A stretch of 64,000 bases of DNA from Candidatus Izemoplasma sp. GTDB lineage: Bacteria; Bacillota_I; Bacilli_A; Izemoplasmatales; Hujiaoplasmataceae. Position 1 is the first letter of the stretch. Every line of letters begins with the position of its first letter. The stretch is from NCBI GenBank assembly GCA_021736305.1, contig JAIPGD010000002.1:1-64000 (forward strand), read 5' to 3'. The notes under the pieces are model-generated. The model searched no databases, was not told the DNA's origin, and was given only the letters and a program-made list of their open reading frames with translations. Below, one piece after another: positions 1-64,000 of this stretch. The translations under genes were made by a program, and so were the position numbers.

Positions 1-20
1 ACAAAATAATCTTCACATTA

Positions 21-248
21 TTAGACTTCTTCATTTGATATAACTTTTACCTTATACCCAGCATTTTCAATATTTTTAATAATTTTTTCAGGAATATCTT
101 TTTTATCTGAATACAATATTCTTGCTTTATAATCAGCATGATTCATTTGATAATAATCTACATCTTCAGAAAATACTTCTTTTTGTATTCGGCTAAAACA
201 TCCGCCGCATCTAATTCCATCAATTTTTAATATCAATTCATATTTCAT
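21..248 (-). CDS. Heavy-metal-associated (HMA)-like small protein
   Basis: MKYELILKIDGIRCGGCFSRI with CxxC in HMA-like context; start at 248 preceded by GGAGGGA RBS; overlaps upstream gene by ATGA. Confidence 0.65.
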   Translation of the reverse strand: MKYELILKIDGIRCGGCFSRIQKEVFSEDVDYYQMNHADYKARILYSDKKDIPEKIIKNIENAGYKVKVISNEEV

Positions 249-793
249 GATAATTCTCCCTCCGTATAGCAAGTTTTTAACTCATTTCTTGTTGATATTT
301 GCATTGAAGTTTCTAATGCTTGATAATAAATCTTAAACTCATATATTTCATCTTTTGGTAACCATATTCCAATAAAGCCATCTTTTCCAGAGAAATATAG
401 TTCATCACTTATAATAAGCCCTAGCTCATCTAAAATAACGATTTGGATTTCTTGATTAATTAGTTCTCCTTGGCATCCAGTCAAACTATGACTAAAACAA
501 TCATGAGTTGTCTCAATATAAGGTGCAATTGAGATATACATTTCGTCATTAGGTAGATTATATTCAAATAATTCCTCTTCAATAGTAATTTTTACTTTAT
601 CATTTTCAATACTAGATGAAATCAATGTGCTATCAAACTCATTGTTTTCTAGTGCATATACCAACTCATAAATATTTTTATCTGCTAAATTATACTTCTC
701 CATAAGATTTTGTTCGTTACTAAATGTTTCATTCAAATAGATTCCACCAAAAACTAACATAGCAAATACTATAACATAACCTATTCTTCTCAT
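245..793 (-). CDS. cueP: CueP-family copper-binding protein, membrane anchored
   Basis: N-terminal hydrophobic segment; THDCFSHSLTGCQGEL...GFIGIWLPKDE...KTCYTEGELS resembles CueP with its conserved cysteines. Confidence 0.8.
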   Translation of the reverse strand: MRRIGYVIVFAMLVFGGIYLNETFSNEQNLMEKYNLADKNIYELVYALENNEFDSTLISSSIENDKVKITIEEELFEYNLPNDEMYISIAPYIETTHDCFSHSLTGCQGELINQEIQIVILDELGLIISDELYFSGKDGFIGIWLPKDEIYEFKIYYQALETSMQISTRNELKTCYTEGELS

Positions 794-799
794 TCTTAA

Positions 800-1201
800 T
801 TACCAATAATGATGCATATCGTTTTCGATAATATATTCAATAAGCTCTAATTTTATCGTATCGATTACGTTTTTTAATTCTGTTTCAGTTAATGCATCAA
901 CATCATATTCAGCTAATTTTTCGATATATAATAGATCAATCTCAGCTTTTTCTTCTTCATTTAAATGCGAATATACTTCTTCGTAATCATAATCCTCAAT
1001 ATCTTCGTAAAAACAGCCACCATATCCATAACCATAACCCATGTGATTCCTACCCATATGATTATAGTAATAATTATCATTATCTTCTTGGTATTCATCA
1101 CGGTCAATTCCAAATGGGTTATACCCATAAGCATTAACTGTAAACATACCAAAAGCTAAAAACCCTAATACAAGTGCTAATACCAATACTATTTTTTTCA
1201 C
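800..1201 (-). CDS. Small secreted Tyr/Gly/His/Met/acidic-rich protein
   Basis: Signal peptide then NYYYNHMGRNHMGYGYGYGGCFYEDIEDYDYEE; embedded in copper-like cassette. Confidence 0.7.
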   Translation of the reverse strand: MKKIVLVLALVLGFLAFGMFTVNAYGYNPFGIDRDEYQEDNDNYYYNHMGRNHMGYGYGYGGCFYEDIEDYDYEEVYSHLNEEEKAEIDLLYIEKLAEYDVDALTETELKNVIDTIKLELIEYIIENDMHHYW

Positions 1202-1560
1202 TATCTTTCACCTTTTAATCTTTCGCTTATTTTTTCATATTCTTCTATTGTAATTTCTCCACGAGAAAGTCTTCTTTTTAAAATTGTTAATTCATTATCA
1301 GATTTTTTATTATTGTCAGAAAACAATTTTAGAACAACGTAAATAACAAATCCCCAAAATAATACCATCGCAAACATTCCTAATGGGAACATAAATCGCG
1401 AATACATATGTGGATAATAATTACCATCTCGCCAAAAAACCGTTGGTATAAATATTCTTACTAATATGGCAATGGCAATAATAAAGATTATAGATCCCCA
1501 AAAATATTTCATTTGTTTTTCGTTCACTTTAATCACCTCTGAATGCATTATATAAAACAA
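1201..1560 (-). CDS. Membrane protein with C-terminal SHOCT-like domain
   Basis: Two TM segments and C-terminal TILKRRLSRGEITIEEYEKISERL. Confidence 0.7.
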   Translation of the reverse strand: MFYIMHSEVIKVNEKQMKYFWGSIIFIIAIAILVRIFIPTVFWRDGNYYPHMYSRFMFPLGMFAMVLFWGFVIYVVLKLFSDNNKKSDNELTILKRRLSRGEITIEEYEKISERLKGER

Positions 1561-1629
1561 ATGTGAATAGATAATGAATCAAGAAAAAAAAGAAGAAATA
1601 ACTTCTTCTTTAATCAATTTATATTTAGT

Positions 1630-2490
1630 TTATAAGTTTAGATTAAGATAATCAGTCATTTTCTGAAAAACTTCTTCATAATCATCTATTAATGGAATAA
1701 TTAAATAATCTACATCTAAATCATTTAATACTCTGAGTTCAGCAATCTGTCTATCTTTAAAATATTGTAAAACTCCATCATAATCCAGATAGTTTCTTTT
1801 CTTAGCAATCGGTTTTATCTTTATATAATCAATTACATCATCAATCCAATCATTATATAACTCTTTATTCGGAGATATTCTTTTATCGCTCATTGTTTTT
1901 AAAGTTTTTTTGACGTTTAATTGTTTTATATAAAAAACTAATGGTTTTAATTTTTTTATCGGTTTTGTTAGTTTGTTATAATATGTGAAAATATTATCTA
2001 AATCAAAGCCTTGATTCAACAATAACCTATTCATATGATTTTGTAAAAATACTGATTCAAACAAAAATACATCGTTAGATTCAGAAATATCTTCAACAAA
2101 TTTTTCCCATAGTTTTAAATGCTCACTCAAAAAATAATTCAAATCATTTGTTCTATAGATTTCAAATTGTTTTAAAGTCTTATGAAAGGATTTTTCTTTT
2201 TCAGTTATTTTCACATTAATATAAGCTACATAATATTTATCCTCTACTTTTCTTGTATATTTAATAATTTGTTTTTTTAAACTCGGATATTCTTCTAAGA
2301 TCATGTCATACTCGCTTTGATTCAATATAGCTATCCAAGCTAAATCAATAGGGTTTAAATCGCCTTCTTTAAAACTAAGCGATTTAATTTTATTTTTACT
2401 TAAGTAATTATCTAATCTTTTTACAAAGGTAGTTTTACCTGCCCCAGGTAAACCTTCAATAAATATTATTCTATGCATATTTAGCTCCAA
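1630..2490 (-). CDS. P-loop kinase-like ATP-binding protein
   Basis: IIFIEGLPGAGKTTFVKRL Walker A at N-terminus. Confidence 0.65.
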   Translation of the reverse strand: MELNMHRIIFIEGLPGAGKTTFVKRLDNYLSKNKIKSLSFKEGDLNPIDLAWIAILNQSEYDMILEEYPSLKKQIIKYTRKVEDKYYVAYINVKITEKEKSFHKTLKQFEIYRTNDLNYFLSEHLKLWEKFVEDISESNDVFLFESVFLQNHMNRLLLNQGFDLDNIFTYYNKLTKPIKKLKPLVFYIKQLNVKKTLKTMSDKRISPNKELYNDWIDDVIDYIKIKPIAKKRNYLDYDGVLQYFKDRQIAELRVLNDLDVDYLIIPLIDDYEEVFQKMTDYLNLNL

Positions 2491-2528
2491 TATTTTTTTA
2501 GGAAACGGCTATTTTAAAGCCTTTACAT

Positions 2529-3641
2529 TTATTTTTCAATTAATTCTAAATCTTCATCTAACCAATTCGCATTTTCATCTATCGTTCTAATAAATACTTT
2601 ATTCGCATCTTCTGGGTATTTGTTTTGATGAAATTTAAATATAAAATCTTTTTTAGTTTTACTAAATATTTCTATTTTGCCTCGAGGATGAGACATAATA
2701 TATCGAAAAGCTTTTGAAATACCATTTAATTTTTTCTTTGCTTCTTCAATAATTTCAATTCCTTTACTAAGTGATACTTGGAAATGTGTAACAAATTTAA
2801 CTGGACGACATTGAAAAACATAATATGGATGAATGCCAACGCTAGTTAATTTGTTTAATAATAAAGCTAAGGTATCAGGCTCATTATTTATGCCCTTAAG
2901 TAAAACTGCTTGATTCCTAATTGTGCATCCAACTTCTTTTAAGGCATTAATTGCTAATTTAGCTTCTTCAGTTATCTCTTTAGGGTGATTGAACTGAGTA
3001 ACTATAATAATTTCTTTTAACTTATTGTATTTTTCTAACAACTTAAGCAATTCATGATCTTTATATACTCTTTCTGGTCTTACAACTAAGCTTCTTGTTC
3101 CAAATCTAATAAAATCTAAATGTTCAATTTCAGACAAATTTACAAGATACTTTTCAATCATTTTATTGCTCATAGTAAATGCATCTCCACCAGTGATTAA
3201 AACATTATTAACCTCTTTATGAGATTTAACATAATCTACTGTATGTTTCATTCTAGTCATAATCTCTTCTCGAGAATAACCAACCATTCTTTTTCTGAAA
3301 CAGTGACGGCAATACATAAAACAAACATTTGTCGATAAAACTAAGGCTGTAGTTGAATATTTATGTTGCAAGCCCGGAAATTTTGTGTTTGTTGATTCAC
3401 CACTAGTATCATAATCGCCAGAAGCATTTAGTTCTAATATATGTGGAACTGATAATTTTTTTATTGGATCAGTTTCGTCATCCCAATCAATTAAATTATA
3501 ATAATATTTAGGGATTCTCATTGGATGTCTTTTTACAACTTCTTCGAGCTTAACTTGATCTTCATTAGTTAACTTATCATAATTGTAGATTTCTTCTAAT
3601 TTGCGTATTTCTTTATTTTTGATCTTTATATTATTCATCAT
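2529..3641 (-). CDS. KamA/lysine 2,3-aminomutase family radical SAM protein
   Basis: CFMYCRHCFRKRMVG radical SAM cluster motif, LITGGDAF. Confidence 0.85.
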   Translation of the reverse strand: MMNNIKIKNKEIRKLEEIYNYDKLTNEDQVKLEEVVKRHPMRIPKYYYNLIDWDDETDPIKKLSVPHILELNASGDYDTSGESTNTKFPGLQHKYSTTALVLSTNVCFMYCRHCFRKRMVGYSREEIMTRMKHTVDYVKSHKEVNNVLITGGDAFTMSNKMIEKYLVNLSEIEHLDFIRFGTRSLVVRPERVYKDHELLKLLEKYNKLKEIIIVTQFNHPKEITEEAKLAINALKEVGCTIRNQAVLLKGINNEPDTLALLLNKLTSVGIHPYYVFQCRPVKFVTHFQVSLSKGIEIIEEAKKKLNGISKAFRYIMSHPRGKIEIFSKTKKDFIFKFHQNKYPEDANKVFIRTIDENANWLDEDLELIEK

Positions 3642-3726
3642 AATCCATTTCCTTTCTAAAATATTTATTATCTATCTATATTTTAACGAATATAGCTAAA
3701 AATTACAAATGAAAATCCCTCAATTA

Positions 3727-3755
3727 AAAGGAGCTGTCTCTCGACAGCTCCCTTT
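3727..3755 (-). terminator. Rho-independent terminator of fur/znu operon
   Basis: Perfect 9-bp hairpin GGAGCTGTC-loop-GACAGCTCC followed by TTTT on minus strand. Confidence 0.85.
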
Positions 3756-3772
3756 AGGAGAAAATTAAAAAG

Positions 3773-4210
3773 TTAATTTATTTTTAGTCTTTTACGACAA
3801 TTCTTGCAATAACCATAAAATTCAATTTTATGACCCGTAATTAAAAAATCAGAATGGGCCTTTATATCCTCTTCGTATTTTGTTAAAGGACAATCATAGA
3901 TTGTTTCAATCTTATTACAACTTTTACATATCATAAAATGATGATGTTTTTCACGGTTGTATTCATACAAAGATTGCTTTTCTTTTTCTAATTCAATCCG
4001 ATTAATAATATTATTTTCTGTTAATTTCTCTAGTGTTCTATAAACTGTCGATAAATCCATTTGTATATCATTATCAATTAACAATTGATGAATATCACTC
4101 GCAGATAATAAACCATCAGCTTTTTCTAATAAATCAATAATATTTACTCGATACTTGGTTTTCTTTAAACCTGCATTTTCAATTTTTTTTAAAATATTTG
4201 TTTTTTTCAT
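3773..4210 (-). CDS. zur: Fur-family regulator, probably Zur
   Basis: Fur-type HTH and Cys pairs (CKSCNK, CKNC); co-operonic with zinc ABC transporter; start chosen at MKKTNILKK. Confidence 0.8.
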   Translation of the reverse strand: MKKTNILKKIENAGLKKTKYRVNIIDLLEKADGLLSASDIHQLLIDNDIQMDLSTVYRTLEKLTENNIINRIELEKEKQSLYEYNREKHHHFMICKSCNKIETIYDCPLTKYEEDIKAHSDFLITGHKIEFYGYCKNCRKRLKIN

Positions 4211-4214
4211 AGAA

Positions 4215-5048
4215 TCATTCCTTACTAAATAGAGGTACTTTTTTAATAAATTTTTTATTAAGTATCCAAATAACAATATATAAAAGAATTGCTGTAAAGA
4301 CAATAATAGCTCCAGAAGGAAAATCAGTGTAATAAGAAACTACCAATCCCACAAAGATAAATACAAAACTAAAAAGAATTGAATATATCATTCTTAAATA
4401 TAACTTACCTGTTAAAAGCGCTGAAGCAGCTGCAGGTATACTTAATAAAGCAATAACCAAAATTATACCTACTACTCTTATTAAAACGACCACAGTTAAG
4501 GCTAAAAGTACTAATAGAGTATTTTCTAATAATGTTGTATTTTTGCGCATGATCTTTGTAAATTCTTGGTCAAATAAATGTGCTTTCCAATCTTGGAAGT
4601 ATATTAAAATAATTGAAACAACTAAAACAGTTAAAATAGTCATTAAAATCAAATCAAATCTAGTAACAGATAATATATTACCGAATAGATAAGAAGTAAC
4701 CTCTGGAGGATATCCTGGCATCAATCCGATAAACAAAATCCCTAAGGCCATACCTAGAGACCAAAACATTGCAATAATAACATCTTTAATACCAGTTGTT
4801 TTATTTTTAATAAAACCGATTCCTAAAGCAGCGACTATCGAAAACATAAAAGCTCCGAATATCGGTTCAAAGCCAACTAAATAACCTAAACCTACTCCAC
4901 CATAAGAAGTATGAGCAATTCCTCCAGTCATCATTACTAGCTTTTTTTCGACAATGATAACACCAACTAAGCCACCCACTATCGAAGCGAGAATAGTTGC
5001 GAATAAAGCATTTTGTAAAAACTGATATTCAAAAAGTGCTTTAAACAT
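4215..5048 (-). CDS. znuB: Zinc/manganese ABC transporter permease
   Basis: ABC-3 family permease, GGIAHTSYGGVGLGYL. Confidence 0.88.
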   Translation of the reverse strand: MFKALFEYQFLQNALFATILASIVGGLVGVIIVEKKLVMMTGGIAHTSYGGVGLGYLVGFEPIFGAFMFSIVAALGIGFIKNKTTGIKDVIIAMFWSLGMALGILFIGLMPGYPPEVTSYLFGNILSVTRFDLILMTILTVLVVSIILIYFQDWKAHLFDQEFTKIMRKNTTLLENTLLVLLALTVVVLIRVVGIILVIALLSIPAAASALLTGKLYLRMIYSILFSFVFIFVGLVVSYYTDFPSGAIIVFTAILLYIVIWILNKKFIKKVPLFSKE

Positions 5049-5787
5049 TATTTCTCACCTCACGATACTTATTGCTTATAGATTGATGAATTGGTCTGAT
5101 ATAAGCATATTTATAAACCTCGTTAGGGTCTCCTTCAGCTAAAATATTTTTATCTAAATAAATTAACTTTTTAACATGCTTAGTAATCATCTGAATATGA
5201 TGAGTAATTAAGATAATTGTCATTTTACCACTTAATTTCTTAATTAGGTTAAATATCTGTCTTTGACTCATCACATCAATCATTGCTGTTGGCTCATCTA
5301 GAAGTAAAATATCTGGATCAAGTGTTAAAGCTCTAGCAATTAATAGTTTTTGAAACTCTCCACCAGACAATTCGCTAATTAAACGATCCCTCAATTCATA
5401 AATACCCACAGTTTTTAACACATCTAAAGCTAACAATTCATCTTCATCTTGAAAACGAAAAAATGGCTTTATTTGTTTGGTTAATCTTCCTGATAAAACT
5501 ACCTCTTTTACAGAAATAGGAAACATTCGATTAATATCATTAATTTGTGGTACATAACCCATTTTGATATTGCTTTTTTTTAATGAAGTACCACAATACT
5601 TAATTTCACCACTATTAGGCTTAATTAATCCTAATATAGACTTAATTAAGGTAGTCTTTCCTCCACCATTAGGTCCGATAATTCCAATGTAATCTCCTTT
5701 ATCAATAGAGAAATTCAATTTTTTTAAAGCCGATATATTCCCATATTTAACCGAAAGATTGCTAATATCAATTAAAGGATCATTCAT
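5041..5787 (-). CDS. znuC: Zinc/manganese ABC transporter ATP-binding protein
   Basis: GPNGGGKTTL Walker A, LSGGEFQK signature, LLLDEP Walker B. Confidence 0.9.
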   Translation of the reverse strand: MNDPLIDISNLSVKYGNISALKKLNFSIDKGDYIGIIGPNGGGKTTLIKSILGLIKPNSGEIKYCGTSLKKSNIKMGYVPQINDINRMFPISVKEVVLSGRLTKQIKPFFRFQDEDELLALDVLKTVGIYELRDRLISELSGGEFQKLLIARALTLDPDILLLDEPTAMIDVMSQRQIFNLIKKLSGKMTIILITHHIQMITKHVKKLIYLDKNILAEGDPNEVYKYAYIRPIHQSISNKYREVRNNV

Positions 5788-6634
5788 ACATACTATCTCC
5801 AATCAATTCGCCCATCTCAAAAATATTATCTAAATAATCATATGCCAAAGGTTCTAACTCAATCCTTTGGGCATCTATTTCTTCAACAAAAGCAATAACT
5901 TGCCTAGAGTCAATTTCTGTTTGGTGAAATACATAATTTATATTATAGTCTTTTGCTAAATCAACCATTGCTTGTAAATGTGTAACTGTTGCTTCTTTAC
6001 CTTCTTCTTCTAGGGCATACATCTCTAAATTGTAATCATCTGCAAAATATCCATAAGAAGGATGGAATACAATAAATTTTCGCATGGATTTATCAGCAAA
6101 TATAGCATTCAAATCATTATCAACTGTAGTTAAACTATCTTTATAATCTCTTGCATTATTATAATAATAACCATCGTTATCAGGGTCTAATCTTGCAAGT
6201 TCTGCAGCGATAACATCAATCATAACTTTTACTCTTTTAATAGATAACCAAATATGTGGATCTCTACTACCAGGTGCAAATTCTCTATCTGGATATTCTT
6301 GACTAACAAAATCTTCTAAATGAAAAATCTTTAATTCATCTAACTCAGGAATAATATTTCCCGTTTCAGCAGGAACGCCAATAGAAAAATAGACATCTAC
6401 TTCATTTAACTCAGCTATCACTCTTGGACTAGGCTCATAATTTTCAGGAGAATAACCAGGTGGAATAATTGTTATTACATTAACAAATTCTTTTCCTACA
6501 GCATCTACAAATGCGGCCTGTGGTGTAATTGATACAGCAACCTGTATTCTATCATCTTCAGTTGTATTTCCTGTACAACTAGCTAAAATTGAAAAGGTCG
6601 TTATAGTAAAGATAAGTAATAGTATTTTTTTCAA
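5780..6634 (-). CDS. znuA: Zinc ABC transporter substrate-binding lipoprotein
   Basis: Lipobox LASC; DPHIWLS; FVVFHPSYGYFADDY-type motifs of ZnuA family. Confidence 0.88.
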   Translation of the reverse strand: MKKILLLIFTITTFSILASCTGNTTEDDRIQVAVSITPQAAFVDAVGKEFVNVITIIPPGYSPENYEPSPRVIAELNEVDVYFSIGVPAETGNIIPELDELKIFHLEDFVSQEYPDREFAPGSRDPHIWLSIKRVKVMIDVIAAELARLDPDNDGYYYNNARDYKDSLTTVDNDLNAIFADKSMRKFIVFHPSYGYFADDYNLEMYALEEEGKEATVTHLQAMVDLAKDYNINYVFHQTEIDSRQVIAFVEEIDAQRIELEPLAYDYLDNIFEMGELIGDSMYE

Positions 6635-6647
6635 AGTTCATCACCTC

Positions 6648-6663
6648 TTGCAAATGATTTGCA
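6648..6663. promoter_or_regulatory. Zur-box-like palindrome 1
   Basis: TGCAAATGATTTGCA (7-1-7 palindrome) upstream of znuA. Confidence 0.75.
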
Positions 6664-6698
6664 TCTACATCTATATTTTATTACAAAACTTATATAAA

Positions 6699-6713
6699 TG
6701 CAAATCATTTGCA
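6699..6713. promoter_or_regulatory. Zur-box-like palindrome 2
   Basis: TGCAAATCATTTGCA, exact reverse complement of box 1. Confidence 0.75.
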
Positions 6714-6792
6714 ATTAATAATTCAGTATTTCAGTTTTAAAAATATAAATTTTTGTTATAATATAAATATTGAATAACAACGGAGGAAATAT

Positions 6793-7662
6793 ATGGAATT
6801 ATCTAAAAAATTATTAAAGAAAATTAAAGGCTTTCAAAGAGCCGAAATTACTGAATATTATGTTTATCAATTTATAGCAAAAAAAGAAAAAAACAAAGAC
6901 AATAAAAAAATATTAAAATCAATTGCAGATGATGAACTCAAACATTATCAGATCTGGGAAGAAATTTCTAAAATAAAAATTAAACCCGATAAAATTAAAA
7001 TTCTATTTTATAAAATTATTACTTTTATCTTTGGTTATACATTCGCACTTCAAATTATGGAAAGAGGCGAAGAAAGTGCGATTGATGTATATTCACAATT
7101 AGATGAATATGATGATATCATTAAAAAAATAACTCTTGAAGAGGAAGAACACGAGAAAAAACTATTAGATTTATTAGATGAAGAGCGCCTAAATTACGTC
7201 GGTTCTATGGTACTAGGTTTAAATGATGCTTTAGTTGAATTATCTGGGACTTTAGCCGGTTTAACCTTTGCTTTTCAAAACACTCAGTTAATTAGTTTAA
7301 GCGGTTTAATTACAGGAGTCGCAGCTTCTTTATCTATGGCGGCTAGTGGTTATCTTTCAAGCAAAGCTGATGGAAAAGAAAACGCCTTAAAATCCTCTAT
7401 TTACACAGGAAGTGCATATATAATAACAGTAATATTATTAGTGTTACCTTACTTACTAATTACTAATCCATTCATAGCTTTAGGTATTATGTTAGGGGTT
7501 GTTGTATTTATTGTCTTCTTTTTTAACCTCTATATTTCTATTGCCAAAAACCTTAACTTTAAGAAACGTTTCTTACAAATGGCAGTTATCTCTTTAGGAG
7601 TTGCGGCTTTATCATTTGTTATAGGTATTGGTATCGAACATATATTAGGTGTAAATATTTAA
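6793..7662 (+). CDS. Ferritin-like/VIT1-CCC1 fusion (MbfA-like metal transporter)
   Basis: N-terminal ferritin-like EXXH helices, C-terminal VIT1: YVGSMVLGLNDALVELSGTLAGLTFA. Confidence 0.88.
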   Translation: MELSKKLLKKIKGFQRAEITEYYVYQFIAKKEKNKDNKKILKSIADDELKHYQIWEEISKIKIKPDKIKILFYKIITFIFGYTFALQIMERGEESAIDVYSQLDEYDDIIKKITLEEEEHEKKLLDLLDEERLNYVGSMVLGLNDALVELSGTLAGLTFAFQNTQLISLSGLITGVAASLSMAASGYLSSKADGKENALKSSIYTGSAYIITVILLVLPYLLITNPFIALGIMLGVVVFIVFFFNLYISIAKNLNFKKRFLQMAVISLGVAALSFVIGIGIEHILGVNI

Positions 7663-7683
7663 GTAAATATAAATTTAGCATAT

Positions 7684-7717
7684 AAAAAGACGATATTTCT
7701 AAAAATATCGTCTTTTA
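7684..7717 (+). terminator. Terminator
   Basis: AAAGACGATATTT-loop-AAATATCGTCTTTT. Confidence 0.8.
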
Positions 7718-7741
7718 TTATTAAATCAAAAACTTAAATTT

Positions 7742-9811
7742 TTATCCTAACGTTATTAAATAAACTGTAGTGTTTGCTAGTGTAATTAGGATGAAGAACA
7801 TTGTTGTAAAGAATACTGATGTCCAAATATTTCCTGTTCTATTTGAGAATCTTCTCATTATAACACCAGCTACTGCAAGTGTAGGCACAAGCCCCATTGC
7901 AAGAATTCCGCTTAATGAGAATGTAGGATAAGCTGCAACACCTGTAGCATATAAAGTTCCATATTGATAAACTAAGAATATAACAACTGGACCTGCTAAT
8001 AAGAATGCTGCTAACAAGTCTGCTTTCCAACCTTTCATATTTCTTGTGTTTGCAAATACAGCCATAGCTGCTGCTAAGAAATAGAAGAAGAATAATGGCA
8101 TATATCTTAAAGCTGCAACAAATTGATGTGAATTAAATATCTTAACTGCGTAAGTATAGAATCTAAAGTCTGTTAAGAAAATCCATTCAACTAAAGCAAC
8201 AATAAATAGAATACCAAAAGTTAAAACTAACGCTGTTAAGAAACTAGCTAAAAGTTGTTTTAAAGTAACTTTTAATCCATAAGGGTTTTCAACATCTTGT
8301 CCATAATTAAATACATAAGATGTTCCAAGAACTACTAGTAATAATAAACCAGCACTTGCCATAGCCCAATAAACAATTGTATTTACTGAAGGTGCACTCC
8401 AAAATACAGTTTCAGTTACAATGTCAGTATTAGTTAATAACCAACGATAAACCAAAGCAACAAATGCTATGATAATAGCACCTGTAGTTACTTTAGTAGC
8501 TACTCTTGCCATTTCTTTGTTTTCAGCATTAATACCTTTAACAACGGCTGTTGCAATCCATACTGATAAAGTAATAAATGCTAAACCACCAAGAATATAA
8601 TACATTAAATCAGCTAAAGGAGTTAAAGAAGCACGATTCATAAATGGCACTAAATAATAAGCAGCAATTAAAGTAGTTAATAGAATAACAAAAAATTTCA
8701 TATATTTTTTCTGTTTAGTTGGTAGCTCTGCTTCTTCTTGACCAGGATATTCAGTATTATATGCCTTTATAAATACTGGAAGTTTGCTAACAATTGCAAA
8801 CGCTGGGAAGATTAATGCAAATAAAGCTATCAATCCAATAAGTGTGAATCCTTCTTTTAACCACCATGTTTGACCTGTTTTACCAGTTTCAATACCATAG
8901 TCTTCTAATTGTCCAAGTCCAGCTTGAGCTAATTGATAAGTGAATCCTCTTTCGAAGAATTCAATCATATTGCTACCAGATTCTAATGACCAAGTATTTT
9001 GAGGATGTGTTTCATCTGGTGTAAAAATTACTCTTTGTCCTCCATCTTTAATATAATAAGTGCCAGCTTCTGGATTGTCATCTTCATCTTTACCTAAGAA
9101 TTCTAAACCTACTTCATCTTCAACAAAATCTTTGTAGATAACTGATCCAACTGGGTCTGCTGAATTGTCAAAGAAGAATTGATCATAATGCGCTGCAATA
9201 TGTCCTGCAGTCCTAGACCCATATGCATCCCATGGATCTGTCGCATAAACATAACGATAATCTGAACCAACTGGTAAAGCTAGGGCAATTTTACGATATC
9301 CATCAGTCATTTGATCGATATTATCCCATATTACTGCATAAGTACTAGAGAAACCACCCATTGAGTGACCACTCACACCAATCATACCATTTCCAGCTGC
9401 ATCCTTTAATACATACTCTTTGTCATACATATATTGAACTGCATCATATACTGCGTGTACATAAAAACCAAATGGACTTGTATCCCAAGTGGAATCACCA
9501 TGATCGTACATGTCAAAGGCTAATACAACATAACCTCTTCTAGATAATTCAATAGCTCCAATTTCTTGCATCTCAGCGTTGTTCAAATAACCATGAGTTA
9601 GAACAACTGCAGGTGCAGGATTGTCAGCATCTACATCTCTAGGACGATATATATACCCAGATAATTCACCTCGTTCTGTTTCAAAACTAACCTTATCAAC
9701 GTCTACTGAAAAGAATGAGTTTTGAACCATTGTAGCAAAGAAACTAGATGTAAAAACTACTAGTAATAATACTACAAACCATAATAATGATTTTGACCAA
9801 TTTTTAAACAT
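7742..9811 (-). CDS. Alpha/beta hydrolase with multi-TM C-terminal domain
   Basis: VVLTHGYLNN, GVSGHSMGGFSS nucleophile elbow, multiple TM helices. Confidence 0.8.
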   Translation of the reverse strand: MFKNWSKSLLWFVVLLLVVFTSSFFATMVQNSFFSVDVDKVSFETERGELSGYIYRPRDVDADNPAPAVVLTHGYLNNAEMQEIGAIELSRRGYVVLAFDMYDHGDSTWDTSPFGFYVHAVYDAVQYMYDKEYVLKDAAGNGMIGVSGHSMGGFSSTYAVIWDNIDQMTDGYRKIALALPVGSDYRYVYATDPWDAYGSRTAGHIAAHYDQFFFDNSADPVGSVIYKDFVEDEVGLEFLGKDEDDNPEAGTYYIKDGGQRVIFTPDETHPQNTWSLESGSNMIEFFERGFTYQLAQAGLGQLEDYGIETGKTGQTWWLKEGFTLIGLIALFALIFPAFAIVSKLPVFIKAYNTEYPGQEEAELPTKQKKYMKFFVILLTTLIAAYYLVPFMNRASLTPLADLMYYILGGLAFITLSVWIATAVVKGINAENKEMARVATKVTTGAIIIAFVALVYRWLLTNTDIVTETVFWSAPSVNTIVYWAMASAGLLLLVVLGTSYVFNYGQDVENPYGLKVTLKQLLASFLTALVLTFGILFIVALVEWIFLTDFRFYTYAVKIFNSHQFVAALRYMPLFFFYFLAAAMAVFANTRNMKGWKADLLAAFLLAGPVVIFLVYQYGTLYATGVAAYPTFSLSGILAMGLVPTLAVAGVIMRRFSNRTGNIWTSVFFTTMFFILITLANTTVYLITLG

Positions 9812-9989
9812 TTTTTTCTCCTTTCGTTTTTTAAAAATTTTATATAAAATTTCTTATATAACCTCTTTTGATACTTCTAAAACACTTTTAAACTAAAAGA
9901 AATAAAAAAGAACAAAACAAAAAAACCACATATGTGTCTTTAGCTTTGCTCATGAGTCTCTCAAGCGCTTTCATTATCATTTCGTAATA

Positions 9990-10018
9990 ATTATAACATT
10001 GCTGATAAAGTGTGTCAA
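9990..10018 (-). promoter_or_regulatory. Sigma-A promoter
   Basis: TTGACA-17 bp-TATAAT on minus strand, perfect consensus; about 180 nt from the start codon at 9811. Confidence 0.85.
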
Positions 10019-10072
10019 CACAATATCCGCTTTAATAAGCGATTACCCACAATAATGAAATATTAAGTTAAA

Positions 10073-11563
10073 TTATAATTTAAAATGCCTTGTCGCTTCA
10101 ACAGCCAATTTCCAACCTTTTAGAAGGTTTTTTCTTTCTGTTTTATTCATGTTAGGTTTAAAGCTTATATCATCTAATTTTGACTTATTGATTTCCTCAA
10201 TACTGCTCCAATAATTTACAGCTATACCTGCTAAATAAGCAGCACCTAAAGCAGTTGTTTCCATAATCACAGGCCTTTCAACTAAAACATCCATTATATC
10301 TGATTGAAACTGCATCAAATAATTATTAACGGTTGCTCCACCAGTTGCTTTAATTAAGTTAATTGGTTGATTAAAATCTGCTTCCATTGCTTTTAAAACA
10401 TCATGAACTTGAAAACAAATAGATTCCAAAGTCGCTCTTGCTAATTGTTTTTCGTCAGTGCCTCTTGTTAACCCAAATATTGCGCCTTTTGCTTCTGAAT
10501 CCCAATAAGGAGTTCCTAAACCCACAAACGCTGGGACAAAATAAACTCCGTCATTTGATTTAATGCTTTTTGCAAGTTTCTCCGTTTCATCTGCCGATTT
10601 AATCAATTTCAAACCATCCCTTAACCATTGAACACTTGAACCACCTACAAACACACTACCCTCAAGCGCGTATACTAAATTATCTTTATATTTCCAAGCA
10701 ATAGTTGATAACATACCATTTTTAGATTTTACAACCTTATCTCCAGTATTCATTAATACAAAACACCCTGTTCCGTAAGTTGAATTAACCATGCCTTCTT
10801 CGCAACAAAGCTGTCCAAATAATGATGCCTGTTGATCGCCTGCAACACCACTTATAGGAATTCTTTCTCCATAAAAACTTCTAGGAGAAGTATCCCCAAA
10901 CCTGCCTGATGAATCGACAACTTCTGGTAACATTGATTTGGGGATATCAAGAATTTTTAATAACTCATCATCCCATTTCAATTCATGAATATTGAATAAC
11001 AATGTTCTTGATGCATTTGAATAATCAGTTTTATGAACCCCACTCGTTAATTTATAAATCAACCATGAATCAACAGTTCCAAATGCAAGCCTACCCTTCT
11101 TCGCTTTATCCCTCGCGCCTTTTACATGATCTAATATCCATTTAACTTTTGTTCCTGAGAAGTATGGATCAATTAATAGCCCAGTTTTTTGCCTTATTAT
11201 CTCTTCATATCCTGATTTTTCTAATTCATCACAAATATCACTAGTTTGTCTTGATTGCCAAACAATTGCATTATATATAGGTTCACCATTATCTTTATCC
11301 CAAATAATAGTTGTTTCTCTTTGATTTGTAATACCAATTGTTTCAATTTGTTCAGGCAAAATATTTTTAATCACTAGAGCTTGTGTTATTGTTGAAATAA
11401 CACTTAACCAAATCTCATTGGCATCTTGTTCTACCCAACCAGGGTTAGGATATTTTTGTTTAATTTCTTTGTTGGCTGAAGAAATGATTTTAGAATTTTT
11501 ATCGAAAATAATTGCTCTTGTACTAGTTGTCCCTTGATCAATTGCTAAGATGTACTTCTTCAT
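10073..11563 (-). CDS. glpK: Glycerol kinase
   Basis: [41 protein letters not shown]. Confidence 0.97.
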
Positions 11564-11927
11564 TCTTTACCTCGTTTCTAATCAAAGGTTTTGTTAAAAT
11601 AACATTGATACCTGTATCTAAAATGTTTTCTATAACAATATCTCCAATTTTCTTCTGTTCTTTTATCGTTACTTTGTTTATCTCTTCCATTGCTTGCATA
11701 ATCAATTCTTTTGGGATAGGTTCCTCAGTTTTTACACTAACCCTTGGCATATTTTTAAAAGTTGTCTTAACCGTTGTAGTTAATATTCTCGTTGGATTTG
11801 TCATCTCAGTTCTTGCATACTTTTCTCCGCGTAAACATTTGTTGCCAGTAACATTCATATTATCATCAATCGTTACTCGACACCCCCGCGGACAAACAAT
11901 ACAAGTAAATGTTTTCTTACCCATCAT
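11538..11927 (-). CDS. DUF1667-family protein
   Basis: [14 protein letters not shown] cysteines; between glpK and FAD oxidoreductase. Confidence 0.85.
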
Positions 11928-13183
11928 AACTCCTCCAAACTAATACCTAATTCATCAAATTTATTTAGTTTTGAATAATCCAATTTTATAGTTTCCATTT
12001 CAGCCGGAACTATAAATTGCTTGAATTTTTCAAATACTAACTCATTATTTTGAAAAACTTTGATTTTAGTTTTTTCCATCTTTTTTTTGCCTCTGAAAGA
12101 GATAATTAGTTCCTTAGGGCTCCAAGAAAAATCTAAAACCTGAGGCGTTACATATCCAACATTCTTACCAGGAATAATATCTATAGATTCGTTGTTTTTC
12201 TCAAGTTTTTTTTCTAAATAATCACTTACACATTTTCCAGCTCGAATGCTTTCTAAAGTTACATTATCAACTAAATCATGGACTTGTAATGAATTGCCAC
12301 AAATAAATAAACCTCTGACACTAGTTTCATAAGCTTGATTTATTTTTGCGCTTTTTGTTAGTGAATCAACAACTACCTCCAAATTATCTAACAAGGCAAT
12401 ATCTGGTATTAAACCAATCGATAATAATAAAGTATCCACTTCAAAAACTTTGGCAGTATTCTCTATAGGATTAAAATTTTCATCTACCTTTTGTATGACA
12501 ATCGATTCTAAACGATTAGATTCTCCTGATTTCACATCCGTCACTGTATGAGAAAGATATAAAGGAATATCGAAATCATCAAGACATTGAACAATATTTC
12601 TTGTTAAACCATTTGAATAAGGCATTATTTCTGCTACGCCCAAAACCTTTGCTCCTTCTAAAAACATTCTTCTTGCCATTATTAAGCCTATATCTCCACT
12701 ACCAAGAATAAAAACTCTTTTTCCTACCATATATCCATCAATATTCAAATATCTTTGGGCACTACCTGCTGTAATAACTCCATATGGTCTTTCGCCTGGC
12801 ATAATTATCGAACCACGTGATCTTTCATAACTACCAGTTGAAATAACAACTGCTTTTGCCTTTATTTTTTCAATCCCTCTTGCTTTAGAAGACATTGTTA
12901 TTTCAAAATAATTATTTGTCTTTTCAATTTTTAGCACTGTGGTATTTAAGTGATAATCAATATCTAATTTTAAAAATTCTTCAATATATTTGTTTGCATA
13001 CTCAGGGCCGGTATATTCTTCTTCAAAAACTTCTAAACCAAAACCATTATGGATACATTGATTTAAAATACCTCCTAAATCTTCTTCTCTTTCAATTAGC
13101 AAAACATCTCTCCCGCGTTTTTTTGTTTCTAAAGCAACCGCTAAACCAGATGCTCCGCCACCAATAACAACTATCTCTCTCAT
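11924..13183 (-). CDS. NAD(P)/FAD-dependent oxidoreductase, glycerol operon
   Basis: VIGGGASGLAVALETKKRG Rossmann motif, GSGDIGLIMARRM. Confidence 0.88.
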   Translation of the reverse strand: MREIVVIGGGASGLAVALETKKRGRDVLLIEREEDLGGILNQCIHNGFGLEVFEEEYTGPEYANKYIEEFLKLDIDYHLNTTVLKIEKTNNYFEITMSSKARGIEKIKAKAVVISTGSYERSRGSIIMPGERPYGVITAGSAQRYLNIDGYMVGKRVFILGSGDIGLIMARRMFLEGAKVLGVAEIMPYSNGLTRNIVQCLDDFDIPLYLSHTVTDVKSGESNRLESIVIQKVDENFNPIENTAKVFEVDTLLLSIGLIPDIALLDNLEVVVDSLTKSAKINQAYETSVRGLFICGNSLQVHDLVDNVTLESIRAGKCVSDYLEKKLEKNNESIDIIPGKNVGYVTPQVLDFSWSPKELIISFRGKKKMEKTKIKVFQNNELVFEKFKQFIVPAEMETIKLDYSKLNKFDELGISLEEL

Positions 13184-14628
13184 AATTTATTCACCTTCGT
13201 TTCTCCAACAAAAAGTTTGGAAGCTTTATCATCGTATTTTACATCTAAAGGTGAAATGTTTTTTTCTCTTGAGATTAAACGCATAACTTTCTCTTCACAA
13301 TATCCTCCTTGACAAAGTCCAGCACCAACTCTTATTCTTTTTTTTATGCCTTTTATAGTATCAGATCCTAATTCTCCATTTATTGCATCTATTACTTCTT
13401 TTTCAGTGATTTTTTCACATTTACAAATAATATTCCCATAACGAGCATCTTCTTTTAATAACTCGATTTGTTTTTCTTTAGACAAAGAATGAAACTCTCT
13501 TTGTTTTCTTATAATTGGATTAAAATCTTTATTAATTTTCTGTTTTTTATCAATCTTAATAACTTCTTTTAAAAGGTATAAAGCTATTGCTGGAGCAGAA
13601 GTTAATCCCGGTGAATCAATACCGGCTACATGATAAAACCCTTTAAATTCTTTTGATTCCTCAATGTAGAAATCACCTGATTCAATACTAGATCTTATAC
13701 CCGCAAAAGACCGAATAATATCATTAAAAGGAATATTTTCTGCTAGTTCTTTTGCATGTGTTTTTACATAATCTAACCCTTCAAACGAAGTTGAGACATT
13801 AAATTTATCATCAACATATTCACTAGTTGGTCCTATAAGAATATTTCCATGGAACTGTGGTGTAATTAACACTCCTTTGCCTTTATCAGATGGTAATGGA
13901 TATAAAACATGATTAACGAATCCCTTGACTCTTTTATCCAAAACAAAATATTCACCTTTTCTTCCGTGAACTTTATATGGCACTTCTTTTTCAACCATTC
14001 CCGCAATATCATCACAAGCTACACCTGCAGCGTTAATAATATTTTTTGTCTTAAAGATTTGTTTACCATTAACTTCTATTTCAAAATATTCATTATTTGG
14101 GATTATTTTTGTTACTAATGCGTTTTTTTGTAAAGAAACCCCATTCATTATTGCATTTTCCATACAAGCAAAAGCAACTTCCCAAGGATAAGTAACTTTA
14201 GTTGTCGGTAACGATAATACTTTTGTTACATTTTTAGATATATTCGGTTCTTGTTTTTTTGCTTCTTGAGAATCCAAATAATAAAACTCAGGAACCTTAT
14301 TTATTTTTGCTGTCTCATATAATTCAGCTAATTTTTCTTCTTCAGTTTTATTATGAGCAACAACATACGCTCCACTTTTTAAAAGCGGAATAGATAATTC
14401 TTCTTCCATCTTTTCATATAATTTGTTTCCCCAAACACAAAGCTTTGCTTTTAAACTATCTGGATCAGGGTTATGTCCAGAGTGAATAATGGCACTGTTT
14501 GCTAAAGTTTGAACATTAGCTACATCATTTTCTTTGTCTAACACTTTTACTTTAACTTGATACCTTGATAACTCTCTTGCAATTGTACTACCGACTATTC
14601 CAGCACCTATAACAATATAATCAAACAT
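13180..14628 (-). CDS. glpA: GlpA-like FAD glycerol-3-phosphate dehydrogenase with C-terminal BFD-like [2Fe-2S] domain
   Basis: FDYIVIGAGIVGSTIARELSRY; C-terminal CKCEKITEKEV...RVGAGLCQGGYC. Confidence 0.83.
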   Translation of the reverse strand: MFDYIVIGAGIVGSTIARELSRYQVKVKVLDKENDVANVQTLANSAIIHSGHNPDPDSLKAKLCVWGNKLYEKMEEELSIPLLKSGAYVVAHNKTEEEKLAELYETAKINKVPEFYYLDSQEAKKQEPNISKNVTKVLSLPTTKVTYPWEVAFACMENAIMNGVSLQKNALVTKIIPNNEYFEIEVNGKQIFKTKNIINAAGVACDDIAGMVEKEVPYKVHGRKGEYFVLDKRVKGFVNHVLYPLPSDKGKGVLITPQFHGNILIGPTSEYVDDKFNVSTSFEGLDYVKTHAKELAENIPFNDIIRSFAGIRSSIESGDFYIEESKEFKGFYHVAGIDSPGLTSAPAIALYLLKEVIKIDKKQKINKDFNPIIRKQREFHSLSKEKQIELLKEDARYGNIICKCEKITEKEVIDAINGELGSDTIKGIKKRIRVGAGLCQGGYCEEKVMRLISREKNISPLDVKYDDKASKLFVGETKVNKL

Positions 14629-14656
14629 AATAGTAGTCCTTTCTGACAATAAAAAC

Positions 14657-14689
14657 GAGCAAAAAAATTAATAAATAATTTCTTTGCTC
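14657..14689 (-). terminator. Hairpin/attenuator between glpP and glpA-like gene
   Basis: GAGCAAA...TTTGCTC stem followed by T run on minus strand. Confidence 0.65.
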
Positions 14690-14724
14690 TTATCTCTATA
14701 TAATATTAAGTTGTTTTTAATTAA

Positions 14725-15264
14725 TTATTTCCACAAGTTTGTATCTGAAGTTGTGATTGCTATTGCACCATGATTAAAACATGTGTTTGCGTGATCTTCA
14801 TCTTTGATTAAACCACCCATCAATACTTCACAATCAAGTTGTTCTTTGATTTGACCAATAAGTTCATAACATGCTGATGGTAATATCTCGATGAATTGAG
14901 GTCTTAATCTTTGACCAATAGAAATACTTTGTTTTAAAGATACGGTATCTTTTATAAAAAAGCGATAGATTCCAATAACATTTCTTTTATTACAAATTTC
15001 AATCACCTTTGGTTTACTAGATATTATTCCATCAACATTCAAAGATTGAATTAAATATATAGCACCATATTCATCACTAGATAAACCTCTAATTAATTCT
15101 GAATGGATTAATACCTTCTTATGATTTTTTTTCATCGTTTCAACTAAACCTTCTAGTTGTGCTAACTGAAAATTCATTAAGATTCCATAAATCAAATCAG
15201 ACTCAATAAACTTCTTTAAATTTTTATGATTGGAAATTGCGGGTATTATCTTCTGGCCAAACAT
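14725..15264 (-). CDS. glpP: Glycerol-3-phosphate-responsive antiterminator GlpP
   Basis: MGGLIKDEDHANTCFNHGAIAITTSDTNLW C-terminus typical of GlpP. Confidence 0.9.
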   Translation of the reverse strand: MFGQKIIPAISNHKNLKKFIESDLIYGILMNFQLAQLEGLVETMKKNHKKVLIHSELIRGLSSDEYGAIYLIQSLNVDGIISSKPKVIEICNKRNVIGIYRFFIKDTVSLKQSISIGQRLRPQFIEILPSACYELIGQIKEQLDCEVLMGGLIKDEDHANTCFNHGAIAITTSDTNLWK

Positions 15265-15287
15265 CATATCCTCCAAATAGACAAATA

Positions 15288-15318
15288 GAACGAAAATTCC
15301 GGATTATCCAGTTCGTTC
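15288..15318 (-). promoter_or_regulatory. Leader hairpin of glp operon (candidate GlpP target)
   Basis: GAACGAA...GGATTATCC...TTCGTTC inverted repeat between promoter and glpP. Confidence 0.6.
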
Positions 15319-15353
15319 TTTCATCTCTCTATCTTTATTAACTTGTTATCTAA

Positions 15354-15382
15354 ATTATATTAGTATATCCAATAATTGTCAA
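15354..15382 (-). promoter_or_regulatory. Sigma-A promoter of glp operon
   Basis: TTGACA-17 bp-TATAAT, perfect consensus on minus strand. Confidence 0.88.
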
Positions 15383-15403
15383 GTTGAAATCAAAATTAAC
15401 TAG

Positions 15404-16135
15404 TTAATCTCTCTCATTATTTTTGCTTGTTACAGGATTATCTTGAACTAAATTTTTCTTCAATAATATTCTCCAACCAATAAAACTAACGATAGCTGCC
15501 CCCGAGAATCCAACAAGCAAATCCAACATAGTATCTATCAAGCCATAGTCTTGAGGAAAATAATTACCTTCATAAATCCATTGATATCTTTGCATATTTC
15601 TTTCAGTTTCATTATTAATATGATATGCCAATGTATCTACAAAAAATTCATAAAATTCCCACAACACCAAAAGTGTCATAGAAAAAGTGAATGCAAAGAG
15701 ACTTACCATCCCAGGGCTTAATTTAATTGGGGTTTCTCTCGCTTCATTAAAATAATGGACAATTTCAAAACCAATTACCGAAATCAAAACACCACTAATT
15801 ATGTGTAAAAATTTATCATAACCATTAACGTTTTCTAAAAAATTATGAATATTACCTAAAATTAAAGCCGCAAATAAAAACAGTAAGACAACAATCTTCA
15901 AATAACTTGGAATATCCAATTTAAATCTAGACTCAATTAAATATGGCAATGAAAATAAAAATGCAGTCAAGAGAGCTAAAAATAAGTTAGAAATAGCGGC
16001 ATCTCTTTGTGGTGCTTCTGAAGCAAAAGCAATTGAAAAAGCGGCACCAATTATCTCCAAAGCAACAATACCTAATAAAACAAAATAAAGTGTTTTTGAG
16101 TTTAAAACTTTTTTTATACTCATATGATTTACCAC
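15404..16135 (-). CDS. Multi-pass membrane protein (DUF2238/YjdF-like)
   Basis: Multiple TMs, GYDKFLHIISGVL, LWEFYEFFVDT. Confidence 0.65.
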   Translation of the reverse strand: MVNHMSIKKVLNSKTLYFVLLGIVALEIIGAAFSIAFASEAPQRDAAISNLFLALLTAFLFSLPYLIESRFKLDIPSYLKIVVLLFLFAALILGNIHNFLENVNGYDKFLHIISGVLISVIGFEIVHYFNEARETPIKLSPGMVSLFAFTFSMTLLVLWEFYEFFVDTLAYHINNETERNMQRYQWIYEGNYFPQDYGLIDTMLDLLVGFSGAAIVSFIGWRILLKKNLVQDNPVTSKNNERD

Positions 16136-16212
16136 CTCATAGTATATTCTATCATAGCATTTTTGATAACTTTTTTATATAAGTTTAGCAAACTTAAATG
16201 AAAAAAGTAAGT

Positions 16213-17850
16213 CTAAGACTTACTTTTGTTATTTTTATTATTAAATTTAGTGCACCAATCTAAAACCTTATCTTGTTTAATTGGTTTAGCAATTAAAAAT
16301 CCTTGAATATAATCAACTCCTAAACCTAATATCTTATCATATGTTTCTTGATCCTCGACTCCTTCAGCAACAACTTTTAAATTAAATTGATGGGCTAAAT
16401 TCACTGTTGCTTCAACTATCTGTAATACAGAAGGTGAATTTATTATTTTGCTCATAAAATGGCGGTCAATTTTTAAATAATCAATTTCATATAAATTTAA
16501 ATATGTTAAAGAAGAATAACCCTTTCCAAAATCATCTATTGCCATTCTAAATCCAGCCTCTTTAAACTTTTCAATTGTTTTTTTAGAATATTTGTCTTCT
16601 TTTAGAAGAACAGTTTCAGTTACTTCAAAAATCAATTTATTTGGATTGCCATTTTCTTCTGCAATAATTTCTACAACCTTTTTATAAAATAATGGATTAT
16701 GTAGATTCTTTGATGATAGATTTATGGATACAAATATGTCTAACCCATTTTCCTTTAATTCAATTTGCTTGCGAACTGCATTTCTTATAACCCAATTAGT
16801 CATTGAATGAATTAATTTTGTAGATTCGACTAAAGGAATAAAATCATTAGGCATAATAAGGCCATGATCTGGATTTAACCAGCGAATTAAAGCCTCGACA
16901 GCTACAACACTCCCTGTATTACTATCTATGATAGGCTGATAAGTTAAAAAAGTTTCATTATTCTTTAATGCATTTGAGAATGAACCTAATAGATTGAACT
17001 CATATTTTTTATGTAATAATTCTTTATCAAAGATAACATAGGGAAGATTATTTTCTTTTGCATAACCAGCTAAGCGGTCACTATCTCTAAAGGGTATTAA
17101 TGTTTTACAAGCTTTAAAGTTAATGCTTTCACTAATACCAATTGAAAAATCAATAAATAACTTTATACCTTCAATATCTAAATCATGGCTTAAAATTTTT
17201 GTGATTTTTTCTCCATCTTCATCCATATTCCTAAGCTTAAACAACACCCATAGTTTTTCTGAATCAGCCTGAACTACAATAGATTCTTTTGGTAATTCAT
17301 CGTCTAAAAAATGATAAATCACATTGATAACTTTAATATAAATATCGGTTCCCAAAACTTCACTAATTCTATTTTTGTTATTTATTATAATTGACGCTAT
17401 TAAAACCTTACCATCAATATAAGTATCTGAATATTCCATAAGAAAATTTATATTAGGAACTTTTGTATCAGGATGATGTAAATATAGTTTTTCATTTTTT
17501 TTGAGAGTTTTTTTATACTTATCAAAGAAATAGCCGCTTAAACCACCAATTAGTACAAACATAATCATTCTATAAAACCAATTGAAAAAAACCTGTGGTT
17601 CATTTGTTTCAACTACCAAAGGCATTAGAGGCCCAAGCAAAACCCCAGCAATCAAACCACAAATAACTCCATATTTAAAGCCAAAAACAATTCCAGCCAA
17701 TAAAATTGGTATATACATCGTGTGTGAATAAACATATTTAATCCCGCCGGTATAATATACAAATAAATAAATAAGTGGAAATGACATGCCAATCAATACA
17801 GCAATAATAATTTTATGATAATAATTAATACTTTCAATTATTTTTTTCAT
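16213..17850 (-). CDS. Membrane EAL-domain c-di-GMP phosphodiesterase with degenerate GGDEF
   Basis: VEALIRW, FEVTET, AIDDFGKGYSSL, VAEGVE; N-terminal TM sensor region; no GGDEF motif. Confidence 0.88.
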   Translation of the reverse strand: MKKIIESINYYHKIIIAVLIGMSFPLIYLFVYYTGGIKYVYSHTMYIPILLAGIVFGFKYGVICGLIAGVLLGPLMPLVVETNEPQVFFNWFYRMIMFVLIGGLSGYFFDKYKKTLKKNEKLYLHHPDTKVPNINFLMEYSDTYIDGKVLIASIIINNKNRISEVLGTDIYIKVINVIYHFLDDELPKESIVVQADSEKLWVLFKLRNMDEDGEKITKILSHDLDIEGIKLFIDFSIGISESINFKACKTLIPFRDSDRLAGYAKENNLPYVIFDKELLHKKYEFNLLGSFSNALKNNETFLTYQPIIDSNTGSVVAVEALIRWLNPDHGLIMPNDFIPLVESTKLIHSMTNWVIRNAVRKQIELKENGLDIFVSINLSSKNLHNPLFYKKVVEIIAEENGNPNKLIFEVTETVLLKEDKYSKKTIEKFKEAGFRMAIDDFGKGYSSLTYLNLYEIDYLKIDRHFMSKIINSPSVLQIVEATVNLAHQFNLKVVAEGVEDQETYDKILGLGVDYIQGFLIAKPIKQDKVLDWCTKFNNKNNKSKS

Positions 17851-17972
17851 TTTTCACTATAATATTATTAATATTATATCTCCTTTCAAAAAACAATGTT
17901 AACTCACTTCTTACTATCTTTATTATAAACTTTTTAAAGTAAAAAAGCAAAAAAAAATAAAGAACAAACAAA

Positions 17973-17993
17973 AAGCACTTTATAAAAGTGCTT
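17973..17993 (-). terminator. Terminator of vor-ptb-buk operon
   Basis: AAGCACTT-loop-AAGTGCTT then T-rich on minus strand; overlaps buk stop. Confidence 0.75.
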
Positions 17994-19062
17994 AATAAAC
18001 CTGTGATTTTGCTTTTTTTGTTAATACACGCATAGCGCCTTCAGCCAAGGCGCGCATTTCATCTTCACCAGGATAAACTCTTACTTTAGCTATAGGTTCA
18101 ACCTTTTGTTTAATATAATCAATAAATACTTCACTATAAGCGATTCCGCCAGTAATTAATATACCATCAATATCTCCGCCATTAGCAAAATATAATGAGC
18201 CAATTTCTTTAACAACATTATAAGCCATAGCTTCGTAATGAAGCTTTGCGTATTGATCACCATCTAATATCTTTTTTTCAACTTCTCTAGCATCATTTGT
18301 TCCTAAGTATGAAACCAAACCACCTTTACCTACTAAAAGTTTTTTAACTTCATCTTTAGTATAATCTCCAGAAAAACAAATATCCACTAAAGGATATGTA
18401 GGAATTGTTCCTGTTCTTTCAGGTGAAAAAGGTCCATCACCGCCTAAAGCATTATTGCAATCAACAACTCTTCCTGCCTTATGAAGACCTACACTTATTC
18501 CTCCACCTAGATGGGCAACAATTACATTGATATCATGATAATCCTTATTAATTTCATCCGCAAATCTTCTTGCGATAGCTTTTTGATTAAGTGCATGGAA
18601 AAGCGATCTTCTTGAAATTAGCTTTTGCCCACTAATTCTAGCAATATCTTCAAATTCATCAATACAAACAGGATTCACAATATAAGCTGGTCGTTTTTTA
18701 ATGCTTGCAAAACTATCAGCTAAAATAGCACCTAGATTTGACGCATGATATCCATAATCACCAGATTTTAAATCTCGTAACATTTCTTTAGTAACCAAAT
18801 ATGTACCACCATTTTTCAGTGGTTTCATCATTCCACCACGACCAACAAATACATCGAAATCTTCCAAAGTATAATCGTGTTTTTTTAAGAAATCTAAAAT
18901 AATTTCTCTTCTAAAATCCGTTTGATCAATAATGGTTTTAAAATGTTTTAAATCTTCAACATCATGACGTAAAGTTTTTTCTTTAACTAATTTTTCATTC
19001 AAATAAATTGCTACTTTAGTAGAAGTTGAACCGGGATTAATGACGAGAATCAGATAATCCAT
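17992..19062 (-). CDS. buk: Butyrate kinase
   Basis: LVINPGSTSTKVAIY; HLGGGISVGLHKAGRVVD. Confidence 0.93.
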   Translation of the reverse strand: MDYLILVINPGSTSTKVAIYLNEKLVKEKTLRHDVEDLKHFKTIIDQTDFRREIILDFLKKHDYTLEDFDVFVGRGGMMKPLKNGGTYLVTKEMLRDLKSGDYGYHASNLGAILADSFASIKKRPAYIVNPVCIDEFEDIARISGQKLISRRSLFHALNQKAIARRFADEINKDYHDINVIVAHLGGGISVGLHKAGRVVDCNNALGGDGPFSPERTGTIPTYPLVDICFSGDYTKDEVKKLLVGKGGLVSYLGTNDAREVEKKILDGDQYAKLHYEAMAYNVVKEIGSLYFANGGDIDGILITGGIAYSEVFIDYIKQKVEPIAKVRVYPGEDEMRALAEGAMRVLTKKAKSQVY

Positions 19063-19951
19063 TAGCGTTCACCACCGATAATATAATTGAACTTAATTTC
19101 GACTCAGCTGTATCTGCTCGAGATGTTAAAACAATTGGCACTTTAGCACCTAAAACAATACCCGCAGATTTTCCTTTGGCTAAAAATACACATGTTTTAT
19201 AAAAAATGTTACCACCATCTAAATTAGGAAAAATCAAAATATCACAATCACCAGCTACAGTTGAATGAATATTTTTTTGTCTTACACTTTCAAAAGATAC
19301 TAAATTATCTACAGCAAATGGTCCATCAACTAAAAAGTCAATATCTTTGTCTTGATAATATTCAACAATTTTTTGTGCATCAACAGTTGATTCGATTTTA
19401 GGATTAACTTTTTCTACCGCAGACACTAAACCAACCTTAGGCATTTTATACCCTAAAGTCTTAGCTAAATCAACTGCAGCCTCTAAAATTTCTATTTTCT
19501 GTTTATAATCAGGTTTAATATTCATTGCCCCGTCTGAAGCAAACAACACCTTATCATAGGTAGGAAGTGAAACTACACCAACATGACTTAATAAATTTTT
19601 ATTTTTAATACCAGTTTCAGAATTAACTACTTCCTTTAAAATAATTCTAGTGTCGATTAACCCCTTCATTAAAATATCACATTTATTATTATTAACTAAA
19701 TTCATTGCTATTAAACTAGCTTTTGTTGGATCCATTTCATTAATAATTGAATAAGGTTTAGCTAACTTATATTCAGCAATTAATTCTTTTATAACTTGTT
19801 CATCACCAATTAAAATTGGTTCAACAAATCCCTTATTCGCAGCTGCTTTAACCGATTCAATGACATGAGCATCATGAGCAAAAACAACCACCATTTTTTT
19901 TCGGTCGACTTTTTTTGCCAGTTTAGCAAGATCAGCTACTGTCTTAAGCAT
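19037..19951 (-). CDS. ptb: Phosphate butyryltransferase
   Basis: Phosphotransacylase family, DGAMNIKPDYKQKIEILEAAV; adjacent to buk. Confidence 0.9.
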   Translation of the reverse strand: MLKTVADLAKLAKKVDRKKMVVVFAHDAHVIESVKAAANKGFVEPILIGDEQVIKELIAEYKLAKPYSIINEMDPTKASLIAMNLVNNNKCDILMKGLIDTRIILKEVVNSETGIKNKNLLSHVGVVSLPTYDKVLFASDGAMNIKPDYKQKIEILEAAVDLAKTLGYKMPKVGLVSAVEKVNPKIESTVDAQKIVEYYQDKDIDFLVDGPFAVDNLVSFESVRQKNIHSTVAGDCDILIFPNLDGGNIFYKTCVFLAKGKSAGIVLGAKVPIVLTSRADTAESKLSSIILSVVNANGLSDSRH

Positions 19952-20510
19952 AATTAACTCCTAAATCTTTAATATAATCTTTCCCTTTTTGGATAGCTTC
20001 CATATTAATATCTAATAAATCAGCTTTTTTCTGACCTAAAAACTTTTTAATAACTGCTTCAATTGTCTCATCAGAAAATAAATTAGTTAATCCTAAATAA
20101 GCGCCCATCATAACCATGTTAGCTACTTTTACATTGCCTAATTCATTAGCTATATCATTTACTGGTACACCAATGCATAATTTTCCTTCTTCTTTGACTT
20201 CATCTTTAATCAAAGAACCGTTATATAAAATTAATCCGTTTTCGACTACATTAGATCTGAATTTTTCTAATGAAGGTAAGTTAAATGCTACTAAATGATC
20301 AGCGTCTTTAAATACAGGTGAATTGATTTGTTTATCAGAAACTATTACTGCACAATTTGCAGTTCCTCCTCTTGTTTCAGGACCATATGAAGGAAACCAT
20401 AAACCAAATAAATCATCCTTAGTTGCTGAATATGCTAGTACTTGACCAAACATCATAACACCTTGCCCACCAAATCCAGCTACTTTTACATTACTAGTTT
20501 TTTTCATCAT
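19944..20510 (-). CDS. 2-oxoacid:ferredoxin oxidoreductase gamma subunit
   Basis: VAGFGGQGVMMFGQVLAYSA; SYGPETRGGTANC. Confidence 0.92.
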   Translation of the reverse strand: MMKKTSNVKVAGFGGQGVMMFGQVLAYSATKDDLFGLWFPSYGPETRGGTANCAVIVSDKQINSPVFKDADHLVAFNLPSLEKFRSNVVENGLILYNGSLIKDEVKEEGKLCIGVPVNDIANELGNVKVANMVMMGAYLGLTNLFSDETIEAVIKKFLGQKKADLLDINMEAIQKGKDYIKDLGVNYA

Positions 20511-21249
20511 TTACCCCCTTATCTTTAAATACACCTAAAGGATAAACTGGAATCATATCTGATTCTACCCATTTTAAAGCATCCACTGGTTTCATACCCC
20601 AGTTAACCGGACAACTTGATAAAACTTCTATCATTGTAAAACCGCGGTTTTCTTTTTGATATTGAAAAGCTTTTTTTATTGCTTTTTTTGCTTTAATAAC
20701 ATTTTTAGGATTGTGTACAGAAACTCTTTCTAAATATGCAACTCCTTCAATAGTTGAAAACATCTCACTAATTTTAATTGGATTACCATGATCTGCTTGA
20801 TTACGGCCATCTTGAGAAGTTGTTGTTTTTTGACCAATCAATGAAGTTGGAGCCATTTGTCCACCAGTCATACCATAAATTGCATTATTAAGGAAAATTA
20901 CTGTGATGTTTTCTCCACGGTTAGCAGCATGAATTGTTTCAGCTATACCAATTGAAGCTAAATCTCCATCTCCTTGATATGTAAATACTATATTATCAGG
21001 TAAAACACGTTTAACTCCTGTTGCTTCAGCACAAGCTCTACCATGTGGAGCTTGTTGCCCATCACAATTAAAAAATTGATAAGAGAATACTGAACATCCA
21101 ACTGATGCAATTCCAATTGCTTTATCTAAGATGTCTAACTCAACTAAACTTTCACCAATTAATTTATGAACTATCCCATGAGTACATCCTGGACAATATG
21201 TAAGTGGTTTGTCTGTTAAGCCTTTTGTTTTTTCATATTTAACAGTCAT
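20494..21249 (-). CDS. 2-oxoacid:ferredoxin oxidoreductase beta subunit (TPP-binding)
   Basis: YCPGCTHG; YQGDGDLASIG...NNAIYGMTGGQMAPTS. Confidence 0.93.
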   Translation of the reverse strand: MTVKYEKTKGLTDKPLTYCPGCTHGIVHKLIGESLVELDILDKAIGIASVGCSVFSYQFFNCDGQQAPHGRACAEATGVKRVLPDNIVFTYQGDGDLASIGIAETIHAANRGENITVIFLNNAIYGMTGGQMAPTSLIGQKTTTSQDGRNQADHGNPIKISEMFSTIEGVAYLERVSVHNPKNVIKAKKAIKKAFQYQKENRGFTMIEVLSSCPVNWGMKPVDALKWVESDMIPVYPLGVFKDKGVNDEKN

Positions 21250-21250
21250 A

Positions 21251-22321
21251 TTAATTCACCACTCTTTCATCAAAATTCTTAATAGCTTCAACAATTTCTT
21301 CAGGATCCGGTACCATTCCACCACTTCTACCAAAGAACCCAACTTTATGTTTTCCGTTATTTGCTATTAAAACATCATCTAACATTTGACCATGACTTAA
21401 TTCACAAGTTAGCAAACCTTTAACTTTATTAGGTATCTTTGTAAAAGCTTCTTTTGGGTAAGGGAATAAAGAAATTGGTCTTATCATTCCAACGCTAATT
21501 CCTTCTTTTTCTAATAGTTCAATTGAACTTCGACAAATTCTTGCCATCGTACCATATGCTACTATTACAAAATCAGGATTATCAAAATTAACAAGTTCAT
21601 ATCTAACTTCATTTTTTCTTATTGTATTATATTTTTCTTGTAAATGAATATTATGTTTTTCTAAGTTGTTTGGATCAATGTGTAAACTGTTTGCAACATT
21701 TATTTTGCCAGGATGATTTTTAGTACCATTTGTTGCCCAATCTTTTTCTGGTAAAAATCTTTCTTTAACTGGTTTATCGAAATCAACAGACTCCATCATT
21801 TGTCCAATTAATCCATCAACTAAAACCATAACTGGATTTCGGTAATAATCTGCAATATCAAAAGATTCTTTCATTATATCTATAGTTTCTTGGATACTTT
21901 CTGGTGCATATACAATTAACTGATAATCACCATTCCCGCCGCCTCTAGTTGCTTGATAATAATCTGCTTGTGAAGGTTGAATCCCGCCTAAACCAGGTCC
22001 ACCTCGCATAACAGAAACAATAACACATGGTAATTCTGCGGCCGCTATATAAGAAATCCCTTCTTGTTTCAAAGCTATCCCAGGACTTGAACTTGATGTC
22101 ATTACTCTTTTACCAGCACCTGCAGCGCCATAAACCATATTAATAGCCGAAACTTCTGACTCTGCTTGTAAAAACACCTTACCATTAGCTTTTAAATGCT
22201 TTGACAAGTACTCTGGAACTTCATTTTGGGGCGTGATAGGATATCCATAAAAAGCATCCACTCCGCCTTTAATTGCTGCTAAAGCAATTGCTTCATTACC
22301 TTTCATCAATACTTTCGCCAT
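21251..22321 (-). CDS. 2-oxoacid:ferredoxin oxidoreductase alpha subunit
   Basis: KGNEAIALAAIKGGVDAFYGYPITPQNEVPEYL. Confidence 0.93.
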   Translation of the reverse strand: MAKVLMKGNEAIALAAIKGGVDAFYGYPITPQNEVPEYLSKHLKANGKVFLQAESEVSAINMVYGAAGAGKRVMTSSSSPGIALKQEGISYIAAAELPCVIVSVMRGGPGLGGIQPSQADYYQATRGGGNGDYQLIVYAPESIQETIDIMKESFDIADYYRNPVMVLVDGLIGQMMESVDFDKPVKERFLPEKDWATNGTKNHPGKINVANSLHIDPNNLEKHNIHLQEKYNTIRKNEVRYELVNFDNPDFVIVAYGTMARICRSSIELLEKEGISVGMIRPISLFPYPKEAFTKIPNKVKGLLTCELSHGQMLDDVLIANNGKHKVGFFGRSGGMVPDPEEIVEAIKNFDERVVN

Positions 22322-22539
22322 TATTTATCCACCTCTACTTTGATTACTGAATCAGGGCACATCATTGCACAAAAAGCACAACCAATACATTTATCCGGTT
22401 CACTCACACTCACAATGTTATAGCCTGAATCATTTAATGTTTTTTTGTCTTGGTAAAGAATATGCTGTGGGCAATACTCAACGCATAAGCCACACCCTTT
22501 ACATAAATCATGCTCGAATGTTAATTTTCCTTTTGGCAT
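22321..22539 (-). CDS. 4Fe-4S ferredoxin subunit of 2-oxoacid oxidoreductase
   Basis: CKGCGLCVEYCP and CIGCAFCAMMCP. Confidence 0.92.
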   Translation of the reverse strand: MPKGKLTFEHDLCKGCGLCVEYCPQHILYQDKKTLNDSGYNIVSVSEPDKCIGCAFCAMMCPDSVIKVEVDK

Positions 22540-22550
22540 ATTTTATCCTC

Positions 22551-23201
22551 CTAAAACCAATTTTTTCTAAAATATAAGTTTAATTTTAGTGCTTCGCCAG
22601 AAAACACTAAATTTTCATCATTTGTTACATCTTTCCAAATACTTGTATATAAAATCTCTAGGCCAAGCAATTCACTAACTATATTTAATACCTTTTCTCC
22701 TGCTAATACATCTTCTAATGTTGTATCTTTTAACAGGTTAGAATTATTAATTAGCCCAGTTACTTTAAACCCACTAATACCTTCAATTTTATTAATCAAT
22801 TGAATAATCTTCTCAGCATTATCAGTTTCTGTCCTAAATATATTAACAACCAATAATAAATCATATTCTTCATCATGATAATCATCAAACTGTCTTAATA
22901 ACTTAGCACCTTGATCATTACCACCTAAATCATAGATTGCTCTTTTATTAGTATTATTAATTGGTTGATAGATTCTTTTTGAAATATAAGGCATATCTAA
23001 ATGCATTTTAGAACTCATATCACTTGAAATAATGTCAATACCATTTTCATTTAAATACTCTTCTAATTCTCTAGACCGAAAATAAGGATTAATAATATCT
23101 AAATCAACAACATAATCAACTTTTTTTTGAATAGCAAGGTTAATTGCAATCTCAGTTTTGCCTGAACCGTAATACCCTGTTAAAAAAGTAATTCGTTTCA
23201 T
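22551..23201 (-). CDS. P-loop NTPase linked to 2-oxoacid oxidoreductase operon
   Basis: FLTGYYGSGKTEIAINLA Walker A; cotranscribed with vor-like genes. Confidence 0.7.
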   Translation of the reverse strand: MKRITFLTGYYGSGKTEIAINLAIQKKVDYVVDLDIINPYFRSRELEEYLNENGIDIISSDMSSKMHLDMPYISKRIYQPINNTNKRAIYDLGGNDQGAKLLRQFDDYHDEEYDLLLVVNIFRTETDNAEKIIQLINKIEGISGFKVTGLINNSNLLKDTTLEDVLAGEKVLNIVSELLGLEILYTSIWKDVTNDENLVFSGEALKLNLYFRKNWF

Positions 23202-23275
23202 AAATTATAAAATCAAATATCCATCAATATTTGATCCACTCCTTTCTCTTTACATAAAATAAGTTTTTCCAAATT

Positions 23276-23290
23276 GGAAAACGCTTACAA
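23276..23290 (-). promoter_or_regulatory. CcpA cre-like operator
   Basis: TTGTAAGCGTTTTCC matches 14/15 of WTGNAANCGNWNNCW; 4 nt downstream of TATAAT. Confidence 0.75.
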
Positions 23291-23294
23291 AACA

Positions 23295-23323
23295 ATTATA
23301 TCATTTTTAATTATAAATTCCAA
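23295..23323 (-). promoter_or_regulatory. Promoter of vor-ptb-buk operon
   Basis: TTGGAA-17 bp-TATAAT on minus strand. Confidence 0.7.
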
Positions 23324-23450
23324 CAGTAAATTAGTTAAAAACCAGAAAATATTTTGCTTAAATTTTATAACTAAATCTTTAAATAAAATTTTTAATTTTC
23401 ACAAAATAAAAATGGCTAAATAATTGAATAGTTAGCCATTTAAATAATTT

Positions 23451-24455
23451 TTATTGTTCGCTTTTTAAATCACGAGCCATCAATTTTGCAATTTCAATTT
23501 CCGGTTCAATTTCATTAAACAATACGTTATACACTGCATTAATAATCGGAGTTTGAATTTTTAGCTCTTTTGCAAGAAAATATGCTGTTTTACAAGTCTT
23601 AACACCTTCAACAACCATAGTCATTTTACTTAAAGATGTTTTTAAATTATCGCCTTCACCAATCATTAAACCAGCACTATAATTACGAGAAAATTTAGAC
23701 ATACAAGTAACAATTAAATCGCCAATACCGACTAGTCCATTTAAAGTTTCTTCTAAAGCTCCTAATTCAGTAGCTATTCGTTTCATTTCTATTAAACCTC
23801 TTGTAATTAAAGCTGCTTTAGTATTAATACCATAGCCTAATCCATCTAACATACCTGAGGCAATCGCATAAATATTCTTTAATGATCCACCTAACTCTGC
23901 GCCTATTAAATCTTGAGATGTATAAACTCTAAAATAATCAGTATTACTAAAAATTTCTTGAATTAGTTCTGCATGTTTTAAATTTTCACTAGCAGCAACA
24001 ACTGAAGTTAATTTTCTAACTACAACTTCTTCTGCATGACTAGGCCCAGTTAATGATACAAAACCTTTAATCAAATTATTATCAATAACATCATAAACAA
24101 TCTCGGATACGCGTTTATTAGTTTTAAACTCAAGACCTTTTGCTACATTGCAAAACAATTTCGCTTCTTTTAATAAGGGATTAATCTCTTCTAATACTAA
24201 CCTTGTAACTGAGGTTGGTACAGCTAAAACAATCAACTCACTATGTGACAATACATAATCCAAATCATTTGAAGCTTCAATCTTTTCAGATAGTTTAACA
24301 TCTCCTAATTTAGATTTATTAGTATGAAATTGATTAATTTCATTAATCGTCTTTAAGTCGTTGTCATAAATCAATACATTCTTATTGTTATCTTCCAATA
24401 AATTTGCTAGTGCAGATCCCCAAGATCCTCCACCAACAATAGCAATATTCTCCAT
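23451..24455 (-). CDS. gpsA: Glycerol-3-phosphate dehydrogenase NAD(P)+
   Basis: IVGGGSWGSALANLL; VAKGLE; GPSHAEEV; NIYAIASGMLDGLGYG. Confidence 0.96.
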   Translation of the reverse strand: MENIAIVGGGSWGSALANLLEDNNKNVLIYDNDLKTINEINQFHTNKSKLGDVKLSEKIEASNDLDYVLSHSELIVLAVPTSVTRLVLEEINPLLKEAKLFCNVAKGLEFKTNKRVSEIVYDVIDNNLIKGFVSLTGPSHAEEVVVRKLTSVVAASENLKHAELIQEIFSNTDYFRVYTSQDLIGAELGGSLKNIYAIASGMLDGLGYGINTKAALITRGLIEMKRIATELGALEETLNGLVGIGDLIVTCMSKFSRNYSAGLMIGEGDNLKTSLSKMTMVVEGVKTCKTAYFLAKELKIQTPIINAVYNVLFNEIEPEIEIAKLMARDLKSEQ

Positions 24456-24532
24456 ATTCTCTCCTTTGCTTTATTAAATTGTCTATTCTATTATATCAAT
24501 TTTATATGATAAAACAATGATTAAAATCTATA

Positions 24533-25552
24533 TTAATAATGATTCGTTATAACCTCAGCAAATCCTAACAAATCTTTGACTTCTAATTTATTTTCATCAT
24601 CTAAAACTACAGTTCCATTAAATTTACCAAATACTTGATGACCTAAGTTTTTAATAAAAATCAAATTAGTTTTATCTCTTCGATCATAAATAGGAGTCAT
24701 CTTCAATTTTACTCGCTTATCCTTTGATGTAAATGTCCAAGTGTCTAAAAAATCATATTGATTATATTCAAACTTAACATCTTCTAATTTATGGGCTTTT
24801 CCGTCGTAAAAAAGCATATTTTCTGTTGCCTTTGAGGTATCTCCAAAACCATATCCAAAGTTAAAACCAAAGTGTTTACCATTTACTATTCCTGAAGCAT
24901 TTGACCAAAACCATGTGTTTTTATATGTCCAAACTCCTCTACCCCAGTCTAATACAGCAAAATCTTTTTTTGGATTAAACACATATTCTTCGCCATCGAG
25001 ATAAACATCACCACTAACTGGCATACAATTTATCTTTTGGTTATAATAAAAAGCTTTTTGATTTTCTTCCCAAGGGGTAGCAATTGTCATGTGATCTGTT
25101 CTTACTTTCTTTATCCTTAAATCAGCGCGTAAATTTTTCCGTTTATATAGATTATTAACTTCCACTATTAAACGACGTTCATCTTTATGATTTAAAAACT
25201 GAATATTAAAACCTTTTTTCTTAAAAACAACATCTCCTGTTTCTATAGATTTAGGCAAATTTAATTTGCCAAAGGGAAAAAACACCTTTTTTTCTTTAGT
25301 GTATTCTTTGCCTAATTTTAAATCAAAAAAACTTACTTTTATTATCCCCAAATAGCCTAAATCGGCTACTGTAAAACTTAGCGAATAATCTTTTGAAAGA
25401 ATCGCGTAATAATCCCATTCTTTTATTCGCCATTTACTTGCAGAAATCATTTCTGGATTATACTCAAATATTTCACTATAAGCATAGCCTGGTTCATTAA
25501 GTTTACCAAACTTATCTAACAATGGTTGTTTGTTTTTTACAAAATGATTCAT
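24533..25552 (-). CDS. DUF2804-family protein
   Basis: DWGRGVWTYKNTWFWSNASG, FNFGYGFGDTS. Confidence 0.8.
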   Translation of the reverse strand: MNHFVKNKQPLLDKFGKLNEPGYAYSEIFEYNPEMISASKWRIKEWDYYAILSKDYSLSFTVADLGYLGIIKVSFFDLKLGKEYTKEKKVFFPFGKLNLPKSIETGDVVFKKKGFNIQFLNHKDERRLIVEVNNLYKRKNLRADLRIKKVRTDHMTIATPWEENQKAFYYNQKINCMPVSGDVYLDGEEYVFNPKKDFAVLDWGRGVWTYKNTWFWSNASGIVNGKHFGFNFGYGFGDTSKATENMLFYDGKAHKLEDVKFEYNQYDFLDTWTFTSKDKRVKLKMTPIYDRRDKTNLIFIKNLGHQVFGKFNGTVVLDDENKLEVKDLLGFAEVITNHY

Positions 25553-25660
25553 ATAATACCTCCTGAAAGTATAATTTATTGATTAAAATTTATATAAAGA
25601 TAAATCAGTTTCATTTTTTTATATATATGATATAATATCTTAGGTTAAAAAAGGAGTGAT

Positions 25661-26308
25661 TTGATGCCTGATAGTAAAATTTTAATTGAAATGTTAGGAT
25701 ATACTGCTTCGATCTTAGTGTTAGTCTCTCTAATAATGTCATCAACAAAAAAATTAAGATGGATTAATTTATTTGGATCAGGAACTTTTTTTATTTATGC
25801 ACTAATTATAAAAAGTTATCCTGTAGCTATCCTTAATGTTTTTACAATTATGGCAAATGTTTATTACCTAAATAAAATATATAACTCAAAATCATATTTT
25901 AATATTCTTAAAATACAAAAAAACAATGAATACTTTGAATATTTTGTCGAACATAACAAACAAGATATGAAAAAAATTTATAAGGATACTGATATTGATT
26001 ACAAAGATGCTGAATACAGTTTTTATATATTAAGAGATATAATGCCAGTTGGAGTATTTATCGCTAACAAATACGATAATAAAACTTTAAAAGTGGAACT
26101 AGATTATGTAATCCCAAGCTATAGAGATTTTAAAGCTGGAAAATATATTTACGGAAAAAATAAAGATATCTTTTTAAGTAAGGGTTATACAAAATTAATT
26201 ACTTTCGCAGACAATCAAAAACATGAAAAATATCTCAAAAAAATGGGCTTTGAAAAAGTCAACGACTCTAAAAAAAGTAATACTTACTTACTTCAACTAA
26301 ACGACTAA
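25661..26308 (+). CDS. YgjV-like membrane domain fused to GNAT-like C-terminal domain
   Basis: N-terminal LGYTASILVLVSLIMSSTKKLRWINLFGSGTFFIYALII; soluble C-terminus with KYLKKMGFEKV. Confidence 0.65.
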   Translation: MMPDSKILIEMLGYTASILVLVSLIMSSTKKLRWINLFGSGTFFIYALIIKSYPVAILNVFTIMANVYYLNKIYNSKSYFNILKIQKNNEYFEYFVEHNKQDMKKIYKDTDIDYKDAEYSFYILRDIMPVGVFIANKYDNKTLKVELDYVIPSYRDFKAGKYIYGKNKDIFLSKGYTKLITFADNQKHEKYLKKMGFEKVNDSKKSNTYLLQLND

Positions 26309-26328
26309 TTATTAGTCGTTTTTTTTAT
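26299..26328 (+). terminator. Terminator
   Basis: AACGACTAA-TTA-TTAGTCGTT followed by T8. Confidence 0.8.
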
Positions 26329-26970
26329 TAATGAAATTGAATCATTCTTAGGACTATTAACTGCTTTACTAACCCGATATTTTGTCATTAGTCGGCTTGA
26401 AATAGGACTTAATAAACTTATCAATTCTTCATCATTCAATGTTTCATCCAAATATCTTTTTGCGCGTTCAACATCTAAAATAACCGGCATTCGTTGATGA
26501 TGCATCTGAACTAAATCATTAGCTTTTGTTGTTAAAATTAGTGCCCCAAATTTTTTAGTATTATTTTCCTCATAAATTTCATAAATCCCAGCATAAAAAA
26601 ATAGATTTTCATTCTTTAACAAAAAACGCATTGGCTCCTTTGTTGATTGATCCCACTCATAAAAACTATCTGCCAAAATTAAGCATCGCCTTGTTTTAAA
26701 TGCATCTTTAAAAGAATACTTTTGATCAACAGTTTCACTTCTTGCATTAATCACTTGTTTAAATAAACCATTAACGCTTATCTTATAATCCCAAGGAATT
26801 AATCCAACTCGATAATTACTATTATTTTTTATTAAAGCTATGACATCTTGACCAGGACTTAAATTATATCTAGGCACAGTAAAGTCGGTTAATTTTTCAA
26901 ATGAAAAATTTTCTTTTAAAAATGTTAAAACTTGTGTTTTAGTTTTTGCTATTGTAAATCTACCACACAT
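26305..26970 (-). CDS. SOS response-associated peptidase YedK/HMCES-like
   Basis: MCGRFTIA catalytic Cys2; INARSETV; FYEWD. Confidence 0.93.
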   Translation of the reverse strand: MCGRFTIAKTKTQVLTFLKENFSFEKLTDFTVPRYNLSPGQDVIALIKNNSNYRVGLIPWDYKISVNGLFKQVINARSETVDQKYSFKDAFKTRRCLILADSFYEWDQSTKEPMRFLLKNENLFFYAGIYEIYEENNTKKFGALILTTKANDLVQMHHQRMPVILDVERAKRYLDETLNDEELISLLSPISSRLMTKYRVSKAVNSPKNDSISLIKKTTNN

Positions 26971-27059
26971 ATAATCCCCTCTATTGATTATACAATGAAT
27001 CTCTAAAAAAAACATCCCTTTCAAACTGAAAAGGATGTTTTTTGTTTATATATAAAAAT

Positions 27060-27653
27060 TTATTTAATTATTTTGAAACGTTTATTCATTTCAAGTTTAT
27101 CTTTTTCTTTTTCAGCTTCAGTAACGTTACCAAAAGGCATTTGCGCATTTAATTTCCAAGCTTCAGGAATATTAAATTCTTTTTTAACAAATTCTTCAAC
27201 TAATTCATTATAATGTTGTAATGAAGCTCCAATCTCTTTTGTTTTTAAACCAAGCCAAACATTTGATTGTAACATTCCATTTTGTTCGATTGCCCACTTT
27301 TTAAAATTCTCTTTATATAAAGGGAACTTTTCCATTAATCCATTAGTTGTTGAAGAATCATCAAAGAAAAGAATTGTTCCGTACCCAGCTTTAAAACCAT
27401 TGATTTTAACTTTGGTTTTTTCAAATTGTTCGCCTTTTAAAATATTACTCATTATTTCTATTAGTTGATTCCAAAATAGTTTATGTTTTTCATCTAGTAA
27501 CAATACAGCTCTTTGACTTTGTGAGTTAAAAGCTGATGGAGTATATTTTATTATTTCTTCTAAAAATTCAGTTAATTCATTATCACTAATATTAATTTTA
27601 TCTGTGATACTATAATTTGATCTTCTTCTTTTAAGTATTTCTATAAAATCCAT
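27060..27653 (-). CDS. Nitroreductase-family protein
   Basis: RRSNYS N-terminus and nitroreductase fold pattern. Confidence 0.8.
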   Translation of the reverse strand: MDFIEILKRRRSNYSITDKINISDNELTEFLEEIIKYTPSAFNSQSQRAVLLLDEKHKLFWNQLIEIMSNILKGEQFEKTKVKINGFKAGYGTILFFDDSSTTNGLMEKFPLYKENFKKWAIEQNGMLQSNVWLGLKTKEIGASLQHYNELVEEFVKKEFNIPEAWKLNAQMPFGNVTEAEKEKDKLEMNKRFKIIK

Positions 27654-27659
27654 TTAAAT

Positions 27660-28100
27660 TTACTCCTTTACAATACCTTCATTAACAAGTTTTGTTCCTT
27701 GTCTAAAAGTATCACTTACTGGACAGTTTTCTTCAATAAATTTAGAAAACTCTGTTAATTCTTCTTCACTAGCATCTGCATCAAAATGCATTTTAAAACG
27801 TATCTCTTTAAAACCGGTTCTTTCTCCAGTTTGTTTCATTAATGCTTCCATATTCATATCGCCTTCTACTTCAACAAAAAAGTCTTTTAAGTCAATACCT
27901 TTTTGTTTTGCGAACATAAATGCAACAACAGCTTGACACGCACCCATAACAGACAATGCCCCACTCATTGGATTCATTCCTTTATTAGTGCCACCCATTT
28001 GGGTTGGCTCATCAAATAATATTTTAAATCCATTTGCTTCTGCCTCTACTTGAAAACCTTCTTTTAATTTCTTAACAGTTGCTTTATATGTCTTGTTCAT
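27660..28100 (-). CDS. OsmC-family protein
   Basis: GMNPMSGALSVMGACQAV; CPVSDTFRQGTKL. Confidence 0.88.
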   Translation of the reverse strand: MNKTYKATVKKLKEGFQVEAEANGFKILFDEPTQMGGTNKGMNPMSGALSVMGACQAVVAFMFAKQKGIDLKDFFVEVEGDMNMEALMKQTGERTGFKEIRFKMHFDADASEEELTEFSKFIEENCPVSDTFRQGTKLVNEGIVKE

Positions 28101-28172
28101 ATTAATCAACTCCTTTTCTAATATCATTATCTCATAAATTTATTTCGAATTCAAAAGATATGACTCAATAAA

Positions 28173-28204
28173 AACACTTCTACGTTATATTACATAGAAG
28201 TGTT
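28173..28204 (-). terminator. Terminator of proline catabolic operon
   Basis: AACACTTCTA-loop-TAGAAGTGTT followed by T run on minus strand. Confidence 0.8.
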
Positions 28205-28220
28205 ATTTACTTATAGCAAA

Positions 28221-29777
28221 TTATAACTGTTCTGTAATTGATTTACCTTGCATATGTAAAATCAAATAATCTGGTCCACCTGCTTTTGAATCCGTGCCAC
28301 TCATATTAAAGCCACCAAATGGTTGATAGCCAACAATTGCGCCAGTACATTTACGATTAAAATATAAATTACCTACGTGGAAATCTTCTCTAGCTATTTC
28401 TAAATGTGCTCGATTATTCGAAATACAAGCTCCAGTTAAACCATATTCGGTATTATTAACAACATCTAAGCCTTCATCAAATGATTTAACTTTAGTAACC
28501 GAAAGAACTGGTCCAAAAATTTCTTCCTGCATAATTCTAGCGTTTTCATCAACATCGATAAATACGGTTGGATCAATAAAATATCCTTCTTTATCAGTAC
28601 CTGTACCACCAACTAAAAGTTTACCTTCTTTTTTTCCGATTTTAATATAATCAGTAATTTTTTCATAAGCTAAATGATCATTAACTGGTCCCATATTATT
28701 AGAAAAATCTTCTGGTGTTCCAACTTTTAATTTTTCAGTTTTCTCTTTTATTAATTTTACTATATCATCATATACATCTTCATGAATAATTGCTCTTGAG
28801 CAAGCAGAACATTTTTGACCTGAAAAGCCAAAAGCGGAGGTAACAATTGAACTTGCAGCTAATTCAACATCAACATCTTTATCAACCAAAATGGCATCTT
28901 TACCACCCATTTCAGCAATTACACGTTTAAGCCAAATTTGCCCCTCTCTTACTTTCGCAGCATTCTCATATATTTTTGTGCCTACAGCTTTCGAACCTGT
29001 AAATGAAATAAATCTTGTTTTAGGATGTTTAACAATAAAATCACCAGTTTCTGAACCTTTTCCAGGCACATAATTTAATACGCCTTTAGGAAGACCTGCC
29101 TCTTCCATAATTTCAATAAACTTAAAAGCAATAACTTGAGTTGTAGAAGCTGGTTTTAATAAAACAGTATTTCCAGTTACAATCGCAGCTGAAGTCATAC
29201 CCGTTAAAATTGCCATAGGAAAGTTCCATGGTGTAATAATCGCACCTACACCTAAAGGTATGTAACGATACTCATTTCTTTCGGTATCTTTTCTTGATAA
29301 TACTTTATCATCAACTCTCGTCAATTGTAACATTTGTCTTCCATAATATTCTAGAAAGTCAATTGCTTCAGCTGTATCTGCATCAGCCTCAACCCAAGGT
29401 TTACCCGCTTCTAAAGTCATTAAAGCTGAAATTTCATGTCTCTTTCTTTTTAAAATATTAGCAGCTTTAAACAATACATCTGCCCGAGTTTTAGGATCTA
29501 CCTTTTTCCAATACTTAAAAGCACTTAATGCAGACTCCATAGCAAGTTTAGCTTCATCAATTCCCGCCTGAGAAATTTCACCAATCACTTCTTTATGATT
29601 CGCTGGATTTACTGATTTTACTAACTTGTCAGTGTAAATCCTCTCTCCGTTAATAATTAGTGGATATTTCTTGCCTAAATAACCTCTAACTTTTTTAATG
29701 CCCTCTTGATAAGCAACGCGATTTTTAGGAATACTAAAATCTGTTAAACTTTCTGTTTCATAACTATAAATAGCCAT
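28221..29777 (-). CDS. rocA: L-glutamate gamma-semialdehyde (P5C) dehydrogenase
   Basis: RocA-type [35 protein letters not shown]. Confidence 0.92.
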
Positions 29778-29793
29778 AATTTTTCTCCTTTCC

Positions 29794-30939
29794 TTAAACT
29801 ACTGAATGTTCTTTATCTATCTTTTCCATATCTTTAAAACGATCAATATGCAATGCATTCGCATAATCCTCTAATGGCTCACCAATAATAATCTCAGTTA
29901 ACAACTCACCTGTAATTGGTGCAAACATAAACCCATGCCCTGAATATCCACAAGCAATATAAAAATCAGATATACTCGAATCAGAAATAATTGGTTGGAA
30001 ATCTGGAGATATGTTGTAAGATCCTCCCCAAGTTCTAATTACTCTTTGTTTAGCAACTTCAGGTAAAATATGATTTACAGTTTTTGCCATTTCATCTAAA
30101 AACTGCCAAGATGAAGAAATATCGTGGTTATGTAATGCATCGGGGTTATTTCTTCCCATTAATATTGACCCATGAGGTACTTGTTGGCAATAAATATTCA
30201 TAGAAAAACTCATTACCATTGGATCAAGTAGCGGTTTTGTTCTTTCTGTAACTAAAATTTCATGATTTTCGGAATAAACCGGTATATCTAAACCAACCAT
30301 TTCACCAACTTCTTTAGCGAAACCACCAGCAGCATTAACTACTCTTTTAGTTATAACTTCCATTTTATCAGTAATAACTTTAGTAACTTTTCCATCAGTA
30401 ACATTAATTGCTTTTACTTCGTTAAAGAAATAAAACTTAACTCCTAATTTTTTAGCAGCTAAATAATAAGCTTCGCTCATTAAAAATGGATTTACATGAC
30501 CATCAGTATGACAAAAACTAGCACTAGTAAAACTAGCTTTATTTAAATGTGGAACAATCTTTAATGCTTCTTCTTTAGTTAATAATTTTGAAGGTATTCC
30601 TAAAGAATTTTGTAATTTAACATTCTTTTCGAACTGAATATCTTCTTCTTTAGAACTTGATAAAATTAAGTAACCGCCTTGTTTAAACTCAATATCTTTT
30701 TCATATTCTAAAATTTCATTCGCTTTCGAAAAAAACTCAATTGATTTTCTAGCTAAAATACAATTTAGTTTTGTTGCCCATTGTTGTCTAACACCAGCAC
30801 CACATCTAGCTGTTGCCCCAGCAAGAAAGTGAGATTTATCAAAAACAACAATATCTTTCATACCTTTTTTTGCTAAGTTATAAGCGACACTTAAACCAGT
30901 GATTCCCGCTCCAATAATAACTATCTCTGCTTTATTCAT
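29794..30939 (-). CDS. FAD-dependent oxidoreductase (DadA/HcnC-like; putative proline dehydrogenase catalytic subunit)
   Basis: [37 protein letters not shown]. Confidence 0.85.
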
Positions 30940-31207
30940 CTTGTGACTCCGCGATATCTTTTAAAACAACTCCGCTAATTAACGGTCTTGTTTTGTGAAT
31001 TTTAACTGTTTCTGGATTAACCTTATTAAATCTAGCTATTTCATTTTTTATTAGATGTTCACAAGTTTGACCTTGACAAGGCCCCATACCTACTCTTAAT
31101 ATACGCTTAATTGATTCAAAGTCTCGATAGCCCATTTCCAATGCTTTATGGATATCTGCCAAAGACACATCTTCACATCTGCAAATAATAATATCTTGTT
31201 TATTCAT
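30932..31207 (-). CDS. BFD-like [2Fe-2S]-binding subunit
   Basis: ICRCEDVS...RVGMGPCQGQTC. Confidence 0.87.
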   Translation of the reverse strand: MNKQDIIICRCEDVSLADIHKALEMGYRDFESIKRILRVGMGPCQGQTCEHLIKNEIARFNKVNPETVKIHKTRPLISGVVLKDIAESQDE

Positions 31208-31694
31208 GTGCCCTCCTTATTGTTACAAAGTCATATAAATAAGGCTGTTCAACTGAAACAGTTATTAAAGCTGTTTTATTATTAGTTTTTTTAGGGGGCA
31301 TTACTTGTTCTATTTTACATGTTGCTATTTCATCACCGTGACGGTTTATAGCTAACCATTTTTCGTCAACTTTAGGTAATGGCAATAATTCATAAGCGAT
31401 TTTGAAATAAGCTTTTCCATTTTTAATCATCACATTCATAATAGCTAATCCCGGACAAGAATAAACACAAATTCCACATCCAGTACACTTATCAAAATCT
31501 ATGGTTGGAATTTTGTTAATATCTTCCCCAATAGTAATGGCATCAAATGGACAACTTGTTTCACAAGGATTACAAGGTATCTCTGTATAACATTCAATAA
31601 TTGCTTTTGGCCTAATTAAAACCTTTTTACTCGGAAATCTCGATTTAATTTGATTTTTATCAGGAACTGCTGTTTTTTCAATCATTGATTTCAC
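31200..31694 (-). CDS. 4Fe-4S ferredoxin-type subunit
   Basis: CNPCETSCPFDAI; CTGCGICVYSCPG. Confidence 0.87.
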   Translation of the reverse strand: MKSMIEKTAVPDKNQIKSRFPSKKVLIRPKAIIECYTEIPCNPCETSCPFDAITIGEDINKIPTIDFDKCTGCGICVYSCPGLAIMNVMIKNGKAYFKIAYELLPLPKVDEKWLAINRHGDEIATCKIEQVMPPKKTNNKTALITVSVEQPYLYDFVTIRRAHE

Positions 31695-32766
31695 CTGCTT
31701 TTTTTAAACCACATCGAATTTTTTCTCCACAAGGACCTTGTCTTAAAACACATAATTGATTATTTAATGTTTCTTCTAATTCAAAGGCTTTAGGATGTTT
31801 AAATCCTAAATGTTTCGCAGCCATTAACCCTGCAATTCTTCCCTCTACCATTGCACTTGATGCTTCTTCTATACCTGTTACATCCCCACAAGCATAAACA
31901 TGTTCAATAGTGGTTTCGTAATCACAGGTTTTTTTAGGAACTAAACCACCTAATTCACTAACATCAAGCATTTTGGCTCCGGCCATAGACATCAATTGAT
32001 GCAAGGGACTTAATCCAACCGATATACAAAGCGCATCTGTTTTTATCTCGGTTTCAGTATTTTTAATTTCTTGCCAGTTTTCATCTAATTTAACAGTTAC
32101 AATTTTTTCTAATTTTTCTTTGCCAATAGCTCTTTTAATAGTAGTATTCATTAGAATATCGACACCTAAACGTTTTAGCTTTGATGCATGAACTAAATAA
32201 CCACCTATCTTAGAAGCTGCTTCAACTAAACACTTAACTTTTATGCCAGCTTGAATTAATTGGTAAGAAACAATTAATCCAATATTACCACTGCCTACCA
32301 TCACAACTTCACTACCAGGCTTAATACCATAAATGTTCATTAAAGTTTGAACTGCACCAGCGCCATATATTCCTGGTAAATCATTGTTTTCAAAAGCCAA
32401 AACTTTCTCTGAAGCTCCTGTAGCAATAATAACAGATTTTCCTTGATATTTGAAATAGTGATTATCTTGATAAATCGTTAAAACTTTATCAGGATATAAC
32501 CCTACACAAGTCGCTTCTAATAATACTTCTAAATCACCATACCCATCTAGTTCTTTAATTAAAATTTCTGCAATATCATAACCTCTTGTTTTAGCATATT
32601 GGGATTCAGAACCAAAAAACTTATGAGTTTGTTTTATCAATTGACCACCCAATCGATTAAATCTTTCTACTAAAGTAACACTCATCCCAGCATCCAACGC
32701 AACTTTTGCGGCACATAACCCCGCTGGACCACCACCAACAATAACTAGATCACGTTTAATCATCAT
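31678..32766 (-). CDS. NAD(P)/FAD-dependent oxidoreductase (HcnB-like subunit)
   Basis: VIVGGGPAGLCAAKVALDAG; VMVGSGNIGLIVSYQL. Confidence 0.87.
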   Translation of the reverse strand: MMIKRDLVIVGGGPAGLCAAKVALDAGMSVTLVERFNRLGGQLIKQTHKFFGSESQYAKTRGYDIAEILIKELDGYGDLEVLLEATCVGLYPDKVLTIYQDNHYFKYQGKSVIIATGASEKVLAFENNDLPGIYGAGAVQTLMNIYGIKPGSEVVMVGSGNIGLIVSYQLIQAGIKVKCLVEAASKIGGYLVHASKLKRLGVDILMNTTIKRAIGKEKLEKIVTVKLDENWQEIKNTETEIKTDALCISVGLSPLHQLMSMAGAKMLDVSELGGLVPKKTCDYETTIEHVYACGDVTGIEEASSAMVEGRIAGLMAAKHLGFKHPKAFELEETLNNQLCVLRQGPCGEKIRCGLKKAGEIND

Positions 32767-33061
32767 TAACCTCGCTGATAGCAGACGAAACTTTCATGCC
32801 TTCTTCTAATAATGTTAAACAGGTTTTGACATTTTCCTCTCCATTAACATTCATATAACATGAACCACAATTACCAATTGCACAATATAACCCTCTAGGG
32901 CGTTTGTGAACAACACTATCAGAAAAATGTCGCACGCCATTATCAAAAAGAGCTGCCGCTATTGTATCACCTTTATATCCAACCATAGCTTTACCATTGT
33001 AAGAAAATTGTATTTTTACAGTATGGTCAAAATTTAATATTGGATGTTCCTTAATTCTCAT
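32756..33061 (-). CDS. [2Fe-2S] ferredoxin-fold subunit (HcnA-like)
   Basis: GLYCAIGNCGSCYMNVNGEENVKTC. Confidence 0.87.
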   Translation of the reverse strand: MRIKEHPILNFDHTVKIQFSYNGKAMVGYKGDTIAAALFDNGVRHFSDSVVHKRPRGLYCAIGNCGSCYMNVNGEENVKTCLTLLEEGMKVSSAISEVNDD

Positions 33062-33094
33062 CAGTTCACCACCTCTACATCTTATAATTTTATC

Positions 33095-33108
33095 ATAAAG
33101 CGCTTACA
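33095..33108 (-). promoter_or_regulatory. cre-like operator upstream of proline operon
   Basis: TGTAAGCGCTTTAT on minus strand. Confidence 0.55.
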
Positions 33109-33131
33109 CAGACCATCACTTTTTTATTTTT

Positions 33132-34538
33132 TTATCGATTAATTTCGCTCCAAGCAAATTTCAGTAACTTGACAGCTTCCTTTAATTCATCTAACTCTAA
33201 ATGTGAATAACCAAATACTAAAACTGGTTCATCTTTATAACGATTTTTATTAATAAAAAATTCGTTTAATCCGTAAACTCTTACTAATTTTATTTTTGCT
33301 AATTCTATTAAAAGATTTTCACTGAAATCAGTTTTAAATCTTACTAAAAAATGTAACCCTGCATCATAACCTAATATTTCAATATTAGAACCAAACGCTT
33401 TCTCTAACTCTTCAATTAAAACATCGCGTTTTGTTTTATAGATATTTTTCATACGGTTTAAATGTTTTTCAAACTCATTATTAGCGATAAAACGCTCTAA
33501 AGATAATTGAGTTGTTATTGGAACAGAGCAAGAAAAATATGAAAATGATTCACGATATCTTTTCACTAATTTTCTTGGCAAAACCATAAAACTAACCCTG
33601 AAACTAGGCGATAAAGACTTTGAAAATGAATTCATATAAATTACTTTATCATATTCATCCAAGACTTTTAATGCAGGAATAGGATTTCCAGAAAATCTAA
33701 ACTCACTATCATAATCATCTTCAATAATAAAACGATTATTTTCTTCATTAGCCCAATTCAATAATTCTATTCTCCTCGATACTGGCGTAATAATACCCGA
33801 AGGAAATTGATGCGATGGCGTAATATGAACAATATTTGCTTGTGATTTCTTTAAACCATCCATACTAATCCCTTTCTCATCTAATCCACAAGCACTAACT
33901 TTAGCGCCATATTCTTTGTATAATAAGTAATTTTTAATATAAGCAGGATCTTCTGTTAAAAAGGAATTATCTCTGCCAAGCAAAATAACTAACAATGATA
34001 TTAAATGTTCTGAACCACTTCCAACAACTATTTGTTCAGGGATTGCTTCAATTCCTCGATAAGCAAATAAAATGTCAGCGATTTTTTCTCTTAAAGAAAA
34101 CAAGCCAAAAAAATCGATTTCATTAATATTTCTTTCTAGTTTATCCAAAATAATTTCTCGCTTAATTTTAGCAAATTTTTGGTAAGGAAAATTTTTTGCA
34201 TCAACCATATTTGTTTTAAAGTCAAACTTAAACTTGTTTTTTGATTTAGCAATAATTTTTTGTTTTATTTTATTTTTTCTTTTTTTAGGAAAATTCAAAT
34301 TATCCAAAACAAAATAGCCTACTCTAGGTACTGACTTAATATACCCTTCTGCTAGAAGTTGCATATATGCAGTTTCTACTGTAGTCTGACTAATTTTTAA
34401 ATGTTGAGCTAATTTTCTTTTTGAAGGCAACTTTTCTTGCGGATGTAGTTCGTTTTTTTCAATGGATTTTTTTAAATAAGTATAAAGTTGTTCATAAAGA
34501 GGTATATCCTTTGATTTATCAAAATAAAATGTTATCAT
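33132..34538 (-). CDS. pdxR: MocR-type (GntR/aminotransferase) regulator PdxR
   Basis: GntR HTH plus aminotransferase domain; divergent from pdxST. Confidence 0.9.
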   Translation of the reverse strand: MITFYFDKSKDIPLYEQLYTYLKKSIEKNELHPQEKLPSKRKLAQHLKISQTTVETAYMQLLAEGYIKSVPRVGYFVLDNLNFPKKRKNKIKQKIIAKSKNKFKFDFKTNMVDAKNFPYQKFAKIKREIILDKLERNINEIDFFGLFSLREKIADILFAYRGIEAIPEQIVVGSGSEHLISLLVILLGRDNSFLTEDPAYIKNYLLYKEYGAKVSACGLDEKGISMDGLKKSQANIVHITPSHQFPSGIITPVSRRIELLNWANEENNRFIIEDDYDSEFRFSGNPIPALKVLDEYDKVIYMNSFSKSLSPSFRVSFMVLPRKLVKRYRESFSYFSCSVPITTQLSLERFIANNEFEKHLNRMKNIYKTKRDVLIEELEKAFGSNIEILGYDAGLHFLVRFKTDFSENLLIELAKIKLVRVYGLNEFFINKNRYKDEPVLVFGYSHLELDELKEAVKLLKFAWSEINR

Positions 34539-34570
34539 ATATTCACCAACTGACCTTATAAAATATATCT

Positions 34571-34608
34571 AAACTGAGTATTTAATCAATACCAGTTTCA
34601 GTTATAAT
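34571..34608 (+). promoter_or_regulatory. Candidate PdxR operator and pdxST promoter
   Basis: AAACTGAGTATT/AATACCAGTTT imperfect inverted repeat just upstream of TATAAT. Confidence 0.55.
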
Positions 34609-34652
34609 ATAAGTGAATTGAACAAATAAGTCAATAACAAGGAGGAAATAAA

Positions 34653-35525
34653 ATGAATAAACGTTATGAATTAAACAAAGAATTAGCACAAATGCTAAAA
34701 GGTGGCGTGATTATGGATGTCACAAACGCTGAACAAGCTAAAATTGCTGAAGAAGCTGGTGCTTGTGCAGTTATGGCTTTAGAAAGAATTCCCGCCGATA
34801 TAAGAGCTGCAGGTGGGGTGTCAAGAATGAGTGACCCTAAGCTTGTTAAAGAAATCCAAAAAGCAGTTACAATTCCCGTTATGGCAAAAGTAAGAATTGG
34901 TCATTTTGTAGAAGCTCAAATACTTGAAGCATTAGAAATTGATTACATTGATGAATCAGAAGTATTATCTCCAGCAGATAATATCTATCATATTGATAAA
35001 ACAAAATTTAAAGCACCATTTGTATGTGGCGCAAAAAATCTTGGTGAGGCTTTAAGAAGAATTGAAGAAGGCGCAGCGATGATAAGAACAAAAGGTGAAC
35101 CTGGTACAGGTGATGTTATTCAAGCGGTTATTCACATGCGTCAAATTCAAGCTGAAATGAGACGTATGACTTCACTTTCAGAAGATGAACTATTTAATGA
35201 AGCTAAAAACTTACAAGTGCCTTATGAATTATTAAAATATGTTAAAGAAAACGGAAAACTTCCAGTTGTAAACTTTGCTGCTGGTGGTGTAGCTACTCCT
35301 GCTGATGCAGCTTTAATGATGCAACTCGGTGCTGAAGGTGTTTTTGTTGGATCGGGAATTTTTAAATCAGGTAATCCTGCAAAAAGAGCAAACGCAATTG
35401 TTAAAGCAGTTACAAACTTTGACGATCCGAAAATTTTAGCCGAAATATCTGAAGACTTAGGTGAAGCAATGGTTGGTACTAACGAAGAAGAAATAAACTT
35501 ATTAATGAGTCAAAGAGGCGAATAG
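34653..35525 (+). CDS. pdxS: Pyridoxal 5'-phosphate synthase subunit PdxS
   Basis: [43 protein letters not shown]. Confidence 0.98.
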
Positions 35526-36095
35526 ATGACAATTGGCGTACTTGCATTACAGGGTGCTTTCATTGAACACCAAAAAATGCTAAAACAACTCGGAGTTGAT
35601 TCATTTCAAATAAGAAAAGCAAACCAACTAGATCAACCTATGGATGGTATTATCCTTCCTGGAGGAGAAAGCACTACAATGTATCGCATCTTAAAAGATT
35701 TAAATATGGTAGACAAACTAAAAACCATAATCGAATCTGGATTACCTACATTTGGTACTTGTGCCGGTCTATTATTGTTAGCTAAAACTGTCGATAATTA
35801 TAAAAGTGACTATTTACAAACAATGGACATTGAAGCTAAAAAAAATGCTTATGGTAGACAACTTGGTTCATTTAAAGCTGTTGGAAAATTCAATAACTCA
35901 AAAGATATTCCCTTTGTATTTATCCGTGCTCCATATATCGTTAAAGTTGAAAAAGGTGTTGAAGTGTTAGCGAGAGTTGATGAGAAAATTGTTGCCGCAA
36001 GACAAGAAAATCAACTTGTCACAGCTTTTCATCCTGAATTAACCGATGATTTAACTATTCATCAATATTTTGTAGATATGATTAATAACAAATAA
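35526..36095 (+). CDS. pdxT: Pyridoxal 5'-phosphate synthase glutaminase PdxT
   Basis: GVLALQGAFIEH; LPGGESTTM; GTCAGLLLLA; FHPELT. Confidence 0.97.
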   Translation: MTIGVLALQGAFIEHQKMLKQLGVDSFQIRKANQLDQPMDGIILPGGESTTMYRILKDLNMVDKLKTIIESGLPTFGTCAGLLLLAKTVDNYKSDYLQTMDIEAKKNAYGRQLGSFKAVGKFNNSKDIPFVFIRAPYIVKVEKGVEVLARVDEKIVAARQENQLVTAFHPELTDDLTIHQYFVDMINNK

Positions 36096-36113
36096 TAAAC
36101 AAATAATATAAAT

Positions 36114-36146
36114 TAAGTCTAACTTGAAAAAGTTAGACTTTTGATT
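36114..36146 (+). terminator. Terminator of pdxST
   Basis: AAGTCTAACTT-gaaa-AAGTTAGACTTTT. Confidence 0.8.
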
Positions 36147-36232
36147 TATAAATAATCTTTTTTCACAATTATATTAAACCACTTTTCTGCAAACTATAAA
36201 AAAAACTCACATCAATTTGATATGAGTATTAC

Positions 36233-37333
36233 TTATCTAATATATATAAAATTTGCTCGTTTTTTTGCCATATTCGTTAACAACTCATATGGAATTGTTT
36301 TAACTCTAGAAGCTAATTCATCTAAAGATTTTTTATTACCAAAAACCTCAACGAAATCTCCTACAGTCAAATTTATTCCCTCAGCTTTAATCATAGTCGC
36401 TCCCATACAAACTCTACCTAAAACCGGTAAACGATATTCTTGATAACAGAAGTAATCTCCTTTACCAAAATGTCTACTATAACCATCTGCATAACCAATT
36501 GCTACTGTAGCAATTTTCTCTTCGTTTTTTGCAATATAAGTTCTACCATAACTTACTCCATCCCCTGGCAATATACTTCTTATTGAAATAACCTTTGCAA
36601 GAACTTCCATAACCGGTTTAAAGATCTCAGAAGTCTTTACTGGCGGATAGCCGTATAGAGCGATTCCCGTTCTAACCATCGATAGGTTTTTATCCCCATA
36701 TTTGATAATACCTGCACTATTAGAACAATGTTTAACACCTAGATTATATCCTGCATCTTCGATACTTTTTATAGAATCAACAAAAACATTGTATTGTTTT
36801 TCTGTGTAATCTTCATCATCAGTGTCGGCTGATGGAAAATGCGTATAAATACCTTGGTTATGTAAATATTTGAGCTTTAATATTGCTATAACTTCCGACT
36901 TTGTTTTTTCAATATCAGCTTGTCTATGACAATAAACCCCAAATCTACTCATTCCTGTATCTAGAATAATATGGGTTTTTATTGGATAATTTTTATTATT
37001 AATTTCTTTTGCATATTCTAATGAGTCTACAGTTTGTATTAAATCATAGTTATTAATCAAATATAAGTTTTCTTTTGCAGTTTTACTAAAAATCAATATC
37101 TCTGAATCAATGCCAGATTTTCTTAATTCAACTGCTTCTTTTAACTCTGTTACCGCAAAATACTTGCATCCATTTTCCGCTAAATAATTTGCGCACTTAA
37201 TAGCCCCATGCCCATAAGCATCAGCTTTAACCACAGCCATTACTTCTTTATCGCTGTTAATCCTTTGTAATAAACGATAATTATAAAGTAAATTATCCAA
37301 ATGTATATTGACTTTTACGCGATCAATGTCCAT
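36233..37333 (-). CDS. alr: Alanine racemase
   Basis: AVVKADAYGHGA; SMVRTGIALYGYPP. Confidence 0.95.
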   Translation of the reverse strand: MDIDRVKVNIHLDNLLYNYRLLQRINSDKEVMAVVKADAYGHGAIKCANYLAENGCKYFAVTELKEAVELRKSGIDSEILIFSKTAKENLYLINNYDLIQTVDSLEYAKEINNKNYPIKTHIILDTGMSRFGVYCHRQADIEKTKSEVIAILKLKYLHNQGIYTHFPSADTDDEDYTEKQYNVFVDSIKSIEDAGYNLGVKHCSNSAGIIKYGDKNLSMVRTGIALYGYPPVKTSEIFKPVMEVLAKVISIRSILPGDGVSYGRTYIAKNEEKIATVAIGYADGYSRHFGKGDYFCYQEYRLPVLGRVCMGATMIKAEGINLTVGDFVEVFGNKKSLDELASRVKTIPYELLTNMAKKRANFIYIR

Positions 37334-37337
37334 TTCT

Positions 37338-38612
37338 TCACCTTGGGTTTATTACTTTTAATCCTTTCATATACGGAACCAAAACATCAGGAATTTTAAC
37401 AGATCCGTCTTTGTTTTGATTTTGTTCTAAAATAGACGGAACAAGTCTAGATGTAGCTAATCCAGAGCCGTTCAATGTGTGACAATACTCTGGTTTCCCC
37501 TCTTTGTTTCTAAAGCGAATCAATCCTCTTCTTGCTTGAAAATCTCTAGAGTTAGAAACAGAAGAAACTTCTTTATAAATATCAATACTTGGTAAATATA
37601 CTTCTAAATCAAAAGTTCTACTCATCGCAAAAGATATATCTCCAGCAGCTAATTTAGCAACTCGGTAGTGAAGACCTAATTTGCTCATTAGACCTTTAGC
37701 CTTTTCTAATAGTTCATTAAAAGCCTCTTCAGAATTTTCCGGTTTAATAAACTGAAACATTTCCACTTTATTAAATTGATATCCCCTTATCATTCCGCGT
37801 TCTTGAGAGCGATAACTACCCGCTTCTTTTCTATAACACGGAGAGTAAGCAAAGTATTTTTTTGGTAATTCATTTTCATCGAGAATTTCATTTCGATGTA
37901 AATTAACTAATGCAGTTTCTGCAGTAGGCAATAAAAACTTTTGCCTTTCATCGCCATCTAACCAAAAAACATCATCTTCAAACTTTGGAAACTGACCAGC
38001 AGTAATTCCACTTTCGTAATCCAAAATATGAGGTAACATCATAAATTGATAGTTATCTTTATGGTGTTCATCAATAAAGAAATTTAATAATGCCCATTCT
38101 AATTTAGCGCCAATACCAGAATAAATCCAAGTACCTTTCCCACTCATTTTAGCTGCTCTTTCATAGTCTATTAACCCTAATTCAGTAGCTAATTCCATGT
38201 GATCCTTTGTTTTAAAATCAAACTTAGGTTTATCTAAATGAGTATAGATAACTTGATTATTTTCTTTTCCACCACCTAACAAGTCTTCATCAGGAAGATT
38301 AGGAAGCTTCAATAAAAAATCATTAATAATCTTCTCAGTATCTTGTAAACTTTCTTCTTGATTAGTAATTGCGCCTTTTAACTCTTCTATTTCTTTAAAC
38401 AAAACAGTTGTATCTTTCTTTTTTCGTTTAAATTCGCCAACTTGTTTAGAAAGTTTATTTCTCTTGGCGCGTATATCTTCTATTTCTTGAATTAATTTTA
38501 CTCGTTGTTCACGCAAATCAAGAAAGCCGTCAAAGTTAACTTCAACACCTTTTTTTTCTAAAGCCTTCTTAACCATTTCAGGGTTATTAATTATTATGTC
38601 TTGATTTATCAT
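37338..38612 (-). CDS. serS: Seryl-tRNA synthetase
   Basis: LPTAETALVNLHRNEIL; FAYSPCYRKEAGSYRSQERGMIRGYQFNKVEMF. Confidence 0.97.
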   Translation of the reverse strand: MINQDIIINNPEMVKKALEKKGVEVNFDGFLDLREQRVKLIQEIEDIRAKRNKLSKQVGEFKRKKKDTTVLFKEIEELKGAITNQEESLQDTEKIINDFLLKLPNLPDEDLLGGGKENNQVIYTHLDKPKFDFKTKDHMELATELGLIDYERAAKMSGKGTWIYSGIGAKLEWALLNFFIDEHHKDNYQFMMLPHILDYESGITAGQFPKFEDDVFWLDGDERQKFLLPTAETALVNLHRNEILDENELPKKYFAYSPCYRKEAGSYRSQERGMIRGYQFNKVEMFQFIKPENSEEAFNELLEKAKGLMSKLGLHYRVAKLAAGDISFAMSRTFDLEVYLPSIDIYKEVSSVSNSRDFQARRGLIRFRNKEGKPEYCHTLNGSGLATSRLVPSILEQNQNKDGSVKIPDVLVPYMKGLKVINPR

Positions 38613-38631
38613 TTTATTCCCTCCTTTTAAA

Positions 38632-38849
38632 AAAAGAAGTCCTTTACTTCTGTAAAGGACGAATTGACCGCGATACCACCTTAGTTCTAGTTTCCTAGCA
38701 CTTGTACCCTTAACGCAGGTATACGAAGATGGTTAATCTTAACTCCAAGGTAGATAGAATAATTTAACCTATTAGTTCTCACCAACCACTAACTCTCTAT
38801 AAAGCAAACTATTCATTATCCTCTTCTTAGTCTTATTAATATTATTATA
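38632..38849 (-). promoter_or_regulatory. T-box leader of serS
   Basis: Antiterminator bulge AAGGTGGTATCGCGG, terminator GTCCTTTAC-agaa-GTAAAGGAC + T run; serine UCU specifier candidate at 38752-38754. Confidence 0.92.
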
Positions 38850-38872
38850 GATAATTCTAAACTGAATGTCAA
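38844..38872 (-). promoter_or_regulatory. Sigma-A promoter of serS T-box
   Basis: TTGACA-17 bp-TATAAT on minus strand. Confidence 0.88.
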
Positions 38873-38877
38873 GATGG

Positions 38878-40281
38878 TTATTTGATATTATCTACTTGAG
38901 ATTCTATTAATTTTAAAGCGTTTTTATCATTTTCATTTGCTAAATTTTTTACCCAATGATCTTTTTTATACCGAGAGTAAGCTAAAAACACTTTTGGTAT
39001 TTCTAATAACTGTACGATTAAATATAAATAAATTACCCCTAAATCAGTTAGACGAGCAAGCAAAAACACTACCGGAACTTGAACAACCCAAATATATCCA
39101 GAATCAATAATCATTGTTGAGCGAGTATCTCCTCCTGAACGAAGGGTAAAATATAAAGCGATGTATAATGAAATAATTGGAATAATTAAAGCATTTACAC
39201 GGATGTTAAACTTCGCTATAGCTTCGGTTTCTTCGGTAATATCATAGAGATTTAAAACAAAGAAACTTAATATAAACAAAATAGTCCCTAAAATTAAAGC
39301 AAAGAAAACTGCAAAAGCTATAATTTTAAGAGAATTAGCTTTAGCTTCTTTTAATTTGTTCTCGCCTAAAGTATTACCTACTAAAACAGCAACAGCTGTG
39401 CCTATACCACCAAAAGTAATAAAAACCAACTGAGAAATAGCATTAGTTATATTAATCGCAGCTAATGCATTATCTCCTCTTGTTGCATAACTTTCTAAAA
39501 ACATTGTTTGCCCAAAAGAAAACAAAAACTCATTGATTACTAAAGGTATAGCTGTAATAATAATTACTTTCAATAAAATACCATCAATTTTAAATATATC
39601 AAAAATCTTAGTATTAAATATCTTTCCACGATTAATAAGTAATATTAATAACAAGCAAAATTCAATCACACGAGAAATTAAAGTTCCGTAAGCTGCGCCT
39701 TTAATACCTAATTCTGGGAAACCAAAATTACCAAAGATTAATAGATAATTTAAAACAACATTAAATAATATCGCAACAATAGAAATTCTTAAAAGTGGTT
39801 TAGTTATTCCGATTTCTCTAAAACTAGTTGATATAGCGGTTGTTAAAACAAGGGGAATCATAACCCATTTAGCAATATTTAAATAATCAAGTCCACCTTG
39901 AATAGTTACTGGATTATCAGTAAACATCGAAATAAATGTTTCTCCGAAAACAGTGAATAAAAAGATTGCGAAAGCAGCAATACCAAATCCTATTAATAAT
40001 TTAAAGCGGAATGTTTGTTTTAATTTATCTTTTTGATTAGAACCAAAAAACTGGGCAGTATAAATACCCGCTGCTCCCATTGCACCAAAGGTAACAATAA
40101 TAACAACAAAATATAATTGGTTAACGACTGATACTGATCCAATCGCAAGTTCGCCTAAAGATCCAACCATTAAATTATCTACCAGTTGAACTGAAGATGT
40201 TATTAATTGTTGGATAATTATTGGCATTGATAATAATAACAAACGCCTATAAAATTTGCGATTCCCAATAAACTTTGACAT
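38878..40281 (-). CDS. MATE-family efflux transporter
   Basis: 12-TM pattern; IQQLITSSVQLVDNLMVG. Confidence 0.92.
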   Translation of the reverse strand: MSKFIGNRKFYRRLLLLSMPIIIQQLITSSVQLVDNLMVGSLGELAIGSVSVVNQLYFVVIIVTFGAMGAAGIYTAQFFGSNQKDKLKQTFRFKLLIGFGIAAFAIFLFTVFGETFISMFTDNPVTIQGGLDYLNIAKWVMIPLVLTTAISTSFREIGITKPLLRISIVAILFNVVLNYLLIFGNFGFPELGIKGAAYGTLISRVIEFCLLLILLINRGKIFNTKIFDIFKIDGILLKVIIITAIPLVINEFLFSFGQTMFLESYATRGDNALAAINITNAISQLVFITFGGIGTAVAVLVGNTLGENKLKEAKANSLKIIAFAVFFALILGTILFILSFFVLNLYDITEETEAIAKFNIRVNALIIPIISLYIALYFTLRSGGDTRSTMIIDSGYIWVVQVPVVFLLARLTDLGVIYLYLIVQLLEIPKVFLAYSRYKKDHWVKNLANENDKNALKLIESQVDNIK

Positions 40282-40302
40282 TTTATCACCTTAATGCAAA
40301 TT

Positions 40303-40330
40303 AAAATTACTGGTTAACCAGTAATTTTTT
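40303..40330 (-). terminator. Perfect 26-nt palindrome / terminator
   Basis: AAAATTACTGGTTAACCAGTAATTTTTT. Confidence 0.75.
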
Positions 40331-40364
40331 AATTACACTTTCATATTCTTAACTTTGCATTCTT

Positions 40365-40892
40365 CTACTCTAAATTAATCCAATATCTTTGTTCAATATC
40401 GCCATCAGAATTAACAAACTCATTTTCTAGAATCCCACCATTTTTTATAATTGATTTAACTGAACCAATATTACTTTTATCACATGTTATCAATACTTTA
40501 TTTATTTCTAATTTCCTGCATTCGATAAGTGCTAATCGGATTATTTCAGTTGCATACCCTTTTCTTCTTTCACTTGGTCTTATTCCATTACCTATATGTC
40601 CACCTTCTTTAAAAAGATATTCATTTAAATAATGTCTGATATTAACTGCACCCAAAAGATTGTTTTTATCCTCATCCAACAAAAAGAATACCGAATCAGG
40701 AACCTTTCCATCTTTTGGTTCTTTTAATTCCAAGTGATTCAGATAATAACCAAAATCATGATAATCATTTTTAAAAATTGCCCAAGGTGAATGATTTGTG
40801 TGATTAATTTCTTGATCCTTTTTCCATTCATCAATCATCTCACCTAATTGTTTTTCATATTCTTTAGTCAATTTAATTAAACTAAGATTCAT
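40365..40892 (-). CDS. GNAT-family acetyltransferase
   Basis: GGHIGNGIRPSERRKGYATEIIRLAL. Confidence 0.88.
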   Translation of the reverse strand: MNLSLIKLTKEYEKQLGEMIDEWKKDQEINHTNHSPWAIFKNDYHDFGYYLNHLELKEPKDGKVPDSVFFLLDEDKNNLLGAVNIRHYLNEYLFKEGGHIGNGIRPSERRKGYATEIIRLALIECRKLEINKVLITCDKSNIGSVKSIIKNGGILENEFVNSDGDIEQRYWINLE

Positions 40893-40970
40893 ATTGCACC
40901 TCTATATTTTATCATTTTTATTTATAGCAATCAATCAGAATTACCTGAATGTTATATTTTAAATTTTTAT

Positions 40971-41006
40971 AAAAAAGCTTGATACGATTGTATCAAACCT
41001 ATGCTT
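40971..41006 (-). repeat. Second copy of the tRNA-Leu terminator sequence
   Basis: GATACGATTGTATCAAACCTATGCTT nearly identical to 43863-43889. Confidence 0.8.
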
Positions 41007-41038
41007 TCACTATGGGTTGCATAACCTATTTTGATACA

Positions 41039-41111
41039 TTTACGCACCCCAAGTCAGATTTTACGCACCCTTGTCAAAATCTACGCACCCTTAGCCTATA
41101 TTTACGCACCC
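41039..41111. repeat. Four direct repeats TACGCACCC with 20-21 bp periodicity (iteron-like)
   Basis: Copies at 41041, 41062, 41082, 41103; unit starts 21/20/21 bp apart. Confidence 0.9.
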
Positions 41112-41375
41112 CTAAATCATGGCTTAGTTTAGCCTTTTTATTTTTAGCCATTTATCAAGTGGTAAATTCTTTGTGTCAAAATTGGTTATTCAACTATCTA
41201 TATAGTGTTCGGTATCGAACCTTATGTCTAATAATTCGTGTGCACTTTCTTTTGTTTTTATTTACGTATATTACTACAAACAGTTTTTAATAACTATACC
41301 AATCAAAATTTTGATTATTGTAACGCCCATATTATAAAGCATAATCATATTAAGCGGACAAATATAAAAACCAAA

Positions 41376-42200
41376 TCAACTAATGATTCCACAAATTCCT
41401 AATATACCTACAGTTAATCCTGCTATACCTATTACAATAAATATAATTGGCACTCCATAAATATCTGAATTCTTCATTGAATTCCAGTAGATTTTATTTG
41501 GTGTCATTTCTTGATGATTTGCGTTTTGATACATACAATAAATATGTCTGAAGCGAAATATCGCTCCCATAAGAAGATAAATAGCCATTATTAACATGAA
41601 TGTTGACATTCCAATTAGCATACCATACTCATTATTAAATAAGAAAGCTCCCCCTACCATAAATAATAGAATGAATGGTATAAAACCATATCTCCAAAAA
41701 TAGGCTAATAGCTTAACTCGTTTAACTTGCTTTTCATCTAGCAACAAAGAATCTTTATTGCTTTGATTAAGACTTTTTCTGATGTCTTTGTTCATGCCTT
41801 GAATAGATAAACTTAATGAATTATATTGAATATATTCTTCTAGTTTTACTGATAGTTCGGCTTTTTCATGAAATTGAAATATTTTATATTCAGGATAAAC
41901 CCAAGCACAACCATCTAGCAACAAAAAGAATCTATCATTTTCTTTGAAAATATATTCCATCAATAATCTGTTATTTTTTCGATACAAAATGAATGCAGTT
42001 GATTTATCATTTGTTTCATCACCAAAAACAAAAAGGACTTCATCTTCGGCAATCATCTCGAGAAGTGTCTCGTGTATAAGTCCTCCATCAGTTTCATAAT
42101 CAGAGAATTCAAATATATTAGTGTGATAAAATCCATCAACGATATAAAATGATTCCCTAATATCTTGTTTTGTAATTCCCATATATACCTCTATTATCAA
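41376..42200 (-). CDS. Hypothetical protein with C-terminal TM helices
   Basis: Long ORF with TM segments; no family recognised. Confidence 0.6.
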   Translation of the reverse strand: MIIEVYMGITKQDIRESFYIVDGFYHTNIFEFSDYETDGGLIHETLLEMIAEDEVLFVFGDETNDKSTAFILYRKNNRLLMEYIFKENDRFFLLLDGCAWVYPEYKIFQFHEKAELSVKLEEYIQYNSLSLSIQGMNKDIRKSLNQSNKDSLLLDEKQVKRVKLLAYFWRYGFIPFILLFMVGGAFLFNNEYGMLIGMSTFMLIMAIYLLMGAIFRFRHIYCMYQNANHQEMTPNKIYWNSMKNSDIYGVPIIFIVIGIAGLTVGILGICGIIS

Positions 42201-42252
42201 TTATCTCGTTTTTATTGCTGTTATACCATATTATAATTTAATACGCTTTCAG

Positions 42253-42759
42253 TTATTTAAATATTAGTAATATAGCTTTTTGTATTTCACTATGTGTCTT
42301 CTTGATTGGATTCAACTTGGTTATACTACATAATTCTTCTACGAAATTATTAAAACTATCTTTCTTTGTAATACTGAAACTTGAAAAAAACAGCGCTTTC
42401 TTGAATCCTTTTCTTTCAATCAACAAACATGAAAAGTTGCCATAGAGAACTGTCTCACTTGATGTAATGATAATGTTTTTTATATCCTTATAATCAAGTT
42501 TTTTTAATCTAAATAACGGATAGCTTTTATATACTAATCTGTTTTCTTCAAGAATTGCAGTATACTTATTTTCTTTGCCATAATAAAGTGAATATATAAA
42601 AAACAAAATCCCAAAAAGAGCAATAAAAATTGATAAAATTGGTTGTTTTAGAATAAAGAGCCCATATATTTCTACACCAATAGTAGACAGACTTAATGGT
42701 ATCATTATAAATGATGTAATAAAAGTTATGTGATTCTTATCTTTCCCTTCAATAATCAT
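42253..42759 (-). CDS. Hypothetical membrane protein, PH-like domain
   Basis: Two N-terminal TMs and PH-like strand pattern. Confidence 0.55.
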   Translation of the reverse strand: MIIEGKDKNHITFITSFIMIPLSLSTIGVEIYGLFILKQPILSIFIALFGILFFIYSLYYGKENKYTAILEENRLVYKSYPLFRLKKLDYKDIKNIIITSSETVLYGNFSCLLIERKGFKKALFFSSFSITKKDSFNNFVEELCSITKLNPIKKTHSEIQKAILLIFK

Positions 42760-42951
42760 AAGGCCCTCCTCGCTAGTTATTCAAGAATATTATGTGTTGG
42801 ATTAAGAAAATACTCTTTGCAATTATTTTTCTCATTCCTCAAATACATAAAGTGTATAAGTAAAAGTTTTCTCATTCAAAAAATACATTTTATAACTTTT
42901 TTGTTTATAAACCTAGAGGTGATTTTTAACGAGTATATTTTAAATCACTTT

Positions 42952-43467
42952 TTAAGAGGTAATAATGTTTTCACTAATTGCACTAAACTCTTTTATATCG
43001 CCATTAATATCTTGAGCTAGGAATTCAAAATTGTATAGATTGTCTTCCTTGTATAACTCGACATAAAGAATCCACCATTCAGTATTTAATTCATTTAGAT
43101 TAGTGGTTGAGACATTATAAAAATCAATGTAATTAATATTAGAATACTGACCCTTTGAATCTATCGAAACTTTTACAGAGTTATTATTGATATCAGCAGA
43201 TATTAATTTACAGTCGTGAAGATTATATAATTCAATAAGTGATTTGGGTAGTATTAATTGCATTTCTTTTTGATGAGTATAATATTTTTTCATAATTGAA
43301 TCTAATTTATTTTTTTCTTTGATATACTTCTCTATAGAACCAAACTTTTCCAGAAACATGTTATATGCATATTCATCAATTTCCTTTAATTTCTCAATCT
43401 GATCAACTGGCAATGAGCTACCAACCATTTGCATTCGTCTATATGCTTCAATATTTAATATTCTCAT
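42952..43467 (-). CDS. Hypothetical protein (DUF4085-like)
   Basis: MRILNIEAYRRMQ N-terminus and LHDCKL motif. Confidence 0.55.
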   Translation of the reverse strand: MRILNIEAYRRMQMVGSSLPVDQIEKLKEIDEYAYNMFLEKFGSIEKYIKEKNKLDSIMKKYYTHQKEMQLILPKSLIELYNLHDCKLISADINNNSVKVSIDSKGQYSNINYIDFYNVSTTNLNELNTEWWILYVELYKEDNLYNFEFLAQDINGDIKEFSAISENIITS

Positions 43468-43849
43468 GTTATACCTCCTGATTAAAAACTTGGATAATTT
43501 ATTTAGATAAGCTTAAAATAAATCCTTACACATAAGATTATATCATTTGTTAGATATTAACAAAAGTGATAATTATATTCAGTACTTTAAAAATTCCCTT
43601 CATAAAAAATGTTTTTAAAACCATCTTAAATTAAATTGAAATTATGCCTACATTATTTACAATCCTAATCAATTGGATATTATAAGTGTTTAAAATAATT
43701 CGTATAAGTAATCTGTAAATCCGTTTTAAATCTTGTATTTCAAAATGTAATCGTGTAAAAATTCTATACAAAATCTAAAATCAAGCGAAATTGATGCGCT
43801 TTTTAGGCATGGTTAATTAGAGCATATGGAGAAACGGCCCTATATAGAG

Positions 43850-43889
43850 CAAAAAAAGGCTCGATACGAATTGTATCAAACCTATGCTT
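43850..43889 (-). terminator. Terminator of tRNA-Leu
   Basis: AGGTTTGATAC-AATTC-GTATCGAGCCT followed by T7 on minus strand. Confidence 0.85.
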
Positions 43890-43895
43890 CTTATA

Positions 43896-43980
43896 TGGTG
43901 CGGCTGATGAGATTTGAACTCACACATCCATTAGATACTACCCCCTCAAGATAGCGCGTCTACCATTCCGCCACAGCCGC
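43896..43980 (-). tRNA. tRNA-Leu (GAG)
   Basis: GCGGCTGTGGCGGAATGGTAGACGCG...CTATC-TTGAGGG-GGTAG...GAGTTCAAATCTC...CAGCCGCACCA; CCA encoded. Confidence 0.95.
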
Positions 43981-43992
43981 AAATTGCTAAAA

Positions 43993-45210
43993 CTATTTCA
44001 TTTTAGCAAATAATTGAATTCCTTTTTTAAATTTTGGTTTATTTTGTCCGTTTATCAAAGGTTGAGCATATTTAATAAATTCATCAGTTACTCCATTACA
44101 ATCTTTATTAATCATCCTATCAGGCATTTTCTTTTCCTGATTAGCTATTGCAGATAAGCTATAACCTTCATAATTAACAGAATAAGGATTATTTGATTCT
44201 CTTTTAATTATAACCATAAGATTATTTTGATTATTTAACGCTAGTTCAACAGCTTTTTCTCCCACTTTGATTGCCTCATTAACGTCAGTTAAACTTTGAA
44301 AATGAGAGGCTGCTCTTTGAGATGAACTCAATTCAACTGAACGTGTGGCAATTTTTAATTCTCTAGTAATTAATTCAGCCAATTTAGCTGCAACTCCACC
44401 CAATTGAGAATGGCCAAAATCATCCATAGTATTTGAACTAGAAAAAATAAATTCTCCCAATTCATTAACAATACCTTCAGAAACAGCAATCAAACATTTT
44501 TTATTCTTACTATAAATAGTTTTAACTTCCTCTTTAAACTTTGTTAGTGAAAAAGGCTTCTCAGGTAAATAAATTAAATCTGGTCCAAAGCCATTAACAT
44601 TGGCTAAAGCTGAAGCTGCAGTTAACCAACCTGCATGTCGACCCATTATTTCAACAATTGTTACCTTACCAATAGGATAAGCCATTGTGTCATAAGCGAT
44701 TTCAGCTACAGTATTCGCAATATATTTAGCAGCACTACCATAACCTGGAGTATGGTCAGTGTAAGGTAAATCATTGTCTATTGTTTTAGGGATACCAATT
44801 ACACGAATATCATAATCCAAAGATTCCATATAGTTTGCAATTTTAGCACAAGTATCCATAGAATCATTCCCACCGTTATATAAGAAGTAACGAATATTAT
44901 ATTTTTTAAAAACTTCTAATAATCGCTTATAATCAGAATCATCATCTTCATAATCAGATAATTTATATCTAATTGATCCAAAAGCAGAGCCAGGTGTATG
45001 TTTTAATAACTCAATATTAGATTTAGATTGTTTTTTCGCATCATAAAAATCTTCATTTAGAGCTCCCTGAATCCCGTGTTTCATGATATAAATATCATTA
45101 ATTTGGTCGCTTTTTTTAGCTCTTTCAATTACCCCATATGCACTTGCGTTAATGACTGAGGTTGGACCTCCTGATTGCCCATATAATAGATTACCTTTTA
45201 ATTTTTCCAT
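43993..45210 (-). CDS. 6-phosphofructokinase, probably PPi-dependent type
   Basis: GQSGGPTSVINAS; YNGGNDSMDT; PKTIDNDLPYTDHTPGYGSAAKY; MGRHAGWL. Confidence 0.9.
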   Translation of the reverse strand: MEKLKGNLLYGQSGGPTSVINASAYGVIERAKKSDQINDIYIMKHGIQGALNEDFYDAKKQSKSNIELLKHTPGSAFGSIRYKLSDYEDDDSDYKRLLEVFKKYNIRYFLYNGGNDSMDTCAKIANYMESLDYDIRVIGIPKTIDNDLPYTDHTPGYGSAAKYIANTVAEIAYDTMAYPIGKVTIVEIMGRHAGWLTAASALANVNGFGPDLIYLPEKPFSLTKFKEEVKTIYSKNKKCLIAVSEGIVNELGEFIFSSSNTMDDFGHSQLGGVAAKLAELITRELKIATRSVELSSSQRAASHFQSLTDVNEAIKVGEKAVELALNNQNNLMVIIKRESNNPYSVNYEGYSLSAIANQEKKMPDRMINKDCNGVTDEFIKYAQPLINGQNKPKFKKGIQLFAKMK

Positions 45211-45288
45211 ATCAAAACTCCTTCTATAATATAATAACATACTTTTAATATTTTTAAAGAAAAAAGGGTGTATTTCACACCCTTAATG

Positions 45289-45576
45289 TTAAATATTCAT
45301 TACATATATTAAAATTTCCACAGTGACTATTACACCCGCGATAATATACCAACGAATATAATCCTTGTAATTCTTTTCGTCGTATAACTGATAACCCACA
45401 AAAAAACTCAGTAAGCCAAAAATTATGATTACAAAGGTTCTCGATAAAGTCGATTCATTTGAACTTGACAAACTAAATTGAACAACTAGTTCACTAGGCA
45501 AATTTAAAATTACCAATACAAAATACATTAAAGTAATAGCTATAAAAACAATTAAATATATATGATTAGCCTTCAT
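45289..45576 (-). CDS. Small hypothetical membrane protein
   Basis: Three predicted TM helices. Confidence 0.55.
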   Translation of the reverse strand: MKANHIYLIVFIAITLMYFVLVILNLPSELVVQFSLSSSNESTLSRTFVIIIFGLLSFFVGYQLYDEKNYKDYIRWYIIAGVIVTVEILIYVMNI

Positions 45577-45577
45577 A

Positions 45578-46759
45578 TTAGATAATTTTTAATTCTTTTC
45601 CAACTTTTTTAATCTTCTCAACAGCAAAATCTAAGTCTTTCTTAGTATGTGCAGCTGAAATCATACATCTTAATCGACCTTTGTTTTTCGGAACAGTTGG
45701 AAAAACGATTCCCGAAACAAATACTCCTTCAGCCAATAATTTTTTTGAAAATTCCATTGTTAAGGCGTCTTTTCCAACCATAACAGGAGTAATTGGTGTT
45801 TCACTCTTTCCAATATCAAAGCCTAATTCATTTAGCTTAGCTTTAAAATAATTTGCATTATCCCAAAGCTTGTCAGTATATTCCGTTGAATTCATTAGCA
45901 ATTCTACAGATTTAATTGTAGCTCCAATTGCAGCTGGTGGTAATGCTGTAGAAAAAAGAATTGGTCTTCCACGGTGCAATAACCATTCCTTTACTACTTT
46001 TTTACTAGCAACATATCCCCCAATAACTCCGATAGCTTTTGAAAGGGTTCCAATAATAAAATCAACTTGCCCATGCAAACCAAAATGATCAACACTACCT
46101 CTACCATTTTCACCTAATACTCCACTACCATGAGCATCATCCACATAAGTTAGACAATCATATTTTTTAGCTAATTTAACAATTGCTGGAAGTTTTGCTA
46201 AATCACCATCCATTGAAAATACGCCATCAGTAATTATCAAAACATTATTATAATCATCACGTCTTTCTTCTAGTATTTTTTCTAAATCATTCATATCTGA
46301 ATGTTTATAAATTGCTTTATCCGCTCTTGCTAATTTCACTCCATCAATAATCGATGCGTGATTTAATTCATCAGATACAATTAAATCACCCTTATTAACA
46401 ATTGCTTGTATAGTCCCAATATTACAATTTAAACCGGACTGAAATACAGTTACCGCTTCTTCGCGTTTAAACTTAGCTAATAATATTTCTAATTGTTCTA
46501 AAGGCAATTGATTACCAACTATTGTTCTTACACTACCTGTGCCTGCACCATAATCATTTATGGCTTGAATTGACGCTTCCATAACTTCTTTGTTTGTCGC
46601 TAAACCTAAGTAGTTATTTGAAGATAAATTAACTACTTCCTTCCCATCTAAAGTAACACGATTATCACAAGGGCCTTCACTTATCGGTAATTCACGATAA
46701 ACACCATCTTTTTTTAACTCTTCAACCTGTTTTTCTAAATACTCCAAATTATTACTCAT
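45578..46759 (-). CDS. kbl: Glycine C-acetyltransferase / 2-amino-3-ketobutyrate CoA ligase
   Basis: [41 protein letters not shown]; adjacent to tdh. Confidence 0.92.
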
Positions 46760-47840
46760 CTATCTCATCTCCTGGAATTAAAATTATTTTACCGCAATTT
46801 TTACTTTCCATAACTTCTGCGGCTTCTATTATTTTATTTAATGGAAATTGGTGTGTTACAATTTTATCCAAATGCAATAAATCATTTGAAATTAAATATT
46901 TCACCTTGTCCCATGTTTGATAAATTCTTCTTCCAACCACACCATATATATTTATTCCTTTAAACACTATATCATTCGCTACATCAATTTCTACAGTATC
47001 ATTTGGTAAGCCTAGCATTGAAATCGCTCCGCCTTTTTTTATATATTTAAAAGCAGTTTCAATTGCGCTAATATTACCAGAAAATTCACATACTACATCT
47101 GCTCCTTTACCATCTGTATAATCCATTACTTTTTCATACACATCTTCTTCAAGAGGATTAATTATATAATCAGCATTTAATGATTTTGCTATATCTCTTC
47201 TATATTGATTTACTTCAATAGCAATTACCTTTTTTGCTCCATAAGCTCTAGCAACATCAATTCCCATCAACCCTATCGGTCCACAACCTAATATTACCAC
47301 TGTTTTTGCTTTTACAGGAAAATGTGTAACGGTATGAACTGCATTACCTAATGGTTCTTGTACAGATAAATATCGTTTATCTTTAACTTCGTTATTAACT
47401 ATACAATTTGCAGCAGGTATTTTAATGTAACTAGCAAAACAACCATCTCGATCAACACCAATAATCTCAGTATTTTCACAAATATGGCCTTCTCCTCTTA
47501 AACAAAATTCACATTCATTACAAATAATATGTGTTTCAGCACTAACAATATCACCGATTTTCAAATTTTTTACATTATTAGCTAATTTAATAATTTCGCC
47601 AGTAAATTCATGCCCTACTATTAAAGGCAAATTCAGATGAGTTTCAGCCCAATGATCATAGCGATAAATATGAGAATCTGTACCACAAAAAGAAACACTG
47701 TTAATTTTAATTAAAACCTCACTTGGTTTTAGATTAGTTGAAAGTTTTACCTTTTTATAAGTAAAACCCTTTTTAGGCTTGTTTTTTAAAACAGCCATCA
47801 TTTCTAATTCTTTAATATTTTTATCTAATGGTTTCATCAA
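46752..47840 (-). CDS. tdh: L-threonine 3-dehydrogenase, zinc-dependent
   Basis: [34 protein letters not shown]. Confidence 0.92.
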
Positions 47841-47945
47841 ATTCTCCTTATAAAATTATATCAATCACAAAGTTATTATAACACAATATTCTTTCGATAT
47901 TAAAGGTCTATTTCAAAAAAAAAGAAAAAGCTGAAAGCCTTTTCC

Positions 47946-48422
47946 TTATTCTTCTAATTTAAAACAAAGATATAACATATCATTGTTATAATGACTTGTT
48001 TCATCTACTAGATAATCTTCAACATGAAAACCTAAATGTACATTTAAATTCTCATTTTCAACATAGCGATATACACGTTTAATTTCATTAGTAATATCTG
48101 CTTTTTTTATTGGAAAATGAATATATTTTCCTTTAGGTAATTTTTTTGTAACTAAATTTTCTTCAACTTCAACTAAACCATCTGTTTCAACCAAAGCATA
48201 ATAATCAACTGTTCTCGTTTCTCTAAAATCAACTCGATAAATTTCTAAACCAATATAACGAATTGGATCTCTTTTATTATTTATTTCATCTAAATATACA
48301 TTTTCTAATTCTTCCCATAAGCCAGGAATTTTCTTTTTATCAGGTGAATCAATTTTAAAACCACCGATTAGTTCAATACCAGCAAAATATCTTGTTTCAT
48401 AATCTTTAACAATATACTCCAT
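47946..48422 (-). CDS. GyrI-like/AraC effector-binding domain protein
   Basis: IPGLWEELENVYLDEI, ALVETDGLVEVEENLVTKKLPKGKYIHF. Confidence 0.75.
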   Translation of the reverse strand: MEYIVKDYETRYFAGIELIGGFKIDSPDKKKIPGLWEELENVYLDEINNKRDPIRYIGLEIYRVDFRETRTVDYYALVETDGLVEVEENLVTKKLPKGKYIHFPIKKADITNEIKRVYRYVENENLNVHLGFHVEDYLVDETSHYNNDMLYLCFKLEE

Positions 48423-48479
48423 TTTATCACCTCAATATAATTATAGCTTATGATCATTTTATTTTCAATATTATTAACT

Positions 48480-48995
48480 TTAATTCAACTTTAATCTGCT
48501 ATAAATTTTTTTAACAAATCTCTTCTTGTGCTTGATATATTTATTTATATTATTAGGTTCCGAAATTAATCTATCTTTTTTTATTTTCGAATATTCTTCT
48601 CTTAAATCTCTATGTTCTTTTAAATATTCTCTAAACCCAATATGTCTTTTTAACTCTTTAGAATTATTAGGACAAATGTATACATGGCGTCGCATAAAAC
48701 CATCGTCCCCTGAATAATAAAACGCCTCTCTTTGACTAATACCTAAGTCACCTTCATAAATATAGCCAATAGATCCCATTCTTTCTTTAGCAATTTGAAA
48801 AAATGAATAATCAGGAATAATAACTATTATATCAATAATAGGTTTTGCTAATAAATCTGGTATTGATGTTGACCCAACATGTTCAATTCCTGTTGCGATA
48901 TCATTTAAGACAACTTCTAAATCCCTCTTAATTTTTTTAAATTCTTTCTCCCATATTGGTGTTGATTTTTTTATTAAAACTCTTTTTTTATGCAT
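48480..48995 (-). CDS. GrpB/UPF0157-family protein
   Basis: IEHVGSTSIPDLLAKPIIDIIV; LRDYL-like tail. Confidence 0.9.
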   Translation of the reverse strand: MHKKRVLIKKSTPIWEKEFKKIKRDLEVVLNDIATGIEHVGSTSIPDLLAKPIIDIIVIIPDYSFFQIAKERMGSIGYIYEGDLGISQREAFYYSGDDGFMRRHVYICPNNSKELKRHIGFREYLKEHRDLREEYSKIKKDRLISEPNNINKYIKHKKRFVKKIYSRLKLN

Positions 48996-49089
48996 AACTT
49001 TCCTTTCATATTTTTCATTATAACATATATAAAAAATTATGAAATTGAAGCGTTAATTTAATTTATTTTACTAATATATACAATATTAT

Positions 49090-49206
49090 TTATGTGCTTT
49101 TATTTTTAACAGCCAAATCTTTATCAGAGACTTTTCCAAGTATTAATTGTATGACATCTCTCATAATTATAAGCAGGATAAGTGTTAAAACAAATCTTAG
49201 CACCAT
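49090..49206 (-). pseudogene. C-terminal remnant of a membrane protein
   Basis: MVLRFVLTLILLIIMRDVIQLILGKVSDKDLAVKNKST* isolated in a large gap. Confidence 0.3.
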
Positions 49207-49441
49207 AAAAGCAAATCCGATGGACTCTATCTCAATTAGTAACTTTAGGGTTTAAAGTATAGCCCCTGAACAGTTAAATCCATAAATATAAATTCTGGAG
49301 ATATAATTAAGGCTATTTAAAAAAATATACCAAAAGTTTATATTTATTCTTTTTTTTAAAATTATTAATAAAAAAATGAGAGTAAAGTTCACGCTCATTT
49401 GTTTTTTCTATTGATATCTTAACTTATAGTTTAATAAATAA

Positions 49442-50254
49442 TTACACAGGTTTTAATTCTTCTGGAAAACCAATAAAATCCCATTTATCATTAAATCTCA
49501 TCTCATCACCAATGATTGTAATATTTGTTAAGTCGTTCTCTGCAAAAGCAGCTTCATTTATAGTTATTACCGCTTCTGGAATAATGATACTATTTAGCTG
49601 GTTATTAAAAAATGCAGAATGCCCAATAGTTGTCACACTTTCTTGTATAGAAATATTGGTTAAATTGTTACTATAAAATGCAGCTTCATCTATAACTATC
49701 ACACCATCTGGAATAGTAAAACTTGTCAAACTATTGCCCGCAAACGAAAATTCTCCTATGGTTTTTATACTATCTGGAATGGTTACGCTCGTTAAATCAT
49801 TAAAATAAAATGCTCCAACCCCTATGGTAGTTACTGGGTAATTTTCTATCCACATAGGAATCTGAATATCTTTTTTATAACCATAATAATTTGTAATAAT
49901 TACTTCATTATTCAATATTGCGTAATCTATTCCAGTATAATTTATCCAATTTGCATAAAGAGTTAAGTTCTCATCTGGCATTTTATTAAAATTGAGTGGT
50001 TCTTCTAAATTTTCATCTAAATACCATCTTTCGAGTATATAACCATCTTTATCAGGAACTGGTAAATTTGTTAATTTCTCTTCATGTTCAAAAGATATAT
50101 CATTTAATTCAGATCCCCCCATAGAATTAAACGACATAACATATTCTTTTCCATAAACACAACTTCCCATTAAAAAAGTCATAATAACTAAAATTACTAT
50201 AAATGCTTTCTTTTTCACAATTTCTCCTTTTTTGTATGTTAACAGTATAATCAT
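49442..50254 (-). CDS. Surface protein: InlB-type repeat plus BspA-like LRR_5 repeats
   Basis: YILERWYLDENLEEPLNF...LTLYANW; repeated LTSVTIPDSIKTIGEFSFAGNS units. Confidence 0.87.
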   Translation of the reverse strand: MIILLTYKKGEIVKKKAFIVILVIMTFLMGSCVYGKEYVMSFNSMGGSELNDISFEHEEKLTNLPVPDKDGYILERWYLDENLEEPLNFNKMPDENLTLYANWINYTGIDYAILNNEVIITNYYGYKKDIQIPMWIENYPVTTIGVGAFYFNDLTSVTIPDSIKTIGEFSFAGNSLTSFTIPDGVIVIDEAAFYSNNLTNISIQESVTTIGHSAFFNNQLNSIIIPEAVITINEAAFAENDLTNITIIGDEMRFNDKWDFIGFPEELKPV

Positions 50255-50539
50255 ATATATCTATGATTTCAATAGTATAATAGAAAAAATTCTAACTTAA
50301 TAGGTTTTTCATATATAAAATTCAATAAGCAAGTGTAATTGAATTCAATATAACATTATAAAAAACTTTAAAATACTTTGTTTTTAAGAAAACTGTATTT
50401 ATAGTTATATATGAAAATGCAATAATATAAATTATTAATATTTTGGCTTTATCTTCTGTTATTTTTGCAAAGATGCATATTATGCATTATAATATAAGTG
50501 TACAAAAAGAATAAAATTTTTTAAAAGGAGGAAATTATA

Positions 50540-51046
50540 ATGAAAAAAATTGCATTACTCATTGAAAATCAATACGAAGAAAAAGAAGTTTTATATCCAT
50601 ATTACAGAATGCAAGAAGAAGGATTTCAAGTTGATCTGGTAGGAACTTTAGCAAAAACTATATACACCAGTAAAAATGGAGTTCCATTAAAAAGTGATGT
50701 CGCAACTCTAGATATCTTTGAAGAAGACTATGATGCTGTCATCATTCCTGGTGGTTTTTCTCCTGATTATATGAGAAGAAACCAAGCAACTGTACACTTT
50801 ATCAAATCAATGAATGAAGTTAAAAAACCTATCGCAGCTATTTGTCATGGCCCATGGTTAATGATTACAAGTTGTAATTTAAAAGGTAGAAAACTTACAG
50901 GATTCCATACTTTACAGAAAGATATTGAAAACGCAGGCGCTAAATACATCAATGAAGATGTTGTTATAGATAATAACTTTATAACTTCAAGATCGCCTAA
51001 GGATTTACCTGTTTTTGCAAGAACATTGATTGATGTATTAAAATAA
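50540..51046 (+). CDS. DJ-1/PfpI-family protein
   Basis: VIIPGGFSPDYMR; AAICHGPWLMI; ITSRSPKDLPVF. Confidence 0.92.
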   Translation: MKKIALLIENQYEEKEVLYPYYRMQEEGFQVDLVGTLAKTIYTSKNGVPLKSDVATLDIFEEDYDAVIIPGGFSPDYMRRNQATVHFIKSMNEVKKPIAAICHGPWLMITSCNLKGRKLTGFHTLQKDIENAGAKYINEDVVIDNNFITSRSPKDLPVFARTLIDVLK

Positions 51047-51056
51047 CATTATAATT

Positions 51057-51096
51057 TAAAAGCCACATCAGGCAGATAATGCTGATGTGGCTTTTT
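51057..51096 (+). terminator. Terminator
   Basis: AAAAGCCACATCAG-loop-CTGATGTGGCTTTTT. Confidence 0.88.
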
Positions 51097-51384
51097 CATA
51101 TTTCTAAATGATAATATCAAAGACAATAATTTAAATACTATTTTATTAGAGAATTTATATTTATTCTTTTTTTAACAAGAATAAACTTAATATATAAACG
51201 CTTTCTTAATTAGAGAGTGTGATTAGGATAAGATATCTTCAAATTTTGGGATCCATTTATATTTATAATGAATTCAGCAATCCTTTAAAAAGTCACGTAA
51301 TGTTATATAAGAGACTATTTTTAATAGATGCATATAAGAATGAAGACAAAAATAAATATTGTCATTAATTTAAATAATCCAGAT

Positions 51385-51729
51385 TTATCCATTTTCAATA
51401 AAATGTTTTATTATTTGTGCAGCATCTTCCCATTCTTTAATGTTATTTTTAAGATGTTTTTTGCCTTTTTCTGTAATGGAATAATATTTTCTTGGAGGGG
51501 CGGATGTCTCACTTTTCCAATACGATTCAATATAACCATCTTTCTGCATTCGTTTAAAGGTAGTATACAAAGTTGCTTCGTTAAGAAAAAAACGTCTATC
51601 ACTTTCATCTTCCAGTGTTTTATTTATTCTATAACCATATGAATCTCCTCGCAACAAAATACTTAGAAGAATTGTATCCGTATGGCCTCTTAGTAAATCG
51701 CCAAATAAGGTGTTATTTCTCTGAGCCAT
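51385..51729 (-). CDS. PadR-family transcriptional regulator
   Basis: LRGHTDTILLSILLRGDSYGYRI...LYTTFKRMQKDGYIESYW. Confidence 0.88.
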   Translation of the reverse strand: MAQRNNTLFGDLLRGHTDTILLSILLRGDSYGYRINKTLEDESDRRFFLNEATLYTTFKRMQKDGYIESYWKSETSAPPRKYYSITEKGKKHLKNNIKEWEDAAQIIKHFIENG

Positions 51730-52885
51730 AAAACAGCACCTTCCATGTCTTACTAAGAACAAAATATGTACCAATTATAAGTAATAAGCTAACAGAATAT
51801 GCAATGCTAGCTGTCATATCATAATTAATACCTGTATATAATTCATAATTAAATGTATATATTAGCATTCCTAATACCCAAAGAGCATTCAAGACAAAAA
51901 ATAATTTATTTGTTCTAATCTGTTTTATGAATATAGTCAGAATCAAAAAGAAGATAATAAATATTCCGATTATAACCAAAACAAATGCACCAAAATTCAT
52001 ATGATTGTTTAGTATATGTTGCCAAAGTGGTTGCGATCCAATCAACTGCCAACCAATGATATCTTCTGTTACCGGGTCGACCGCTAAGCCATATCTTAGT
52101 ATTTTAGAAAATAATGTTATTGAGATATTTAGCAATGTTAAGAAAATTAATATGACATATGATATTTTTTTATAACTTGGATAACTCCTGATTTCTTTTT
52201 TATTTTGAAATAACAAAGGTAATCTAAACTTAGGAACTTCTTCTCCGACTAACTTCTCATATTGGAAAACTATTTTATTGTTATAAAAAGTCAAAGGAAT
52301 CAATAAAATAATATATAGAATTAAACAAAGAAGAAAGACAATACCAAATGGTTCAGATTGAAACAGTAATGAAAAAGATAACTTATCCAAATTTGAAAAT
52401 ATTACATTAACCGTCTCCATAATAATTAACGCAAACACAAATCCCCAAATTAAAACAAGGTATTTATGTACAGCTGTCAAAAATTTGAATGCTGTAAAAT
52501 TATCTTTGTGGCTTGTAAATAATACACATTGTCTTCTGTATTCAATACTATAGATGACTATACTCGCTAATACAATCAATAGCGATAAAAGTGTATTCAC
52601 AAAAAATAGGAAAATACTAGCGATTGACAAGGTTAATACAAAATATATACTCAAGGGTTTTGCTGAATGTTCTTCAATCTTTGTATAGGAATTTGATAAC
52701 GACTTAAGATTCCCTAAATACTCAAGACACTTATCATATGCTTCTTGTTTAGAATATCCATCGGCTCGTAATTCATTATATCTTTCTATCATATTACTCG
52801 TAATTTCTTGAATAACTTCCTTATTGACAGTCTTCTCATCATCTATAAAATAACTTTCAACTAAATTAATGATTTTTTCTTCCAT
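51713..52885 (-). CDS. Permease-prefix/HAAS-type multi-TM protein, PadR partner
   Basis: N-terminal helical YNELRADGYSKQEAYDKCLEYLG, several TMs; overlaps padR-like gene. Confidence 0.75.
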   Translation of the reverse strand: MEEKIINLVESYFIDDEKTVNKEVIQEITSNMIERYNELRADGYSKQEAYDKCLEYLGNLKSLSNSYTKIEEHSAKPLSIYFVLTLSIASIFLFFVNTLLSLLIVLASIVIYSIEYRRQCVLFTSHKDNFTAFKFLTAVHKYLVLIWGFVFALIIMETVNVIFSNLDKLSFSLLFQSEPFGIVFLLCLILYIILLIPLTFYNNKIVFQYEKLVGEEVPKFRLPLLFQNKKEIRSYPSYKKISYVILIFLTLLNISITLFSKILRYGLAVDPVTEDIIGWQLIGSQPLWQHILNNHMNFGAFVLVIIGIFIIFFLILTIFIKQIRTNKLFFVLNALWVLGMLIYTFNYELYTGINYDMTASIAYSVSLLLIIGTYFVLSKTWKVLFYGSEK

Positions 52886-52981
52886 ATTTTCACCTACCTA
52901 ATCTACCTATGTATTAATATACTACTAAGTACCTACTCTGTCAAGGTAGTCTATTTAAATAATTTTCATATCACGAAAAAT

Positions 52982-53043
52982 AAAAAAAACTCCCTATATC
53001 AGAGAGTATGGTTTAATATACCATATCTGCAACTTTTGGAAGC
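52982..53043 (-). repeat. Structured terminator-like element, copy 1
   Basis: AGCTTCCAAAAGTTGCAGATATGGTATATTAAACCATACTCTCTGATATAGGGAGTTTTTTTT. Confidence 0.8.
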
Positions 53044-53058
53044 TATTTCACATAAAAA

Positions 53059-53129
53059 TGGAGCAAGCGAAGAGAATCGAATCCCCATTTTCTAAATGAC
53101 AAGCAAATCTATTAATCAATACAAGTGCC
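53059..53129 (-). pseudogene. Decayed tRNA-Gly copy
   Basis: GGCACTTGTATTGATTAATAGATTTGCTTGTCATTTAGAAAATGGGGATTCGATTCTCTTCGCTTGCTCCA aligns with tRNA-Gly at 57061-57134. Confidence 0.75.
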
Positions 53130-53226
53130 TAAAAGAAAGTGTATATATAAATTATTATTTAGTTTGACCTTTATTTTAATCCTTGTTTGAGCTTTGTAAA
53201 ATTTAAAGAAACTCATTAATCAATTA

Positions 53227-53883
53227 TTAAGATTGACTCCATTGTACTAGTACTTCATAACCATTCTCTCTTACAGTTATATTATTTGCAATAATTGCAT
53301 ACTCGTTTTCGCCTATTTCAATTAAGTATACATAACAATCTCCGATATTTGGTGACCTATACGAACCTCCAGAAATCATAATAGAATTTTCTGGTATATT
53401 ATCTAAACTATCATAAGTATCATCATTAATACGATTTGTGCTTACAATACCTATGAACAGCTCATCTTCAGTTTCGTAATTTTCAATATTTGGTAGTTCT
53501 TCATTTGAATTAAACTCGTTTATTTTTTCTAGGAAATCGTCGTATGTTGAAAATGAAATAGGTAGCTGAGTGACTTGCATTTCTAGATATCCTGGAATGA
53601 TAATTGCTTTCATATCATCATTTGTATCATATCCAAAGACCACAGCAAATTCCATTTGAGGATGAGGAACCTCGTAGTAAATATCATTTTTATTTAACCA
53701 AAGTTCTATATTGCTAAAATACTTATAAACAATCATAGCAAGATTAGTAATACCAATTTCCTCTGCGACAGTTTCTGGGTAATTTTCATCAAGTTCAACG
53801 CGTCTAGTATAATCATCTGAATTGATTAAATGACATCCAGATAATATAAGTACGCTAAATAAAGCCAAAATTATTTTCTTCAT
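53227..53883 (-). CDS. Hypothetical lipoprotein
   Basis: LSGC lipobox. Confidence 0.7.
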   Translation of the reverse strand: MKKIILALFSVLILSGCHLINSDDYTRRVELDENYPETVAEEIGITNLAMIVYKYFSNIELWLNKNDIYYEVPHPQMEFAVVFGYDTNDDMKAIIIPGYLEMQVTQLPISFSTYDDFLEKINEFNSNEELPNIENYETEDELFIGIVSTNRINDDTYDSLDNIPENSIMISGGSYRSPNIGDCYVYLIEIGENEYAIIANNITVRENGYEVLVQWSQS

Positions 53884-54184
53884 ATATTTATTCTCCTAGC
53901 AACAAGATATCAGTGTTTTCACTGTATCAACATCAGAGATATTAATCTCTTCATTTAATTCATTATCTTTTTTATAGTATATCACAAATTTAGACTCATA
54001 ATAAGTGTTGTCAGATTAATTAAGAAACCCAGTTTGAACCCCATTAATAGGCTGGTCTTATGTAGAATCTAAAACAGCATATTTATATATTTGTGACTCA
54101 GATTTAGAATAAACAATAATGTTGTCATGGTCCTTGAGTATTAAATAAGTGGTTTTCGGAATTTCTATATAGATCTAATATGTA

Positions 54185-54373
54185 CTATAAAATAAGATTA
54201 ATCATCAAGATTAGAGTAATTATAAAAACCCTGCTATCGTTTACTTTATTGTGGCATTTTAAATACTCATCCTTGTAATCTTGCATAATAATCCAGTATT
54301 TTCTAGACACTTGAACTAATTTCACACTTTTTTCCCCGTTAGAATATGTAAATACCGAAATTAAGATTGTCAT
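54185..54373 (-). CDS. Small hypothetical protein, C-terminal TM
   Basis: Start overlaps toxin stop (ATGA). Confidence 0.35.
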   Translation of the reverse strand: MTILISVFTYSNGEKSVKLVQVSRKYWIIMQDYKDEYLKCHNKVNDSRVFIITLILMINLIL

Positions 54374-54635
54374 AATCTATTTAATATATCGTGATGACCT
54401 ATGTCTAACATTAATATTAAGTTTTCATCTTGATATGTCCGTATTACACATATAGACAAATTTATGCTAGACTCAAACAAAATCTCACTGCCCTTAATTT
54501 TTTTTGTTCGAAGACTTGGATGTTTATGGTTTTCAATAAATATAGATAACTTACTATAAAAACTTTCTTTTCGTAATCTTCTAACTTAGAAAAAGACTTT
54601 TTGAACTTGCTTGCGAATAGAATTTCATATTTCAT
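54370..54635 (-). pseudogene. RelE/YafQ-like toxin, frameshifted
   Basis: MKYEILFASKFKKSFSKLEDYEK / ESFYSKLSIFIENHKHPSLRTKKIKGSEILFESSINLSICVIRTYQDENLILMLDIGHHDILNRL in two frames; one-nt shift near 54561-54572. Confidence 0.75.
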
Positions 54636-54934
54636 TTCTTTTTCTCATCATCTAAATCATCATTGTTTTCATCTGATTCTTCTAAATAATTAATAGCGTC
54701 TTCTACAGAATTAAACGGGCCAACATTATACTTAGAAGGTTCTTCATTGATTCTAATAACGGTATCTTCTAATTTTTGAATGTATGATTTTGAATATACA
54801 GCTACAGGTTCAATTATTATTACACCATCCCTAACTGAGATATCTAGATGATCCCCTTCTTGAAGCTTCAATTCAGTTACGATTTCTTTAGGAATAGTAA
54901 CTTGTGATTTTTTTCTTAAATCAATTATCCTCAA
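54632..54934 (-). CDS. AbrB/SpoVT-type antitoxin
   Basis: IDLRKKSQVTIPKEIVTELKLQEGDHLDISV; ATGA overlap with toxin. Confidence 0.88.
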   Translation of the reverse strand: MRIIDLRKKSQVTIPKEIVTELKLQEGDHLDISVRDGVIIIEPVAVYSKSYIQKLEDTVIRINEEPSKYNVGPFNSVEDAINYLEESDENNDDLDDEKKK

Positions 54935-55162
54935 ATCAACTCCTTTTTCTTACTTTCTTACTTTCTAACTATCTTTTATCATTTAATAAATATATCTTCA
55001 ACACAATTGTAATTTAAATATTTTTTAAATTCACTAATTAATCGAGTAAGCTGAAATGTAATTGTGTAGAAAATGATATAGACTCACAATCCAACTAAAA
55101 TCAATCAACTTCTCGGTAATAAATAAAGGATAATTAATTGGAAAAAAGTGCCTTTTAAGCAC

Positions 55163-55223
55163 AAAAACCCCCTTCATCAGAGTGTATGTTTTAATATACC
55201 ATAACTCCAACTTTTGGAGGCGC
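55163..55223 (-). repeat. Structured terminator-like element, copy 2
   Basis: GCCTCCAAAAGTTGGAGTTATGGTATATTAAAACATACACTCTGATGAAGGGGGTTTTTG. Confidence 0.8.
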
Positions 55224-55235
55224 TCCAGAATATTT

Positions 55236-55300
55236 TGGCGAACCTAGAGCGACTTGAATCCACGACCCGTTGCATGTCTAGCAAGCGCTCTCTGCTTTAG
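55236..55300 (-). pseudogene. Degenerate tRNA, Val(GAC)-like
   Basis: GAGAGCGCTTGCTAGACATGCAACGGGTCGTGGATTCAAGTCGCTCTAGGTTCGCCA. Confidence 0.5.
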
Positions 55301-55385
55301 AATAATCTAAATATTGACTTTTTGACAGTTAAAAAATCAATTGATTCTAATATTGACTCTTATTCTCTTCTAAAAAGCAATAAAA

Positions 55386-55425
55386 AAAGGGAAAATACAA
55401 CAAATGTATTTATCCCTAAATATAG
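55386..55425 (-). terminator. Terminator downstream of decayed tRNA-Gly copy 2
   Basis: GGGA..AATACA-loop-TGTATT..TCCC followed by T7 on minus strand. Confidence 0.65.
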
Positions 55426-55435
55426 CTATAAAAAA

Positions 55436-55509
55436 TGGGGCAATCGAGGGGAATCGAACCCCCATTCTCTGCATGGCAAGCAATAAGTAAAATTGAAACA
55501 AAGACCTGT
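55436..55509 (-). pseudogene. tRNA-Gly 3'-half copy (att-like) with degenerate 5' half
   Basis: 38-nt identity TGCTTGCCATGCAGAGAATGGGGGTTCGATTCCCCTCG with tRNA-Gly; 5' half decayed. Confidence 0.85.
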
Positions 55510-55651
55510 ATATAGACGCATTTAAAAGTAGATTATGCCTTTGACCCTTATTTTGACCCTTGTAAATAATATGAGTATCCTAGTCTAATTATCATAAATG
55601 AGAGGACCGTCCTTTGATGGTCCTCTCTATTGACTTATGCGTTATGCGCTT

Positions 55652-56842
55652 TTATAATTTATTTATAAAATCCAACACATTTAAATGTACAAAATAATCT
55701 GATTCAATCATAACTGAATCAAATGAAACCAAATAACGTTTGCTCATATCTTTTAATAATGAAAAAGGTTTGGTTTCTCTTTCTCTCGTTTTAGGATCCA
55801 TGACAGACTGTGAAACTTGTACATATAACACTTGGTCTTCTTTGCTTGCGACAAAATCTATTTCTAAATCTCTTCCTATTTTTCCAACATAAACATGATA
55901 ACCATGTTTCACAAGTTCTAAATAAATAAAATTCTCAAGAATTTTACCAGTATTAGAACTTTTATTTGGAATCAATTGATCTCTGATGCCAAAATCTACC
56001 ACATAATATTTCCCATTAGTTTTTAAAATCTCTTTTCCTTTAATATCATACCGTTGACATTGATAGATGAAATATGATTTTGTCATTAAGTCCATATAAC
56101 TATCTATAGTACCGTAAGATATTTTTAATCCTAGAGAGTTTAATGTATTCGTTATTTTATTAATTGATATTGATGATCCAATATGCTCTAAAATATATCT
56201 CGCAACTCTAAAAAACATAGATTCATTCGATATATTTCCTCTCATAATCATATCTCTTCTAAAAATAGTATCAAACATATCCTGTTTCATCATAGTTTTT
56301 ATGTCTTTGTGGGTTTCTAATACCACCGCGGGAAAACTAGAATCTAAAAAATCATTATAATAAGCAAAATCTATGTAATCAATATTTTTAAAGTCTAAAA
56401 ACTCTTCATACGATAAAGGATATACATTAAATGATATGTATCTACCAGCTAAATAAGTTAAATGCTCTCCAATGAATATTCTAGCATTTGAACCAGTTAA
56501 ATAGATATCAATGTTTTCAGATGCTTTTAATGAATTAATAATTCTTGCCCAATTATCTAATTCCTGTACTTCATCAACAAATAGGTATGATTTTTTATTT
56601 GTCATTAAATTCTTTCTTACATAAGCTATAAACACATCTTTAGATTTCAAATAATCATTCTCTATGAATTCAAAATTAATATCTATGATTTGTTCTAAAA
56701 GGACATCATGGCTTAGTAGATATTGTTTTACCATCTTTAAAAGAGTTGATTTACCACTTCTACGTACACCTACTAAAATTTTAACCAAATCATTATCAAT
56801 TGTTTTAATAAGTTTGTTTAAATACAATGGTCTATTGATCAT
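55652..56842 (-). CDS. AAA+ ATPase, DUF4143 family
   Basis: VGVRRSGKSTLLKMV; YLFVDEVQEL; YLTGSNARI; C-terminal DUF4143-like. Confidence 0.9.
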   Translation of the reverse strand: MINRPLYLNKLIKTIDNDLVKILVGVRRSGKSTLLKMVKQYLLSHDVLLEQIIDINFEFIENDYLKSKDVFIAYVRKNLMTNKKSYLFVDEVQELDNWARIINSLKASENIDIYLTGSNARIFIGEHLTYLAGRYISFNVYPLSYEEFLDFKNIDYIDFAYYNDFLDSSFPAVVLETHKDIKTMMKQDMFDTIFRRDMIMRGNISNESMFFRVARYILEHIGSSISINKITNTLNSLGLKISYGTIDSYMDLMTKSYFIYQCQRYDIKGKEILKTNGKYYVVDFGIRDQLIPNKSSNTGKILENFIYLELVKHGYHVYVGKIGRDLEIDFVASKEDQVLYVQVSQSVMDPKTRERETKPFSLLKDMSKRYLVSFDSVMIESDYFVHLNVLDFINKL

Positions 56843-56983
56843 AATCCACCTCCACTTATATTATACAAAAGAGATAATGAAATTACAAGTTTTTATAAAC
56901 CAAATATAAAAATTTGTAAAAAATACATTTTTTTTGATTATCATAATGAAGCTTAAAGTAAATCTTCAGTGTTATTCTCTCAT

Positions 56984-57047
56984 AAAAAAGGCTCCCTTGA
57001 TCAGAGTGTATGGTTTTCTATACCATATCTCCAACTTTTGGAAGCCT
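56984..57047 (-). repeat. Structured terminator-like element, copy 3
   Basis: AGGCTTCCAAAAGTTGGAGATATGGTATAGAAAACCATACACTCTGATCAAGGGAGCCTTTTTT. Confidence 0.85.
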
Positions 57048-57060
57048 CTTCAATTTTAAA

Positions 57061-57134
57061 TGGAGCAAGCGAGGGGAATCGAACCCCCATTCTCTGCATG
57101 GCAAGCAGAAGTTCTACCGTTAAACTACACCTGC
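57061..57134 (-). tRNA. tRNA-Gly (GCC)
   Basis: GCAGGTGTAGTTTAACGGTAGAACTTCTGCTTGCCATGCAGAGAATGGGGGTTCGATTCCCCTCGCTTGCTCCA; CCA encoded. Confidence 0.95.
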
Positions 57135-57190
57135 GACGTGCATTCTCTATTTTATATTATTTTAGTGAATATTTCAACAGTTATTTTTGA

Positions 57191-57763
57191 TTATTTGATC
57201 AATCTTCTCCAAGGACTAACAAAACCACCACTAACCATAGAAACATCATTGGTAACAACTAATGCATCATTATCAACCTCGTTGATTAAATTAATGATAT
57301 TTCGTTTGTTTTTACGATTAGCTACCATCATTAATACTTCTCTTTCTTTATATTTACCTTGTGCATTAATGGTCGTCACAGCAAATCCTGCATCACGCAA
57401 AGCGTTAGTTACATTTTTAGCCTCTTCTTTCATTATAACGGCTTGTATAAGAATTTTACCAACACCAATCTTGTCTTCTAAAATTGAACCTATATATACA
57501 CCTAAAGCAAACCCAATACTATAATAAATACCTTTTAATGGAGCTTCAGCCATACCGGTAATAACACTTGAAGCCATAAATACCCACAATAAAATCTCTA
57601 CCAACGCTAATAAAGATCCAGGTTTCCTGTAGCCTTTTCCGATTAAAATTATTCTTAAGGTGCTAACTGCAACCTCGATCACTTTTACAATTAAAATCAA
57701 TGCCATTTCCCATAATGGAACTGAAGATAAAAACTCCCAAATTGTTTCCCACATATCTTTCAC
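57191..57763 (-). CDS. UPF0316/DUF2179 membrane protein
   Basis: YxxGxxLGxxIGSxxEDKIGVG pattern; C-terminal DUF2179. Confidence 0.88.
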   Translation of the reverse strand: MKDMWETIWEFLSSVPLWEMALILIVKVIEVAVSTLRIILIGKGYRKPGSLLALVEILLWVFMASSVITGMAEAPLKGIYYSIGFALGVYIGSILEDKIGVGKILIQAVIMKEEAKNVTNALRDAGFAVTTINAQGKYKEREVLMMVANRKNKRNIINLINEVDNDALVVTNDVSMVSGGFVSPWRRLIK

Positions 57764-57870
57764 CTCATAAAATCAATATCTAATAAATTATACTATAAAT
57801 CCGCTTAAAAGCAAGCAGAATTATTCAAAAAAAAGATGAAACTTCTAGGTTTCATCTCTGATTTTTAAAC

Positions 57871-59826
57871 TTATACTTTTGTAACCGCAAGCCATAATTC
57901 TAACCATAACATTTTATCGCTAAATTCTTCTATATCAAGTAAAAATTGTAATTCAGAAATATCCACATCTAATTCATCTTCTGGCGGATAAAATATTGAA
58001 TAATCATTAAAACTGAAATATTTATCATTGAAAAATGCGGTAATTTTATGTGAATAAAATATAGATTCTTGCTCAACTAAAACACTTTCTCCAAAAACAA
58101 AATTCTCATAAAAATCTATACCTAATAATTGATAATATGTTGGCAATATGTCATATGGTGAAACAAACTTTTCAATAGTAGTTGAATCTGTTTCATTGTT
58201 AAGTTTATAAGCTTCAGTCAATATAGGGTTGTAAACGGCAAAAAAAGTTTTATACATTTCTACATGATGAATATCACCTTTATCAGAATCACTTAATTCT
58301 AAATGCATTTGATGATAATATGCATTATGATCGCCATATAAAAGAATAATTGTATCTTCTAATAATCCATTATTTTCTAAAGCAGTTAATAACATTCCTA
58401 AAGACACATCAAAATCCATCATAGCTGCTTGATAATGTCTAAATCGCATAGCATATTCTTCGTCTTCTTCCAATGGATTTTCCCATATACCATTTGCTTC
58501 AGCTTGATCAATCATTGCAAAATAACCTAAATCTTCAAACATTTCTTTGTTATTTCTTCCATCCAAACGCTTACTTGGAGCATCACTATTATATGGACCG
58601 TGCCCAATTAAAGTTGTCCAATAGTAATAAAAAGGAACTCCTTCTTCTTCTAAAAACATAAAATCTAACATGGATTCCATTGTTCTAGAATCTAAAGTAT
58701 AATCACCGCCCCAACCATAAATTGGTTCATCAGGAAATAATTCTTCATGTAAATATGAATGTTCAAAACCAAGTTCAGGGATTGCGTTACCCCGATCATA
58801 AAATCCCGCTACATTTTCATGGAAAAAAGCAGTATTATATCCTTTATCTTTTAATACATTAGGCATAGAATATCTAAAATCATAATCAAATTTACTAGCA
58901 TCTATACCATTAGAAGGATAATTTCCTAATATTCCAATCAACTCAGACATATTTGTTTTATTCTCACTATAATTATTCGGAAAATATAATCCTTCTTGAG
59001 TTATTTCAAACAAATTAGGAGTTAAATACTCGTTCACAGCTATGCTCAAACCTGTTTCTATCATAATCGTAATAACATTCTTTCCTTCTAATAAACCATT
59101 ATATGAAATTTGATTATCATCGTCATAAATATCATAAGGGCTGACTTCCACTAGTTCTTTTTCTAATTCTTCTATAGTTACTGAACTTGTTCCACTATCA
59201 AACAGCATAATATCAGCTTCTTTATAATAATAACCAAACATACCATACTTTTCAATTGAATCACGTTTGAATAATGAAACATTAAATAAGTCATTATATT
59301 CAGCAAAAACTGAAACTCTAGTATTAAACAAAGTCATTATAGCTAATGCAAAAAAGCCAAAAATCGGCAATAACCTACGGTAATATCCTTTAATAGGCTG
59401 AAGATTATTTAAGAATAACTTATAAATAAAATACATTGTATATCCATAAACTAAACCAATCGCAAAAATAACCATTAAAACATCAATGTGAACAAAGTCA
59501 ATGCTAAATACATTTGTTGCTTCAAAGGTATACTTGATATGTGTTAAAGAAAAAACTTCACCATTTAATTCTAAATTCATAGTTTGATTAATTAACGATA
59601 GTACAAGAACAATAAAGAATAAAAATGAAAGATAATAAATACTTGCTTTATGAGATTTAAAGAAAGTAGAAAAGAACGCGAAAACAAACATAATAAGTAA
59701 ATCAAGCAAAAAAACACGTGGTAATAAGCCTAAATCAAGCCACCTAAAAGTCACGAGTTCAATAATGATATAAAAAATCATAAAAGTAATTATTAATTTC
59801 CCTTTTTCTTTAATCAATCTTTTCAT
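57871..59826 (-). CDS. LTA synthase-family membrane sulfatase/phosphoglycerol transferase
   Basis: 5 TM N-terminus; NVITIMIETG; HENVAGFYDRG; LYGDHNAYY. Confidence 0.88.
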   Translation of the reverse strand: MKRLIKEKGKLIITFMIFYIIIELVTFRWLDLGLLPRVFLLDLLIMFVFAFFSTFFKSHKASIYYLSFLFFIVLVLSLINQTMNLELNGEVFSLTHIKYTFEATNVFSIDFVHIDVLMVIFAIGLVYGYTMYFIYKLFLNNLQPIKGYYRRLLPIFGFFALAIMTLFNTRVSVFAEYNDLFNVSLFKRDSIEKYGMFGYYYKEADIMLFDSGTSSVTIEELEKELVEVSPYDIYDDDNQISYNGLLEGKNVITIMIETGLSIAVNEYLTPNLFEITQEGLYFPNNYSENKTNMSELIGILGNYPSNGIDASKFDYDFRYSMPNVLKDKGYNTAFFHENVAGFYDRGNAIPELGFEHSYLHEELFPDEPIYGWGGDYTLDSRTMESMLDFMFLEEEGVPFYYYWTTLIGHGPYNSDAPSKRLDGRNNKEMFEDLGYFAMIDQAEANGIWENPLEEDEEYAMRFRHYQAAMMDFDVSLGMLLTALENNGLLEDTIILLYGDHNAYYHQMHLELSDSDKGDIHHVEMYKTFFAVYNPILTEAYKLNNETDSTTIEKFVSPYDILPTYYQLLGIDFYENFVFGESVLVEQESIFYSHKITAFFNDKYFSFNDYSIFYPPEDELDVDISELQFLLDIEEFSDKMLWLELWLAVTKV

Positions 59827-60003
59827 GTTTCCACCCATATATTAAATATACTTTATAACATAAATATTATACTATATTTTAAACAAATAGTAAATATAAT
59901 AATCTATATAAAAATCCTTTAATTTATCTAAATTTAGTGAAATCCTGAGGAAATTCACTACCAGTATTTTGGCTTTCTTATAATACTTTCATAAAGCATT
60001 ATT

Positions 60004-60510
60004 TTATTTAGCCTGTACATAATCATTTGCTAACTTAATATAATTTTTAGCATTTTGAATGTTTGCCTTAATTTCAGTTTCACTTAATTCTCTAATAACT
60101 TTCATTGGATTTCCCAAAACCAAAGTTCTTGGTGGAATAATTTTTCCAGGTGGAACTACAGTACCTGCTGCGACTAAAGCATATTCGCCTATTTCGGCAT
60201 TATCTAAAATAACTGATCCCATGCCTATTAAGGCATAGTCTTTAATTGTACAGGCATGAATAATTGCTGAATGTCCTATAGTAACATACTTACCAATATA
60301 AGTAGGCGTATCAATATTCGTGTGAACAACTGCATTATCTTGAATGTTTGTTCCTTCTTCAATTGTTATTTTATCCATGTCGCCCCTTAATGTAGCGTGA
60401 AACCAAATATTACAATCTTTTCCAATTTGACAATCACCGATAATTTTCCCGCCTAAATTAATAACTGACTTATCTAAAAATGGTTTTTTATCTAAATAAT
60501 CCATTGTCAT
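60004..60510 (-). CDS. Gamma-carbonic anhydrase-like hexapeptide protein
   Basis: Left-handed beta-helix; GRDCNIW-type, VTIGHSAIIHACTI, GMGSVILDNAEIG. Confidence 0.9.
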   Translation of the reverse strand: MTMDYLDKKPFLDKSVINLGGKIIGDCQIGKDCNIWFHATLRGDMDKITIEEGTNIQDNAVVHTNIDTPTYIGKYVTIGHSAIIHACTIKDYALIGMGSVILDNAEIGEYALVAAGTVVPPGKIIPPRTLVLGNPMKVIRELSETEIKANIQNAKNYIKLANDYVQAK

Positions 60511-60514
60511 TTCC

Positions 60515-61960
60515 TCACTTTAAAACTTTATAAATATTATTAATAATATCGCTCGCTAACATACTAACCTCTCCAAACTCATCTCTTGCATAATTAGCCG
60601 CAATAGAATGAACCAATACAGCCTTTATACTCGCACTTAATGGAGAATTATCTTTTAAATAACTTGAAACTATACCCGTTAACACATCACCACTACCAGC
60701 TGTTGCTAATCCAGGATTCCTAGCTTGAAATAAGTAGATGTGTTTTTTATTTGCAATAACATTTGTTTGCCCTTTTAAAATTAAGGTAACACCTTTTTCA
60801 ACAATTGTTTTTACATATTTAAAAGGGTCTTCTTCAACATCTTGAACTCCAATATTAAATAAATCACTAAACTCTTTTTCATGAGGGGTTAAAATAAAGT
60901 TTTTATTATTAATATTATCCAAATCTAAATACTTTAATCCCCCAGCGTCAACAACAGTCTTAACATTTGAAGCATTAATTTTAGAAAAAATATTTGCAAG
61001 TTTTTTATTGTCTGGAGCCATTCCCGGACCAAACACAATAGAATCAGGTCTATCAATGTCAATATCTTCATCAATCTCTTTATAAATCACTTCTAAATGC
61101 TTAGCCACTGGATTTTCTTGGAATACATAAGCAATTCCCTGTCCAGACCTTAAAGCCGCCATAACAGATAAATTTATTGCCCCTGGTGTAGATTTAGAAC
61201 CGCCAAAAAAATATCCTAATCCATAATTATATTTATATGAATTATGAATTCGTTTTTTTGGTTCGATTGAGAAATCATGATAATCAATAAGTTTTACAGA
61301 AATATCATGTTTTGTCACTAAACCTATATCCAATATCTTTGATTCTCCATGATAATCAAGAGCATCATTTAAAATGTTTCCATACTTGTAAAAACCAATA
61401 ATTCCAGTTAAATTAGCCTTAATTGCTTGATCATAAATTAATCCATTATTCGGATTAATTCCTGAAGGTATATCAATCGAATAAACTACTTTATTCAAGC
61501 TATTAATATATTCAACTACCTTTAAATACTGGCCACCTAATTTTCGGTTTAAACCCACACCAATAATACCATCAATAACAAATTTAGAAGATAAAATCGC
61601 TTTATTAACTTCTCCTTCATTATGTTTAGAAGCTATAATTACTTTTGTTTTCTTACTTACTTGGTTGAAATAGTATTTAAAAGATCCAGAAGCAGATTCT
61701 ACCGTTCCTATGACTACTAGTTTTGGTTTATAACCCAAATTTAGAAGCTCCAAAAAAACAACTAAACCATCACCACCATTATTTCCTGTTCCAGATACAA
61801 CAGTAATGCGTTCATCTTTTTCTGGTTTAACACGCAATAAGATATCTTCTAATAATTTAATTCCAGCATTTTTCATTAAATCTATTTCAGAAAAACTTGC
61901 CTCTTTAATTGTTAAAGCTTCAATTTCCTTGATTTCATTAACTGATAAAACTGACTCCAT
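60515..61960 (-). CDS. nnr: Bifunctional NAD(P)H-hydrate epimerase/dehydratase
   Basis: SGTGNNGGDGLV; LTPHEKEFSDLF; NPGLATAGSGDVLTGIV. Confidence 0.95.
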   Translation of the reverse strand: MESVLSVNEIKEIEALTIKEASFSEIDLMKNAGIKLLEDILLRVKPEKDERITVVSGTGNNGGDGLVVFLELLNLGYKPKLVVIGTVESASGSFKYYFNQVSKKTKVIIASKHNEGEVNKAILSSKFVIDGIIGVGLNRKLGGQYLKVVEYINSLNKVVYSIDIPSGINPNNGLIYDQAIKANLTGIIGFYKYGNILNDALDYHGESKILDIGLVTKHDISVKLIDYHDFSIEPKKRIHNSYKYNYGLGYFFGGSKSTPGAINLSVMAALRSGQGIAYVFQENPVAKHLEVIYKEIDEDIDIDRPDSIVFGPGMAPDNKKLANIFSKINASNVKTVVDAGGLKYLDLDNINNKNFILTPHEKEFSDLFNIGVQDVEEDPFKYVKTIVEKGVTLILKGQTNVIANKKHIYLFQARNPGLATAGSGDVLTGIVSSYLKDNSPLSASIKAVLVHSIAANYARDEFGEVSMLASDIINNIYKVLK

Positions 61961-61973
61961 TATTCCACCTTGC

Positions 61974-62726
61974 CTAAATACTAATTTCTATTTTGACAGG
62001 ACAATGATCACTGCCATAGATATCATTCATTAAATCAACATCAATAATTTTATCTTTGATTTTATTTGAAACCACAAAATAGTCGATTCTCCATCCAGCA
62101 TTGTTTTTTCTTGCATTAAAACGATATGACCACCAAGTGTATCTAATTGTATCTGGATACAACATCCTATAACTATCAGTAAAACCTGCATCTAATAATT
62201 CTTGAAATTTAGTTCTTTCTTCGATTGAAAATCCAGGATTTTTTTTATTTGATTGCGGGTTTTTTAAATCTATTTCTTTATGAGCGACATTTAAATCGCC
62301 ACACAAAATAACAGGTTTAATCTTATCTAACTTTACTAAATACTCTCTAAAACGGTCTTCAAAATCCATTCGATAATCTAATCTAATAAGTTCAGGTCTT
62401 GCATTTGGTACATATACATTTACAAAATAAAAATCATTATACTCTAAAGCAATAATTCTACCTTCATCATTGTAACCTTCACCATCAATGCCATAACTAA
62501 CACTTAAAGGTTTATGTTTTGTATATATTAAAGTGCCTGAATAACCTTTTTTATCAGCATCATTCCAATACTCATAATATCCATCATAAGCAAAGCTCTT
62601 TTGTTCTTCTTGCATCTTCGTTTCTTGTATCGCGAAAATATCAGCATTCATTTCCTTAAAAAAATCATCAAATTTCTTTTTTCTTGCGGCTCTTAAACCA
62701 TTAACATTCCATGTAATAAATCTCAT
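61974..62726 (-). CDS. exoA: Exodeoxyribonuclease III
   Basis: MRFITWNVNGLRAARKKKF; QETKMQEEQ; YGSDHCPVKIEI. Confidence 0.96.
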   Translation of the reverse strand: MRFITWNVNGLRAARKKKFDDFFKEMNADIFAIQETKMQEEQKSFAYDGYYEYWNDADKKGYSGTLIYTKHKPLSVSYGIDGEGYNDEGRIIALEYNDFYFVNVYVPNARPELIRLDYRMDFEDRFREYLVKLDKIKPVILCGDLNVAHKEIDLKNPQSNKKNPGFSIEERTKFQELLDAGFTDSYRMLYPDTIRYTWWSYRFNARKNNAGWRIDYFVVSNKIKDKIIDVDLMNDIYGSDHCPVKIEISI

Positions 62727-62824
62727 AAATTCATCCTTTCAGCATATAATATTCAACATAAAATTATACCATATAATCGAACATATTTCATTCAATCAAT
62801 ATAAAAAGTCTTTATAAGAAGAGT

Positions 62825-64000
62825 TTATTTATCCTGAAAAACATGAATATCTCCTGATCTATAAGCATTTAACAATTCAAACAAATCATTAATTTGTGAT
62901 TTTAATTCTTCACCTTTGTTTGTGTCATAAATATATGTTCTACTTTTATTGAGTTCTTCAGATCTAGTTACTGTAATAATATCTTCTTCTTTTTCTATTA
63001 ATTTTTTATAAGTATCAAAGCGCTCATGAGAAACTAAAAAGTATGCATGAGAATCACTAATCAAACTATAACCACCAATATTAGTTTTATCAGCATATTG
63101 TTTACTCATTCCTCCATCAATAGTATATACGTGTTTATTAGCTAAAACCACTTGTTCTCCTTTAGTAATATCTAAAGGAACATGTCCATTTATAATTTTT
63201 GATTTCTTATAATCAAGGCCAAATTCTTGGTAAATTCTTTTTAAAACATCCTCTTTTTCTCGGTACTTATAGTAAGGATTTTTATCTTCTCTATGTGTCT
63301 TTTTATCTCCAATAAAATATCTTTCAAAAGTTCTCATTGCTGATTTCCCAAATAAAGGCGAATATTTTCCTTGCCATAAATATAAGAAAACATCTTTATC
63401 ACCGTTTAAAGAATCATAACGGTTATAATAAGCGGTTCTTACTTTTTTATCAAAATGATCAAATAATGCTTTACCTGAATACTTTGAGCCATTTATTTCT
63501 ACTTGAGCAAAACTACCGTCATTTGTTAAAGGCAAAGCTGCATGAAATAACAAGTTATAATTATATAATAAATATAAACCGCCTTTTTCAATAACATATC
63601 TTGCGTGTGATTGTAACATTTCGTTATGTAAAAATAACTGATTTAGATGATTAATAACTTCTTGTTCTTCTTTATTTAAACGATAAGGATTTTTTTTATC
63701 TATTGTAGGGAAATTAGAATCTAATAAATCGAAATATTGATTACTGATTTTTATTTGATTTTTATTAAAATCAAGTTTATCCAATAATAATCTATCATCT
63801 AAATCAAAAGTTGGATTTCTTTTAATTACTTCACCTTCTAATTTAAATTGGATAATCGAAATAGCTTTATGGATTCTAGCTATAAAAGACAAATCTTCTA
63901 AATTATTTATATTTGAACTATCTTTTGGATAAAACTCTTTACAAGGGTCATTTCGATAATATTTTTCAGCTAATCTCGCTAATGGAATTAAATTGATTCC
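62825..64000 (-). CDS. fbp: Fructose-1,6-bisphosphatase class III, truncated by window edge
   Basis: YLWQGKYSPLFGKSAMRTFERYF; INGHVPLD; TIDGGMSKQY; frame stays open to 64000. Confidence 0.92.
   Translation of the reverse strand, partial: GINLIPLARLAEKYYRNDPCKEFYPKDSSNINNLEDLSFIARIHKAISIIQFKLEGEVIKRNPTFDLDDRLLLDKLDFNKNQIKISNQYFDLLDSNFPTIDKKNPYRLNKEEQEVINHLNQLFLHNEMLQSHARYVIEKGGLYLLYNYNLLFHAALPLTNDGSFAQVEINGSKYSGKALFDHFDKKVRTAYYNRYDSLNGDKDVFLYLWQGKYSPLFGKSAMRTFERYFIGDKKTHREDKNPYYKYREKEDVLKRIYQEFGLDYKKSKIINGHVPLDITKGEQVVLANKHVYTIDGGMSKQYADKTNIGGYSLISDSHAYFLVSHERFDTYKKLIEKEEDIITVTRSEELNKSRTYIYDTNKGEELKSQINDLFELLNAYRSGDIHVFQDK

Follow-up and report, generated by a model that had tools for sequence, protein, structure and literature searches.

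Hairpins behind tRNA genes of Candidatus Izemoplasma are probably left ends of an IS3-family insertion sequence addressed to tRNA 3' ends

Three similar hairpins lie on the minus strand of the window, the whole 64,000-nucleotide stretch of DNA that was analyzed. By its sequence, the element that they share corresponds to the leftmost ~71 nt (inverted repeat and leader) of a ~1.48-kb insertion sequence (IS) of the IS3 family. It is likely that this IS150-like left end is addressed to the 3' ends of tRNA and tmRNA genes, and that its hairpin both terminates tRNA transcription and shields the transposase gene of the IS itself. The identity of the IS, its address, its orientation and the displacement of the native terminator at several right ends can be read from the aligned copies, while the part played by the hairpin is modeled: it probably stops transcription in place of the tRNA gene's own stop signal. 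The features of the region are given below.

57061..57134, minus strand: intact tRNA-Gly(GCC) (ARAGORN and Rfam RF00005)
57053..57060, minus strand: 8-nt spacer TTTAAAAT, from the tRNA CCA to the IS left end (sequence)
56970..57052, minus strand: copy C3, IS left end with inverted repeat, hairpin, T-run and decayed transposase start (blastn to intact IS L039; fold)
55652..56842, minus strand: AAA_14/DUF4143 ATPase gene between C3 and C2, island cargo (Pfam PF13173, PF13635)
55436..55490, minus strand: tRNA-Gly 3' part, anticodon arm onward, with a different terminator (sequence)
55236..55300, minus strand: Val-like tRNA 3' part, upstream of copy C2 (sequence)
about 55154..55227, minus strand: copy C2, IS left end (IS positions 8-59, 90% identity)
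54632..54934, minus strand: MazE/AbrB-type antitoxin gene, island cargo (Pfam PF04014)
53227..53883, minus strand: lipoprotein gene, island cargo (Pfam LPAM_1)
53059..53130, minus strand: decayed tRNA-Gly 3' part, upstream of copy C1 (alignment to intact tRNA-Gly)
52976..53050, minus strand: copy C1, IS left end (IS positions 1-71, 86% identity; CCA + 8 nt)

An earlier note on this DNA had placed three minus-strand copies here, two behind tRNA-Gly and one behind a Val-like tRNA. Both the sequence and blastn within the genome agree: the similarity is far above chance (C1 vs. C3, 87% identity, E 2e-16; C2 vs. C3, 88% identity, E 4e-13), and the tRNA-Gly is intact at C3 and decayed at C1, with the Val-like 3' part preceding C2. 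A fourth copy is found on contig C33 of the same genome (blastn, 90% identity to C3, E 1.5e-21). As a copy of the repeat, C3 spans 56978-57052; its match to the intact IS L039 covers IS positions 1-83 at 90% identity, and its transposase start reads ATG AGA GAA TAA and is thus dead. C2 lies at CCA + 8 nt provided that one deleted base in the repeat is counted. The tRNA-Gly 3' part at 55436..55490 reads as an att-like scar without an IS end.

The link to a mobile element comes from two complete ISs in genome G004 (L039:5022-6500 and L037:17409-18887), with 99.7% identity over 1481 bp. At full length the IS measures ~1.48 kb and has ~25-bp ends (TGAAGTGGCTTCCAAAAGTTGGAGA ... TCTCCAACTTTATAAAGCTAGTTCA), the right end TCTCCAACTTTATAAAGCTAGTTCA being inverted relative to the left, and one ~450-aa frame for a DDE transposase. 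The ends begin with TG and finish with CA, and the length falls within the IS3 range of about 1.2-1.6 kb. The L039 transposase (449 aa) contains rve, rve_2 and HTH domains (Pfam), and the transposase reaches 278.8 bits with the NCBIfam IS3-family equivalog NF033516, for which the cut-off is 160. Two overlapping frames joined by a -1 frameshift are usual in the IS3 family and are not diagnostic of it; this layout is absent from L039, L239 (467 aa) and L247/L248 (476 aa), where the transposase is a single frame. Intact or slightly decayed relatives with the same ends are found in other families of Mollicutes (L239, L242, L247, L248 and L249), and their transposases have about 64-66% protein identity to that of L039. 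The left and right inverted repeats differ by 4-7 mismatches in 25 bp and lie 1475-1484 bp apart (L039, L037, L239, L242 and L247-L249). When the intact IS is used as a blastn query, homology begins at IS base 1 in most copies and within the first 10 bases otherwise, and the point at which the match stops varies from copy to copy, IS position 222 being the furthest. In an alignment anchored at the tRNA side, most copies start with TGAARTRGCTTCCAAAAGTTGGAGA.

The address of the IS is a distance. The dinucleotide CA lies exactly 8 nt before IS base 1 in 46 of 52 Izemoplasmatales copies, at a background CA frequency of 5.8%; the corresponding P of about 2e-50 assumes independence, and related copies are not independent. 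This CA usually belongs to the CCA of a tRNA or tmRNA, whether intact or a fragment, and is otherwise the end of another element. All 20 copies at an intact tRNA (Gly, Ala, Leu, Trp or Val) or tmRNA are at CCA + 8 on the same strand, and the orientation is fixed, with the left end toward the tRNA. A pattern scan in which the gap from tRNA to TGAARTA was varied from 0 to 24 nt also peaked at 8. In the class-wide model search, the 8-nt distance to CA is exact in 19 of the 20 diverged or newly found hits that were fetched, and eight of these 19 stand at intact genes for tRNA-Ser, Leu, Thr, Val, Gly and Lys; the lone exception, L255, matches the model weakly and probably arose by chance. The suggestion that the element travels with tRNA-like 3' ends is therefore borne out, at exactly 8 nt. 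Because full-length ISs with transposases about 64-66% identical keep the address, it is a property of the IS clade rather than of a single lineage of copies.

The address may not be that of this transposase alone, since the +8 position is common to at least two types of element. Several copies follow ends of other elements (..AACCCA, ..AAGACA) instead of tRNAs, and these ends are followed, at a distance of exactly 8 nt, by this IS or by a second type of hairpin. In G004, TATTGAAA, the 8-mer of tRNA-Gly(TCC), occurs a second time at a distance of ~33 kb, ahead of the IS, which hints at an 8-bp duplication made by the other element. Additionally, TGAARTA is the start, at +8, of some native tRNA terminators that lack the IS (Trp and Leu of G001, Trp of G056). 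A broader reading, to which we give about even chances, is that a Mollicutes clade of the IS3 family targets any tRNA or tmRNA at a fixed distance and orientation, independently of the spacer sequence and probably via the invariant T-arm about two helical turns upstream; that its leader hairpin, as a replacement terminator, makes the insertion harmless; and that at least one unrelated type of element has the same CCA + 8 address.

Empty and filled sites place the insertion between the tRNA and its terminator. In the flanks of complete-genome tRNAs, the empty site at tRNA-Gly(TCC) of G004 reads CCA TATTGAAA and then GCATAGG (GCATAGGTTTGATAC), and the filled site at L039 reads CCA TATTGAAA, the IS, AAA and then GCATAGG (GCATAGGTTTGATAC). 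L039 thus appears as an insertion at the boundary of spacer and terminator with a 3-bp duplication, AAA. Similarly, the tmRNA site reads CCA TTATACAA GCATTGGTCTGATACG when empty (G170) and CCA CATTAGCA, the IS, AAA and GCATTAGTCTGATACG when filled (G386); the cut point is the same in this pair, and the 3 nt are not a copy. Of the 3-4 bp target-site duplication typical of the IS3 family, a clean instance is seen in one copy only, the AAA of L039, and the 3 nt differ between the two sides in L037 (ACT/ATT), L242 (AAC/ATA), L248 (GCA/AAA) and L249 (GAA/TTA). A native intrinsic terminator follows the right end of L039, L242, L248 and L249 and the truncated right ends of L228 and L229, and hence the IS sits between the tRNA and the tRNA's own terminator.

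Copies were found in 21 of 61 related genomes in the initial search. The covariance-model search called for by the earlier note did find more, with 61 hits in 24 of 90 Izemoplasmatales genomes, and in a sample of the class it gave hits in 30 of 395 genomes, several of them in other Mollicutes families. An exact-motif scan of 84,980 species genomes returned 25 stretches, all from MAGs or genomes titled Izemoplasmatales, Tenericutes, Mycoplasmatota (CP076020, strain zrk2) and other Bacilli or Firmicutes names, which fits a lineage-restricted element.

In minimum free energy folds the RNA is one long imperfect hairpin with internal loops and a T-run. The copies in the window fold with -16 to -28 kcal/mol and have the T-run of an intrinsic terminator directly after the stem; C3 reaches -27.8 kcal/mol (z -5.9 vs. 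shuffles), and C1 and C2 are weaker (z about -2.6). T-runs of at least 4 are present in nearly all copies. Fold and T-run together support the view of a structured, terminator-like element. Compensatory changes in the outer stem, another point of the earlier note, are real and modest in extent: across 43 copies there are 12 double-changed cells vs. 6.5 in shuffles, and 1 of 500 shuffles reaches 12. The 5' strand is the most conserved part of the element, which would fit a second role as an inverted repeat bound by protein.

In both intact copies the transposase gene begins directly after the hairpin, and its ribosome-binding site (RBS), GGGAG, lies within the 3' arm of the hairpin GAAGGGAG. 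The leader folds with -26.9 kcal/mol (z -4.8) when the 5' arm is present and with -6.5 kcal/mol (z -0.4) when it is absent, in which case the RBS is free. These properties suggest a sequence of events. The IS would insert one-way, 8 nt downstream of the CCA of a tRNA or tmRNA and ahead of the native terminator, and transcription from the tRNA would then end at the left-end hairpin and its T-run. On read-through, the 3' arm would pair with the inverted repeat and hide the transposase RBS, and we propose that the IS is in this way shielded from its strongly transcribed neighbor. After decay of the IS the left end would stay, the tRNA by then relying on it as its terminator. Most copies are indeed truncated left ends. 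Probes of similar length detect left and right ends in a ratio of about 55:6, a few copies near contig ends slightly inflating the tally of truncated ones; G001 and G004, which are complete genomes, have about 12 left vs. 2 right ends. Left ends outlasting the rest of the IS fit the proposal of termination and RBS masking. Hairpin stability does not differ between copies at intact tRNAs and those elsewhere (p = 0.64), so that this comparison gives no sign of selection as a terminator.

The surroundings of the three copies form an island of 4 kb that is interrupted by tRNA 3' fragments. In the sister genome G001 the corresponding tRNA-Gly has a plain terminator and none of the island genes, which indicates that the C3-to-C1 stretch was acquired. 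tRNA-anchored arrays of small non-autonomous units are also found at L050, L046 and L052. The AAA_14/DUF4143 ATPase was considered as a component of the system; it is present in several units, inconsistently, and was treated as cargo. For C1 and C2 the best reading is that subsequent integrations at the same site carried these left ends off from the tRNA. Such arrays raise the question of whether the units, rather than the IS, spread the hairpin between tRNAs. The hairpin would then be the outer half of a tyrosine-recombinase att site of the form CCA-N8-hairpin, N8 being the 8-bp overlap, and the IS would be there by chance. The same 8-mer does flank both unit ends at L046 (AAAAAAGC), L052 (TAATAAAT) and L008 (TCTGGTTA), L050 carries TAATGGCT four times, the units are non-autonomous and terminate in tRNA 3' halves, and N8 varies among tRNAs. 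We nevertheless regard this as unlikely. The only complete mobile structure with this left end is the IS, which has an inverted right end and an intact transposase and occurs in several families, and at L037 and L242 the IS occupies +8 of an intact tRNA whose vicinity contains neither a tRNA fragment nor an integrase. Other left ends are also found in such arrays, for example the native Val terminator in L050; an 8-bp direct repeat holds for the units at L046, L052, L050 and L008 but fails at L038. Integrases are present in the genomes, but none were seen beside the copies, and one carrier genome has none at all.

It is more improbable still that the hairpin began as a host tRNA or tmRNA terminator, copied along with tRNA duplications and later acquired by the IS as its left end. 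Twenty copies do stand behind intact tRNA or tmRNA genes of many kinds, and native terminators in two families start with TGAARTA at the same place; however, orthologous tRNAs of sister genomes have unrelated terminators, copies extend up to 150 nt past the hairpin into transposase coding sequence, and the 5' arm forms an inverted repeat with the right end of the IS. The tRNA-linked regulatory RNA with a three-way junction suggested by the earlier note does account for a conserved structured sequence beside tRNAs in three copies, but it is scarcely tenable: the single hairpin is more stable than the junction with its CCAA/TTGG side hairpin by 9.5 to 14 kcal/mol (window copies and intact IS), no Rfam 15 family matches the element at gathering score (the window's matches are a T-box and tRNAs only), and what had seemed a stand-alone RNA is the left inverted repeat and leader hairpin of an IS, with homology from IS base 1 into the transposase start.

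The reading as an IS left end would account for the odd tRNA-linked hairpins in Izemoplasmatales islands. As a simple system, the element could be used to ask how a transposase measures distance from a tRNA gene, and it suggests how an essential gene may come to tolerate an insertion: the mobile element would supply a replacement terminator that also silences its own transposase. Open-licence papers on target-specific IS3 elements, on ISs downstream of tRNAs and on elements of mollicutes or Izemoplasma yielded no precedent for an IS3-family DDE element that sits at a constant 8 nt behind almost any tRNA or tmRNA in one orientation.

Several known systems resemble parts of this one. With IS150-like members of the IS3 family it shares a DDE rve transposase above the NCBIfam cut-off, TG...CA inverted ends with a AAAGTTGGA motif that we take to be IS150-like, a length of ~1.48 kb and one 3-bp duplication. 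It differs from them in its single uninterrupted ~450-aa frame, its fixed address and orientation 8 nt behind a tRNA or tmRNA, its long terminator-like leader hairpin holding the transposase RBS, and right ends that are mostly lost. IS10 and IS50 mask the transposase start in read-through RNA, and the likeness lies in a left inverted repeat whose pairing with the start region of the transposase gene is confined to transcripts entering from outside; in the present element a T-run closes the hairpin as well, right behind a tRNA gene, which makes termination the likelier first effect. ISs of REP or attC sites are site-targeting and have a similarly strong sequence or context specificity of insertion, whereas the target here is a distance from the tRNA 3' end across a variable 8-nt spacer. 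tRNA 3' ends are classic docking sites of integrases, and in tycheposons and genomic islands tyrosine recombinases act within the tRNA sequence. Cargo arrays ending in tRNA 3' fragments are common to those islands and to the surroundings of these copies, but the element described here is a DDE IS that lies outside the tRNA sequence.

In the window and at loci from relatives' genomes (L-numbers), the following units were noted:

Window 40950-43980, minus strand: second tRNA-addressed unit, at tRNA-Leu(GAG).
L046:765-2694: 1855-bp unit comprising a hairpin, an ATPase gene and the 3' part of tRNA-Val.
L050:1-10200, minus strand: small units arranged in tandem within tRNA-Val.

At the tRNA-Leu(GAG) unit, the CCA of the tRNA is followed by 8 nt and a terminator hairpin (GCATAGGTTTGATAC..) that differs from the hairpin of the IS3-family insertion sequence (IS). 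Its interior holds three genes of unknown function followed by four GGGTGCGTAAA repeats, and on the far side the end ..GGTTATGCAACCCA is followed by 8 nt and a second copy of the GCATAGGTTTGATAC.. hairpin. This end with its GGGTGCGTAAA repeats (AAAATAGGT..CCCA), or one closely similar to it, recurs in other Mollicutes families (L243, L247, L254, L256), where again exactly 8 nt separate it from the IS left end that follows. Two element types therefore have one address in common.

AAA_14/DUF4143 ATPase genes are a recurrent cargo immediately behind IS left ends (window 55652-56842; L038, L039, L046, L052), and in L052 the opening codons of the IS transposase are fused to one of them. The L046 unit has the identical 8-mer AAAAAAGC on both flanks, as expected if the whole unit was inserted at once. 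In the L050 array, the 3' half of tRNA-Val occurs four times at intervals of 1.2-3.4 kb, with TAATGGCT directly behind every copy; the tandem units carry lipoprotein or membrane genes, and a recombinase gene is absent from them (L050:1-10200). Non-transposase sequence adjoins IS right ends in L228 and L229:1-1000, the neighbour in L229 being a lipoprotein-like gene, and these ends possibly belong to IS derivatives that carry passenger genes.
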